A DNA stretch of 64,000 nt, from contig CP085829.1 in assembly GCA_020809705.1 (NCBI GenBank), positions 1,302,001 through 1,366,000 on the forward strand. The letters are read 5' to 3'. The DNA comes from Calonectria ilicicola. Lineage: Eukaryota; Ascomycota; Sordariomycetes; Hypocreales; Nectriaceae. This document shows, piece by piece, positions 1-64,000 of the stretch (position 1 is the stretch's first letter; every line of letters begins with the position of its first letter). The notes under the pieces are model-generated. The model ran no database searches and was not told the origin of the DNA. It worked only from the letters and a program-made list of their open reading frames with translations. The position numbers and the translations under genes were made by a program.

Positions 1-444
1 CATGTTTTGTATAATTTATGGGCGGCCAAATTGGTCACAGCCTTACCTCGTCGGTTTCAACTTTTCACAACCGGATGCGACGGATGAAACATCCGAGAAA
101 CCAGAACAAAGTGCCAGCTTTAACTTGTACCGGCATCCATCTGCACAGGGTATTCCCGGGGAGTCTTACCGTAAAGTCTTTGATATTTACAGCATGGGGA
201 TTGTTTCATTGGAGATTGGCATATGGCGTCAGGCGTGGAGCTTATGGCGAGAAGGAACAAGCGCGATTCAGTTTAGTGCTCTAGTTATTCGGAAGACATC
301 CGATCTTTTGGGACATTATATGGGATCACAGTACCAAAGTACGGTTCTAAAATGCTCAATGGTGACTTAGAGAAAAGAAAGGATTCGGTGGTTAGAGCTT
401 TCTACTTGGAGGTGGTTGAAGTGATTGGAGAGCTAGCCGAATAA
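1..444 (+). pseudogene. C-terminal fragment of a HeLo/kinase-like protein, frameshifted
   Basis: The reading frame open from base 2 encodes a kinase-like C-lobe of the sort found in fungal HeLo (prion-inhibition/propagation) proteins: a YLVGFNFS stretch, then FNLYRHPSAQG, then a FDIYSMGIVSLEIGIW segment resembling the helix-F region of kinase folds. The N-terminal part lies outside the window. Around base 345-352 the frame is lost, because the frame from 352 (MLNGDLEK...FYLEVVEVIGELAE) gives the natural-looking C-terminus and ends with TAA at 442-444, whereas the first frame stops at 368-370. The residues just before the break also look worn. I read it as a pseudogene. Such proteins take part in heterokaryon incompatibility and programmed cell death; family placement is from remembered motifs. 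Confidence 0.5.
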
Positions 445-1043
445 TAGACATGGTACTGGCAAAATAAAAGTTGAATGATTATTTTCCTCGGGAAGCATGA
501 AAGTAGAAAAGATCAATGTGATATCTGTGTCGAAAATAGTGAGACACATCCGTCCAACCAAAAACTCTTGTGGCAGACGGGATTAGAGGTTGGCGGTAGT
601 TTCCTGCCATCTATATTATGATATTGCTTCAGTTCTATGGTCAATAAAGCATTCTGCAATAGCCCAATTGGACATTCAATATTGGCTTTTGGATGAACTC
701 TAGTTTGGGTGTTTGAACTTTATTATGATTACAATAAGGGTTAGGGTTAGGGTCCCACAACCATGATATCCCCACGCTCAGGTTTCTTCCCTTTTTAGTT
801 CAAAAAATCCTATAAAGTGCTATTATTCTTGCCAGATACTGTTGATATGACTGTTTTATACCAAAATTCTAAATTCCGGATTCTATAGTTCATTTTAAAT
901 ACATGATCAAGTAGCATGTCATAATTCTATTGTCTTGATGAGAATCTTTAATTGCCAATGGAGCAAAAAAGGTGCCAACAGTTTTCTCAACTTCGGACAA
1001 AAGATTTAACATTCATCATTGACATAAAGGATGTGTTCTAAAT
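445..1043. other. Gene-free spacer
   Basis: This AT-rich spacer lies between the kinase-like fragment and the 3' end of the polyketide synthase. It holds the short TTAGGG tract at 738-752. No other feature was recognised. Confidence 0.5.
738..752 (+). repeat. Short interstitial telomere-type repeat
   Basis: Two and a half units of TTAGGG (GGGTTAGGGTTAGGG) lie in the spacer downstream of the polyketide synthase. TTAGGG is the usual telomere unit of filamentous ascomycetes. An internal copy may mark an old break repair or a telomere-linked binding site (telobox). A longer copy on the same strand lies at 61989-62007. Confidence 0.7.
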
Positions 1044-4000
1044 CTAATACAGAAACCCGACATTTTTCCAACCTTGAATGTACATTTTCAACAAATCTTG
1101 ATCAATCGGCCCCAGTCCTCTTAGTGTCGCCGAATGTTCCCGGCTGCGTGTGGTATCCAATATCATTCCTCCACAAGACATGCGTGTGAAGTCCGCCTCG
1201 AAAAACTCCACTAGTAGTGCCGATGGGTTTTGTGAGATCAAGCTTGGTGGGAATTGGCGGACCCTATCTAACCATTCACCATATGGAATGACATTTTTCC
1301 CTGAGATACCAAGCAAGGGTGAAAGCATAGAAATCATCTCAGGCCAAGATTGTCGCACGGGGTTTTCAATATGGTAGATGGGATATGCAGGTTGCTCTCC
1401 CATCAATAATTCTCCCAGCGTAGCTGCGACATCATTGACTGGGCACCAAGACAAAACACCGGTCAAATCTGGCAGAGCGCCAAGAGTCTGAGGATTTGAT
1501 CAAATGAATCAAATGCTCGACTGGGTTCCAAAAGCCGTTCAGTTTCGAACCGGAGATTTGACCCACCCTTACAGCCATGACGCGGAAATGTTTTGGACTC
1601 TTGTGCAGTGTCTCATCCAACAATCGTTCGCAAATTAGTTTGGCATCGGCATAACCCATTGGCAAGGCAGAATCTGCATTGAATCTCTGTTCAGGAACAA
1701 CAGCTTCACCACTTCGGAAAGGGTGGCAGCCTGCGACTGAGACAGAAGAGACAAATTGAAATCCCACTGGCCGACTGCTTGATGGTCGTCGACTGGCAGC
1801 CTCGCGGCAAAGGTCAATCAAGTTTCGCATTGTTTTGAATTGAGGTTCAAATCCATTCGTAGGACGTGTCATACTCATAGCCCAAGCGTTGTGGACGACG
1901 TCGGTAGCGGTATCGGCAAGGTGCTCATAGTTGGTAGCTGAAAGACCTAACATGTTTGCAGAGGAGTTGGTTTCGATAATCTCAAGTTTTGACAGGGCAT
2001 GCTGATTCAAGACAAGGCCTCGGGATCTTAGAGCCTCATACTGTCGAGTATTGGAGTCCGAGGTGCTCAACCGATTGAAACAGATGACTTTGTGGACGTC
2101 TGGTTGCGACGCAAAGTATGCCACGAGATGAGACCCAAGACTTCCTGTGCCACCTGTCACCAACACACAGCGACGAGGGTCATCGGTGACAGAAGACGAG
2201 ATTGGGGCAGCGTCCAAGGGACCAAAGTCTCTGGTATTTTTTTGACAAACGTGTCAATTACAACTTGGCGCGAAGCAGAGTCAGTCATCAGATTCACAGG
2301 AGGCGAGGGAGGTATAGATACCCGTTCGTGTTGTTGGCCAGAGGCCAGTGCAATAATGACTCGCTGAATTGTATTTTCGGGAAGATTGCCGTCAGACCAG
2401 TCAACATGTCCGTATCCGTTGGCGTGCATGACCTTTTGCCAGTGCTCAGGTTGGGAGAGGGCGTGCTGGCGCCCGTCGTCGAAGAGCCACCATCCTTCGA
2501 CGAGACCGAAAACTGAATCAACCCATGGCAGTGCTTCAGTCATTTCAAGCATGATGAGGAATCCATCAGGACGGAGCACACGGTGGATGTTCTTAGTTGT
2601 AACCGTCAGATTGTGGGTTGCGTGCACACAGTTAGTTGCGAGTACGACGTGCTGGCTCTCCAGGAGCTGACTCGGAGGGGTTTTCTCAATGTCGATAACC
2701 TCGAACCGCATCCAAGGGTACGCCTTGAACCTCTTTCGCAGTCCCGCTACCAGTGAAGGCGAGATATCCGTAGCCGTGTAGCAAAAAGGGAGGCCTGAGC
2801 GGGCAAGCAGAGGGATCAGACCCGAAGTCGTACCACCAGTGCCTGCACCAACCTCCAAGATGTTGATCGGCTCGTTCTGTGGCGGAAGTCGGGCCAGCCA
2901 GGTATCCACGAAATGCTGCAGTTGATGTAGCCACGCAAGATTGATGGGCGATTTACCGTACATACCGGAGGCAAGCTCGCGGCCCTCGGCACTGCCAAAG
3001 AGCAGCTGAATGCCCTCCATCTTTCCACTTAAGCACTCACCCAGCTTGACTCCAGTCAGACTTGTTAGTTTGCGATCATATGAGTGCTCTGGATAATCGC
3101 GCAAGAGTTCCTGGAGTAGGACATCTGCTGACTTGCTGGGAGTGGGTATAGTCGTTCTGGTAATAGTGGATCCCTGAATGTCTACGATTCGAGCCTTCTC
3201 AAGGAGACCATACAGCACATCAACGACTTTAGTGTGCCGAGTGGGATGGCTGATACGCTCGAATGTCTCGCCTGGCAGTGCGGCGCGAAGATTACAGCCA
3301 AAGTGCACAAACGCATCCAATGTGTGCACAACAACGAGTTCAGTCAATCTCGGATTGACGTGTTTTGAATAGCCGCTAAGACCACATTGTTTAATGAACT
3401 CATCGGTCAGCTGTCGCGCTTCAGAGAAAGCATTAACAACGGAAAACTCTTCAATCTGCCGCGTGGGTGGGATATTGAAGTAGTTGTCAGTTTCCACATC
3501 CAGACTTGGCTCATCCACTTCATCTGCGAGATCTTCGTCATCCTCACTGCTATTCTCGTCAACACCTGAGGAGTCAGAGGCTCCAAGGTTCACCTGGACG
3601 CAGTTTACCAAGCTTCGAACATCCGACATCTCCATGAGTTCTTCCAACTCGAACTTGATGCTGAATTCCTTTTCAACTTCTCTGGCAACCTCCATTGCCA
3701 ACAAAGAGTCGATGCCTAGCTCAACCAGGTCAGAGCCAAGTTGGATGTCCTCGGGCTCAAGACCAAGAAGAGTGCAGAAGAGCTTACGAACGCCACTCAA
3801 TATGTCAACACTCGGGCTCCTCTTGGCTGCAGGCGCTTTCTTGGAAGGCTTAGGAGCGCTCATGGGTTTAGTGACTGGCTTAGGGATGGCCTCGACTGGA
3901 GCCACAATAACAGGGATGGTTGATGAGGCCGGAGTCGTGGCGGGTACTCGATTCAATAGACGAGATATGGCAGCAACAGATACCTCGACAAAATGAAGAC

Positions 4001-7000
4001 CTAGGATAACCCACACCAATTTACCGTTAGAAGAGTCGAAGACGAACAAGTCGCTCACGTACTCCTTGGGTGAAGGCTGGTGGTGACGCGCGTAGATGTC
4101 CCATTGACTTGGTCGCGCATCCATAGGGACACTAGGAGATCTAATCCACTGGTCTACACGGTTGGACAGATACAGCTTTCCAGCTTCGGAGTCAGTCATA
4201 CAGTTCAAGAAGATACCAGCCACCTGGCAAAAGGTGTCACCAAGGCCAACACTGAGAATGCTGCCCTTCTTATCCTGCTTCAAAATGCGACCTGCTGACT
4301 CATTGCCGATCGAGGCAATCTTCTGTAAGCCTCTGTAGTCATCATGATTATACTACACAACACCGGAAAACGCCTTGTAGATGTTGCGGCTACCTTGGAT
4401 GACCTGGTCGGCTTCTTGTCCATCGAGAATGGCGAGGGCACGTCGGCGGTCTGCCAGACGTTCATACTTGGCAAAGCTGTGCACAGAGTCCTGGGCAGTT
4501 GGGAAGTAGAGTCGGCCAGAGACATGCTTGGTTGGCTTGCCAGCCGCATTGTTCTTGTCCGTGCTGGTGATGCAGAAATTCCAGGCTGATGGTTCATCCC
4601 CGACCTTGTGCGCATCAAGCCAGACCAGCTTTGAGTCGTCAATGCACAATGGCGCATCGCTCTCCATATCTTGAAGTTCAGGCATTACCTCGGACTCTTG
4701 GGCCAGAGTCTGGAGTGCATCTCTGGCAATCACTTGCTGGAGCATGCTTGGGCAAATTGGAGCAGTTTGCACAATAATATGGGCGCTCACGTATTCCTTG
4801 AACTCCTCTGAGGTGGTATTAACCTAGAAGCGCGCGTGCTTCTTGATTGTATCAGTATAGCCCAAGAAGGTCCAAAGTCCAGGAGCCGGAGCTTGCACTT
4901 GAGCCACAGGTGCAGTGATAGTCTTGGGCTCGAGCTTATGACGCTGAAGCCAGTGTCGAGACTTTTCGAATTGATAAGGTAGCAAGAGAAGAACTGGGTA
5001 CGCTGAGGCCTTCTTGGAATGCCCCCAGAAAGAAATGCTCAGACCCTCTTTCCAAAGGTTCATTGTGGCATCTGTGATATTCTGGACTGCTCCAGAATTT
5101 GTGATGTTGATCGACTGGAAGGTCATGCCCTTGGATCCCACCGCTCGGCTAGCCATAGTGGTAATGCCCGAGCCAGATCCCATCTCAAGCCAGATTCTGG
5201 ATGGGTATTGAGATGCAAGTCTCTGCGCAGCATTGTGGAAATAGACAGGATCTCTCATATGGGAAGCAAAGACCTTTGCAGAGACTGGACCAGTAAGCGA
5301 ATTCTTAGTAGCCCTCTCGAGGGGAATGATAGGGTCGCGGAAAGTGAGCTCATTTCCAAGCTTCTCAAGTTCAGGCACAAGTGGCTCGACAAGAGCGGAG
5401 TGGAAAGCATTCGTGACATCCAAAGGCTTCATCTTGATTCCGCATGCGTGGTCAGCTGAAATATTCTCTTTCAACTGTTCCATCGCTTTAGTAGTGCCAG
5501 ACAAGGTAAAGCTTCGAGGACCGTTGAAACAAGCAATCTTGACGGGAATCTCTTTAGAGTTTTCTTCGTTGGCCTGGTGGACCAGCTTCTCCACGGTCGC
5601 CAACTCACCATCAACAGCCATCATGGAGCCACTATCAGGGCCCCATTTCTCTTCTATGAGACGTGCGCGAGTTGCAATCATGTTTAGAGTATCTCTGACT
5701 GGAAGCATGCCGGAAATGCACATTGCTGTGAGCTCTCCAAAACTGTGACCGACGAGCGCTGCGACTTTCACACCGCTTTCAATCCAGCTCTTTGCGCATG
5801 AGTATTGCAAAGCAAACTGCATGGTCTGTAACTCAACAATGCTATCTCTAGGTGTTCGCTCAAAGATGGCTGGAATGATGCCACCAAGACCAAGAGACAG
5901 GCAAATTTCACGGCATTCGTCAAGGTGGGTACGCAAGGACTTGAAGTTATCATAAGCCTCACGATCCAGGCCAATGAAGTTGGACCTTTGGCCACCGAAG
6001 CAGAGAATGACTGGTCGCAATGAGTCGGATCGAGACATTGCAGCTAAATCACCCCATCCAGCTGCAAAGTTATCCAGCTTCGTCTGAAGTTCTTCAATAG
6101 TGCTGCAACTGAAAATAAGTGCTTGTCCAAGAGAGCGATTAGACTGGCGTTCAAGTTGATACGACAAGTTACTTATCGTGAAGCGAGGGTCAGCGCTTTT
6201 TCGAGTCCGAAGGAATTGCGAAAGCTTGGTAGCGTAGGCCTTCAGCGCCCGCTCATCAAAACCTGAGATTCAAAATGGACGAGGTGACATGGGTGCCTCA
6301 CCAGATACATGAGAATCGTCTGGACGACTGGCGAGGAGGTCTTGCGTGACGACCAGTGAGGCGTTGGAGCCTGAAGCACCGTAGTTATTCAGCAGGGCAG
6401 CCTTAAAGTCCGAATCCCAAATTTCGAGTTTCTTGGAGATTTCAATGTTGTCTGACAGCGAAGCATTAAGCTTGGAGCTGATCTTCTGGAAGCTAGCCTG
6501 GGGAGGGATGGCACCGTTGTAGATCATGAGGAGCAGCTTGATCAAACCAGCGATACCAGAGGCACACTCCAGATGGCCAATATGACCTTTAACCGATCCC
6601 AAAGTGAGAGACTTTGCACGACCAGACCCGCCCATTACATTAGGAACGCTCTCGTACTCTGCCTTGTCTCCAACTTGAGTACCAGTGCCATGGGCCTCAA
6701 CAACAGATATCTGCTTAGGATCAAGCCTTGCCTTGCGAATAACGCCAGCGAAGATGTCGGACAGGGAACCCACGCTAGGAGCGGTGATGGCGGAGATGTT
6801 CTCGTTTTGGTTTACACAGGAAGCCTTGATCACACCAAGAATCTGATCGCCGTCCTTAATTGCGTCGGATCGCTTCTTCAAAAAGACGGCACCAGCACCC
6901 TCACCTCGACAGTATCCATCAGCAGCCTCATCAAATGGCTTACACTGGCCTGTTGCGCTTAGGAAGGAGGCGCCATCTAGATTCTGGTACTATTCTGGGT

Positions 7001-8804
7001 TTGTCATGATGCTGGTACCTCCAGCAATGGCGGCGTCACACTCGCCGCTGAGGATAGCTTTGCACGCATGGTGAACTGCCAAAGCAGACGACGAGCACGC
7101 CGTATCAATTGTCAGACTGGGTCCACTCCAGCCAAAGAAATGACTGATCTTTCCTGCGGCGAACGCCTTGAGATTTCCTGTCGCTGTATAAGCCGTGGCA
7201 GCATGGCAGGCAACGTTATCCTCATGATCAGCCACTCCAATACCAACATAGCATCCAACACACTTGCTAGCGTCCGGCTTATTAAAATAGCCAGATTGCT
7301 CCGTCGCCTGGTAAGCTACCTGCAGGATCAATCGGTGCTGAGGGTCAGTCGACACCATCTCTCTTGGGGTCTTCTTGAAGAACTTGTGATCGAAAGCATC
7401 GTGGTCCCGCATGAAGTTACCAAACCACTTCTTCTTAGGATCATTTTCACGGAATGCGGATTGCTCAAAGTCGACTCGACTGGCAGGGACCACTGTGTGT
7501 TGTGACTGTCCACCACACAAAGTATCCCAAAATTCTTGCACATCATTTCCACCCGGGAGATGGCAAGCTATGCCAACCACAACAATCTCATCATCATATA
7601 TAGGATCTAGCAGAGCGTAGAGTGGTGTCGGCAATTTGCTCGATTCAGGTTGAATATCCATAGCATACGCCAAATGGGAGTCAAGCTTGCGCGTGAACCA
7701 CTGTGGCACAAAGCGCTGGCTTCCAAAGGCAACCACGGGGGACTTTTTGCCTGATGCAGACAGGTGAATTTCCGTAAACATTTTATGCCACTCAGCTCGA
7801 TCAGTCAACATTGCTCTGCTAGCGGTGTGATGGAGCTTGCCAGTTGCATCAAACTTGTTGCCATCGACAGCTCGCGTAGTGAATGCGAGCTTCGAGGCAT
7901 CCGCAAACTGAAACGAGGGCTCTGAGTCGAAAAATTCCAAAAGAGAACACGTCTGGTTCTCTCTGCTTGCGCAGTGAAATGGTCCTCGCAGAGCGGTCTC
8001 AGTAAAAACAATACCAGCATTTTTCAGCTGTTTACAGAGTGCAGGTGCGTCTGTCTTAAGCACAGTAATGGTAGATAGTCGGGCTTCTGAGACGACTGAA
8101 ATATAGGCCTAGTGCTACGTTAGTATCCTGTAGGTATTGATGGCTGTACTCTGACTTACGTCCTCGAATTGCTCCATGATGTTGTTCAACTTTTCTTCTG
8201 CAACCTGAGAGGTCCATCCAACAGCCAGAGACTGCCACTTCAGTTGTTCACCAGAAGTGACATCTCCAACATCAACAAGTGCTCCAATGGCCATTGCCAT
8301 TCTAATGGCGGCCGCGCCATGTTCTTGCAGTTCCTCCAGTGTCGCAGAGATTGCGACAGCTGCTGTCGTCAGAAGTCCGGTGCAAAGGCCAACGGTTTCC
8401 ATTTCACATTTGAAAACATCTCGAAGGTTCTCATTCAATGCAATGGTTGGCTTCAACAACGTCAAGAACCGAGTGTACTGGGCTAGCTGTATTGTTACGA
8501 CCAACGGCGTAACGAGAATGTTGGGCAGCGGAAACAGATTATCAGGCAAACCGCCTTTTTTGATCCATTGAGTCAACAATTGCAGGTGCTCGAAGCCCTG
8601 GAAGGCTGCCAATTCGTCGTGTGCGTCTGCAACATTTTGCCAGTCATTTTCTAGTCGCAGTAAAGTCTCCACCATCCATTCAAAGTTAGGTGTGTTTAGC
8701 AAAAGAGTCCTGAGCTCCCGCGCCGTCGTGGCGTTAATGGTTGGATCCTGAGGTCCAAACACAAGCACAAGGCCCCCTGCGTTATTTGAAGAAGATTGAT
8801 TCAT
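1044..8804 (-). pseudogene. Non-reducing polyketide synthase SAT-KS-AT-PT-ACP-MT-R, multiply broken
   Basis: This is a 7.7-kb methyl-orcinaldehyde-type NR-PKS gene. In order it encodes SAT (GLCTG cysteine near 8385, GPFH histidine), KS (DTACSSS near 7100, VEAHGTGT, GHIGH), AT (GHSFG), PT, ACP (LGIDSLL near 3712), C-methyltransferase (LEVGAGTGG) and an NAD(P)-dependent reductive-release domain (VTGGTGSLG). One 51-nt intron (8109-8159) fits GT...AG. The frame is interrupted by TAG at 6990-6992 and TGA at 6270-6272 (both where the family has Trp), TAG at 4824-4826 (expected Gln) and TAG at 4353-4355. Two frame changes follow, one at a 7-base A/T run (2237-2243) and one near 1485-1495. No intron explains the stops, because family-like sequence continues on both sides. 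Active-site residues survive, so the loss looks fairly recent. By family, the product would be a methylated aromatic aldehyde. Confidence 0.9.
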
Positions 8805-9914
8805 GGTTGAAAATATTTATCGTCTAAAGCGTTGAGGCTTGATTGTTTAGATAATTTAGTTGCCATTTGGATCCGTTCATGATCTAGACTGCCAGTTATA
8901 AAAACAGAAATCATCTCGATTATTCCAATAATAGCTACTAACGATCTCAAACCCAAGTCAAGTTCTGCGTGTCTACAATCTTGAGACCAATGGTATCTGC
9001 TGAAATCATAAACTTGCAGTTTGTGCGGACGGAGAAACCTAGGTAAGCTTCTAAATTAATTTCGCCGTTCAATCCAACCAACAAAACTTACAGCTACACT
9101 TATTAATCAAAACTTTTCTTGCGTTACCAAAACGCTTGTCCAGCGGCTTATTTTGCACCACCAAAACATGTTCAGCTATTGACTCAAGGCAGTTAGTCGC
9201 TGCGCCCTGCTGCATCCAGCGTCCACTTTTGGCCAACCGTTCAACAAACGCGTCAGCCGCAAATATTAGCGATGTCCCGATGTTTTCTGTATCCTTTTTC
9301 TATTTTTATTTTCATTGACTCAGTTAGAGTTCATAATTTTTCGAGAATGAGACACGAGACACAGAGCAAACAGGCATAGTCTTCGAAGCTATACCAAATC
9401 ATGGCCGAAGTAGCGAAAAAGACAAAACAGGTATAATTACCTTGCTTAAGGTTGCAATAAACAGGGCGTCGGTTTGTTCGGGGGGCCTGGTTGGAGGGTT
9501 CAAAGAATTTGCTGGGATAAAAAAGTTTGAGGTCCATAGCAAAGGAATGAGGCAGGAGCATTACTTTTCGCCCAGGCAGGCGATGACCAGGATACGAAAC
9601 ATTATGCTTGCAATGCGGCACGACTAGACAAACAGCACACAATAGCCAGGCAAATAATTCCAAATGAATCGAAATGGAATAAAGCGATAACAAAAAACTT
9701 AACAGTGAAACGATATCATAAAAATGAATAGATACGTATAGGTGTCATGTCTGACATCATGTCAGCGTGGTTGTTGAAATAAAACTCCGGGTAAGCAAGC
9801 GGAGTTACTTTTTGATCAGTTTAGTCAAAGCTGTACTTCTACTTAATACATGCGCGAAGACATGAGGCTCTGTAGGTAGCCATTGCAAAATTGAATTGCA
9901 AAATCTCCCCTGAA
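8805..9914. other. Divergent promoter region between PKS and SDR
   Basis: The synthase and the SDR are transcribed away from each other across these 1.1 kb. It holds the CCG-N10-CGG inverted repeat at 9783-9806 and a small palindrome at 9751-9765 (CTGACAT-C-ATGTCAG). Open frames here, such as 9331-9693 on the minus strand, show no recognisable protein pattern. Confidence 0.5.
9783..9806. promoter_or_regulatory. Candidate Zn2Cys6 site, AACTCCG-N10-CGGAGTT
   Basis: A perfect 7-bp inverted repeat with a 10-bp spacer lies about 110 bp before the SDR start. CGG half-sites in inverted arrangement are the classical target form of Zn2Cys6 regulators. The same CTCCG/CGGAG half-sites recur at 12828-12840 in another divergent promoter of this cluster. 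The cluster regulator at 22710 is the obvious candidate binder, by inference only. Confidence 0.4.
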
Positions 9915-10812
9915 ATGGACAGTAAAAAAATCGTTGTCATCACTGGTAAGTCCTCGCAGACCTCAGCGCTGAAAGGCACCTGACGACTGTAGGTGCAAAC
10001 ACTGGGCTTGGGCTCGAAACGGTCAAATCTCTATGGCGTACCAATGAGAAATATCACATCCTTCTCGGTGGACGAAATCTAGGCAAAGCGCACGTAGCAG
10101 CAGAGGAGGTTGCTTCAGAGCCATCGCCGAGTTCTGTCGAGCCGTTTCAGGTGGATGTTGAAAGCGACAAGTCAATTGATGCAGCTTACAAGCTCATTGC
10201 ATCCAACTATGATCGGATCGACTGCCTCGTGCATAATGCAGGCAAGTGATTCCAAAGGGTATTAAGAATGAAAAGCAACTTATAGATCTTATTTTAGGTG
10301 CGAGCTTTGATGCTTATATCGCTGACGGTCGCATGACAGCTCGCCAAGCATGGAACGAGACGTGGGATGTCAACGTGACAGGAGCGCACATCATGACTAT
10401 GACATTCTTACCCTTGTTAATCAAGTCCAAAGACGCCAGACTGCTGTTCATCACTAGCGGCCTTTCCTCTTTGCATGAATCATTGGACACAGAGAATCCT
10501 GGAAATGTGATTCCACCAGCAGGCCTGCCCAAGCCACTGCCATTTGTTGGTTACCGCTGCACCAAAGCAGGGATGAACATGATGATGGTTGAATGGTCCA
10601 AAAAGTTAAAAAATGATGGCGTAAAAGTGTGGTCGGTCGCCCCTGGCCTCTCAGCTACAGCATTGGGCGGCGATGTCGAGCTTCTAAAGAAGTTGGGCGG
10701 GCAAGATCCCAGCGTTGGAGGACATGTTATTCGACGCGTCATTGAGGGCAAACGCGACGAGGAAGTGGGGCGCGTAGTACGCGAATACGGATCCCAGATC
10801 CAGCCATGGTAG
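9915..10812 (+). CDS. Short-chain dehydrogenase/reductase
   Basis: Three exons (9915-9945, 9993-10241, 10298-10812) give a 264-aa SDR. The N-terminus shows the cofactor motif TGANTGLG, followed by an NAG motif, an ITSGLSSL serine region and a YRCTK catalytic Tyr/Lys pair. This is the full classical SDR layout, so an NAD(P)-dependent carbonyl/alcohol oxidoreduction in the cytosol is expected. The first intron is GT-AG (47 nt). The second (10242-10297) needs a GC-AG boundary (GCAAGT), since the spliced frame NAG-ASFDAY only works there. The gene is divergent from the PKS and is presumably a tailoring enzyme of the cluster. It appears intact, unlike the synthase. The substrate is unknown. Confidence 0.8.
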
Positions 10813-11456
10813 CGGTTGTCGAATTCCACATAGCAACTGTGTTATGCGTAAGTTTTGTGCATTAAATAGATAAAATATTGTTAAATTAAATTTTATCGCT
10901 CGAATTACATGAATGTCGTGGCTCTGCTTGAACTGGAACAATTGTGAAAAACTGATGCTGGTGTTCTGTTCATTATTGAATACAATATCAAACCTATTTG
11001 AAACCAGAGCAGGTCAGATATCCAACTCAACAGAATGCATACGAAATTTATAGAAAATTAATAAATAAAAGATACGGAAAACATCGGGTATTTTTTGTTC
11101 TTTTCAAATTAGCATACAACCATTTTTCGGCACGTAATTATGTATGAATGGTGTTTTATTTCCGTGGTGTAGGGTAGCGAACTTTGGGTGGATCTCGCGT
11201 GAAACCACTGACAGAATCAGCTGGTCTGTGCTGGAAAGTTAATCAACCAGTGGGGAATGCCATTTATTCACTCATCATTATGGCAAAGATCAACAAGTCA
11301 CATTCGGATCTACGTTGTAGCCTAGCAATGTACTCCTTCGTATCTGCATGTGTAGATAGTTCACTACCTGTATTTAACCCGTGCACAATTTGACATGTTG
11401 CTATCTGAGAGAGCCTCGGTTTCACCGCGTCATAATTTGCACTATTCACCACCCTG
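10813..11456. other. Convergent intergenic region
   Basis: These 640 bp hold the 3' ends of the SDR and the oxygenase, which converge here. It is AT-rich. No gene was seen. Confidence 0.5.
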
Positions 11457-12565
11457 TTACTCGCCCAACTTTTTGCCCGCCGCACCTCCAACGGTCTCCA
11501 TGAGCCTTTGACGGATGTGCTCACCAATGATGGTTTCATCACCAGATCCATCCAAAGCTTTGCACTTTAGGTCCAGATTGCCATTCATGAAAAATGGCAC
11601 ACTGTATCGAGCCTTGGTGTTGTGGTTGACAACACGGTGACGCGCGCTACGGTAGTATCCTTCCGTCCACTTCTGCATCATGTCTCCCATGTTGATGACA
11701 TAAGAGTATTCCATGACGGGCACGGGGATCCAAGTCCCAGTTGGAGGGTACAGCACCTCAAGTCCCTCGGAGCCTTCCTCTAGAAGAAGAACTGAGACGT
11801 TTCCAAAGTCGGTGTAGTCACCCACTGTGAAAAGTGTCAGATGTTGGGGGGACACACCAAAATAACAGTGAAGCGAATACATACCTCCAAACTGGTTCTC
11901 GAGCTTGACGGGCTGAGGTGGATAGTGCAAAAGGCGAATGGGAGCTGATGGGTTCACTGTCAATTCATCAAACACATCAGATGGGCAATCCCACTCCTTG
12001 GGAAGCCCACGCGCTAGAATCTTTAGAATCTTCTTGATCATTTCGATCATCTTGGTGTGATATTCCATCAGGGGAATGCTGAAATCTTCAGCTGCCAGTG
12101 ACTTGGGCCATTGGTTGGGGCCAGTGTGGAATGTGCCAGCTTCTGGGGCATCTGCAGGCGTCTCGCGTCCGATAATAAAGCCCTTTCAAAGTTGTTGGTT
12201 CAATTCATCAAACATAGCTGACTGCGACTTACCTCCTTGGTGTCAGGTAAAAGGCCTTTTTGATGCACCTGCAGGGCAGGGGGCTCGTAGCCGCGGAACG
12301 ATCTACCCATGGCCTTGCCAATCCAGGTCTCCATCTTCTCCTCCATGGGCAGCGAGAAGTATAGTTTTGCGCAGTCAAGAATTTTTAATCGTTCTTCCTC
12401 ATCAATGCCGTGTCCAAGGAGGTAGAAGAAGCCATATTCGGAGCATGCATAGCGCATGGCCTCTACCACCCTTTCCTGGTCCTCGGGTGTTGCATCCTGA
12501 GCAAAGAACGGACTGATGTCCACAACCGGGATAAAAGTTGGGGCTTCGAGACTAGGCTTAGTCAT
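11457..12565 (-). CDS. Fe(II)/2-oxoglutarate-type oxygenase with altered iron site
   Basis: Three exons (12565-12233, 12182-11885, 11824-11457) encode 332 aa of the isopenicillin-N-synthase-like oxygenase family, similar in pattern to TropC/CitB-type tailoring enzymes. The N-terminal DIOX_N part reads [11 protein letters not shown] and [12 protein letters not shown]. The C-terminal part has [13 protein letters not shown], a RHRVVNH histidine and the RYS 2-oxoglutarate motif. The normal facial triad is H-x-D...H, and here the first ligand is Tyr214 (TAC, 11814-11816) in the sequence YTD. The other ligand, Asp216, and the distal His are present. CAC to TAC is a single C-to-T change. The enzyme would normally hydroxylate a methyl group or expand a ring after the FAD monooxygenase. 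With Tyr it may be inactive. Introns are 50 and 60 nt, both GT-AG. Confidence 0.82.
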
Positions 12566-13079
12566 TTTGGTGATATTACCTAAATGTAATGAATGCTTTG
12601 GATATTTGTAGTATTGATGACAAGTGAAGTTACACCTAAAGACAGAAAAGCCCAAGATGCGATGGGATGCCAGGCATCAATATCTTGTATAATAACTCGA
12701 AACCTACGCAAATAATCGTCACTACAAATGAGACCAAAATCTGATCCGATACATACACAGCCGCATTTCTCCATGGTACAAAATATCGGTGGCGTTGGTT
12801 GGTCTTATGATAAGCATGAAAAGGTTACTCCGAGACGGAGAAGCTGACCAGTGTATCAGCTACACTAAACAGCCGATTATTATTGTCCGAGCTTACTATT
12901 AAAATAAAAAATAATACCTGGGTGAATTTTGAAAAGTATATATTGAACACACGAGACACTTCCTCTCGCAGGACCATTTATAGCATTCACGGTGGAGCAG
13001 TCACAAATCTGCCATCATTTCCCAACCTTCAGATCAAGCCACTAAACAATTTCACATCCAACAAACTAAATTCATCACA
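12566..13079. promoter_or_regulatory. Divergent promoter with CTCCG-AGA-CGGAG repeat
   Basis: This 514-bp region separates the oxygenase (minus) from the YCII gene (plus). At 12828-12840 it carries a perfect 5-bp inverted repeat (CTCCG-AGA-CGGAG) using the same half-sites as 9783-9806. Both may be bound by the cluster Zn2Cys6 protein. This is inference from sequence form. Confidence 0.35.
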
Positions 13080-13412
13080 ATGGCTGAAACAAACGATTGG
13101 TTTGTCCAAATCCCAGTCAACCAAAACAACTTGGCTGCATGGAAAAGCAACCACGAGGCCCATGTCGCACACCTCAAACCTTACATCATGGATGGCACCC
13201 TTGCCTTTGGCGGTCCTACGCTGGAATCACATTTGAAATCCCCGGGAGACGAGATAAAAGCTCAAGGCAGTGTGTTGGTGTTTCGGGCTGGGACGGAACA
13301 AGATGTACGCAACATCATTGAGCAGAATGCCTTTGTTGAGGCTGGAGTGTGGGATATGAGTCAAGCCGTTGTGACACCCTTCCTGTGGATTGTAGGAAAG
13401 CCAGCGGCTTGA
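13080..13412 (+). CDS. YCII-like small protein
   Basis: An intronless 110-aa protein starts at an ATG in good context (CACAATGGC). It matches the YCII-related fold in pattern: WFVQIP at the start, a central HxxHVAHLKPYIMDGTLAFGGPTL segment, and GSVLVF...DVRNIIEQNAFVEAGVWD towards the end. Such proteins are ferredoxin-like alpha/beta barrels found in many fungal polyketide clusters, where their roles include non-redox steps that are often undefined. It appears intact and lies divergent from the oxygenase and convergent with the transporter. The exact reaction cannot be read from sequence. Confidence 0.75.
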   Translation: MAETNDWFVQIPVNQNNLAAWKSNHEAHVAHLKPYIMDGTLAFGGPTLESHLKSPGDEIKAQGSVLVFRAGTEQDVRNIIEQNAFVEAGVWDMSQAVVTPFLWIVGKPAA

Positions 13413-13734
13413 AGAATTTGGCTAGATATTGATAAAGTTGTTCAATGAATTTGAGAAGATTATGAATGAGAATAGGTCGTGATATATTCGTTAAATTAAG
13501 AATCGTTACAAATAAAAGCTGCCCACAACTGCAGTGAGCGTGTGTATCTTTGAAAGCCATGTAATTTGACCATTTTTCCTCCGTCGCAATTGCCCGCCGA
13601 TGAAATTGAATTGTCCATTCTCCAGCAAGTAGCCACCCGAATACTGTATCCTGGTTTTGCCAAGGAGCATGACTGGCAAAACCCTCAATGTTCTCTCAAT
13701 CTATCTATGCACTACTCAATCTAGTGTCGAAACT
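13413..13734. other. Convergent intergenic region
   Basis: A 320-bp spacer sits between the 3' ends of the YCII and MFS genes. No feature was seen. Confidence 0.5.
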
Positions 13735-15024
13735 TTAAGCCTTGATAAAGCCCGGTCCGTACGTTAGAACACGGATGATGGCGTATCCCACGCCGGAGGC
13801 GCAAGTCAAAACACCACCAAATGTCCACACGCGGTGCCAGTGGAGGGAGTGATAGTCAGTGCCCAACAGAGCACCAGAACTAGGACCACTGGCTAGAACA
13901 CCAAGCGCAATGATGGCATAGCCCATGCCGACTCGTGTACCGAGTCTGGACTTGTCCTTGGTGAGCATGGCAAGGCACATTGGCGGCAGACCGATGAGAG
14001 CGCCGCTCATGAAGCCAGAAAGAATGGCCATGACGATAATGGCACCTTTGGAATGCGTGGCCATCATGCAGAGCATCAAGACACCCGAAATCAAGGCAGA
14101 CGGGACGAGCAGGTTAAATGGCCCGTGCTTGTCAGCGAGCTTATTGGGGATGGTTCGGCCAAACACCGATGCAGCGTTGAAGATAGGGACAAGATAAAAG
14201 GCGAGGGAAGCATCAGCAATGCCCTCAGCTGTGGAATAGTAAGATAAGTAGAAGAGAATGACAAAAAGACCCATGTAGGCAATGAGCGAGTTGAGGATGA
14301 ATGCCATGTAAGCCCAGTCGCTGAAGGCAGTTGTATCCACGAGGGCGCGGACCTTGGGAGGCTGCACGCGAAGTCGCATGGTAGTCAAGGGAACCATGAG
14401 AGTGGCAAGGGCGATGAAGCCAATGACACGAACAGCCCAAGGAAATCCAATGTCGTCGATGAGTCGGTACAGAACAATGGGGTAGATAACACCACCTAGC
14501 GCAGAACCGGATGCAGCTACACCCATGGCAGCGCCCATCTTGGTGGTAAAGTACTGCGGGATGATGGCAACACAAGGCACGAACAGGCAGCCCGTGCCAA
14601 TGCCAACGACGAAGCCCTGGGCCAATAGAACCTGCCACCAGGCATTGCAAAGACTGAGCATCATGTGGCCAAAGACGACCATGAAACCACCAAAGACAAG
14701 CAATGTTCGGAGGTATCCACGGTCAAAGATGGGACCCACAAAGAGACCTACAAACAACAGCATAAAGGCGGCAATGGAGCCAACCCATGAAATGTTTGAG
14801 GAGCTCTCAGTGAAGAGCTTGCCGGACTCGTAGTATGTCTGGTAGGCTCCAAATGTGTTTAGAATTCCCCAGGTGTTGAAGTAGAGCAAGAAACTGCCAA
14901 AGATATTCAGCCACGCTGTTCCACCGCCATTGGGAGGTGGTGAAGGCACTGCAGGTGCAGCATCCAACTTCTCGAAACTGCTGTTTGCTGAAGGAACTTG
15001 GGTGGGAGTGTCGCTGTCGCTCAT
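13735..15024 (-). CDS. MFS transporter, monocarboxylate (MCT)-like
   Basis: This is an uninterrupted 429-aa membrane protein. A hydrophilic N-terminus of about 30 residues is followed by GGGTAWLNIFGSFLLYFNTWGILNTFGAYQ. Then come about 12 hydrophobic segments, with GxxxGPIFDRGY in the loop after TM2 and a long central loop around residues 200-215. The pattern fits the fungal monocarboxylate-porter-like MFS group, which often sits in secondary-metabolite clusters and is proposed to move intermediates or the product across the plasma or an internal membrane. It lies divergent from the FSH hydrolase and convergent with the YCII gene, and it reads intact. The substrate is unknown. Confidence 0.8.
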   Translation of the reverse strand: MSDSDTPTQVPSANSSFEKLDAAPAVPSPPPNGGGTAWLNIFGSFLLYFNTWGILNTFGAYQTYYESGKLFTESSSNISWVGSIAAFMLLFVGLFVGPIFDRGYLRTLLVFGGFMVVFGHMMLSLCNAWWQVLLAQGFVVGIGTGCLFVPCVAIIPQYFTTKMGAAMGVAASGSALGGVIYPIVLYRLIDDIGFPWAVRVIGFIALATLMVPLTTMRLRVQPPKVRALVDTTAFSDWAYMAFILNSLIAYMGLFVILFYLSYYSTAEGIADASLAFYLVPIFNAASVFGRTIPNKLADKHGPFNLLVPSALISGVLMLCMMATHSKGAIIVMAILSGFMSGALIGLPPMCLAMLTKDKSRLGTRVGMGYAIIALGVLASGPSSGALLGTDYHSLHWHRVWTFGGVLTCASGVGYAIIRVLTYGPGFIKA

Positions 15025-15763
15025 CTTGGCGGCTTATCGTGCGAAATCTAGTGGTTCGTTCGTGGTTGATCGATTATGGGGCGAATTTTGCGCACTTGAA
15101 GCCAGGGAGAAAAGTAGGCTTATCCTCAGATCTGTTCGATGATGGCGGAATGGGCTGATTTCTGTCTCTAGAGCCTCAATCAGCAGCGATTTATACAGTG
15201 TGGCGCTCTCGGTTCTTTGGCAAGTGTCCGTCCGGGGTTAGGGTATTTGCTAAAGGGATCGCTCCATGGGGCTGCCCTACCCGTCTGCATGCCAGTAATT
15301 GGCATGGATCGGGTTCGGCGTATTGCTGAGGCACAGGTCCGGGGTTTTCGCACCGGGAAATTTGCGTATTCTGAAGAATAACCCGGGCCAACCAACGACA
15401 CCAAAGTGGCACCCCATGTGCTTAATTTGGGTGACACTATTTACGTCACCCAACGAGATTGAGTGCGCACTAATTAATGGGGCCTCCCACCCTCATGCGT
15501 TATCTGAAAAAAGAATGAAATAAAATAAAATAACACCGGACATCCTGCTGGTCGCGAAAACGGTTTGTCGAGCGGGTCAGTCGACGTGTGCGCTGGGAAT
15601 TTGCGTGTAGAAGTACATTTCCTCATAAATTGACCGTGATGAGCACCTGTTTTGCCCGGATCCAGATGTCCTCAGCCTTAGTCCCGCTCTTTTGCATGTC
15701 CGTTGTCTCGGGCTATCCACACACGGCTTTCTCGTGGACAGCATCGATTTGAACCAACCAACC
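15025..15763. promoter_or_regulatory. Divergent promoter of MFS and FSH genes, with repeats
   Basis: This 740-bp region is richer in GC than the other spacers. It contains a perfect inverted repeat CATGCCA-GTAAT-TGGCATG at 15288-15306 and the ten-mer GTCCGGGGTT twice (15230-15239 and 15337-15346). A short AAATA tract lies at 15527-15543. These are candidate regulator sites, with no further evidence. Confidence 0.35.
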
Positions 15764-16583
15764 ATGACTTGTCGACGCGCAATCGACCCGTCACTTGCCA
15801 CGCATCCTGTGTCTTCATGGTGGCGGCACCAACGCCCGTATTTTTCGCCTACAGTGCCGAAAAATCGAGCATAGTCTCCGGCCCTATTTCCGTTTAGTCT
15901 TTGCTGAGGCGCCTTTCCCAGCGGAGCCCGGCCCGGACGTGACTTCAGTGTACAAAGAGTACGGTCCCTTCAAGGCCTGGCTGCGCGTGAGGCCTCAAGA
16001 TCCGATCAAAGAGGCGCACGACGTCGTGGGACAAATTGAAGCCTCCCTGACCGCAGCCCAAATGGCTGATGATGCTCAAGGTGCCACAGGGGAGTGGGTT
16101 GGCCTGCTTGGCTTTAGCTAAGGCGCTAAACTGGCCGCCAGCATCCTCGCCAACCAACAGGAGCTGCGACAGAGGGGCGAGGGTGCGGCTCGGGCAATTC
16201 AATTTGAATTTGGTGTGCTGCTGGCGGGGCGAGGTCCACTGGTTTGGCTTCACCCAGATCTCCAAATGCCACGCACATTTGTGGATGCCGCACAATGCAC
16301 TACGGATATTCCAGGTGAACGAGACATTCCCGTAGCACCGATGTACAGCCGCCTAAAAATCCCCACAATCCACGTTCACGGACTCGCGGATCCAGGGCTT
16401 GATTTACATCGCAAATTACTGTGGCAGCACTGTCATCTTCACACGTCAACGCTCGTGGAGTGGGATGGAAACCATCGCGTGCCGCTCAAGGCAAAGGACG
16501 TACAAGCGGTAGTCGACGAAATTCTTTTGGTGGCACAGCAAATGGGAGTGGATTGTCCACTGTACATACGGCCTTCGATTTGA
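15764..16583 (+). pseudogene. FSH1-family serine hydrolase, interrupted by a stop
   Basis: The frame from about 15795 encodes an alpha/beta hydrolase of the FSH1 family, the group that includes citrinin-cluster CitA. It has PRILCLHGGGTNARIF near the start, a nucleophile elbow LLGFS, HGLADPGLD (acid region) and WDGNHRVP (histidine). The codon right after the nucleophile serine and before GAKLAAS is TAA (16119-16121), where this family normally has Gln (GFSQG). The 5' end is also odd. The only well-placed ATG (15764) is in another frame, and the hydrolase frame has a TGA at 15765 with no ATG after it. So either a frameshift or an unseen exon lies there. As it stands the gene cannot give full-length enzyme. 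Confidence 0.78.
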
Positions 16584-17328
16584 GCGCATAGAGGACAAAG
16601 GTTACGACCGAAATGCAGGGACGCGCACATTGCCTATACCCGTACCAAATGGTACCAAGGCGCAAATAGTATATATTGCATGATTAAATTTTCCGAATTC
16701 TTATAGTATAGAATTAGCGATAGTAAATTACAATTTCTTCTTCCAATTTTGCATATGAATTTAGTTCTTCTGCCTTCGATATTACGCACTCCAAGATCTA
16801 GTTTAGCTGAAAGGGCGCAAGAAAACTCTGTACCAAGTGTGCCCTACCAACGCGCATCAGCCTCAAGGTCGACCTGAATTGACCGACGGTCAAATCATGA
16901 TGGAAATCGGTCACATCGTCCTCACTCGAAGGTGAAATGGTGCAAACATTGACCAACTCGATTTCGGAAAAGTGTCTCGGCATTTGCATACCGGAGAATC
17001 CTTTGCCCTTACGCTTTTGACATCATCATTTCGGAATAACGTTTCTACAAAGTATAAGTTAGTGACATGGGTCTTGATTCCGTTCTAAATTATTCATTGA
17101 ATTACTTTATATTATTATTCCGCGAATCCTTCTACCGTCAGCTAAGCGTGAACAGTTCCACCCAAATATTCCTTGTAGTGAGACACCAAAAACCACAAGA
17201 TAGAAATAGTACCGCAGCGTGTAGATTAAACGAACTACTATATAGTCTAGAAAGCTGTCTATCTGAAGCCAAAAATCTCTGTAAAGCATCCACATAAACA
17301 CTATATGATCAGAAATCGACAGTCAAAA
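16584..17328. other. Intergenic region upstream of the monooxygenase
   Basis: This 745-bp spacer holds the FSH 3' region and the FAD-monooxygenase promoter. It has one CCGGAG half-site near 16992. No gene was recognised. Confidence 0.45.
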
Positions 17329-18736
17329 ATGGCCGTGCCTGAAGAAACCACTCTTGAAATCGCCATCGTCGGTGGCGGCATCGTTGGTCTTGTCCTCGCT
17401 GCTGGTCTGACTCAGCGAGGCGTATGCGTCAAGCTTTTCGAGCAGGCCACCAACTTTAGAGAGATTGGCGCTGGCATCGGGTTCACAGCCAACACCGTCC
17501 GATGCATGACCAAAATCAACCCGGGAATTGTCACTGCACTCCGCGCAGGCGGAGCTGTGAATGTGTCCATGGATGATCAGGATCCCAACTCTTATTTACG
17601 TTGGGTCAATGGCTACGGCCAGCAGCGCAAAGATGATCCCATGTACCAGAAGCCTCTTTTGGACCTAGATGCTGGTCTTGGAGGCTGGGAGACTGTGCGT
17701 CGTGATCGCTTTCTGGACGATCTTGTCAAAGTAATTCCGGAAGGAGTTGTGAATCTACGCAAGCGACTGGACACCATCGAAGATGTAGAAGATGAGAAAA
17801 AGGTCGTTTTGACATCCACGGACGGAACCGTTGTCAAAGCAGATGCTGGTGAGTTTTCTTTTATTTATCAATGCTCACCATAATGGTGTCTCCGTCACTA
17901 ACAAGATGAAAGTCATGGCCTGTGATGGAATCAAGTCACGAGCACGACAGATCATGCTTGATGAAGATGATCCTGCAGCATATCCTCACTACACACACAA
18001 ATGCTGCTATCGAGCACTTATTCCCATGGAAAAGGTCCTGGAAGCGATAGGAGAGTACAAAACCTACCGCCAGCACATGCATGTTGGACCAAACGCCCAC
18101 ATCATTCACTACCCTGTGAACACTACTACAATCGGCGCTTCTGTAGTCGTAACAGACCCCAACGATTGGCCGCAGGATAAGCCAACAACAGCTAGGGCCT
18201 CCCGGAAGGACGTTGAAAAGGCAATCAGCGGTTGGTCCCTTCCTATCCAGAATCTTGTTTCCCTGTTCCCCGAAGAGCTTGATCAGTGGGCTCTCTTTGA
18301 CACATGGGACTCCCCTCTACCATACTACAACAAGGGGAGGGTCTGTCTGGTTGGTGACGCTGCACACGCCGCCAGCCCCCATCATGGCGGGGGCGCCTGT
18401 GTCGGCATCGAGGATGCCCTCTGCCTCTGCACCCTCGTCGACGAACTAACCACTGATATCAACAACGGAGCATCCAAGCCTAGCGTCATAAAGACTGCGC
18501 TAGAGACGTACAACAAGATTCGTAAGCCTAGGACTCAGTGGCTTGTCGACAGCAGCAGGCGTGTGTGTGACCTGTTCCACCAGGCGGACTGGGCCAACCC
18601 CGCCAAGCGCATCAAAACGGAGAATTGTTTTGAGGAGGTCAAGGATAGGTCGTTGAAACTTTGGAATTTTGATTCGGCAGCCATGGAACCGGATACGATT
18701 CAGGAGTACAGAAGCTTGAAGGATGCCAGGGTTTGA
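17329..18736 (+). CDS. FAD-dependent aromatic monooxygenase, TropB-like
   Basis: Two exons (17329-17848, 17913-18736; intron 64 nt with a CTAAC branch site) give 447 aa. It shows the group-A flavin monooxygenase layout: GGGIVG dinucleotide motif at the N-terminus, ACDGIKSRAR (DG motif) mid-protein, and GDAAHAASPHHGGGACVGIEDA (FAD ribityl motif). Its C-terminus, with VDSSRRVCDL and KTENCFEEVKDRS, resembles TropB, which hydroxylates and dearomatises methylorcinaldehyde-type products. The Arg in CYRALI and the Tyr in HIIHYPV match positions I recall as important in TropB. The ATG at 17329 was chosen over the in-frame ATG at 17305 because the conserved part begins soon after. It reads intact although its presumed substrate supplier, the PKS, is broken. 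Confidence 0.85.
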
Positions 18737-19358
18737 GGGGTACCGGGGGTCTGTAACGGGGACGCGGGGTAAATGAAATCCCCGTAGACTACTAGAAGCT
18801 AGATTAAACGAAAATAAATCCATCCTAAACTTTATTTTGTATCCTTGTGACGATGATACGTTGTTACGCGGAGCAGTCTTAGAACGTGCTTACGGACACA
18901 CTTCTGGATGGATAACGCGGCACTTTGACGACGTCGTAATTCTCTGTTTCATGCTAGGATGTTAAAACTTGCCTGATGAAGCTTATGTCCCATGCAGCCT
19001 TACAAGGTCAAACAATTTGACTCACAAGATGTCAGTCCTATTTTCGGGATGAGAATATTGGATCTAAAGAAGTTTCCATGACACGGCCAGGAAGTATTTG
19101 ATAATCTTGTATTCAATTTCAGAACTTAAAATAATCATTGACGACACATCTCCCATGGACTTCTGGAATAGGGTGGTGACTTTTCCAGCCAAGTTCGGGG
19201 TAAGTGTGTGTCGCCTAATCTTCATATAAATGCGGAATGTGAAATTTCGACGTCAGTGTTGAAACAGCTTACGTTCTCACGAGTGATGATAGTTTCCGCG
19301 TATAATTATAATCAGATTAAAACTTTAAATTTGATCAATGCTTCCATACAATTGAAAA
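18737..19358. other. Gene-free spacer
   Basis: About 620 bp separate the monooxygenase from the small conserved gene. The two genes converge, so this should carry both 3' regions. Nothing else was seen. Confidence 0.5.
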
Positions 19359-19871
19359 TCATTTCCTGAGCGCCAGATCGTCCTTGATCTCCACCTTTAC
19401 AGTTTTGGCTAGACCCTTGATTTCTGCTTTTAGTGCCTTCTTCTCCTCCTTTGTCCACTCGCCCTTCTTCTTGGCGTCTCTAATGTCTTGGACGTATTTG
19501 GCTAGCATGGTGCCCACGGATTTTACCGTGCATCTGGTGCACTCGTTGCCATCTGCGAGATCGTTGAGGGCTGTGGCCATCGCTTTCAAGGCGGCCTTTG
19601 CCCGCGGCCGTTGGGTCTGGTTGTCTAGGTAAGGGGTTTGCGAGGTCCCATGCACATGACAGAGGTGACTGTATCAAGAGAGAGGCTGGTTAGAATGGTC
19701 GAAACCAAAGCTTGACAAATCGGGTGTGTGGGTTTACCCTTTCTTTTCGGGAGCATCCTGCGGGGTCGAACCCACAGACCCTGATGATAGCGACCGGGAT
19801 ATCGTGGGGTGTGGCTTCTCCTGTCCGAAAATGGGTGTTGGTTTGGGAGACATTTTGGAGTGTTTTGTCAT
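19359..19871 (-). CDS. Small conserved-looking protein, function unknown
   Basis: Two exons (19871-19738 and 19668-19359) joined by a 69-nt GT-AG intron give 147 aa. A second in-frame ATG lies at 19853. The N-terminal third is rich in Ser/Pro/Thr. Exon 2 has a CTRCT cysteine pair and a strongly charged helical tail (DAKKKGEWTKEEKKALKAEIKGLAKTVKVEIK) likely to form an amphipathic helix or coiled coil. I do not recognise the family. The coding pattern and clean splice sites suggest a real gene. Whether it belongs to the polyketide cluster is unclear. Confidence 0.55.
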
Positions 19872-22709
19872 TGTTGTGTTGTTGAATATTTGGGCAGTAT
19901 AGTGCAGACAGTTAAGATGAAATGTTGGATTGAGATACGCAATTTTTAATGATTTGATTGATGTTCTCTGCTTTGTGACAGACGTATTTATTGTCTGACT
20001 ACCTACGGGGTATTGAGTTGCTGACTACGGCGTACGGTGTGCTCATCCGGTGTTTGCTATGGCCGACAATAAAGCTGGTGCAGTTAGATTTGCCGAGTAG
20101 ATTCACCGTGTGGATTCAACGAAGGCATTCACCGGCCACATTCACCGAGTGGGTCAATCGAACAAATATCCCGGTCAGATTGACTTGTCATCCCCTAGTC
20201 AAGATCACTGAGCGTAGTCAGCACCCGTATCGCCTCTGCATTACTCTCACAAGCACTAATGGTCAGCGGGCTGATAAAAGTTCTGCTGTTGGTTGGCTAC
20301 GTCGTGTATTCTCGATTCCCACATGCCGATCGTGTGGGTCTAGTTGAAATGACCGACGGGCAATTGTACTTCAATTTGGCGATGGGTTTTTATTTATAAA
20401 TTTCCACAGCCCAGAATCGAGCAAGAGATAGCTTCTAAAACGGATACTGAGATGTATACATCATAGAGTATTGCTTACAGGTACGATATCATTGTTTATA
20501 CATCATCTCTGACCATAGATTTACGATGACTGCTTTCATCCTCCGGTTTGACACGGGCTTAGCACGGACTGTTCAGATCGATCCAAGCTTGCAAGCCTGC
20601 AAGCCAGGGGTAGGGCTGGACACTATTAGCGCATTCACCGGCCCGTTCCACCATCCCCAGAAAAACCTGCCAAGCGTCGTGACGTCGATGAGCTGCTGTG
20701 GCGAGTGCATTGGCCGCGATCCAAAGAGTACAGCAATGGCAAAAACGCATTCTCTCTATGGATGGCATAGGTGGGCGTGGATTTAACGCGGGCTATACGC
20801 TCTTAGGGATTACGACCCAACTGATTCTGTTGCATTCCTGCGACGCTCAGGAATTTAAGTCTTGCGGGGATAATTCAGGGCGCTGCAAGTACCACGTCAG
20901 CTGGAGAGGGCAAATTATGGTGACCGGGATCAGCGAGAACCGGCAATTGCGCCGAGCGAGAATAAGCTTCACCAATTAAATCTAAAAACAGAGAAGGATT
21001 GAGGGAAGATTTAGAAAGCTATGCGAGAGTATGCAAGCCACAAACGCCCAAAAGGTCAGACTGCAACGCAAGTGCCGAATTGTGTGTCGTGAGGAACTAA
21101 CTCTGTAATTGGTGCTTGGTATTATTGCGACATTTGCCGTGTGCCAGTCGAAATGGCGGTTGTTGGATTTAGCAAACAGGCGAATAGAGAATGATCAATT
21201 AACCGATATAAAACAATCGGATTTGTTTTCTTCTCGATTATCATGAGACCGAATTGAATTGAATTGAATGGAATCCGAGTTATGTTGGCCATCCTTCACC
21301 CTGTTCCCCATTTTGTGACCGAAAAACTGACCAAAATTAGCCCTGGCTGAGCCTGCAAAATCATAAGCTGAGGCAAATGGTGGGCTGTGAAATGTGATTT
21401 TTTTGAATCCGAAATACCCGATGTGTTGAGAAACAAGTTATCCCCCCACCTCACCGGAGGAGAGGCGGGGACTTAAGCAGCCCCAGCGCAGCAGGGGCTT
21501 AATCAATTCGGCGGGTACTTAGCTGCTTACTCCCGCATTGAGTTGTTCAATGAATCCTGGTAATGTTTCAACCCTATTTTTCAGTACGGGTTCATATAGT
21601 GGGGTAATTTGGGGGACAGTGAAACCATACCGTCGAGCGCTGTAAGCCAAATGCGTGCCAAGTCCACATAAACGCTGCCTGGGACGAGCCTGTTGTGCTG
21701 GATGTTATGGCCGAACCCCTGCTTGGAATGTAGCCTGTAGGTAGACAGGCTTATGGCGCGCAAAGGGGGCTCAAAGGGATAGGTTACTGGACGCCGAAAC
21801 GCCGACCTTATCATTTACACGGATAAGAAGCTCGGCCGGGAGGTCTAATCTGAAGCTTCTAATTACATGTGTCTGGGGGCCGCGTACAGATTTGGATTAG
21901 AAATCGTGCCTGAAATGTGCTGCTGGGATACATGCAAAATTTCAGTTTGGGCAGTTCCTGTTGTGAGCTTGTCCCGCCAAAGGGTGATGTGGGGATGTAT
22001 AGTCTGACGGACCAACAGATTTTGACGTAAACCATCGAGCTAGAGCTCAGGGCTGACAGGGAGCCGTGGGCTCACGGACATGTTCTAGGCCATCGGAGAT
22101 CCTTCTTTCCGTCTTCAGCCCCAGGTTTCTCCTGGACCAATCCCACGAACCGCATTGCGTCATGTCAGGACTTTTTGCTCACTCATCACTGAGACAAGAC
22201 ACGACACAAGCACTCAGAAATATCCCCCACAGCGAACACCACTTGCTCCTCGTTTGCTGCCCTGCCGATTATACAGGCCCGGCCTAACCCAAGCCCGTTG
22301 AAAGTGTAACAGCGCTGGTGGCGGCCGATGATGACAAAGACTTCGCCTATAAGGTCTCAGACGCCACCACACGGCGCTAACAGCCCAAGGACTTCTGCGC
22401 AGGACCGGCAAACGCTCACCCGGCGCGTCGGCGACGGAATCACCCTCCGCTCATACAGGATGAGGAAATCATGCAGCCAATCTGAGAGGGCATGAGCGAT
22501 AGTCGCTAGCGTGCAGATCAATCAACAAGGCGCATGAGTCTGGTTCAGTCGGACCCTACTCCACCACCACCAGCTTCGTCGGCGGGTGGCTATCGTAATA
22601 CGAGTCTAGACCCTGTCTAAGCCTCCATATATGAAGACACGTTTAAAATCGCCAGCGGCCCGGCGCCAAGGCAATGCCAAGGGTATGACACTTTGTCGCT
22701 AGAGTCGTG
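19872..22709. other. Long gene-poor stretch
   Basis: In 2.8 kb I find no convincing gene. There are three ATTCACCG copies at 20101-20147 and another at 20633-20640, a short GAATT tract at 21251-21269, and moderately GC-rich sequence near 21440-22640. The open frames here (for example 20526-20786) look random. It may include regulator promoter sequence and remains of mobile DNA. Confidence 0.4.
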
Positions 22710-24791
22710 ATGAATAACGCTGTGTCTACGCCGAACAAAACCCGCCGACAGCAGAATGGACTCGCTTGCGAGGCGTGTCGTTCACGAAAGCTGCGTTGTG
22801 ATATGAACCAACCGCAGTGCGCCACCTGCGATAGCTTGGGGATCCCGTGTATAATCGACACGAACCGCCGGCCTCGAGGGCCAAGAAAAGGCCATGTCAG
22901 CGCTTTGAAGTCTCGCATTGGTAAGGATAGGAGCTTGTTTCCACATGACAAGTATATGACTAATTCGTTTTCCCTCACAGCCTCCCTCGAACGACAGCTG
23001 ATACAAATGGATGCGGTGCCTGGGCTGTCCGAACCTGAATTAGCTAATAACCAGTCCTGGGAAATAGGACAGACGATGACCAATGGTGTCAACGAAGAGA
23101 ATCTCGTAGACAGTGGGACACAATCCCAAGGCTCGCCATATATCTGTGGCATTGAACCAATAGATATTCGGCATACGACATTTCCCGAATGGCCACTTAC
23201 CATGTCTACCTTGGATCTTGAAGGAGAATGGACCAAAGAAATTGAAGCATTCTCAGATTCAGGATATCTTTCTGCCCAGCCGCCATCGAGAGGGATGACT
23301 GAGCCTCTGTTATCCCCATCCCCATCAAACGCTACTCTAGTTCCTTTCAAGGTCGATTCCCAGCCCTTGATACCCGGCTCCTTCACAGGCGGCTCAATGG
23401 TTCAAATGTCATAGCTAGAACGAGCTGACTTGTATGTATCCCATATCCAGCTTATTTGCGAAAGTAGAGATATTAACTATTAGATATAGAGATAACCTAT
23501 TCTTTGAAAGGGTTCATGCATTTGCACCTATTATCAACCAAGATCATTATTATGCACGCGCAGCGCGGGCCTCAGAGTCTTGCGATTTCTTCAAGTGTTT
23601 GCAGTATGCAATGTGGACATTAGCAGCGTCTATGGGAAGTCAATTTTAACATCTAAGATCGATATTGTATGCCTATACCTGCCGTATGCTGGATACGTGG
23701 GAACGCAATTTACTCGAACGGGCTATTCCCATAGAGTTTATCCAGGCGCTGCTGCTGTTAGCCATGTATGAGATTCTTAAAGAGAATCCCCAAAAAGGTT
23801 GGATTAAAGCAAGCCGCTGTTTTCACATGACACATGTCATGAAACTGCACGAAATTGATCACCCGGAAGCGTGGAAAACATCCGCGTGGGCCAATATATC
23901 CTGGGTTGAGGTCGAGGAGCGCCGGAGAACGTTTTGGACAGCTTACGTGCTTGACCGTTACGCCACCCTTGCCAATAGTCAACCACTTACCTTGAACGAA
24001 AAGACGGTAAGCAAAGGTTCTTCTGGATCAAAAAAATAGAATGAGGCTAATTTTTCATTGTCAGATACTCACCCGATTACCTGCACCAGAAGCAGCTTTC
24101 CGCCGCCAGCAGGCTGTCAAAACAGAATTTTTAGTTTCAGCCCTTTCCAAGAAAGAAGACCAATGGCTTTCGCCTTATTCAAAATCTATAATTATGGTCG
24201 CTCTCCTGGCGCGATGCTTTTCGCATCGAAATCAGTGTCATGTAGAGCACCTTCTCTCTGCTACATCACAGGAGACCTTCACACGCCATCAAATACTTGA
24301 AGATGCACTCGACCAAGAGATTCAGGATATGCTCTCAAGAGTGTCTCTCGATCCTGAACCTTGCGACTCAACATCATTTTTCATCGATATGCTGGCTAAC
24401 GCCGCGATTCTCCTATTATCTATGGCTTTACGCTTTATCACGACAGAAATGAATCCAAACAAAGACGACGACACACACTACACGGAGAGGGCAACAAAAG
24501 CTGCCGAGAGAATTCATAACCTTACCAAGAAGGTGAATCAAGTAGGATATTTTAAAGTGAGCTGCGACCTAGGGTTCCGTACCACCATCTTCATTTCTAA
24601 TCGGGCTCCAGGTTCACCCATTTACACCAATAGCACTCTTAATCTGCGCAAAGTTCACAAGAATATGCAAGGGTATTTTGACTAATCATATGGAGCAATT
24701 TAAAACAATTTCAGCTGCTTTACACGACATGTCGCCAGTCAGCAACTTTGCGAAATCATGTTTATCAGAACTCGGACGGGAGATTCATTGA
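22710..24791 (+). pseudogene. Zn2Cys6 fungal transcription factor, broken
   Basis: The N-terminus carries a binuclear zinc cluster, CEACRSRKLRCD...CATC...IPC, followed by a linker and the fungal-specific middle homology region (VEVEERRRTFWTAYVLDRY). Exons are about 22710-22920, 22981-23431, 23490-24006, 24065-24556 and from 24612. All four introns fit GT...AG. In-frame TAG at 23412-23414 lies just before LERADL, and TAA at 23647-23649 lies before HLRSILYA. Family pattern suggests Gln at both places. Near 24675-24685 the frame is lost, since the last 37 codons (MEQFKTISAALHDMSP...) continue in another frame to 24791. A working protein is unlikely beyond the DNA-binding half. It is the likely pathway regulator of the neighbouring polyketide cluster, by position. 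Confidence 0.8.
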
Positions 24792-25528
24792 CATATATCC
24801 GACCCTATTCCTCTCCCTTTGGAGCAATAAATATCTACAATAGAAACACGCAGTACATAGAATCCAATAAATAACGATGTCTTTCATGTAGTTACTTTCT
24901 TCCCTTAGGGGAAGTAAGAGCCCGACAAGGTCACGGGACCTAAGGGTACGCCTCAAGATAGACTTTCAGGTCTGTTGGTGAAATCGCCCTTCTCCCAACT
25001 TATTTCTAAGCTTATTTATAATAAAATCAGACTTTTTTCTTTTTTTTAAAAAAAGATTTCTCGAGACTTGTCTTGGTTTCGTTCAAATCGGCGCCATATT
25101 TATCAGCCGAAACGAAGATTGATAATAAAAAAGTTCAGTCAGATGTTTTTAAGTTCGCAGAAACATCAAATGGAACCACTTTCTTTTCGTAATGACTATC
25201 GGGAATGTATTGGAATGAACGCACATATGTCTCGCAAGGAATCCCAAACTGCTCACCGAGGTAAAGAAGGTTCACACACCAGAAATGACTCGTCAGCTTG
25301 TCAAGGATATAGCCGTGTTCGAAACAAATGAATTGCAGGCTTGAAATGGTGGGGCAGAAAATTTGAAAACCCTTAAAAGAGGCTTGCGGAGTAGCAAAAG
25401 AGCATGTGCATCATTTAATTGGCAATCTGACTGAACAGTTCAGGCAAAATACTTTTTGAACTTTATGACTACTCAAGGCATGCGACCGGTAACCGAGCGC
25501 TAATCAATTTTTAATATGAAACCGAGCT
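24792..25528. other. Spacer with an open frame lacking a start
   Basis: On the minus strand a frame stays open from about 25410 to a TGA near 25141. Its composition looks coding (SHFWCVNLLYLGEQFGIP, then SHYEKKVVPFDVSAN), but it has no ATG and no flanking exons that I could find. It may be an exon or relic of an unknown gene. The rest is AT-rich with nothing seen. Confidence 0.25.
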
Positions 25529-27574
25529 TCAAGCAAGAATTACAAGACGTCTCTGCTTCGATATATAGTCATAAAACCCAGCATCAACTTGATTAGTTGG
25601 CAATTGTAAGCGAGTGGAAATGCCATCTTTAGTCTCCACAGCCATCAAATCTAAGGAATCTGTCACGATTTCAGAGTTGTATAGGGACCTGAAGCGCGAC
25701 TTTCCAAGGAGGATGAACTCCATTTCAATCCTATCGCCAATTGAATTGACCCAATCCTCATTTAGCGACAGCCGCCCAACTCCCTCAATTGTTCCATTAG
25801 TGTGGTTGATGCCGAACATATAGCTTTTCGAGCCAAATCTTTCAAACCCTGGATCGACAACGGGTGATTTCGTGTCAATAGACAAAATGGCAGTCTCCGC
25901 TCGAAATAATAAAATCTGATCTACATTTGGAAGTTTGTGGAGGTTCGCATCGATGTCAGATGCTGTCAATAATCGGTCAGGGTCCACCTCATTGTTCAAA
26001 TCAAGGTCTTTAAGAATGCCATTGCTCTTTAGTTGATAGCATTATATTGCAGATTTAGTCTCCACGAGATTTCCATTTATATTTGGATAAGTTAAATCGC
26101 CAGGTAGAGCGCTGGACTTCCAGCCAAGCCATGACCAACTTGGAAAGTTCTTTCTCCGCGATTTTGGATCATGAACCCGGGTCTTCCATTGTATTGACTG
26201 GTAGAAAAAAGACTTTGGGAGCCCCCAAACAAAGTCTGTCTCCATTTCTTGCTTCAGATCGGAGAGAGCGCCGGGAAAAGCGTTGATTGCATCGCTTTCC
26301 TTTGTAAGGTGACGAGGATGATAGCCCGAAACTAGTCTGAAAAACTTCTCGAATCCCTTTAAACTCGGCGGAGGTAGGACTGTGTAGTTATTATAGGGCG
26401 TGAGCAATTGCAAAGCCGAGTTCATTTGAACACAAGGGTCTTCGTTTTCCCAAATTGCATCCTCGCACCAAATTGCCGAGTGACAGTGGTAGAAGACTTG
26501 ATATTTAGTAAACACGATAAGGCGCTTTGAAAGTATCTTTTCTTGAAAGGTCCACCCGCGTGTTTCCCACACAGATGCATTTATAGTGGAATGAAAGAAA
26601 GGCAACCCGCTCAGGATCGGAATCCCCTGAATAGTTTCGTCAAGCGAGCATACCTTTCTTGGTGTATTAAGCATCCCAGGCAGACCTTCACTGGCGCTCT
26701 TTCCGGAAGCGGCGACTATGGTGACCGAAGCACATCCATAAACAAGGTTCATGTTTGGGATCTGCTGTTGAAGATCTATCGGATCGTTTTGAATGATACA
26801 CAAAGCATCGACCCAAATATATCGCAATTTCAAACGCTTAACAAGGTCTATAGCGTCTTGAATCGTCCTAGGAATTTCTGATGAACGGATTTGTAGAGCT
26901 CTAGGTTTTTGAAACTCTTCATAGTTCTCTTTGAGGAGGCACAGCTGTTTTGTGCTTCCCCAAACATAACTCAGGGCTGCATAATTTGAGCCTTCTGGGA
27001 GCTCCACCAAGCAGGCATTCTCTACATCGATCGCTCTTAGAACTAGTGGTTTCACACCTGATTTATATCTCTTTGGTGTACAAACAGAGCCATGACTCCT
27101 ATTGCATGTTTTTAGCCACTCGCTTATTAGACCGTAATCAATTTCGGCGCCTATGGACCGGCCTCGACCCAAAGATAATTTAGAGGCAGCCCGAGGATTC
27201 TCTGCTTTGAGCTGGAGGCCAACGCTTAAAGGTATGGCTCTCTCACTACCTTGGGCGAGATCAAAGCGCAACCTGGTGAATGGCTTTACCACGGCACCAT
27301 ATCGAGCAAGTCCTTGAGGTGGAATAGGTTCTCCAGAGGTCTGAGAAAGGGCCTCTGCATACCCAGCGATGACAAGCTTGAACGTCATTTCCGAAGTTTT
27401 GCTCCCGGCATCAACGCCATCTTGAAACTTGATTACCGTCATGATGGCAGAACAAAAGTCACAGTGGCGGGATCCATCTATCACGGAGTCTAGCGATCGC
27501 TCCTGAACATCGCCAGTATCTCTTTGGAATAATGTAGGTATGTCTACCTTGCTGCAATGGTGGCACAGGGCCAT
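25529..27574 (-). pseudogene. HET-domain protein with one in-frame stop
   Basis: An intronless frame from ATG 27574 encodes a heterokaryon-incompatibility protein. A cysteine-rich N-terminus (LCHHCSKV, HCDFCSAI) is followed by the HET core: YAALSYVWG, IPRTIQDAIDLVKRLKLRYIWVDALCIIQND, then WETRGWTFQEKILS. A TAA at 26042-26044 ends the first 510 codons. The same frame then runs on for about 170 codons to 25529 with plausible HET C-terminal sequence, so the stop is probably a recent mutation (CAA to TAA is the simplest route). The truncated form keeps the whole HET core and may still be partly active. HET proteins trigger cell death on non-self recognition. Confidence 0.75.
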
Positions 27575-28498
27575 CTTAAAAATTTCGGGTTTTGTGGCCG
27601 TGGTTTTGTTCTGAGACTACAAGACAGGCCTAAAATATGCGTTATTTACGAAGTTAATTCGCAGAGGATGCAGTAAACTAGAATCACGTGCTGAACGTAC
27701 AACTAACGTAACGCTACACGTCTATTGACGCTTGATCCACATAAAATATTTGAGGAGAAATCAGAATTATATTATGTGGAGACTAGTTGTGGCTGGCCTC
27801 AATGGCCTCACGGCCTCAATGCGTTGTCGCAGCCCCACAGCCAATTAGGGCTGGACCTAGCTATAAAACACATAGTTGACTGCTCTTTATTTCATAGGAA
27901 TCAAGGCTCTTTCAATCTCTCGTTATGACCCAATGACCAAAGTGTGATATATTATTAATAGAACAAAACTTATGATTAAATCGTAACTGTATGTTAGCTC
28001 TGACTTTGATAGAAGGAAATTTGTGTCTCATAGTTATAACCATCAATGTCGCGTTGAACCTTTGACCACATCAAGCATCATACGGCACAAGATCACAGCC
28101 TTTTGCTTTGCCACTTCGCTCCGTACAGACGATAATCATGGAACCAGTCTTGCATTGGGGAGAATCGTTTTCTCTATACAAATTCAGGCTATCCTCTTTT
28201 CAATGACACATCTAGAAACATATCTGCTGAGATCCGTGACAATAGAGCTTGTAGGCACCTTGCATCGTTGAGTGGATGGGTTGGTTGGTCAGAGAGGAAA
28301 CTTCCGATACTTGCCTGATTAAAAGATTTGGGAGAATACATACCATATTCTCGACGATATCGGGTCACTCTCAGCTTACTAGATGTGCAAATCTTCATGA
28401 TGTGTGCCAACGAAAGAGCCCTGAAGAAATTGAACATTGGATGCATATTCTTATTTTAGATATAAATAAAATTTCAATCACAATCAATGTCCTTGTTC
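27575..28498. other. Gene-free spacer
   Basis: About 920 bp of AT-rich sequence contain the HET promoter. No gene was recognised. Confidence 0.45.
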
Positions 28499-28905
28499 CT
28501 AGTCCTCGTCATCCCATTCCAGAAGGAGAGAAATTTGTGTGCACTTTGCCTGGACCTCGCCATTTGGTAGCTCGATCTTGAATTCCTCTGGCAAATGCAG
28601 AACACTACGCTGAGCACTATCTGCGGTCACGTATTTTACAATAGGAAATACAGGATCATACTCATGATCTACTATGCCTAGATCAAGATCAAATTTTCTC
28701 TCATTTCCGAACGCAATAACCTTTCCACGTAATCCCCTGACAAAACGCTCGTCTAGGTCCATGGTAAGAACCACTTGGTCTCCAGTCGTTAAGGTGATGG
28801 ATTTGGGTGCCGACACGTTTGCCAAGAGCTTTTCCCGAGTGACTTCAGGGCCTATATCCACAGCCGTATACACCGCATATATGTTGGATAAGTCTCTCGG
28901 TCGGT
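28499..28905 (-). pseudogene. PIF1-like helicase fragment
   Basis: The frame ending at 28499 has NVSAPKSITLTTGDQVVLTMDLDERFVRGLRGKVIAF, then FPIVKYV and QISLLLEW. This resembles the 2B-like region of PIF1-family DNA helicases (APKxLxLKxGxxVMLxxNL...LVNGxxGxVxxF...PxVxF...QxPLxxAW). The helicase core motifs that should lie on either side are missing. Upstream the frame runs without a stop into the 3' end of the GH43 relic. PIF1-like fragments are common debris in fungal accessory DNA. Assignment rests on motif memory. Confidence 0.45.
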
Positions 28906-30905
28906 CAATTTTGTGCTGAACCGGTCGATAAATGAAATAATCAAATTGTGCACTCTTTTTTTTTTTCTCTTTACCTATATAAAAGTCTAGCTATCCAACA
29001 AGGTCAAGTTAATATATTAAATTAAGCTTATAAATATAAAATTAAAATAAAAGAATTATTAAATATTATAATAACTTAAAAATATATTTTTTTAATATTT
29101 TAATAAAAAGTTTTATTAAAATTTAATATTAAAAAATATTTATTATTTTAATTTAAATTATTTAATTTAAATTATTTCTTTTTTATTTTATAAATTAAAA
29201 ATATTTTTTATATATATAATTATTTATAAATATTTTTAATATTTTATTATTATTAAAATTTTATATATATATAATTTTTTTAATAATAATAAATATATAA
29301 AATTTTATTTTTATTAAAATAAAAGTTTTTATATACAGCTTATCAAGGCAGTAATAAACATTTCATAACACACCACTTTAATGCTAACTTTCCCCGGCGG
29401 GGAAATTGTGCACTCTTTCCCATTCCGTTGAGGTCAGAGCAAGCAACACCAACGAATGCGCCGCCATTTGCGCCTCCTCCGAGGTTTTCTGGCAGAAATG
29501 ACGCATCATAAACGGGTCCAATTCTCTTAAGGTTGTGTTCTCCTTCAAGGCTGAAGAAGAATTGAAGCCTTCTGCCACGTATGCTTAGAGCCAGCTTCAC
29601 ATTTGCCAAGTCAGGGAGATATATTGGAGGGACAGGCGACTTTGTCTGATTATCATTTGTCTCGGAGCTTTTAGAGTTCACAATAGAGAGCTGGCGTCGA
29701 CCGTCAGATTCTGCGGTTACTATGAGGTGGAAAAAGTTGGACCGGTTATAGTACACAACAAGACCAGCAAGTTCACGTGGATTTTCTGGTGAAAAGTTCA
29801 CAATAGTTTCTGCATCATAGGATAAGTGAGTTTGACGACGAGCCACCAGCGCTTGTTCAAACCCAGAACTTATATCCTGATGGCCAATCAAAGTTAGAGA
29901 CTTTCCAGTTGAGAAGGTGCGACTAGGCTCTGAGCTGCGAAGCCACTGGAAGTCGTCAAGAATCCTGCCCTCAAATCTGTAAAGATTTTCTTCCCAATGC
30001 ATGGAATTATGTCTGACACCCGGCACATCGACAAACAGTGACGGCACAGAACCGTTTTTCACGTAGAGCCGGTCATCGTTCTTCCAATAAGCCTCTTGCA
30101 TAGCTATTTCTTGACCTAGCATATGAGCCGCTCTTGGGCGATTTGTTGAGTGCAGGAGGTAGGTTTTGCCATTGGGGGTGTTGACAATATCACAGTGGCC
30201 CGTACAATGCAACGGCGCATCAGGCACATCTTTTGAGCTTAGGATATATTTTTGCGGATGAATTTCGTAAGGCTCGCAAAAATTGAGGGATCGTGCAATG
30301 CTGTATGACATACCGCCCTCGGCCACCAATAGATAGTACCAGCCATTGCGCTTAAAGATTCGACGGCCCGTTATGATGGCCAGTTCTGTGCCAATATAAA
30401 TCTTCTTTTCGGATCTAATAAGGTTTCCGGACTTTGAGTCGAACTCCTGCAAAACGGGGCAATCGTCTTGAGGTTGATTCACGAACCATTTGCGATCATC
30501 ATCATCATGAAAAATCGAGACGATGATACTAGAAGAACTGACAAAAATTGGATCAGACCAGGGACCCTTGATATCCAGAGCGGAGGTGATGTAACTGTCC
30601 AAGTTCAAGGACATGCCCTCCTGTCACTTGACATTTGTGTAGACAAGCCAAAACCTAGCACCGTCATGGGAAAGACAAACATTTTGGGTTTCAACTCTTG
30701 CAGAATTTTGTCGTGGATTGAGATGGTTTTTGCGATCAAGTGGACGGGTTAAGATATTCCAATTTGCGAGGTCTTTAGAGTGGTGAATCTGTACACCAGG
30801 GAACCACTCCAAGGTTGCGGTCGCAATGTAATAATCTTCCCCTACGCGAATGATGGAAGGGTCGGAATTGGATCCAGGCAGGATGGGATTCCGTATCAAA
30901 GGCAT
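28906..30905 (-). pseudogene. GH43 glycosidase (beta-xylosidase-like) relic, split by an insertion
   Basis: The N-terminus (NPILPGSNSDPSIIRVGEDYYIATATLEWFPGVQIHHS) is typical of fungal GH43 beta-xylosidase/arabinofuranosidase proteins and keeps the first catalytic Asp (SDPS). A TGA at 30624-30626 interrupts the frame. Further on, the usual FDPSLFHDDDGRK segment reads IIVSIFHDDDDRK, and the usual TEGPHLYKR segment reads ITGRRIFKR, so the pKa-modulating Asp and the acid Glu appear lost. About 15 residues are missing near 30480-30500. The C-terminal GVACSDLNGMGKSAQF is cut at 29403, and its continuation (KSAQFDYFIYRP) reappears at 28958, on the other side of the inserted element. There is no signal peptide. 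It cannot be functional. Confidence 0.8.
28943..29418 (-). mobile_element. 444-bp AT-rich retroposon-like insertion with 16-bp target duplication
   Basis: The 16-mer AAATTGTGCACTCTTT occurs at 28943-28958 and again at 29403-29418. Both copies encode the same GH43 codons (KSAQF), so the intervening 28959-29402 is an insertion with a target-site duplication. Read on the minus strand the insert begins with CCCGCCGGGG and ends in a poly-A run of about eight bases (T-run on +) directly before the second duplication. A poly-A tail plus a 13-16-bp duplication is the hallmark of LINE-mediated (SINE or processed) retroposition. The core, about 29030-29335, contains almost no G or C. No coding capacity is seen. 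Confidence 0.8.
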
Positions 30906-32168
30906 GATGTGATGACAGATTGATGTGGATGAAACAATGACGCTTCACAGGATGCCCAAGGCACCGAGTTTTATTCCTGCCCTAGAGCAGTTGTTGGTTG
31001 AGGCACGTGCATTTAGATGTGCCTCTCTGGTTATCTGGGGAGTCTTCAGCCAATATGAACAGAAGATTTTATTCGGGGGGATGTATGGGGCGAGCGAATC
31101 ATAATCATGTGTTGGTTCAACTTAGAGGAGGAATTACGACCCCCTCCGACTTCGATCTAGTTGCCTAGAGTTTGGACAAGGGTGGTAGGATTATTCTAGA
31201 CACGGATAATCCTCGGAGAATCATATTTAGAAACCCAGCCCAAAGTTTTGTTACTTCTTCCTGGTTATTTTAACTCGGCTTTCAGTAGTAATATGTCGAC
31301 ACTTTGGGGCAGAATTATCTACCGTACAATCCATTCCAAGTTTAGTGATTCCTAAAAACTTGGTTTGGAGGATCATGTTCGTCATTTTCCATCGAATGCA
31401 TGTGATTGCTGCGCAAATATGAGAGAGACTCCCAATTTAAAGTCGGATCATTGGTTTTCATTGGTTTATTTCGTCTCACCTGCCCCGAGCCTCTCGCATT
31501 ACATGTAAATACTTTGAATCAAAGAAGTTCGAACAGCAAATGTCCGGATTATATGTCCGTGGAAATGTTTCCATGGCCTGGAATTGCCGACCACGTGCTT
31601 AAAGCTAAAACTGCATGTCAGCAGGCTAATCAGTTTGGGTGTGGAATCATGTATTAGAATAACTGATTACTAACCTAAACTAAGGCGCATTAGTGTTAGG
31701 CACTCGTAGTACCTAGAATGATTGGCGTGTTACTTTGGAATCAGAATCATTACTACCCGCACTCGAGTACGTCATTCGTAATCACGGTAGCGCCGAAATC
31801 ACGGTAACATGGAATCCAAGTCAGTAAAAGGTCAGTCGATTTTCAACCTGTAGCAACGCAAATGCTAGAAGTATGGAATCATGTGAAAAAACAGATGGAT
31901 CATGATGCATGGTGTCACTTAGTGACGTAAGGTTTTGAACAGCAAAGAGATGTATATGAAGCGCTGCCCTCTCACAACTTGATTCATTCTAAATCACAAC
32001 CAGTCCGATCTTAGGTTTCAAAGGAAATACTTCGAAGCCACCCCTATTTTTTCACGAAATCCCAGGCATTTTATCCATTATCTCCCACTCTTGTTTACAA
32101 CATACAAACCGCAACGAGGCGCGCCTTTCAAATTGAGTAGAATTGAGAAATATTTTCAACTAAGAATC
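30906..32168. other. Gene-free spacer
   Basis: In 1.26 kb between the divergent GH43 relic and the GST gene I see no gene. The last 200 bp should hold the GST promoter. Confidence 0.45.
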
Positions 32169-33144
32169 ATGGCCACCAAGGTGCTTTTCTTGAATCCGAT
32201 TTGAGTATTCTTCGCTAACCCGAGTAGTTCACAGTGTACTCGTTTGTAGGCTCGCAGTGGGCCGGCACAGCACACCTCACTCTTGCCGAGAAGGGCTTCA
32301 CTGAGGCGGACTACGACATCAAGGAAATTGATCTAGGCAAGTCAAACTCGCATACTACGCTGTAAGCGACATAATTCTAATATTTTTCTTTTACAAATCT
32401 GCAGTTGCTGCTCAGAACTTTGACCCCGAGTATCTGGAAATCAATCCTAATGCAACCATTCCTTCGTTGACGGCGGCATCTCTGGACAAACCTCTTACAG
32501 AAAGCACTGACATTGTTCGCTATCTTGACAAACTAGGAGGTGGCCAAAGCCTTGTACCGGAGCAGGTCGAGACCAAGCAGACTGTTCAAGCACTTCTTGA
32601 TCTCGTCCATTCCTCTGACGTTGACACCAATGTTATTCTCCTCCAAGCGCGGGATCAGGAAGAGATGGAAGCAAAAAAAGCAAGCATCTGGAAAGAATTT
32701 GTCGGAAACAGACAGGCCAGACTGGAGGCGGAGCATGATGCTCACCCAGATCATCCGTTCTATGGTCCCAGAGCGGAAGCGAACGGTCAACTGAATGCGT
32801 TCTATGTCACTGATACTGGCTCGAAGCATGATGCATTCTTCAAGGCAACACACGGCAGGTATCGTCAATTTGCAGCAGGCATGGACAAATTAGAGTCCCT
32901 GCTCGTTCTTCCATATGCTGCTGGACAGTCCATCACCGAGGCCGACATTCACATTGTTCCATGGCTCGCGCATGCCATGATGGGCGCCGGGACCGAGCCT
33001 ACTGAGATTCAAAATTTCGGTCCTCTTGAGAATTTGATTCAAAAATCGGCTCCTGACTTCAGGCTTGGGCCTAAGACAAAGCAGTGGTGGTCCAACATTG
33101 GTGCGACCAACTCGTTCAAGAAGGTGTTCCCAGTGCTTCATTAG
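32169..33144 (+). CDS. Glutathione S-transferase-like protein
   Basis: Exons 32169-32180, 32228-32336 and 32405-33144 give 286 aa. The N-terminal thioredoxin-like half reads FTVYSFVGSQWAGTAHLTLAEKGF...EINPNATIPSL followed by LTESTDIVRYLD, the usual glutathione-site cis-Pro and Glu-Ser motifs. The C-terminal helical half contains SITEADIHIVPWLAH, the GST C-domain capping region. The second intron (32337-32404) requires a GC-AG boundary (GCAAGT), since only that join keeps the frame. It probably acts in cytosolic detoxification or thiol conjugation. A catalytic Ser or Tyr near residue 9-13 is plausible but not certain. The gene is intact, and the class within GSTs is uncertain. Confidence 0.78.
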
Positions 33145-33386
33145 ATCGGTGTGCATAGTACGACGATTTAGATAGAGAAATTGCAGACATATTTCATTCG
33201 TTAATTCGCTGGTCTGTTGCCTAGTTCGTGTGGCATTAGTGAATGCCTGCCACCTCCACTGCGACTTTGAACGCTGGATCAACTCCCTGCAGACGCAAAC
33301 CAATCAAATCCAATTTTCCTCAATACGCGCGGTTTTGTCGGCACTGAGTCACAATCTGACTTAAAGCTTTCTCATCCCAATTAATT

Positions 33387-34688
33387 ATGTTCTCAGGGCA
33401 ACAATTTGATATAACCATGGCTGGATCGGATACCGATTATCCATGTCGGCTTGAAGCACTCCCGCCTGAAATTCGCTGCCAGATTCTTTCCATTTTGGAT
33501 CTGCAGCAGCTCAAGGCCCTTGTGCGCGCCTCTCCTGTTTATCACTATCAATATCTACCCGAACGCGAATATCTGTTGTGTAAGAGTCTCGAGACGACAT
33601 TAGGCAGTACAACCGTCGATGCATATGCCGTTCATTTAACCTCAACCCCGCCCTTAGATGCAGATCCAAAAAAGACTGAATTCTTCGAGTGGTACAGGGA
33701 ACAGGTCCCGCGGCGGTTCCAACCCCTTCTGGGTAAGTTGAATCAAGATGAGGCTATACTCATGGCAGCACAGTACTTGGGCTTTGTAGTGCCCCTTTCA
33801 GAGTGCTGCAGTCGCTGGGAGCTGAAAAATCTTGCTCAGCTGTCATCCAAGTACCACGATAGCTTGCATGAGCAGACTCCACTAAGAGCAGTGGAGAAAA
33901 TGCGATTAACACGTGCCGCGTACCTCTTTCAGCTTCTCTGTCAGGTTTCTGGTCCTAGCAATCAAGATGTAGAGAGATTTGCAGTGAAGAATACAAGACT
34001 TTTGTTCGACGCAATCGAAGCGTGGAAGGTTGATGAGCTTTTTACGTTTTACCAATTTGTTGAGTATCAATACGACAAAATATTAGAGGATTTCTACTGG
34101 GATATTCATAAAGATAACCTCGAGTTTGATGTCCAGTCCCTGCTACCTACCCCAGAGAGCGTGTTTGACCTACAAGGTGGGTATTGCATATAAATCAACT
34201 GTTCCCTAGGAAGCTTTTTGTTCTGGGAAGCTGATAATCTACCAGTTGATAGGGATAAATATTTAGAGGGGTTGGCGCTTTGTGGTCTTCCTCTACTTCA
34301 AACCATTCTTTTTAGAATCAAGAACCACGACCACCTCATCTCCGTTATGCAGCAAAATCTCATGCTCTCATTCATCCCGATAGACTCTAGCTGCTGTCTC
34401 CTTGAAGAAACTCACGAAGGAGAGCAATACCTTGACGAGGATTTGTTGGAACGGAATCGAGCCCGAATTCCTTCTAGCGTTGAGGATGAGCTGAATGGTC
34501 CATCGCTAGGTTAGACGCTAAACTGGAATAGTGTATACAGCATTAGGTTCAGAGGAGAGACTTCAGACTGTTTACGGCGCTGGGGTTATGTCTTCTAGGA
34601 TAGCGAGAGGTTGAAGGCAACCCGAGCGATAGAGATAATGGTGGCACAGTGGGAGGAAGAGTGGTATGGTAATGCCACAAATGAGTGA
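33387..34688 (+). pseudogene. F-box-like protein with in-frame stops
   Basis: The frame starts at ATG 33387 (an alternative ATG at 33417 has the better context). It encodes an F-box-like N-terminus, RLEALPPEIRCQILSILDLQQLKALVRASP, and then a largely helical protein of fungal type. TAA at 34191-34193 lies inside a 33-nt segment (34177-34209) that has GT...AG ends and could be a very short intron, though 33 nt is below the usual fungal minimum. Two later TAGs, at 34512-34514 and 34596-34598, interrupt a frame that otherwise continues to TGA 34686-34688 with family-like sequence (RRWGYVF, DSERL). Trp would fit both places. F-box proteins recruit substrates to SCF ubiquitin ligases. Here the C-terminus is likely lost. 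Confidence 0.6.
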
Positions 34689-35163
34689 CATCAGCATGGC
34701 ATCTATGAGAAAGTAACTTGAGATATTTATACCGGCAGCTGCTGGCAGCCGGGGTTAGTCTTGACATTTATCTACTCACTCAGAAATATTCTAAGATTTA
34801 ATTAAGTTATTTAGAGTACAACGTACCACCACGGTAATAGCTGATATATACCTGGCGTAATGGCTCAAATCTTTTTGTAGGGTAGTAAAGTTCATGCTTT
34901 TTAGTACAGGGAATTATTAGATCTTCATTTCTGCAAGAAATTACGTGCATTAAATTCCCGTCTATGAACAACAAAAAAGAACTTGGTTACATAGCCTCCT
35001 GCAGAGAAGACTTCAAATATGGGGCTTGGCGTATATATTGATGAAGCATGTGGTGCGTCTCTGGTCTTGAGAATACTGGTCCTCTACTCCTAAGACTGGC
35101 GTCATAGATGACCTAGCTAATCTCCCTTTTCATCTCTATGCTATTTCCCCCAAAACTTATCAG
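34689..35163. other. Gene-free convergent spacer
   Basis: This 475-bp AT-rich region holds the 3' ends of the F-box-like and tyrosinase genes. Nothing else was seen. Confidence 0.5.
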
Positions 35164-36185
35164 TTACTCATAGGTATAGCAAAACATGCCATTCTGGCTA
35201 TCCATGAGGTCGGAAATAATCAAATCTTCAGATAGAACACCAGCGTAGCCAGGCAAAGGATCCTGCAGAGTTCCCTCGACGGTATCATCGTCGACGTATC
35301 GGTTTCCGCTATAATCATAGAGTCTGCTGCTGGTGTTTACGTTCTGCCAGTTCGTCCAAATGCGATCAACGTTTGCGTGGTGCAGGTAGAAGATAGGGTC
35401 TATATCAATCAGGTTAGGAGGAATTTAGAATTCTGTTGGGGAATACGAAGCAATCTTACCATTAGGAGAATACCCTTGTCGCATGTCTCCTCCAACGCCA
35501 CCATGGGCAGACCTATGAGGTCCATTCTCGAATGAACGGCGGTATTCGTCGTAAGTGGTCATGTCAAACGCTTCAGCTACTCTTGATGTCGCCGAGTCTT
35601 CATCAAAGGCCGTCGAGTTGAAATTCCTCTGAAGGCAGTGGGTATCAGGGGTCGATACCGTCGTGTTGGTAAATGGCCCATCGACTAGACATTGAGTAGA
35701 CGAGTCCCCATTACCTCCAAACCCGTAGACAAGGTCGAAAACAGGCGCATTATACATATCTCCAGTGTCCTGTTCCCAATCCCAGTAGTATATGCCACTA
35801 GTGTAGTTACAGTGTTCCGCGAGTGCATCTTCGAACGCCTGAACCAGGTATCTGTGAAATGGAAGAAAATTGGCAACACCATGGACCGAGCAAGCTGTTA
35901 ACCTTACTTGAGGTTAAAAAAGGAGCAACAGCGAAACTTACCATCGGGATCGAGTTGATAGTGAGCGTAGGCCAAGTCGTCAAATTTACTCAAAGTCACG
36001 CCCCCAAGATTCGAGGGAGTGGCTTTGAGACACTTGACAGCGTCTAGGTAGGTCGACTTCTCGTCATTTGTCAGAGTTCGCCATTCCTTTCGTACGGAAG
36101 GGTTTGTACAATCTCTGCGCTGAATGGTCGCTGCGGAGGTGGCAGCAGCAAACAGAACAGTGGAGATGAAAGAAGGGAGCTTCAT
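35164..36185 (-). CDS. Secreted tyrosinase-like copper protein
   Basis: Three exons (36185-35942, 35894-35460, 35399-35164) joined by GT-AG introns of 47 and 60 nt give 304 aa. MKLPSFISTVLFAAATSAA is a clear signal peptide, which fixes the start at 36185 over an upstream in-frame ATG (36218). Type-3 copper residues are all visible: a first His in LAYAH, then H-x8-H in VHGVANFLPFHRYL (CuA), H-x3-H in HRSAHGG and a later HHANVD in DPIFYLHHANVDRIW (CuB). The length is that of short fungal tyrosinases lacking the C-terminal lid domain, so it may oxidise phenols or catechols outside the cell. Cysteines are present for disulfides. The gene is intact. Confidence 0.85.
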
Positions 36186-38036
36186 GATATTGATATAAAG
36201 AGTGGTTGAATTATTCACCAGATCAAGGGGCTGTTCAGTAATGACAATTCGAAAGGAAGATGATTGAGAAGGATCCTGTGATGATTGTTGATTAGGATGG
36301 GGGAGATTTGCCCTTTAATACTTTCCATCAAGATAGTCATTTCAATAACAAGTTTTTCTAGAAAGTGTTTAAAATTACTCAAAGTCGTATTGACAACTTT
36401 TCGCTGCCTCGCGAACGCGTGAACGGATTTTTCGGGCTTGTACTTTTAAAAGAAAAAATATTGAATTAAAATATTTCCAGGGGTTTCTTCAAGTTTTCAT
36501 TACCCTTTGAGGTTTAGCAGTTGTTGATCCCCGCTTTGGGATCAAAACTTACGGCAGTAACAGGGGTAGGCTACCTTAGACGAACAGGGCACAAGGGTTG
36601 TTGGTCGCATTCTTATTCGCCCCAGTCAAAAGAACAAACATTTTTTCATCCGAGATTCAATATATATCGACATAATTGATTGCCAAGACGGCAACACAGT
36701 TGATTGCCAAGACATATCACGCGTCGGGAAACGTAATTGAGAGTAAAGATGATAGTGTACTTTTACCTGAGCTACTCCACATCGACACGTATTAATCTCC
36801 GTTCTCCTGTGAAGGAGAACTTCTCTCCAAGGGGGAAACCGTACACCCTAATGCTAATTCAAGAGTCATTAGTATGAATCAAATGGATGTCCTAATTGAC
36901 CTTGGTAAGTTACGTTGCAGTAAATAATTGAGACTGGTCTTCCTTTAGTTGTAATCCAGTCACTTCCAGGTGATGCGAACACCATTAACGATGCTGTCAT
37001 TGCCCACCCCAAGTCCACAGAGCCGTATTTCATGATTCAACCAATATATTTCAAATTATCTATGTGGAAATATTGCATGGCGCGGCTTGACGCACTCATA
37101 CGTCGCTATGCCCCTTTAGTCCGAGATGAAGAGAGAGCTGGTCGGTCGAACAGCCAAATATCTCCGTGCTAGGATTGTATTCGCCCACTTTACAATCTTT
37201 GAGCCAGTAAGCCCTCAGAAACAATTCCTGATCAGTAGGTTCTTTATCCCTACACTTATTATACAGGCCTATTACAATGTAGAATATCAGGAAATTGTAG
37301 TACGTATTGAAATTGGCACCAAATTTTCATAAACTGGTGTGACTTTTCAGCATGGTCGGGAGGCAATTAAGACGGCCCAGGATGGTCTTGCTATCCAACT
37401 ATTATTTACGGAAAATAACTATCTTGAATATTCCAGGGATTGAAAAGCGAGTATTTCATATTGGTGGGGCGGCTATTCACCAGGGGTTGTCATTCACCGA
37501 TCCCGGACGTAGCTTACTTGCTCCTGTACCATTCTCAGACAGGGTTAGATCAGACTGGTGGTAAATCGTCCGCGTTAGGGTCAGGGATTCTACGCAAGCG
37601 ACCAGCCTGAAACTTACGGTCCCTAGCAGATATTGATCGTTGATGGACTTTGTCCTCTCGTTCATCACGGACTTTGCCAAACACTCTAGATTTTCTAGTG
37701 CAGATTAAGACGATAACAGCGCAAGAGATCTGAAATAAGCCGACTTAATTTGCTTTTTATACTTCACATCCACTTGAGTACCCATGTTCCACGGAACCAT
37801 AGAAATTGGATTTAACCGTCGGCCATAAGCCAGTCTAGGTGCTAGGGAGCCATGACTTTGGAGTCTGTAAGCCTAGAATACTGCCCAGTATGATGCACTA
37901 GTTCTCTCTGCTCATGGTTTCATCATCAACTATCTTCATTTCTAATTGCTCCATCTAAGGAATTGAAGGTTTAAGAGAAGAATCAATACAGCCCAGCCGC
38001 ATTAAACAGGCTTCCGTGCTAAATAAATCTTTCCCG
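36186..38036. other. Gene-poor stretch with a possible degraded gene
   Basis: From ATG 36874 a short exon and a plausible intron (GTAAGT to TTTAG, ending at 36949) lead into coding-like sequence (DANTINDAVIAHPKSTEP, then ARLDALIRRYAPLVRDEERAGR) that breaks down into multiple stops by about 37170. A second open frame (37126-37332) overlaps it. This may be a decayed gene of unknown family. An 8-bp inverted repeat (GTTCTCCT-GTGA-AGGAGAAC) lies at 36801-36820. The remainder shows nothing. Confidence 0.3.
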
Positions 38037-39870
38037 TTAGTTTGAGACAACCCCATACCAAACTAAACCCATGACACCCCCAATAATAATCGCAACAGGC
38101 GGGCTCACTCGAAACCAATATCCACCAACATAGCTGGTAGCTGTCACAACAACCCACCACGGCTCAAGTGCTAAACTGGTACCCTGCTGAAAGCCTTCAT
38201 CAATGTAGCCAATCTGCCAAAGGCGATATACTGCAGTATAAATAAGTCCAACAGCGGCCGCATTTACGCCTCTTAAAGCTGACTTTACCCATCTCCAACC
38301 ACGCACCGCATTCCAAAAGCCCATAGTTCCGTGCACTGTCGTCAGCCCGGGAACAAAAATGCCCAGAAACCCAAGTACAGCGCCAGCAGCCGAATTATAT
38401 CCTCCATTAATCGCAGTTAGACTACCAAGATAGACTGCGAAATTAAAATTGGGTCCCGGAAAGGCCTGAATGAGTGCCAGTCCGATGAGAAAATCGCGAG
38501 GGCTAACCCAATTCTCAGCGACAATGTATTCGCGCAGCAGCGGAATTACAACAGGACCGCCTCCAAAAATTATTGTGCCAGCAAGATACATGTTTGCAAA
38601 GAGACTGTATAAACGCGATTTATTGGACTGCGTGCCACGTAGAATCATGACAACGATAAAGGAGATGAGGAAGAGCAGGATGATGCAGAGTCCGAATCTC
38701 CAGCCGATGTTGAGACGACGTCCCTCGGGAATTGTGCGAGGCTCGGCTTCGGTCGTCGATAATTCGTGTTCGGCAACTGGCAGAGTCGCACCTTCATCCT
38801 CTCTGCGTGCGGAGCTAGGTCGGTGATCGTCCTCGCTGTAACCAGATGAGCCAACATGGGCGTTTGATCCATTGTGGTCATCTCTCGCGGCGATTTCTTG
38901 TTGGATTTGTATCTCGATAGCCTCTTCTTCTCCTGCATCTGCGGTCCGCCCAGACTTCATTTGAAAGATCGCGGCAATTGTTTTGATAGGCCCATGTATC
39001 CATCGGAAGTCATAAATAACCGTCGTGATTCCAGCGAGAAACATCACCAATGGGAAATACCAGAGCGCATTATACATAATGCCGGCTGAAGCGCCAAGAA
39101 AAACAAGTACGCGAGTTACAGTGTCGGTAATAGCTTTTTGGGACAACTGAACGGCCGCGAGGACGATGATGCCGACAGTAGCAGCATTAAGACCGGACAG
39201 GAGAGCATAGACGGCTCGAGGAAGTGATTCACCAATGTTGGACACTCCAATGGACAGGCCATACATTCCGAGAGATCCAGGAAGACTTGGGACAAAGCTT
39301 TGTTAGCTCCTTCAATTTGGATTAGTGAAACGCACGTACCTCCAAATTAGAAAGCCAAGCACCGCAGGAAGGAATCCATCATGAAGAAGATTGATGCAAT
39401 AATGCATCTTTGTGCTGCCTGGGCCTGAAAAGGCCTGGCAGACGCTGAATATCTCCTGATACTGCAAATTGTTAGCTGCGGAAGATGTAAGATGCCTAAG
39501 GTGTCTCTGGAAATAGTTACCATTTGCTCGTCTATCCATGAGAGCTTGGTGACAAATTTGTCATGGAACTGTCGAAAATATTGTTAGTCTTTGTGGTACC
39601 CCTGCCGTATGTTTAGCTTGTTTTAAAGACTACGCCCAGTGTGGTTCCTAAAAGCCGCCCGATCTAGCCCGCGTCTCGTAAGACCAAAGTGGCGTAGCTT
39701 TTCAAACCGCGAAATCGAAGTATGGATTGTCTAGAGCCACTTACAGTCTTGAAGTGTACGGGCGGTCCTCCAAAGGAAGTGAAGCCCAGATACCAATTCT
39801 CACGAACGGTATTCCAGAACCGTCCCTTCAATTTGACAGGATCAAGCCCCAACCACCATTTGACTGCCAT
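38037..39870 (-). CDS. Chromate transporter (CHR/ChrA family), two-domain
   Basis: Exons 39870-39745, 39568-39521, 39461-39340 and 39297-38037 give 518 aa. Each half carries CHR motifs: FTSFGGPPVHF near the N-terminus, IFGGGPVVIPLL in the second half, and QAFPGPNFNFAVYLG. The half-repeats are separated by a hydrophilic, acidic linker of about 90 residues (residues ~210-300). About 10-12 membrane segments are evident. CHR proteins export chromate in bacteria, while fungal members have been linked to chromate/sulfate handling with varied effects on resistance. Introns are 176, 59 and 42 nt. All domains read intact, and the plasma or vacuolar membrane is the likely site. Confidence 0.85.
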
Positions 39871-40305
39871 CTTCTCTTAGGATGAGAGATGTCGCGCTGA
39901 GTACTATTTCTATTCTTGATTACCGGCTACAAACTGCAATTCTGCATGAAGCACTAGGTTTATTCCCTGGTCATCGGCAAAGGAAGAGAAAAAAAAAAAA
40001 GAAACAAATATTTGAGGGAAAGTAAAGTGAGGGGATGGTTTTATTTGTAATCAAAATGATAGCTCAACTCTTGGCCTTCCAGAAATTAGTTCATTTCATA
40101 GCTTCTTGTGGTGGCCAATGCGGGGTTTTCGCGATCGCACGTGGGGTGGCGCAGGCTTCAATGCTTTAGTCCATGCTGCAACTGGCGACCGAAATCAAAT
40201 ATGCTGGAAAGAAAAAGTGGAAGAAGATCAAGTTCGATGTATGCTTACTACTAGAATTGTTGCTCTTAGGAAAATCGGAGGCAATTGTGTGATGAAAGAG
40301 CTTAA
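39871..40305. other. Gene-free spacer
   Basis: About 435 bp between two minus-strand genes should hold the CHR promoter. An A-run lies near 39990. Nothing else was seen. Confidence 0.45.
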
Positions 40306-42600
40306 CTATTTGCACCAAATAAGCACGCTAAATCCAATACCAGTGTCTCGCGACGCTAATCTTGTTGCACAAGTAAGACAGCCAATGTTATCCTTCCTGA
40401 CAATCGCGTTTCTGCCCGTTTCTGCGCACCATGCCCTAGCCATAGCATCCTCATTCGACTCTCTAGCATCGATTATTATCAGGCTTTCGCCAGTGGGGAT
40501 CACCGCTCCGTTGTTCAAATCTCGGGCCAACACAATGCGCTGGAAAAGCTTTTCCCGAAGTCGCTCATGGGTTGGATGTTGCGGGCCGAGGATTAGATTG
40601 ACGCACTTGGGCACATGAACAAATACCGGGTTGGAATACAGCGTGAAAGTGATCACTTTTCCATGGCAGTCAAAATCTAGCATAGCTAGATATTGCTGCG
40701 TAGTGTCTGCGGGTGTTGATTTCTCGCTAAGTCGAATGGCCTTGAGCTTGACTCCCGAATCGGTGCTTCCCCCGGGAGATCGTGCTGGCAAATCTCGAGG
40801 CGGGTCCCATTTAGCCGAATCCTTAATCTCTCTCTTAAAAGCCTCTGGATTTTGGAACGCTTCTTCCTCTGTAAGTCCTTGCTCTTCCAAAAATCGGTGA
40901 GCATGATCATTCTGGACTGGATCCACCAAGTTAACAGATCTAGTGCCTATTAGGGCCCAAGAGTCCTCGCGGTCGGCATGCGCAGGTAAAGGTCCAATCC
41001 ATCCACAAGAGGATTTTGCGTCTGTTAAACCGCCAAGAACGCGCCCAATTACCGTAGTCTTTGGCCAGTAGCTCTTCCCTTGAATCACAAGGCCACTCCA
41101 GTAATTAGGGCCAAGTCCTAGCTTTTTGGTGGTCGGGCAGACAACAACTAAGCAGCTTAAGATTCGATGCCTGAAAAACTTTCCAGGCAATATCAATCCA
41201 AAAACCCAATCCAGAAGTGAGGGATGCATTTCACCATCTGGTGATTGGAGTGTGTCACGCAGTCCCTCAATGCTGCGTCTCGCTTCATCCAGATAAGGCC
41301 ATTCAATGGCTTCAGCAAAGCGCAATAGCCCTTCGGCGTGCAATGAGAAATTCGTGGGATTGATATACAATCCGTTATTGACACCTGTCTGTTGAATGGA
41401 GACATTTTGTGTCCAGAGCCTTGCAATAATGGCTAGGGCGTTGACAGATGGACTCGCTTGAATGAAGTTGGTATATCTCGGATCAGATCCCAGTTTCTGC
41501 AACAGGATATCCAACTCTAAGCCAATTTGCATGTGGAATAAGAATTTTTGATGGCCCATCCCAGATTTTCCCATGAAATGCAGGCAGAAAATTTCCATAT
41601 TCTGGAAGTCGAGCAGGCCTTCTGGTGGAGCTACTAAAAGGACAATTTTCTTTGTTGTGGCGGTGGCATTAATAGACCTTTTATCGAATTAGATATGTCT
41701 CGGGAAATAGTTTATGTCAGGCTTACGTTGATAGGGCGAGCAGCTGTTCTATAGTTTGAGTAGAGTCCTGAGTCAGGTTGTTTAGCAATCGTTGGATTTG
41801 TGCAAGTACAGGTGTCACGTCAGTTGGCGGAGGAGACCCTGTAAAGTTTACCGACATGCAAGGTTGTGGCTCCGAGGCTATTTTGTGCCGTCTGTATTCA
41901 TAGGTGTAGCCGTCAATGCTTGTTGTGCCGATGTGATAGCCATCATAGCTAGGGACCATCTCAGGGTCAATATCGAGGAAACTGAGCATAGGTCGCGTTT
42001 TTGGGCGCCAGTAATACCGTTCTAATTCCAGTGAGTAACATATACAAGCCACTAATTATAGCCCGTAACGTACCCCATGATAGAACTATTGTAGGGTTTA
42101 GTGGACGATCCAGCTACATCGACTCAGGAATGCTTTTTCCGACAAAGAATGGGAAAGGTTCAGCTATCTGGTTTGCTCCTTGGATAAGCTAGACATGCAA
42201 TGCACCTTGGCGTTTCCCGGTTACAATGTTCTCGAAGGATGCGGCGAGCTGCTGCCAGCGAGTGAGGTTGGCATTAGGAGTTGAGGCTGGCTGACTAGCG
42301 GGACTGTAGGGTGGTGGCGCCTCGGCTGGCGCATCGAGTGGCTGAGCTACACTCGCCGTTGCAGCTTGAGCTTGGGAATGGGAGACAGTAGATCAGTTTA
42401 ACGAGACTTTGGTGCCAATCGGGAGCTGACATACTGCTTTGGGTGGGAGAAGGCCCTGCTGGAATTGAATTCTGGGTCTGACCCCTGCCATTCAACACAT
42501 TTTGCTGGGGAACAGACGATGATGGTTTCGCAGCATCATCGGACTCCTTATCGGAACCAGATTTCGGGGCCACGCGCGACTTTCTCTTCCAAAACGGCAT
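40306..42600 (-). pseudogene. Conserved-looking hypothetical protein with two in-frame stops
   Basis: Exons 42600-42435, 42370-42074, 42021-41727 and 41677-40306 would give about 709 aa. The basic, low-complexity N-terminus (MPFWKRKSRV) leads into a Pro/Ala-rich stretch, then a mixed alpha/beta body and a C-terminal region with LDFDCHGKVITFTLYSNP and AVIPTGESLIIIDARES. There is no signal peptide or clear membrane segment. In exon 2, TAG at 42189-42191 and TAG at 42114-42116 fall in frame. An alternative intron could remove the first but not the second. The rest of the gene is open and splice sites are clean. I do not recognise the family, so the function is unknown. Confidence 0.55.
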
Positions 42601-42876
42601 TTCCCAATTTTTTTCGTACTTGGTAACAATGACAAAGAGTGGACAACCAGCGACGTGGAAGTTCAGCTGAAGTTTAGCTCGTGACAGATTGGTGGGGCGA
42701 ATGCAAGGATTGTTGCCACCCAAATGAGCCTAGCTCATCAGAACCGTGTATGCATAAATTAACCATGTCGCCAACCGCAGTTTGCAGCATTTTCACTTCG
42801 GGTGATCCCAGGTCTTGGTTCAAGAGGCCCCACAATTCACAGGGTCGTAAAGCCAGGATCTAGGGTAAGTAATATG

Positions 42877-42903
42877 AAATAAAATAAAATAAAATAAAAA
42901 AAA
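42877..42903 (+). repeat. (AAATA)n microsatellite
   Basis: About five AAATA units run into a short A-tract. A shorter tract of the same unit lies at 15527-15543. Confidence 0.8.
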
Positions 42904-43479
42904 CCAACATTTCAGGGGGGGGTCTCTTATATGTTCCATTAATTTTTTATTTGATTTGTTTTCATTTGATTTAAGAGCATTTTTAGACGATCACGCCATG
43001 TATGTTGATCGAAGCACATAGGTGGATAACCTGGTAGGGAGCAGACGGACGGCCGTTTCCTCTTCCGCAGTTCTATCCAGCTCACCCCGTTGTTTCCTTA
43101 GTCCCAAACCGAGCGTATTCGGAGTAATCAAATGAAAAATACTACAAGTTGTGATATTGCTATGTGCCTATCACTTTCCGGTCACCAGTCGCGTCGCACT
43201 GTGGCAATTCTGAGGACGCGATGCCCAAGTTTGGTTCGCACACCAGGCTGATTAAAGCTGTACCACGTCTGGCGAAGTGTGGACCCACCTAGATCTCACA
43301 GGTCGTCTAATTGGTCAGACAAGATTGCACAGCTTCATGCTAAGAACCTTGGCTTTGCCAAACTTTCCTAGTTTGAGTTCATCATGGTTCTTTCCCCACC
43401 GTTATCGGTAGAGAATATAACATAGAACAAAGACACAAAGTATCAGCGAAGTAGCTCAAACACACGATAAACTAGCGAA

Positions 43480-43571
43480 TGTTTCAGCGCCCCTTTGGGG
43501 CCTACGCTTTTTGTAGGTTGCGGGTTCGAATCCCAGCCGCCGTCGCTCGGCCTTCTTTTTTTTTTTTTTTT
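43480..43571 (+). ncRNA. tRNA-like relic with B-box and T16 terminator-like run
   Basis: GGTTCGAATCC (within 43515-43535) matches the Pol III B-box/T-loop consensus exactly. A CCTAC/GTAGG hairpin with a 7-nt loop lies just before it, and a run of 16 T (43556-43571), a Pol III-type terminator, lies about 25 nt after it. However the T-stem pairs only three of five bases, and no 5' acceptor strand is visible. So this is at best a degenerate tRNA or tRNA-derived fragment. Confidence 0.25.
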
Positions 43572-43658
43572 GCTATCCATTATCCACTTGCATGCTTCAC
43601 ATTTCTTCTACAAATCACAATTTCTCGTTTCAAGTTACTATCCAACAATGCCAAATCT

Positions 43659-45911
43659 CTAGAAGTATTCTACCCCCTTGCGTAATCGAGTCGACTGCAT
43701 TTCTTCTTCATCCATGTCCATCACCATCGTAACATATCTCGAAGACGTAGCTCTTACCGCAACATATTCCTGCCACAAAGATTCATCTCTGAAATTAATT
43801 CCTTGAGTACCCAAGTCAGATGGGGTGGCTGATCTCCATGCCAATGCAATCGAATCTTGCACATCCCCCAAGGCCGCAACCGTCTCAGTCCGGCGATATA
43901 ATGTCACAGACCAGTATACAAGCACAACGGCAAGATATATCAAAATGACGAGGACTGCAAATACCATTGCCCCTCCAGAGGTGCCGAACCCATACCCAAA
44001 CCTCTCAGCCTCAAGGTACATCGTGAAAAGCTCCCGTTTCCATGTTTCCACCAACTCCTGTGGTGTTTCATACGTCTGGTTCCACTGATCAAATGTGTTT
44101 CTCGAGGTCCCGTTTGCGAAGAGTTGCGCTTCCCATCTCCCCATCCCAGTGCGGTTTTTGAGATTGGATACGACGATGCCGGCGTCGTCTGTATCGCTGG
44201 GTTTTAACAAGAATGAATCCGCGAATGCTGCCGTCCGTGCGATAGCATCTGTGACAATGGTACCTGTGAACATTTCTAAGACTTTTTGCACTTCGTAGTC
44301 ACCCTCCCGGCGCGAAACAGTCTCATTGGTGCTCCCTGGTCCGAAGAACTGGAACTCGCTTCCGTTGTCGAACGAGAGTGTATCTGAGAGGGCATCCATG
44401 AGGCCAAGAATATTCTCAAAATTTCTCGTACGGTTGATGTTGAGAGATCCCTGGGAGTTATTGTTCGGGGATTCGTTGCCGATATCGCCTAAGTCTAGGT
44501 ATGGCAGCCATGTTCGATCTATTCGGATGGCGGTAGCCCCATGATGAGTCTCTTGCCTCTTTTCATCATCAACAAAAATGGAGAGATCCGTTATATTGCT
44601 GCGTACTTGAGCACTCGCAGTCGGATCAAAGAAAATTCTGGTTGGAATCCAATGGGCCATGTAACTGCAAGCAGCGATGCGTATGCCAACTTCGCCACGA
44701 TAAAGATATGGCAATCGAGCATAAAACACAAGGGAGGATATGTTTTCATTTCGCGTCCCTTCCTTGCCATACGTTACTTCAAATAAAGCATCCTGTATCG
44801 AATTGTCCAAAATTTCTTTGCGAAGACTCTGACCACTAAGCACTTCTCGAATGCGGATGCAATAATCTGCGGGGTCGTCGGAAAAGCAGCTGAGTTCTTT
44901 GTATGGAAAAGACATATTAGGGGCTTGAGATGTGATGTTGTAATCTTCGAGGTTCCAGACGTTGCACTTGACATCTACAAGTGGTTGATAGTTCACCGAG
45001 GATGACGAGAGTCGAAGTCGGTAATTCTCTGTATGAGAAATGTCTCCAATGTCATAAAACTTAAATTGATTCTCAAGTTGACCCAGAGTTGTCACGGTTA
45101 ACAATGTCGGAGTAGAAAGAAATGTTCCTTTTGACGCATTTGACCACATATCTAGCTGACGACTGATTCTGCCCGAAGGATCTTGGAAGGTCAGGTTATT
45201 TCGCAGCCCGGAGTACTTCATACCTGACGCCCATGTGAATATGTCTGCCATTCCAGAAGCAGGACATAGATAGGTGTAAATTCCATATTCCTCTCTGCAA
45301 GCTGTCGCGTATGCATCCTCCCACAATGATCCGTTCAATATGTTTGGCCACACAGGGTCATATGGCGAGATTAAAAGTGGCATATAAACTTTTGAAAATG
45401 CGTTTGGGAGAGGGAACCATCCTGGCTTCGGGACTATGAGGATCGCCGAAGCTGGCCCGATGAGAGCGCAAAGGAGAATGCTTAGTAGCAGCAAAGCTGC
45501 GAGCAAAATAGCCCGAGGCGCAGCTCTCCAGAACCTAGGGTTGAACAAATAAGTGACATCAAAAATCCGATAGGCACCAGAGATGAGCGCAAAAGGGATC
45601 CCATCTCCAACAAGGTGCAGCCGAAATGTTTCCAGAGCCATAGTTCCTATAGACGCAATGACCAAAATTTCGTACAGCTTTGCTACAAGCTGAAGGGAAT
45701 TGACAATATTATTCGCCGAGACTTTGACGCCACCATCATCTGCACTACCTATTCCACGGATTGGGAACCAGTAGAGATGGGCAAAATTTATACCGAGAAG
45801 GAGTGCGGTGCATAGTATAGGAAGTAGATGGACGGTATAAGTCTTCCAATTACTCAGTCTGTTCTGGATGACCTTCGTCGGCCCCGATGCCATCACGCGC
45901 GTCATTTTCAT
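43659..45911 (-). CDS. Large fungal membrane protein, function unknown
   Basis: This is an uninterrupted 750-aa frame. Hydrophobic segments occur near residues 28-48 (HLLPILCTALLLGINFAHLY), about 78-100, and 130-158 (AILLAALLLLSILLCALIGPA), with one more near residue 670 (AMVFAVLVILIYLAVVLVYW). Between them is a roughly 500-residue hydrophilic region with many N-x-S/T sites and several Cys, which suggests a glycosylated extracellular or lumenal domain, followed by a short cytoplasmic tail. The layout matches a common class of uncharacterised Pezizomycotina membrane proteins. No catalytic motif was recognised. The gene is intact and single-exon. Confidence 0.75.
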   Translation of the reverse strand: MKMTRVMASGPTKVIQNRLSNWKTYTVHLLPILCTALLLGINFAHLYWFPIRGIGSADDGGVKVSANNIVNSLQLVAKLYEILVIASIGTMALETFRLHLVGDGIPFALISGAYRIFDVTYLFNPRFWRAAPRAILLAALLLLSILLCALIGPASAILIVPKPGWFPLPNAFSKVYMPLLISPYDPVWPNILNGSLWEDAYATACREEYGIYTYLCPASGMADIFTWASGMKYSGLRNNLTFQDPSGRISRQLDMWSNASKGTFLSTPTLLTVTTLGQLENQFKFYDIGDISHTENYRLRLSSSSVNYQPLVDVKCNVWNLEDYNITSQAPNMSFPYKELSCFSDDPADYCIRIREVLSGQSLRKEILDNSIQDALFEVTYGKEGTRNENISSLVFYARLPYLYRGEVGIRIAACSYMAHWIPTRIFFDPTASAQVRSNITDLSIFVDDEKRQETHHGATAIRIDRTWLPYLDLGDIGNESPNNNSQGSLNINRTRNFENILGLMDALSDTLSFDNGSEFQFFGPGSTNETVSRREGDYEVQKVLEMFTGTIVTDAIARTAAFADSFLLKPSDTDDAGIVVSNLKNRTGMGRWEAQLFANGTSRNTFDQWNQTYETPQELVETWKRELFTMYLEAERFGYGFGTSGGAMVFAVLVILIYLAVVLVYWSVTLYRRTETVAALGDVQDSIALAWRSATPSDLGTQGINFRDESLWQEYVAVRATSSRYVTMVMDMDEEEMQSTRLRKGVEYF

Positions 45912-47812
45912 GAGACCGGAGAGATGCTTCGCTATGGTGATGATAAGAGCGAGCGAGGTGGTATCGTATTACCGCGGAAATGAGAGTGGTAAGCGCCTCA
46001 CATGCTATGGGGTTTGGGGCGGGGTTATAGTTATATGGCTTTCACTGAGGCACTTGACCTAATGACTAGCCACGTTTTCCATTTTTCGTGTAACCACAAA
46101 AAGCGCATCCTATAGGTCTTTTTTTATAGCAAAGGTGTTTCAGCAGTGACATTGAAAGTCTTGGCATTCACTATGATTCGTGTGGGGGATCTAAGGTTGA
46201 AGCCACTCATCAAGTATTCGCCCTTGTCTCTGCACAGCCTCAATGTTGGCCAATCATGACCACCCACCATTCAACTTGACCTTGAAGCTGAAGAAAAAAT
46301 TGCGGTCAAGCTAGACTGATGCTACCATATGGCATGTGCTTAATTGGTGTAACCTTAAAAATGGATTTTTATCTGATGTGATATTCTTATCAAGTGATGG
46401 GCTCAAGGATCCTTGGATTGGTTTTGAGGTCTTGGCTGGCTTACTCGATGTACTGGGTAGGCTAATGTGCACACTGGTGTCAGCCTGGAATATTCCAATT
46501 TAACTATTGGGTCGGTTGGTTCATGTGACTGGATTTAGGAGGGTGAGGTAACAAAGCCCCCCAATAATAGACGCAAACTGCCATTTGCGCTTCGTCATCG
46601 CTAAAGAGTACCATTAATGCACCGCCCGATAACTAAGAGGCCCCTCTTAGCCGACTTGTGACCTTTTTTTAGGGTTGACACGACGTTGTGCCCGCACCCA
46701 ACTATGATTGGCTATGAGCCAATGCTCTACAAATCGCATGCACATAGTTTAAATGTATTACGGTAGTAGGTACCTCATTTCCACTTATAATCTGCCCTGT
46801 TTCGTAACGGGATACTAACTCTAACTTTGTTTAGATCTTCTTGCTAGATCGCGTCATTTCTGACGACCCCAACTGTGCGCAACTGCCTACGATAGTACTG
46901 ACGGGCTTCCTGTGTCTCCTTCATTCGCAGGTGGCTTTGCATGATTACGTCTTTTTCGCTTGTATAGAAGAAGAGGGTTAGTGACTTGGTTGTATTTCAA
47001 TTTTTACTTTATCTGGGGTAGTCGAGTTTGTCAGCTCCCTCAATCGAAGCCTATCTGCGATACAATTTTGTAAATCTTTCGGCTCTTTTCATTATTTGAG
47101 TGCCGGAGGCGATCAAGTGAACAAATGAGGAAGGACTTCGGCCATGGAACTTGCCAGGTATCAACAGTTCATAATACAAATTGTAATTTACTGGATCGTG
47201 ATGGTAATTAGTCTCTAGAATATTTCCAACGTTTTTACACCGCCGTTCGGAGGCCGAGAGAGCTGGCAATTCCCATCTGAGAATGTACTCCACTCGCGTA
47301 TTTGTGCATTATTGGCTCGCCTCCACTACGCATCAGCATCTCCACTTCATTATTGACCTCGGCCGAGTTTCCGGTACTGCATACAGTTACCCGCTTTGCG
47401 TTCTTTTTTGTGTTTTCAACACCCTTTTCATTGTCGCCTTCATAGGCTTAGTAGGTATTTAAGTTTGCTAATTGGTTCCGAGTGCCTGGTTACTATTGTT
47501 TCCTGAAAAATAACGGACAGCCTTAGCAGCTAGAATAGCCAAGTAAGATGCCGTGCATCAACCCAACAGCATCAACTCCTGGAAAACCAAAACCGACGCA
47601 TGACGTGGTTGGCTTAGAAATAGATGTGTTCAACCCCGCAAGCTCCACAGCCTCTGCAAATTCTGCAAGGTCTTTTTATTGATCCCAATGTAAAACTTTC
47701 GCCAGAGCCCAAACCAATGAGCATCATCGTCTATAGCAATTTGCTTTCCAATTACAGACTTTGAAACTAGAAATTTCTGCACCTCCCCATCCCTGTCTAT
47801 ATCATCTTCATC
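45912..47812. other. Long intergenic region
   Basis: This 1.9-kb region separates the decaying left side from the intact right-hand gene set. An 18-bp palindrome (CTAAGAGG-CC-CCTCTTAG) lies at 46633-46650. An 80-codon minus-strand frame at 47051-47293 has unremarkable composition and no neighbour exons. I could not support it as a gene. Confidence 0.4.
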
Positions 47813-49132
47813 ATGGTGAAAGTAGCCATCGCAGGCGCTTCAGGGCGTGAGTGTGGTGTATGATCTAAATTCAATTTCATCACTCAACTAATTCCTCTGG
47901 GGATTCAGAACTTGCCCAAGAAATTTTAGATGGACTTGTCAAAGCCGGGAAACATGGAATTGTTGCACTAGTGCGAAAGGTATCATCTGATTCTGGCCCC
48001 TTGGACGGCTATTGCGAGGGATACCGCTAAGACATTAGTTTACGTAGGACCCGAAGTCCTTTCCCGTTCTTTCGGGAGTTCAGTGGATGCAAACAAACTA
48101 TGAAAATAAAACCCACTTAATTGATCTCCTTGATGGAGTTCATACAGTTATGTCTTTCTTTGCCACTATTTCGGATCCAGATGGTGTCAATCAAAAGCGC
48201 CTGATTGATGCGGCCGTTGAAGCAGGTGTAAAGAGATACGCTGCTAGCGAATGGGCTATGTAAGGTTTCTACAATCCAATATCGAAGACTCTAGTTGCTA
48301 ATTTGAATCGCATGAAATAGAGGAGAGAAGTTGGATCAAGTAGTAGATATTATGCCATGGTATGAAGGCAGACTCGAAATCCGTGATTATCTGGAAAAGC
48401 TCAATCAAGAAAAGAAAGTGAGTTCCAAAGGCGACAGAAATCTTCACCTCGCTTAAGATATTACCTAATAACTCATAGGTCCTGGAGTATACTTTGTTCC
48501 ATCCGGGACTTTTTATGAATTACCTCGTTTTCCCACAGCAAACGACTCAGCATATCTCCTTGTTTCCGCTTTTATACGATTTACAAAACATGCGTGCGGT
48601 GGTTACGAAAGAAAGCATTGACGTCCAAGTTACGTACACAACCATTCAGGACATTGTAGCCGTTGTCGCTAAGGCAATAGAGTACCCTGGTGAATGGCCC
48701 ACAACGGGGGGTATCGCAGGATGCAATTTAACACACAGGCAGCTATTGGAGCTGGGTGAGAAGATACGCGGTGAGCCAATGGTCCCACAGAGCACCCGAA
48801 GAGCATAACCTACTTTGCTTCAAAATTGCTTTAGACTTTATGTGAAAAAGCTAATAGTTTTCTCTACAGGCAAACCATTCGATATAGAATGGCTTGAGGA
48901 GAAAGATCTTCGATCAGGAATACTTAAGGCGAGCTGGTTGCCCCCATATGATCACACAATTTTCGCCGCTCTCCCAAATGATGAGAGAGATGCTTTCACA
49001 CGGGCTGTAGTGATTGGAACACTCTTGGGAAATGCTAAAGGAGCTTGGAGGCCAACGGACGAATGGAATCGGCTTTTGCCAGATCACAAGTTCACTAGCG
49101 TGGAAGAATTCCTTCGAAAGGTTTGGCAGTAG
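47813..49132 (+). CDS. NmrA-like / isoflavone-reductase-like oxidoreductase
   Basis: Six exons (47813-47846, 47909-47979, 48048-48259, 48321-48417, 48479-48770, 48870-49132) give 322 aa. The start MVKVAIAGASGQLAQEI is the NAD(P)-binding glycine motif of atypical SDRs of the NmrA/isoflavone-reductase group. PWYEGRLEIRDYLE, LEYTLFHPGLFMNYL and a Lys in GVKRYAASEW fit that family, which includes phenolic-ether and isoflavone reductases. All introns are GT-AG. It opens the right-hand gene set, upstream of a Zn2Cys6 gene in the same orientation. It lacks an obvious copy of the shared palindrome in its promoter. The reaction is probably NADPH-dependent reduction, with the substrate unknown. Confidence 0.8.
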
Positions 49133-49626
49133 TTCTCAAATTTCTACTGAAGTGTTATTCTTTAATTAATTTACGGGATTGTTGAAGAAAAACCCCTTCA
49201 CTATCAGCAGAGTGTGGGAAACCATGCGCTAGTTTGAACCAATACCTGAAGTTGATTTTCCTCCCATGTCCTCAGATCAGAGATGATTCTGTACTCATAT
49301 GGTGTTGCAAAAAATACAAGTCCGCAAACTTAGAACCCAGTAATTTTTATGCTTAACTTTTTAAAAACGGCAATAAATATTAATCGACTTTCCAAATTAT
49401 CATATTCGCAGTGTCGTGTTTTGGGTTCTGTTGATCTCTGTCGCTAGCGGCACACGTGATTCCCACTTGGAGCCAGCGGAATATGTATTCCGCCCACCAA
49501 ATGTCTACGCGACTTTCCTCCATTGTTGCGATTCACTGCCTGAGCTTCTTCAAATCCACAAAATTGATTCGATAATATTGTTCATTGGGAAATTAAAGCA
49601 TCTCATTACGTTAATAAAAACGAACC
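49133..49626. other. Promoter region of the Zn2Cys6 gene
   Basis: These 494 bp lie between the NmrA gene and the regulator and contain the palindrome at 49477-49492. No gene was seen. Confidence 0.5.
49477..49492. promoter_or_regulatory. Palindromic site CGGAATATGTATTCCG
   Basis: This perfect palindrome, CGG-N10-CCG with AAT/ATT arms, lies about 135 bp before the regulator start. The same CGGAA-N6-TTCCG design recurs near the transporter, RidA/NmrA and ADH/GH3 promoters. It suggests autoregulation by the Zn2Cys6 protein. Confidence 0.55.
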
Positions 49627-52081
49627 ATGCCGCCAAAATCCAATCCTGGTTCAGCAGAGCAAGCCTTACCCCAAACTGACAGAAAGGTATCCACACCACG
49701 GAACAAGTATGTCTCAAAGGCATGTCAAGCGTGTCGAGGACGAAGAGCAAAGGTGAGAGAAAAATGAAGGACCAGAAGTTTAATCTATCAGGTCAATAAA
49801 GAAGCTCATTATTCTCAGTGTGATGGCAAAACACCCTGCTCGCGATGTTTGAGTCGCAAGCTGAATTGCATTTACACGCCTCAAGATATTCGGCGTGGAA
49901 CTGCTCCCATGGCATATGTTTGCCAACTCCAGGATCGCATCGCTTTGTTGGAGCAGATTCTGTGGCTGCACTCTATAGACATTGATGAGGCCGCCGCCCG
50001 GCTCAAGGAAAAGGAGAAAGCCGCAGCGGCAGAAATGCAGTCATCTATTTCGACGTCTTTGTCAGATCCTGACCAACTTGCTCTTGAGTTTACAGATGGA
50101 CTGAACCTTGATGAGTCATTGGACTATGAGCATGAAGGCGAAACTCGCTACTTTGGCCTAGCGAGTGGCCGACTGGAGTTTTGGCCATTATTAAAAGGTG
50201 ATTCTTGGTAGCGCTCCTGCGAGTTTTCTTTTATTGACACTTGCCTGAAGCTCATGTGGAGAAATATCGAGGAAGACAAAGCCACCACTATGTCTTCTCC
50301 AAATCATCGGACCAACAACCAGACCTTTATTCCTTTGCCATGGAAGGGGCCCCTGAAATCTCCGAAGAGCTTGAATCCCATTTACTAGATTTGTACTTTT
50401 ACTGGGAACAACCATGGGCTCAAATTGTCGATGAACGGCTTTTCCGCCAGAGCAAGGAGAATAACGGTCGTTATTACAGCCCACTTCTACTAAACTGCAT
50501 TCTCGCCACCGGAGCACGGCACTCGGATCGCCCGGAGGTTCGGTCTGACCAGAATGATCCCAATACGGCTGGACGCATGTTCCTAGACACGGCTGAAGTT
50601 TTACTCCATTTCGAACTCAAGGCTCCTAGTATCACCACTCTTCAATCAATGGCGATTCTAGGAACGCTTTATGTCGTGAGTATCGATACCAGAAAAATCC
50701 CATCTCTCTAATTGTTCGTAGGCGTTTGGATACGATGCAGCTGGTTGGTTGTATCAAGGTATGGCGATTAGGCTAGCCCTAGACATGGGCCTAAACTTGG
50801 ATCCTAAAGGCCTAGTCGAATCAAACCGGATCGACTCTGACGAAGCGAGGCTTCGAAGGCAGCTATACTGGACCTTGTTCTCCATCGACAAACTTTCAGC
50901 GAGCTATACAGGTAGAGTATGTACAATGCTGGTATGTTTCATAAAGTTCCCGTTGTTGATGATGGAGCTAAGTTGCCTTTCCATTTATCCAGAGTTCTCA
51001 GGCTATCGTAGCACCCTTGGAGCCCCCGCCCTCAGACACAAATCCATCTGGGACAGCTAGTCATGATCCTGTCTTACTCACCACTCTTCAAAATTCCCTG
51101 GCTAGCCATACACAAATTTTGGAAAAGATTTTATGCAATTTGTAAGTTTACAAACTTGTCGTTGAGAACAAACAGCTCATCATTCAGATACGGCCCAAAG
51201 AGACTCATTCCTCAAATGCAAAGACAATCGTTCTTTGATTCAACCTTGCTCACTCTGAAAGGGTGGTACTACACCCTGTCTCCCGAGTTAAAACCTGGTC
51301 GTTGTGGATCCAAAAATATGTTCCCTCAATCTTATGTCCTGTGCATGGTCTACCATACATCCATCATACTGTTAACGAAACCATTTTTACCAAGCACTGG
51401 TATGTCATATAAACCGGATTCATACGGATCGCAACCTCAATTTAGCCAAAAAGTTGCCAATCTGTGTCTCGATGCTGCGCACCAAATCAGCCATCTAGAT
51501 GACCAGTATAGGGAAGCGTTCGGCAGCTTCCGTAAGAGCCCCCTTACAGCAACGCATTGCAACCTTTCAGCAGTTCTAGCAATCTTGCATCCCATCAATA
51601 ACTCAGGTGGTGAGATCAAACCAGTCCAAATGGAAAGAGTGAATTCCTGCATAAACACATTAAAGGAGCTATCCGAATCATGGACTCCCCCGAAACGTTA
51701 CTATTCCCGAGTTCAGCAAATAGTTCAAGCAAGAACGAGCGAAAGGTCTTCAGGTTCTTCTATAGGATTTGATTTTAACTCTATTGAAGATACTGGGCTT
51801 ATCCATCTTACAGCAAATTCCGCCAATGCAGAAGATGAGACACCACCTCGCCAACTCCACTTACACCAAGATATTAGTGGGGTGACTCACGGTCAGAGTA
51901 AGATATCCCTATCCCCAATCAAAGAAAAAGAAGCCTTTTGCTCATAAAAGATGCATTTTAAGATATCGAATCCACGTCTTTATTTCCTGATTGTCTAAAC
52001 CTGGATATGGTTTTTGACGCACAATATGACGGGTTGGACCTTCATTTTGATTGGGATTTTGACGTAAACCGGCAGAATTAA
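49627..52081 (+). CDS. Zn2Cys6 fungal transcription factor
   Basis: Seven exons (49627-49752, 49819-50197, 50251-50675, 50722-50931, 51002-51141, 51188-51897, 51963-52081) give about 702 aa. The zinc cluster CQACRGRRAKCDGKTPCSRCLSRKLNC spans the first intron, and a leucine-patterned coiled coil (LQDRIALLEQILWL) follows. The middle homology region includes GYDAAGWLYQGMAIRLALDMGLNLD and RRQLYWTLFSIDKLSASYTGR. The C-terminus is acidic and aromatic (LNLDMVFDAQYDGLDLHFDWDF), a likely activation domain. The last two exon joins are my best choice. The dimerising coiled coil fits binding to inverted CGG half-sites such as those found in the neighbouring promoters. It is probably nuclear, regulates the right-hand set, and has no broken codons. 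Confidence 0.82.
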
Positions 52082-52307
52082 TGGAACATTTAATTTAATT
52101 ACAATAATAAGGAGTCTTTCACCTAATTTGTTGGTTGGGGTTGATTGCTTTGTTGTCCTATGCTCGCTATTAATCATCAATCGCTACAGTAAAAAGACCA
52201 CCTGCAACATGTGATACTGCACAACCAACGTAAAACTACGCCAATAAAGAATGAAGATAATGTTTATATAGCTATTCCAACTCGAATGGAATTATGCAGG
52301 CTCTGTA

Positions 52308-53939
52308 TCAAAACTTGCGTGCAGGCGTACGTGCCTCAAACAACTCGTCAAGCTCAGACCAAGATTTTCCCTTTGTTTCTGGTACGACAAAGAAGGCAAC
52401 AGCTCCAAGAATTATCAATGGCCCGAGGAAAATAAGGCCAGTTTTGGGGCCCAGGTTAGCTTCGTCCGCATTGATGAGATATGGAATCGCAACGCTCCAC
52501 CCGAGGTTCACCGCAGCATTGGTTGCAGTGGCAATGGCCGTTGTCTTGGCGCGAAGTCGAGTAGACGAGATTTCTCCAACAAGAGTCCATCCAATTGCCC
52601 CCACGGAAAGAAAATAAAGGATATTCCAGATAATGCTAAAAGTAGCCAAGGCTCTACCATTTCCCCTGGTCCCAACGCCTACCCATCCTAAAACTGACAT
52701 TGCAACTAAGCAGGGAGCCATTCCGTACATACCAAACATGAGCTGTGGGCGCCGGCCTACATGTTCGACAAGGCTAAAGGCGATAATTATGGCAAAAAGA
52801 GATAGTAGCGTTGAAATGATGGTGATGAGAAATGCGTTTGATAAACCAGAGAGGTTCAAGAAGTAGGCTAGATAGTTTCCACATAGCGGATAGCCAGAGA
52901 ATTGTTGCATCACCATGGGAAGACAAGCAAGTAGTGTTCGTCGTAAATCTGCTCCCTTGAAGCAATCAAAATAAGAAACCTTGTCGCTGCTTAGTTCTCG
53001 TTCGTGAGCAACGGTTGCTTTCATAATCTCTAGGTCACCCTGGACAGAATAAGCTGGCTCTTGTCCTCTTAGGGTCACAAGCGCTTTCTCGGCTGCATCG
53101 AATCGTTCGATACTGACGAGATAGTAGGGTGATTCTGGAACAAGAAAGGCGAACAGGACTCCACAGATGACACCAATACCAAACTGAGAGACAATGGCTG
53201 CCTTCCATGACCAGGGCCCGTCAATCTTAGACGTTCCTTCCAGGACGCAAGAAGCTAAGAAAGATCCAAGGGAAATCCAAAATTGGAATAAAGACAACAG
53301 AAACCCTCTGATGTGAACTGGTGCCAGCTCTGAGACATAGGCTGGCGTATTACCTTGCATGAAACCCATGGCCATACCGAAGAGCAATTTAGCGACAACC
53401 CAGACCTTCCAGTTGGGAGAGACTAGCTCGACAACAGTGCCAATCATGGTCAATCTATTTGTCTGTTAGTAGTGGGCTTATTGGTGTATGCCTCTGGCAG
53501 TTACGACATCGCATCATTTTAGAAGAAGGGTAATGGTTACTGACATCAATGTGGTGTAAAAACAGATTCTTCGGCCAAACATGTCATTCAGAGTCCCGAC
53601 AACGAAGGCACCAACTATGGCCGCAACAAATTGGCAGATCGTCCATACAAGTTGTCTGTTCGCCGGTAGAGTCCATGATTCAAGCGTGTCATCGTAAACG
53701 CCAAACTTTTTCACGTATTCTGCGTTTGCGATAATAGACCCGATCAGAGTCAGGTCGTATCCAATTAGCACAGCTAGGCTTGCGCAAGCGAAACAAGCCA
53801 GCGTTGCTCGCCATGATCGTCCAAGTTGGATGAAGTGCTCACGCCACTTCACGGTGACGGACACATTTTCGACATCGCCCACGGTGGCTTCGGGATCTGC
53901 AAGTTTCTCGATTGAGACGGACTCCTTTTCTTTCGACAT
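52308..53939 (-). CDS. MFS sugar-type permease
   Basis: Two exons (53939-53545, 53454-52308; 90-nt intron) give 513 aa. The protein has the sugar-porter signature: GTLNDMFGRR after TM2, PESPYYL near the middle and PETKGKSWSELDELFE at the end, with 12 hydrophobic segments. It resembles fungal alpha-glucoside/maltose-type permeases, but substrates in this family range from sugars to quinate and glucosides. It ends 226 bp from the regulator, converges with it, and shares a promoter region with the second MFS gene. It may import the inducing compound. The gene is intact. Confidence 0.82.
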
Positions 53940-54655
53940 TTCGCGTCAGCCTTAGCGAAGTCCAAATTGAGGAGGAATATTTGAAAGATGACCGTTCAAG
54001 ATAATGAACTGAATTTTAAGGTTTTTCTTGTTAGCGTCGGTCCGAGTTCATGAACAGTGGTGGCTAGCAAAGATGATGTTGTTCAATAGCAAACACCTCT
54101 AAGTTCATCGGTTGCGATCTGCTCCTTTATAACCAATGTTATCTACATCATTCACGCGATTCATGGCTTTCAGCCTATCTAGGTTTCATTTCTGAACTCA
54201 ATAGATAACTCCAATTCCCCCGCGATTATTGAAACTCTCCCCACAGGCTAGTAGATGTCACTTGACATTTTAGCGTGCAGGGGCTACGCGAAGCGGAAAA
54301 TACGTTCCTCGCCCAAGAAAATCGTACCAATCTCGCCAGAAACGCCAAGATCCAGAAGTAGTATTTCATTAGCGGCGGAATATACGCCCCCCCGGCCATC
54401 TTGTCTCAACGATGGGCGGAATTCACGAAGCAGTCGCGACCTCTTGACATTTACACTTCATCCCCTCATTGAATGGTTGTTTAGTCTGCTGAAGAAAGGG
54501 CCTTGATTTCGTTACGATCGATTTATTACGCCTTCAATGGTTCGTCGGGTAAACTGAACTTGCATTCATAAAAGCATTCGGTCACGAATTTTTGATATCT
54601 GCATCAGATTCTCCAGCTGCGCGCCACTAAGAACCAATCTAACCCGACCGGGCCT
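53940..54655. promoter_or_regulatory. Divergent promoter of two MFS genes with CGGAA sites
   Basis: CGGAAAATACGTTCCT (54294-54309) is a one-mismatch copy of the shared palindrome. Further CGGAAT half-sites lie at 54376-54381 and 54417-54422. The region separates the sugar-type permease from the second MFS transporter, so one regulator could serve both. An open frame at 54255-54506 overlaps the sites and looks random. Confidence 0.45.
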
Positions 54656-56538
54656 ATGCCTCGTTTTGAGGTCGGGTCAGCTATGAAGTACAATGCGAGT
54701 CCCCGCACGACGCATCCTCTCGCTACAACAGCCATCGGTCAAATTCTGAGACTTGCTTCGAAGCGAAGGGTTTATCACCACCCTGAGGAACACCCTGATT
54801 TTGACATCAAAGAGCATTATCCGTTCTTTGAAGCACGATCCAAAATCGCCCCCATTCCATGCAAATCATCCGATGAGGTCAATTGTTGCGAAAATTCAGG
54901 ACATGCCAATCCTAAGTCATTCCCAGACCCTGAGATAGAGAACCAAGTAGGCGAATGTCTTCAATCTGAGAGATTAAGAGGGAGCAACGAACCCACAGAC
55001 AAAAGACCACATCTCGAAACTGGCGGAGCAACTGTTACATCAAACCCAAAAAATATCCTTCTCCTGGAAACACAGCCTACTGAAAGCATCATCGTCACAT
55101 GGTACGGTGAAAATGATTCTGAAAACCCGCAAAACTGGAGCCTCTGTCGCAAAATGGTGGTGTATATTATCATCAATTACTGTACGTTTGCAATATATTC
55201 AAGTTCGGCCATTTTCACGCCCTCTATGCTAGAATTGCCTTCTGTTTTTGGCATATCAAAAAATGTTGCAGCCCTTGGCTTAGCCATGTTCGTGTTTGGC
55301 TACGGTTTCGGCCCTCTTCTCGGTGCTCCTCTTTCCGAAGTTCCTGCAATTGGAAGAAACCCTCCATACATTATCAGCCTAACCCTCTTTGTTATCATTG
55401 GTATCCCGACGGCGCTGGCCAAGACCATTCCTTCTTTGATGGCTTTGCGGTTCCTGCAGGGGTTTGTTGGATCCCCAATCCTAGCAACTGGTGGGGCTTC
55501 ATTGGCCGAAGTGACGCATCCTCAGCATGTCACCTTCGCGCTCTATTCATGGGCAATCTTTTCTTTCATCGGCCCTGCTGCTGGACCTATTATTTCTGGC
55601 TATACAATAGCTAACAGTAGCTGGAGATTGCCGCTTTGGGAAATCGTATGGATAACCAGTCCGGCACTGTTGATGTTGGTGGGTTTTCTATCCTTATTTG
55701 CCGTTCTAGAACTATTACTCACTAATTTATCATCGAACAGTTGTTCCTTCCTGAAACATCAGCATCGAGCATTCTATACCAACGAGCAAAGCGATTACGT
55801 GAGCGTACTGGAGATGCACGATTCGTATCATTCACGGACATCAAACAACGCCCCTTCCACGAGGTTCTTATGGACACATTTCTCATTTCTTGGAAGATAA
55901 ATATCCTGGATCCATCCATTCTATTTACCACGCTGTACTGTTCGCTTGTATATGCTATCTACTATCTTTTTTTCGAGGCATTTCCATTAGTCTACATGGA
56001 AATTTATGGTATGCAAGTTGGCGAAATGGGACTGGTCTATCTGTGTATCCCAATTTCGGTGTGTCTTGCAGGTATTCCATATCTGATGTTCGCTCGGCTA
56101 CGTATGCTGGAGAATCAGCGCACTGGCAAAGCCAGACCCCCGGAAGATCGTCTGATACCAGCTCTCTTCGCTTGTCTGACTACGCCTGCGGGTCTATTCA
56201 TTTTCGCATGGACATCTCGTGCAAATATTCATTGGATTGTGCCAACAATCGGCGTGGCCCTTTCCAGCAGCGGCATGGCAATCATTCTCCAGAGTATTTT
56301 TGTGTACATAGCCAACGCTTATCCCCGTTACGCCGCATCCCTCTTTGGCGTGAACGGGTTTATGAAAGCTACCGTCTCAGCTGCAGTAATGCTGGCCGCC
56401 CCTAGTCTGTATGGACACATGGGTATCAGCGGCGGCACATCACTTCTTGGTGGTCTATGCATTCTTTTTATCGCCGGAATATATCCAATTTACTTTTTTG
56501 GGGATTATCTGAGGAAAAAGAGTAAGTTTACTAAGTGA
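54656..56538 (+). CDS. MFS transporter, DHA1 (polyamine/drug exporter)-like
   Basis: Two exons (54656-55678, 55741-56538; 62-nt intron) give 606 aa. About 160 hydrophilic residues come before the conserved W-[...]-DSENPQNWS entry motif of the fungal DHA1 group. Then come 12 hydrophobic segments, with MALRFLQGFVGSPILATGGASLAEV around TM4 and FLPETSASSILYQRAKRLRE at the central loop. These features match TPO/fluconazole-exporter-like proteins. It is divergent from the sugar-type permease and may export a toxic aglycone or end product of the pathway. The gene is intact. Confidence 0.82.
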
Positions 56539-56763
56539 GATGACGGGCATTACCTTCCGTAACTAGTTAGTTGGTGCAAATGGAATAGAAAGAAGAAAGG
56601 AACAAATTATAAGACGGTGCTCTGAAGTGGACTGAAAGAAAGAGAATTTTAGTTTTCTCTCGATTAATAACTTGATAGTAAGAATAGATCTGAATTTGAA
56701 AGTAAAACACCAAATCTGACAACTAGAAATAGGATGATTGTCTAAATATACTCAAAAGGCTGT

Positions 56764-57660
56764 TCACCACCCAAGTTCTGCGGTTTCGAGCATCTTGGCA
56801 AACGTCGTGAGCGGGACTCCAAAAGACTTCAATGCATCAATGTCAACATCGTATCCAACCTCATTTTGCCACATTTGCGATATTATGTCTGCCCTTCCCT
56901 GGGAGGCGAGAGTATCTGCTTCCTGCTGAGCGAGAAATTCAATTTCAACCTTTCTACCAAGTACCGTTTGCAAGAATTCCACGACCTCGCTGATGGTGAG
57001 TTTATCTCCTGCAAGTGGGATATTTTTGCCGTGGTACATTAGAGGCTTGTCAAAAGCATTCGCAGCGAAAATCCCAATATCAATTGAATGGATGAGATTC
57101 ATTTTCGTGTCGGGTTTCAAGGCGACCTGCACGCTTTGGGAGCTCGCCAAGCCGGGGAACAAAAAGTCACACTCGGGATGGCAAAAGTTTTGCATAAAAA
57201 ACGCAGGACGCAGAATGGTCCAGTGCTGAAATCCAGCAGCTCGGACCATGTTTTCAACGGTCTCTTTCTGCCTCCAATACCAGCCTGAGGGATCTTCGTC
57301 ATTCCAACCCGGAAAGTTGCGATGATCTCCAGTGCGAGCCACGCTGGAATGGACCGCTTGCGAAACTCCAATCTCTCGAGCCACATCCAGTACGTTTTTG
57401 GCATACTCTATTTCTGTAAGATAGCCCACGGGAAGAGCTAAAAAGAGGCCATCGCTGCCTTTCATCGCAGCTCGAAGTGCATGTTTGGAATCCAAGCTGC
57501 CTTCATGAACTACAGCACCCAAATCCTGCAGTTTCTTTGCACCCTTAGAAGAGATGTTTCGAGCAAGAGTTGACACCTTGTAACCACGATTTAACAACTG
57601 TATGGCAGTGGCTTGGCCTTGTTTTCCGGTGGCGGTAATGACGCAGATAGATTTAGCCAT
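56764..57660 (-). CDS. NmrA/HSCARG-like NAD(P)-binding protein
   Basis: A single exon of 298 aa starts at MAKSICVITATGKQGQA. This start was preferred over an in-frame ATG 30 bp upstream because the glycine motif follows at once. TATGKQGQATAIQLLNRG, then LFLALP, HSSVARTGDHRNFPGW and WTILRPAFFMQNF are typical of NmrA-like atypical SDRs. This group includes redox-sensing regulators and quinone/aldehyde reductases. It is divergent from the RidA gene over a region with two palindromic sites. The gene is intact. Whether it acts as enzyme or sensor cannot be told. Confidence 0.8.
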   Translation of the reverse strand: MAKSICVITATGKQGQATAIQLLNRGYKVSTLARNISSKGAKKLQDLGAVVHEGSLDSKHALRAAMKGSDGLFLALPVGYLTEIEYAKNVLDVAREIGVSQAVHSSVARTGDHRNFPGWNDEDPSGWYWRQKETVENMVRAAGFQHWTILRPAFFMQNFCHPECDFLFPGLASSQSVQVALKPDTKMNLIHSIDIGIFAANAFDKPLMYHGKNIPLAGDKLTISEVVEFLQTVLGRKVEIEFLAQQEADTLASQGRADIISQMWQNEVGYDVDIDALKSFGVPLTTFAKMLETAELGW

Positions 57661-58487
57661 CGTGAAGCAGATTTTCAGAAGGATGATCAAAATATCTTGA
57701 TCTTATGGACTTGGGAATGCCGAGAAATATTGGGTTTTGATTGTAGAACCATGGTATAAACTGCCTAAGCACCATCCATAGTTATATACTAATTTTCTTT
57801 TTCATCTCAGTCATGGGCTCTTCCATCGTTGTGGAATTGGGCTTGCAAACTCCGCTCCAACTCCGCAGCCAGTACTGACGGCCTTAAGCTTAAATCAACT
57901 ACAAAACCATAATTCTGCATAAAATAAGAACCATAATTTCATTGATTAGATGCACTGTGAAGTCATGCACATGCGAGGTTTCAATTCCTCACCATCGGAC
58001 TGTAGGAGAGATCCGTCACCCCGTTATACTATAATTCATCACATTCAAGTAAATTAACTCGTGCCAAAAGTAGACCATAAAGTGGGGCGCACTAAATTTC
58101 GTGGAGGAATTCACATTCCGCACCACCACAAGGCTCTAGTGGTTCATCGTTGGTTCTTCCCACATGGCCCAGGCACCTAATATCCACACCATGTCAAAGA
58201 TGAAAATCTGAGCTATGAGTAACATCGTACGACTCCGCTTTTCCATTCCATATTCGTATAATAGAACCTGCCGATTATTAGGGCTTCAATTAGAATTCAC
58301 GGTTGCGCGGAATACCCATTCCGCCACAACGATCATATTAGAACCGCCAGGGGACTACGATGCCAAGATTTTCAAACAAACTATACGTCATAAAGTTCCG
58401 AACTGAAAGAACCCTGTCTACTCTCGTCCCATTCCCGCAAAATTCGTCCGAAAACTTGTCCGTACTCCGCTCTCGAAATACGCGACA
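57661..58487. promoter_or_regulatory. Divergent promoter of NmrA and RidA genes with two palindromic sites
   Basis: AGGAATTCACATTCCG (58105-58120) has one mismatch in the left half-site. CGGAATACCCATTCCG (58308-58323) is a perfect CGGAAT-N4-ATTCCG copy. The second lies about 165 bp before the RidA start. Both match the site upstream of the regulator gene. An open frame at 58215-58406 overlaps the second site and is not supported. Confidence 0.55.
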
Positions 58488-58990
58488 ATGGCGCAGCACA
58501 CGTCATGCACATACAAGGGATTTGGCGAGAACATCCTAGAAACACGCTGGTTTTCTCAGGCAGTCCGTGTGGGTGAAAACATTCACCTGGCCGGCCAAGG
58601 TAACCCTTCCATCGGCCTACAGACAGGGGGCAGCTCTCATTATTCAGATGCAGCTAGATTAACACAGTCGTAGGCGGTTGGGATCGAGAAACCGGGGTCT
58701 GCTATCCTGAAATCAATGACCAGATTGATCAGACATTTTTGAACATTGAGCATGCGCTGCAAACTGCAGGTGGAAAAGGCTGGTCTCAGGTTTACAGGGT
58801 CAACTCTTTCCACATTCAGTTGAATGAGGAGAATCAGGAGGCCATGGTGCGCAACTTCAAGAAATATATGCCCGACCATCATTTCGTCTGGACATGTGTC
58901 GGGGTAACAAGATTAGGGGCTGAGGATATGAGGGTCGAAATTGAGGTTTCTGCTTATGATCCAGCGGGCTCAAAAGCGAACGATAAATAA
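58488..58990 (+). CDS. RidA (YjgF/YER057c/UK114) family protein
   Basis: Two exons (58488-58599, 58674-58990; 74-nt intron) give 142 aa. WFSQAVRVGENIHLAGQGGWD leads the fold, and QIDQTFLNIEHALQTAGGKGW and a C-terminal VEIEVSAYD complete the chorismate-mutase-like trimer subunit. The Arg usually found in the RidA active site (R-x-E-I-E-V) is present as MRVEIEV. RidA proteins hydrolyse reactive enamine/imine intermediates to ketones, and some members act on other carbonyl intermediates. Its place in this set hints that a nitrogen-containing or unstable enol intermediate is handled. The gene is intact. Confidence 0.82.
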
Positions 58991-59531
58991 TGAAAAGTCT
59001 CACCTGATGTGAATTCTATTCCGTCCAGTTTAAGGAACAAAATATTCATGAATTATCGGTTGTTATTCCTCGTGATTGATTTAGATTATACACTCGATGG
59101 CCCCCAAATCAGACATAGAGTCCATCATAGGAGTACATTCCTTAGTCATCGTTAGCAGAAAGAACCAAATTTCGCTCTGTCTTGATAGCACTGTTGAATC
59201 TTGCACGCTCTTTGTGTTTGTAGGAGCAAATAAAATGCATCATCTCATATGGATTTAAGAGTAGCTGGGTAGTTGGAGAAGGGACTAGTGCCTAAGTCTA
59301 TCACTGAGGTACCTCTGAAATGAGGTGGAAGTGGTGCGTGGAGCAATGACATGTCCTAAAGAAACATTGAGCAACTCCTCCGCCTTTTATTGGTACGCGA
59401 GTACGACATGCTCAATTAAACCAATAAATGATGAAATATGAGATAGAAATCTATTTAATGCTTTTCTTAAGGGTCTTGAACATCTAAACTCTGTACGCGG
59501 GAAATATGAGCGTTATAGAAGAATGATTTGT
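58991..59531. other. Convergent spacer
   Basis: These 540 AT-rich bases hold the 3' ends of the RidA and alcohol dehydrogenase genes. No gene was seen. Confidence 0.5.
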
Positions 59532-60978
59532 TTACATATCTTCATGGTGAGACAGTCTATCATTCACGCGAACGACAATTTTGCCGTTTATCTCACATTT
59601 GACAAGTCTCTCCATGTACTCTGGAACATCATCCAATCCAACCACCTTGATAGATGGCTTTAGAATTCCTGTGTTGATATATTCCATCACTTGCAATGCT
59701 TGAGAATTTCCACCCATTAATGTGCCGTGTACGTGTAATCCTCTTTCGATCAACTGGGGTAGAGGTATCGTAAAATGCACGTTTCCCCGAGGCACTCTTT
59801 GCAAGTAAATCAGCATTTTTGGCTTGAGCGTTCTTGGATCGTTTGGATATTACCTACCCTGAACACACAATTGTGCCCCCATCACAGACGTATTCCTCTA
59901 ATCTCCTAAACCCACCAAAGCCACTGCTAGTAATGACGATGGCTTCTGCTCCTCTTTTGAATGATCTCTTGGGTCTCAGATTGGCGCATTCTTCGTGCAA
60001 TGAAGTGATGAATTTGTCCCATTCTTCAGCATCTTCAGTCTCAGCCGCTGGAAGAAAAGAGTGGCCAAAATCATTGGCCTCGATCGGCAGAGCATCTATT
60101 TTCCATTTCAAGTCAACACCAATCACCTTCAATCCCAGTGCATTCTTTGCTATGCCACCGGCCATGTGTCCGATTCCTCCCAGGATCCCAACGATGACTA
60201 TTACGTCTCCCGGTCGGGCATTGGTAGATCGCAGAGCCATTAGAGCGGCTGAACCCGAGCAAAGTGCAGTCGTGTAAAGTGAATGATGAGTGCTCGAAGA
60301 CATCAATGAATCCGGTAGTAGTAAAAGACATCGCATTGGTACGGTTGCATACTGCTGGAAGGTGCCTGAGATATGCTTGGATGTATTTAGTTGAAAAGGG
60401 CAAGATGTCGGTAATCCTTTTAAACAGTAAATGCACGTCTGACACGATGTTGCGAGGTAGCGAATTCCAACTGTGCGACCGATTAGGGTTGGATCATGCG
60501 CTTTTACAACCTGCCCAATACCCTCGTGTCCAGCAATATGATCATGCTCTGGGAATCCAGGCTCAGGGCCGACCGAAAAACACGCATCCTATCATACATT
60601 GTGTCAGAGGATTCGTATAGGGGGGTTGCGTCTATTTACGCTTCGACAAATTCCAGTATACTCAATCCTAACGATTGCCTCGTCGATCGCCGGGTCTCTC
60701 ACTGAGATAGATCTGGCTTGTTGGTTCAACTGCGGCCCTAGTTTTGGTGTCACAATGGCCTTTTGAGTGGTGGGCAAGCTAAAGGCGGGATGTTCGTGTG
60801 CGCTCCTGGCCGCCGTATCGAGAGATGAATGCGAAGAAGGTGGTGAACTAGGCGTAAAACCGGGATCCTCGCATTTCCTGCCTACAATGGGCTCATCCGT
60901 CACGAGGGGCAAAAACTCGGAGCTAAGAACTGCGAGTTGTGCGCCAGTGGCTTCTGGCAAAATAGGCTCGGCTGTCAT
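59532..60978 (-). CDS. Zinc-dependent alcohol dehydrogenase with N-terminal extension
   Basis: Exons 60978-60640, 60588-59858 and 59796-59532 (introns 51 and 61 nt) give 444 aa of the medium-chain dehydrogenase family. Catalytic zinc residues are the Cys in TGICRSD and the His in AGHEG. Structural zinc cysteines are in SCQTCIYCLKGLPTSC. The cofactor region is VGILGGIGHMAGG. The end, LIERGLHVHGTLMGGN...GKIVVRVN, is typical of fungal Zn-ADHs. About 70 extra Ser/Pro-rich residues precede the usual TTQKAIV start. They look neither like a clean signal nor a clean mitochondrial peptide. It is divergent from the beta-glucosidase across a region with two palindromic sites. It probably oxidises an alcohol or reduces an aldehyde in the pathway. 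Confidence 0.83.
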
Positions 60979-61393
60979 GGTTGCTTGGGCTTGGGAAAAC
61001 AAAAAGGATGTCAACGAACAACCTAGCGTGTTTGAGACTAGTATATTATATTGATTTCATCCCTGATCTATGTTCCATCCCATATTCCCAAATCAAAAAC
61101 ATTTCGACAATGTCAGATTGATATCAATAGCGGGATGTGATTTCCGCTACATCATAGTGGAGTCTCTTTTCGAGCGGAATGTGTGTTCCGGCGCTACTGT
61201 GATAGCGTTATCCTAATAGGGTGTTAATGAACCCTTTCAAAGTTAGATCAGAGTACCCCCGCGTTGGTATCTAGGTTCGGAATTCATCAGAACCAAGTAG
61301 ACAAGGCTCAGGTTAAATATCAAGTTCAGATCATGTTTCCACTAGGAGACTATACTGGTAATCAAAATCCAGGTTGAATTCGAGCTCAATAAG
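60979..61393. promoter_or_regulatory. Divergent promoter of ADH and GH3 genes with two palindromic sites
   Basis: CGGGATGTGATTTCCG (61131-61146) and CGGAATGTGTGTTCCG (61175-61190) both show CGG-N10-CCG spacing, and the second has the full CGGAA-N6-TTCCG form. Their starts are 44 bp apart, about four helical turns, which would suit side-by-side binding of two dimers. Confidence 0.55.
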
Positions 61394-64000
61394 ATGGCCA
61401 AAGAGAAGATCAGTGCCTTGCTGGCACAGCTAACGCTCGAGGAGAAGCTTTCCCTACTCGCTGGCGAATCAACGTGGCGTACTGCAGCCGTTGACCGCCT
61501 TGGAATCCCAAGGCTCAAGGTAAGTGCAGTGATATTTCATGAAAATTCTAAGGCGTCGTAATTATATTTTATTCATGTGTTCTGATAGTTTACAGGTCAC
61601 GGATGGCCCCTCCGGAGCTCGAGGGCAGGTCTTCGGGGAGAGCACCCCCGCTGCTTTCTTCCCAAGTGGTGTTAGCATGGGTGCCACATGGGATGTGGAT
61701 TTGATGTATGAACTTGGACAGATGTTTGCAGAAGAGGCAAGTACTAGTTCACATCTCTGAAATGTATGCCAGCTGACTGCTGTAAAAGACCAAGTCCAAA
61801 TCGGCTTCAGTCCTCTTAGCACCCACCATGTGCATCCAACGGCACCCACTTGGTGGCCGAAACTTTGAATCCTTTAGTGAAGACCCCTTTCTTACTGGAA
61901 AGCTTGCTATAGCTCATATTCGGGGTTTACAATCGCGAGGAATTGGTGCGACAGCCAAACACTTTGTTGGTCGGTATTCTCTCTCTTTGGGGTTAGGGTT
62001 AGGGTTATCTTCTTGGAATCTTTGCTAACACCACCATCAGCGAATGACCAAGAAACTGATCGATTTCATGTGGATGTCAAGGTTTCCCCTCGTGCATTGC
62101 GTGAAGTTTATTTGCTCCCTTTCCAGATGGCTGTCCGTGACGCCGACCCATGGTGCATAATGACCGCATATCAAAAGGTCAACGGGCATCATTGCGATTC
62201 ATCCAAAGAGCTGATGACGGACATTGTAAGAAACGAATGGGGTTGGGAAGGGGTATTTATGAGCGATTGGGGCGGCACAAACTCCAGCGTTGAAGCCATC
62301 AATGCGGGGCTAGATCTCGAGATGCCAGGCCCGCCTGTGAAGAGATCACAAGTGGCTTTGGAACAACCCTTGAAAGATAATCTTGTCAATCTTGGTCGTA
62401 TAGATGAGTCTGCGGGTCGAATTCTTGCTCTCCTGCAAAAAGCTGGACGATTTGAGGATCCTCACGACGACCCGGAATACTGTCGCGACGACCCCGCAAC
62501 AAAACAACTGCTTCTTCGAGCTGCAAGTGAAGGAATTGTCATGCTCAAGAATGACGATGCTATGCCAATCAGCCCCGCTGGAAATATCAAGAAATTGGCT
62601 ATTGTTGGGCCCAATGCAAAGCGCGTAGTTGCTGGCGGTGGTGGTAGTGCCTACATCAAGGCGCCTTATTGGACCTCCGTATTCGACTCGGTCAAGGATG
62701 CCTTTGAAGGGACCTCGACCGAAATAATCTTTTCGGAGGGAGCCAAAGTCAACAGGAATCTTCCAACGGCTAGCATAGCAGTTGCAAAAAATCCCGACAC
62801 CGGAAAAGGCGGCGCCGCTATCGACTGGTTCCTCGGTCACGATTTCAACAGCCCCATCGTGGCAACAACACACACGTAAGTGCCGTCTGAATCGTCAGAT
62901 AACACTGAAGCTAATTTTTCCAAGTGATGACTTATACTATATGACCTTTGGAGCAGTTCCTCCTGAAGTAAGCCGCGAGACGGGATACTCTTACAAGGTC
63001 CGATCCACTTTGACACCATTGACTTCTGGTACCCACAAGATTTCCTTCGCATCGATAGGACCTTCGAAGTTATACATAGACGGCAAGTTGATCTGTGAAA
63101 ACCTCAGTGTATTTGATGACCGAGGTAATTTATTTTTCAACTACGGCTGTGATGAAAGAATGGTACCCATGGAGATGGTTGGCGGACAAGCATATGAGGT
63201 CCTAATTGAGTACCACTCTCACGACAGACAACTAAACGAGGAACTCATCCCGTTCATGCTTCCGATGGAGGATAAATTTCAAGGCATTAGATTGGGATTT
63301 GAAGAATATAATCCCTCTGATCTTCCTTCCGAAGCAGCGAGCATTGCCAGTCAATGCGATGTTGCTATCGTGGTCGTGGGCCGGGATAAGGAATGGGAGA
63401 CAGAGGGTCAAGACATTCCTCTTTTTGAGCTCCCTGGGGATCAGGTCAAATTGATCGAGGAAGTTTCCGCAATCTGCAAGCGAACAATTGTCATTGTTCA
63501 GGCCGGCACTCCTGTGCAAATGGAGCCATGGATCAATGATGTCCAAGGCGTGTTGTACACCTGGTATCAGGGTCAAGAACTAGGGAATGCAGCTGCCGCA
63601 GTTCTGACTGGCAAGGTCAATCCATCTGGCCGTCTCCCCATGACATTCCCAAAGAGGATAGAAGATACGCCCGCGTATTCTTCCTTTCCTGCGGAATCTC
63701 GCGAGACTTACTATTCAGAAGGGCTGTATGTCGGGTACAAATGGTGGGATCTCCTGGGGACTCGTCCCTTGTTTCCGATTGGATTTGGTCTCTCTTTCAA
63801 TGACTTCTTAGTCTCTGCGGAAACTATCAGCTCTACAACTCTGCTCAAAGACAGCACCATAACCCTGTCGATCAAGATTCGAAATACAGGGGGAAGCCAA
63901 ATTCCAGGGCGGCAGGCAGTAATCGCCTGGGTCTCTCAATGTTCACCAAGACGCCTTGTAAGGCCAATCAAGCAAATATGCGGTTTTGTCAAGTCTAAAT
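61394..64000 (+). CDS. GH3 beta-glucosidase with PA14 domain (3' end outside window)
   Basis: Exons 61394-61519, 61596-61736, 61789-61969, 62041-62875 and from 62925 read cleanly to the window edge. The start MAKEKISALLAQLTLEEKLSLLAGE has no signal peptide, so the enzyme is probably intracellular. GH3 motifs: VTDGPSGARG, HPLGGRNFESFSEDP, the nucleophile Asp in MSDWGG, then the second domain with VVVGRDKEWETEGQD and RLPMTFPKR. A PA14 insert (YYMTFGAVPPE...SKLYIDGK) lies between them. Intron 2 (61737-61788) is GC-AG (GCAAGT). Intron 3 (61970-62040) contains telomere-type repeats. Such enzymes split glucose from aryl or alkyl glucosides, which fits a set with a sugar-type permease. Confidence 0.88.
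61989..62007 (+). repeat. Interstitial telomere-type repeat inside an intron
   Basis: GGGGTTAGGGTTAGGGTTA, three TTAGGG-type units, fills the middle of the third intron of the GH3 gene (61970-62040). It is in the same orientation as the copy at 738-752. Confidence 0.85.

Follow-up and report, generated by a model that had tools for sequence, protein, structure and literature searches.

A 16-bp palindrome, CGGAA-N6-TTCCG, lies 5' of a Zn2Cys6 regulator gene and in each divergent promoter of the genes that follow it, at the right-hand end of a 64,000-nucleotide stretch of Calonectria ilicicola DNA (hereafter, the window). Close matches to this box recur elsewhere in the genome, 5' of the regulator's closest paralogues and of most of the closest RidA genes. 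Judged from sequence, the box is probably—we would say with a probability of about 0.8—an operator through which paralogous Zn2Cys6 regulators of one family control their own genes together with dispersed modules for glycoside uptake and RidA function.

The box in the gene cluster

Six boxes occur in the cluster (Table 1), three of them exact and three with one mismatch. An initial annotation, made by eye, had given all six positions, and a re-scan found every one of them correct; it had noticed no full copies elsewhere, and the three exact ones are indeed the only such boxes in the 64 kb. All six occupy 5' regions, namely that of the regulator and those of the sugar-MFS/MFS, NmrA/RidA and ADH/GH3 pairs, so that all three divergent promoters of the cluster carry a box. 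None lies within a gene model, in agreement with their description as non-coding: O1 is contained in a stop-to-stop frame of 100 aa that has no further hallmarks of a gene, and the other five fall outside any frame of 100 aa or more. In the cluster promoters, CGGAA and TTCC are paired at a spacer of 6 only (spacers of 0–20 were checked). O2 ends in CCT and O3 starts with AGG, so each is without one of the two CGG/CCG triplets. Inverted CGG and CCG triplets 10 bp apart, the Put3-type arrangement, are present in four of the six window boxes and in 9 of 20 module boxes.

Table 1. Cluster genes, candidate operator boxes in the window, and boxes 5' of RidA genes elsewhere in the genome
Feature	Position	Strand	Details
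Candidate box O1	49477..49492	.	Exact, CGGAATATGTATTCCG; 134 bp 5' of regulator start codon (putative autoregulation)
Regulator gene	49627..52081	+	7 exons (705 aa); Zn2Cys6 cluster and linker, then putative heptad helix, Fungal_trans and an acidic C-terminus
Sugar transporter gene (MFS, PF00083)	52308..53939	-	513-aa model; one intron, alternative borders
Candidate box O2	54294..54309	+	One mismatch, CGGAAAATACGTTCCT; divergent MFS/MFS promoter
Two extra CGGAAT half-sites	54376, 54417 (span 54376..54422)	+	Divergent MFS/MFS promoter
Second MFS transporter gene	54656..56538	+	PF07690 on first exon; second exon alone has no Pfam match
NmrA-like NAD(P)-binding protein gene	56764..57660	-	298 aa, single exon
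Candidate box O3	58105..58120	-	One mismatch; minus-strand reading CGGAATGTGAATTCCT
Candidate box O4	58308..58323	.	Exact; divergent NmrA/RidA promoter, 164 bp 5' of RidA start codon
RidA/YjgF-family protein gene	58488..58990	+	PF01042; 142-144 aa by intron border
Zinc-type alcohol dehydrogenase gene (ADH)	59532..60978	-	PF08240; one intron placed, second inferred from frame change
Candidate box O5	61131..61146	-	One mismatch, CGGGA arm; divergent ADH/GH3 promoter
Candidate box O6	61175..61190	.	Exact; divergent ADH/GH3 promoter
GH3 glycosidase gene	61394..64000	+	Beta-glucosidase type; GH3 N and C domains, PA14 insert, Fn3-like end; continues about 200 bp beyond window
RidA box elsewhere	C6:294047		Exact; 247 bp 5'
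RidA box elsewhere	C7:2198908		213 bp 5'
RidA box elsewhere	C5:5935k		In L041; 344 bp 5'
RidA box elsewhere	C5:5912133		Exact; start codon only estimated from match coordinates
RidA box elsewhere	C10:1017771		Start codon only estimated from match coordinates

The regulator and its paralogues

The regulator has a Zn2Cys6 cluster (PF00172, residues 31–64; 35 bits, cutoff 21) and a middle homology region (PF04082, Fungal_trans; 92 bits, cutoff 23). The putative helix after the linker displays, as read from the sequence alone, a hydrophobic a/d pattern formed by V76, L79, I83, L86 and L90.

Paralogues of the regulator were picked by protein similarity, with 63 of 268 candidates scored, and their 5' DNA was fetched afterwards. 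A CGGAATN5TTCCT box was found 5' of all three of the closest, at 622 bp from the start codon in the C3 copy, 87 bp in the C5 copy (C5:61k) and 138 bp in the C1 copy; the 16 bases of the C3 box are identical to those of O3. A further box lies at a C7 regulator remnant. Three of the five box-bearing regulator paralogues look broken: the C5 copy (C5:52-75k) is split by a retrotransposon-like element, the C1 copy has an internal stop, and at C7 only the remnant is left. The window and C3 copies look unbroken in the parts read. Autoregulation, which the initial annotation had suggested from the box at 49477, gains support from this recurrence 5' of the three closest paralogues. Since the box precedes the regulator, six of its neighbours and, elsewhere, close copies of the regulator and of one neighbour, it is very probably the site that this protein binds.

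RidA genes and boxes elsewhere in the genome

The window RidA protein matches PF01042 with 67.8 bits (cutoff 27.3) and the NCBIfam Rid-family model TIGR00004 with 39.7 bits, under the cutoff of 106 for that model. When RidA genes are ranked by E-value, a box lies no more than about 350 bp 5' in six of the top seven, the window copy counted. The exception, C5:70415, ranks sixth (48% identity, or 53% over 97 residues in another comparison); its 5' DNA is free of boxes for 1.2 kb, and one lies about 0.3 kb 3'. The fetched DNA of the next two RidA genes contains no box. An NCS1-type permease gene adjoins the C6 RidA gene, and none of its eight other matches lies within 10 kb of a listed box site.

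Of the 44 exact boxes beyond the window, 4 lie in module intervals, which make up 0.27% of the genome (0.12 expected; p 7e-6), as do 6 of the 79 CGGAATN5TTCCW sites there (0.22 expected); because these intervals, like the identity cut-offs, were chosen once the first matches had been seen, such p values are optimistic. The closest GH3 and sugar-MFS paralogues lie less than 10 kb from regulator paralogues (e.g. the sugar-MFS gene at C1:8285232-8286747, about 7 kb away). Identities of module paralogues to the window proteins are 59–62% for GH3, about 34–64% by stretch for the regulator, 60% for the sugar MFS and 51–68% for RidA. NmrA has no close paralogue in the genome (best 34%), and the second MFS none in the modules above 28–30%, so these two genes provide no test of the box.

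Most exact boxes, 40 of 47, are distant from module genes. A tblastn search with seven window proteins ruled out that every exact box marks a regulon member: in 32 loci that together cover 33 of the 44 exact sites beyond the window, 15 of these loci being just 3 kb in length, it located module genes only at L022, L024 and L030. Fourteen loci of about 10 kb (138.6 kb in all) have an exact site but lack module genes; they hold three more boxes with one mismatch and, in one case, another exact box, roughly as predicted by the genome rate (2.8).

The proposal that the box marks a regulon and is bound by the neighbouring Zn2Cys6 regulator remains the best reading, with recurrence at three paralogues and at five of six further RidA genes, but confinement to the cluster has to be given up: the same box occurs on other contigs, at dispersed modules and at RidA genes, and the regulon would therefore extend beyond the cluster. 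It is unlikely, though worth weighing, that the binder is instead an unlinked factor, be it a general regulator or a second Zn2Cys6 protein, of which the linked regulator is merely a target. Two box-bearing RidA genes, C6:294k and C10:1017k, have no listed regulator homologue nearby (among the 63 of 268 candidates scored), and most exact sites elsewhere lack linkage to the regulator family, as such a factor would allow. Against it, the box stands 5' of all four closest regulators (window, C3, C5 and C1) and at the C7 remnant, as autoregulation within the family would predict. Moreover, across 24 aligned regulator sequences there is hardly any variation in the recognition segment around C-x-E/A-C-R-x-R-R-x-K-C, two of 26 having been omitted with clusters outside the search pattern.

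A refined consensus

A better form of the candidate operator is CGGAA(T)-N-YR-NN-TTCC(G/T). It ends in G/T because one outer base is often T: the last G is replaced in 11 of 20 module boxes, by T in nine, by C in one and by A in one. The central YR step is present in 13 of 14 module boxes versus 27 of 113 boxes elsewhere (Fisher p 7e-7, a value made optimistic by the step having first been spotted in the module sites). The pattern CGGAANNYRNNTTCCK occurs at 53 places in the genome, 14 of them in modules; the RY version occurs at 37, none in modules. In a dyad analysis of 14 promoters, four box-derived dyads, each present in all 14, headed a list of 42663, a ranking that is partly circular because several of these promoters come from loci fetched for a box. 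Beyond the box, the module promoters have no alignable similarity, the best box-free match having an E value of 0.16.

The modules are paralogous, and the boxes could accordingly be relics of their shared ancestry, devoid of present function. We regard this as very unlikely: the promoters are otherwise unalignable, the boxes vary in position and number yet retain the YR centre, and neutral DNA this diverged is expected to lose 16-bp matches.

Local density and genome-wide frequency

The genome (69.93 Mb) contains 47 exact boxes and 1420 with up to one mismatch. Within the 11.7-kb segment 49477–61190 there are three exact boxes (0.008 expected) and six with up to one mismatch (0.24 expected); the four cluster 5' regions, 2451 bp in total, hold six where 0.05 are expected. 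The chance of such a cluster genome-wide is approximately 0.0015 for exact boxes and 0.009 with up to one mismatch, before any correction for the motif's having been picked from the window. The initial annotation had named a similar motif density in random DNA as evidence against a regulon; the strict box is locally enriched instead. Looser definitions were dropped because their window counts are within chance: boxes with up to two mismatches number 33 versus 25 ± 5.4 in shuffled sequence (reached by 6 of 100 shuffles), and bare CGG-N10-CCG numbers 11 versus 7.3 (reached by 14 of 100). The bare triplet pair originally put forward does not in itself set these promoters apart: it is found in 7 of the 14 and ranks 2453 among the 42663 dyads.

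Genome counts give no argument from over-representation, since a reversed control pattern is commoner than the box (109 versus 47 exact; 2317 versus 1420 with up to one mismatch). The box is unusual by position, not by number. That it is a chance CGG palindrome, chosen by eye in one window, would suit this count, the origin of the motif and the lack of enrichment of looser versions, but is scarcely credible against the four exact sites inside module intervals (0.27% of the genome), the three of three regulator paralogues and the five of six further close RidA genes.

Proposed function

The protein encoded at 49627–52081 most likely binds the box as a homodimer, by way of its zinc cluster and heptad helix; the 10-bp spacing is compatible with a coiled-coil dimer. 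Members of its family are probably activators. Through the box, the regulator would control its own gene and three divergent pairs: sugar MFS/MFS, NmrA/RidA and ADH/GH3. The module may import a beta-glycoside, which the GH3 enzyme would cleave, and ADH, NmrA and RidA would then process the aglycone plus a reactive imine or enamine. Observed are the boxes, where they sit, how they recur and which families the genes belong to; binding, dimerisation, activation, pathway and inducer are inferred. Through the shared box, this regulon would take in paralogous modules on other contigs as well as RidA genes there. More tentatively, and at somewhat less than even odds, one operator could unite at least seven loci centred on RidA genes; regulators that still look whole (the window copy and possibly that of C3) would then act in trans where a module's own copy is broken, and the match of regulator to operator would be kept throughout the fungal family.

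If this is true, filamentous fungi may have a general regulon that combines the import of glycosides with the removal of imines. Genes of the RidA family in fungi, which are commonly regarded as imine deaminases with a housekeeping role, would here be tied to specific catabolic modules. A motif seen by eye has become a testable putative operator and links a candidate binding site to a widespread, apparently unstudied Zn2Cys6 family; its refined consensus is ready for searches of orthologous promoters and for prediction of targets and inducers.

Comparison with known systems

Regulation of gene clusters by Zn2Cys6 proteins is of a known kind. Pathway-specific regulators of catabolic clusters lie beside their targets, and a CGG palindrome is present in every divergent promoter as well as in the regulator's own. 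The present regulator similarly adjoins its putative targets, with a box in its own and each divergent promoter, but here the box is found on other contigs too, at paralogous modules and at lone RidA genes.

Yeast Put3, the activator of proline utilisation, recognizes inverted CGG triplets 10 bp apart. Like it, the regulator combines a Zn2Cys6 cluster with a helix that would form a putative coiled-coil homodimer, and it matches Put3 chains 1zme and 1ajy. This match ends at residue 81, however, early in the helix, and the window-type box differs in its outer base (G or T), its inner arm (AA(T)) and its gene set. Among PDB matches, yeast Ppr1 (1pyi) extends furthest along the linker and helix (residues 31–98), followed by Gal4 (31–92). 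The CGG-to-CCG spacer is 6 bp for Ppr1 and for Aspergillus UaY, regulators of pyrimidine and purine pathways, and 11 bp for Gal4, versus 10 in the window box, a difference in spacing that counts against the proposal.

Passages in two papers place Zn2Cys6 dimers, Put3 among those named, on paired CGG triplets (PMC5559640) and describe Put3 as constitutively bound (PMC6080790); a passage in a third notes that another promoter contains a CGG-N10-CCG stretch (PMC5215518). The literature searched on the box, its spacing, RidA genes with Zn2Cys6 regulators, 2-aminomuconate deaminase clusters and autoregulation, with subscription papers mostly outside its scope, yielded no description of this box or regulon.

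Homologues in other fungi

Public homologues of the regulator occur in Ilyonectria, Dactylonectria, Aspergillus, Fusarium, Metarhizium and others, the best being 51–52% identical; one, P0001, aligns over most of the length at 51% identity. The best carry an identical recognition segment and linker. They are named as hypothetical proteins or generic C6 factors, or bear automatically transferred names (nirA/nit-4), with no binding site given. Against the proposal, at least 20 other species in both protein lists have regulator and RidA on different longest contigs. In its favour, nine regulator/RidA pairs of entries from other fungi share both species and longest contig; one of these pairs has consecutive locus tags (TRUGW13939_10572/_10573), and P0074 is a gene model in which RidA and Zn2Cys6 are joined.

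The box and the neighbouring regulator

Our analysis supports the reading of the palindrome CGGAAN6TTCCG and its near variants (the 'box') as the operator of a regulon under the neighbouring Zn2Cys6 regulator, one that is wider than the cluster in the window and whose boxes the regulator is predicted to bind. Systems of this kind are already known; a prior description of this operator and regulon was not found in the literature searched on the box, its spacing and the RidA/Zn2Cys6 pairing. The initial annotation had proposed such a regulon from six box copies, and that pattern is confirmed: three are exact, three have one mismatch, and all lie in 5' regions of modelled genes. The copy at 49477 precedes the start codon of the regulator gene, which encodes a 705-aa Zn2Cys6/Fungal_trans protein, by 134 bp, and the remaining five of the six occupy three divergent promoters. 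The enrichment expected of these promoters was also found—six sites with at most one mismatch in the four 5' regions, 2451 bp in total, versus 0.05 expected—and when spacers of 0 to 20 were scanned, CGGAA and TTCC were paired there at a spacer of 6 only. Three of the four other one-mismatch sites in the window are inside frames of at least 144 aa. The site at 42126, in the left half (minus strand reading CGGAAAAAGCATTCCT), is in no frame of 100 aa or more and is without the pyrimidine–purine (YR) centre discussed later.

Positions of boxes and promoters in the window (contig 5, bases 1302001-1366000) and on contigs (C) of the 69.93 Mb, 12-contig genome
Feature	Position	Box	Distance to start codon
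Exact boxes	window 49477, 58308, 61175	CGGAAN6TTCCG	
One-mismatch boxes	window 54294, 58105, 61131		
Other one-mismatch sites	window 11650, 24087, 42126, 42552		
Divergent promoter, sugar MFS/MFS	window 53940-54655		
Divergent promoter, NmrA/RidA	window 57661-58487		
Divergent promoter, ADH/GH3	window 60979-61393		
C3 regulator paralogue		CGGAATGTGAATTCCT	622 bp
C5 regulator paralogue		CGGAATATAGTTTCCT	87 bp
C1 regulator paralogue		CGGAATCCAGTTTCCT	138 bp
Window RidA			164 bp
C6:294k RidA	C6:294047	exact	247 bp
C10:1017k RidA	C10:1017771	CGGAATCTAAATTCCT	roughly 200-250 bp (start estimated from match coordinates)
C7:2198k RidA	C7:2198908	CGGAACCTAAATTCCT	213 bp
C5:5912k RidA	C5:5912133	exact	roughly 200-250 bp (start estimated from match coordinates)
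C5:5935k RidA	in L041, a stretch of C5	AGGAACATTCTTTCCG	344 bp

Regulator paralogues, some of them broken

When the genome was searched with the regulator, three paralogues stood out as closest (C3:3021077-3023011, C5:52024-61000 and C1:8293564-8295629), and each has a box 5' of it. These were picked on protein similarity and their 5' DNA was read afterwards, although one exact box, 8 kb away from the C5 copy, was known beforehand. The C3 box is identical to window box 58105 in all 16 bases. A fourth relative, at C7:2199k, is a remnant of which only the two ends remain. A RidA gene diverges from it, with one box in the gap, and a sugar transporter is preceded by two more. Within the C5 copy lies a long frame (L039:2-3595, ~1200 aa) that splits it and has a retrotransposon SH3-like domain (SH3_retrovirus), copia-like by eye; the GH3 neighbour and the box of this copy are still present (L037/L039, C5:56000-63500). 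The C1 copy (L038, C1:8295100-8298000) is interrupted by an in-frame stop within the linker that joins the Zn cluster to the helix, with GH3 and sugar-MFS paralogues no more than 10 kb away. Boxes are still there around all three broken copies and, if they still work, a surviving regulator must act on these loci in trans. Such service of broken-regulator modules would be the boldest reading compatible with the data.

RidA genes and other candidate targets

The window RidA protein matches 14 genes in the genome (16 rows), nine of which were judged for a 5' box. Of the seven genes that rank highest by E-value, six have one (Table). The other, C5:70415, sixth by E-value (48% identity; 53% over 97 residues in a second search), has none within 1197 bp 5' and one ~0.3 kb 3'. 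For the two genes ranking next, no box was found in 650 bp at C6:213k (45%), ~450 bp of it 5' of the start codon, or in 700 bp at C10:320k (41%), where the start codon was not located. The closest GH3 paralogues, C5:63406 (62%) and C1:8297870 (59%), and the closest sugar MFS paralogue, C1:8285232 (60%), are near regulator paralogues.

On C6 (L022, 290000-299900), the exact box is between RidA and a divergent NCS1-type permease (NCBIfam model, below cutoff), and no regulator homologue is nearby among the matches listed. Nitrilase-type, MFS, cupin and RidA genes occur with four boxes in L024 (C5:65000-74900), beside the C5 regulator and GH3 paralogues; this is a second module, unlike the first, that shares the box. 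Just downstream of the window GH3 gene (L016:2662-4858; window ~64662-66858) are a glutathione-transferase-type frame, by eye a maleylacetoacetate isomerase, and a fumarylacetoacetase frame (PF09298/PF01557), with no box in that interval.

Chance and specificity

Genome-wide there are 47 exact sites and 1420 with at most one mismatch; a reversed control pattern has more of each (109 and 2317). The probability that three exact sites fall within 11.7 kb at some point in the genome is ~0.0015, a figure that is weak taken alone, the motif having been chosen in this very window. Evidence from modules elsewhere is stronger. Intervals of ~10 kb around regulator matches (C3, C5, C1, C7) and around RidA matches at 48% or above, drawn after the first matches, cover 0.27% of the genome with the window module excluded, and contain 4 of the 44 exact sites, where 0.12 would be expected (p 7e-6). 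They hold 6 of 79 CGGAATN5TTCCW sites (0.22 expected, p 1e-7), a pattern with 80 sites genome-wide against 50 for its reversed control.

A central YR step, a feature not specified in the search patterns, is present in 13 of 14 module sites (two lists, window included) versus 27 of 113 others; the Fisher p of 7e-7 is optimistic because the step was first seen in these module sites. Across all module boxes the count is 18 of 20. The pattern CGGAANNYRNNTTCCK occurs at 53 distinct places, 14 in modules (10 of 49 without the window module), and its RY version at 37, none in modules. The module promoters share no alignable stretch besides the box, the best match off any box having E 0.16.

Proposed mechanism

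The regulator matches Lac9, Ppr1, Gal4 and Put3 in the PDB. Passages of PMC5559640 state the rule that homodimers act on paired CGG, and of PMC6080790 the linker's part in spacing. A Zn2Cys6 homodimer would read two CGGAA half-sites facing each other, probably with a preference for T following the first half-site and for YR at the centre. The gene set suggests a pathway in which a glycoside would be taken up and then cleaved by the GH3-PA14 enzyme, its aglycone oxidised or reduced, and a reactive imine or enamine removed by RidA; we infer the direction of control and the inducer. At C5:65-75k, the nitrilase-type hydrolase (PF00795) has pieces that match the Nit6803 model below cutoff, and the cupin has a weak mandelonitrile-lyase match (24 bits versus a cutoff of 140); nitrile-bearing glycosides are therefore a lead, no more.

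Occurrence in other fungi

The best public relatives of the regulator, in Ilyonectria robusta, Truncatella, Dactylonectria, Aspergillus and Fusarium, are 51-52% identical and keep the recognition segment and linker. Comparing 120 of 198 regulator matches with 120 of 427 RidA matches, we found, among the matches listed, at least nine pairs in which both the species and the longest contig coincide (A. granulosus, A. spectabilis, A. wentii DTO 134E9, Lipomyces kononenkoae, Stagonosporopsis vannaccii, Phlyctema vagabunda, Annulohypoxylon moriforme, Clonostachys rosea and Talaromyces rugulosus). Four of the nine contigs are under 170 kb; sharing a megabase contig could be chance, except in T. rugulosus, where the locus tags are consecutive. 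In at least 20 other species found in both lists, the longest contigs differ. These pairs, together with P0074 of Aspergillus udagawae—a single gene model with RidA, Zn cluster and Fungal_trans, either a true fusion or mis-joined neighbours—indicate that regulator–RidA linkage, though far from universal, is not peculiar to this genome.
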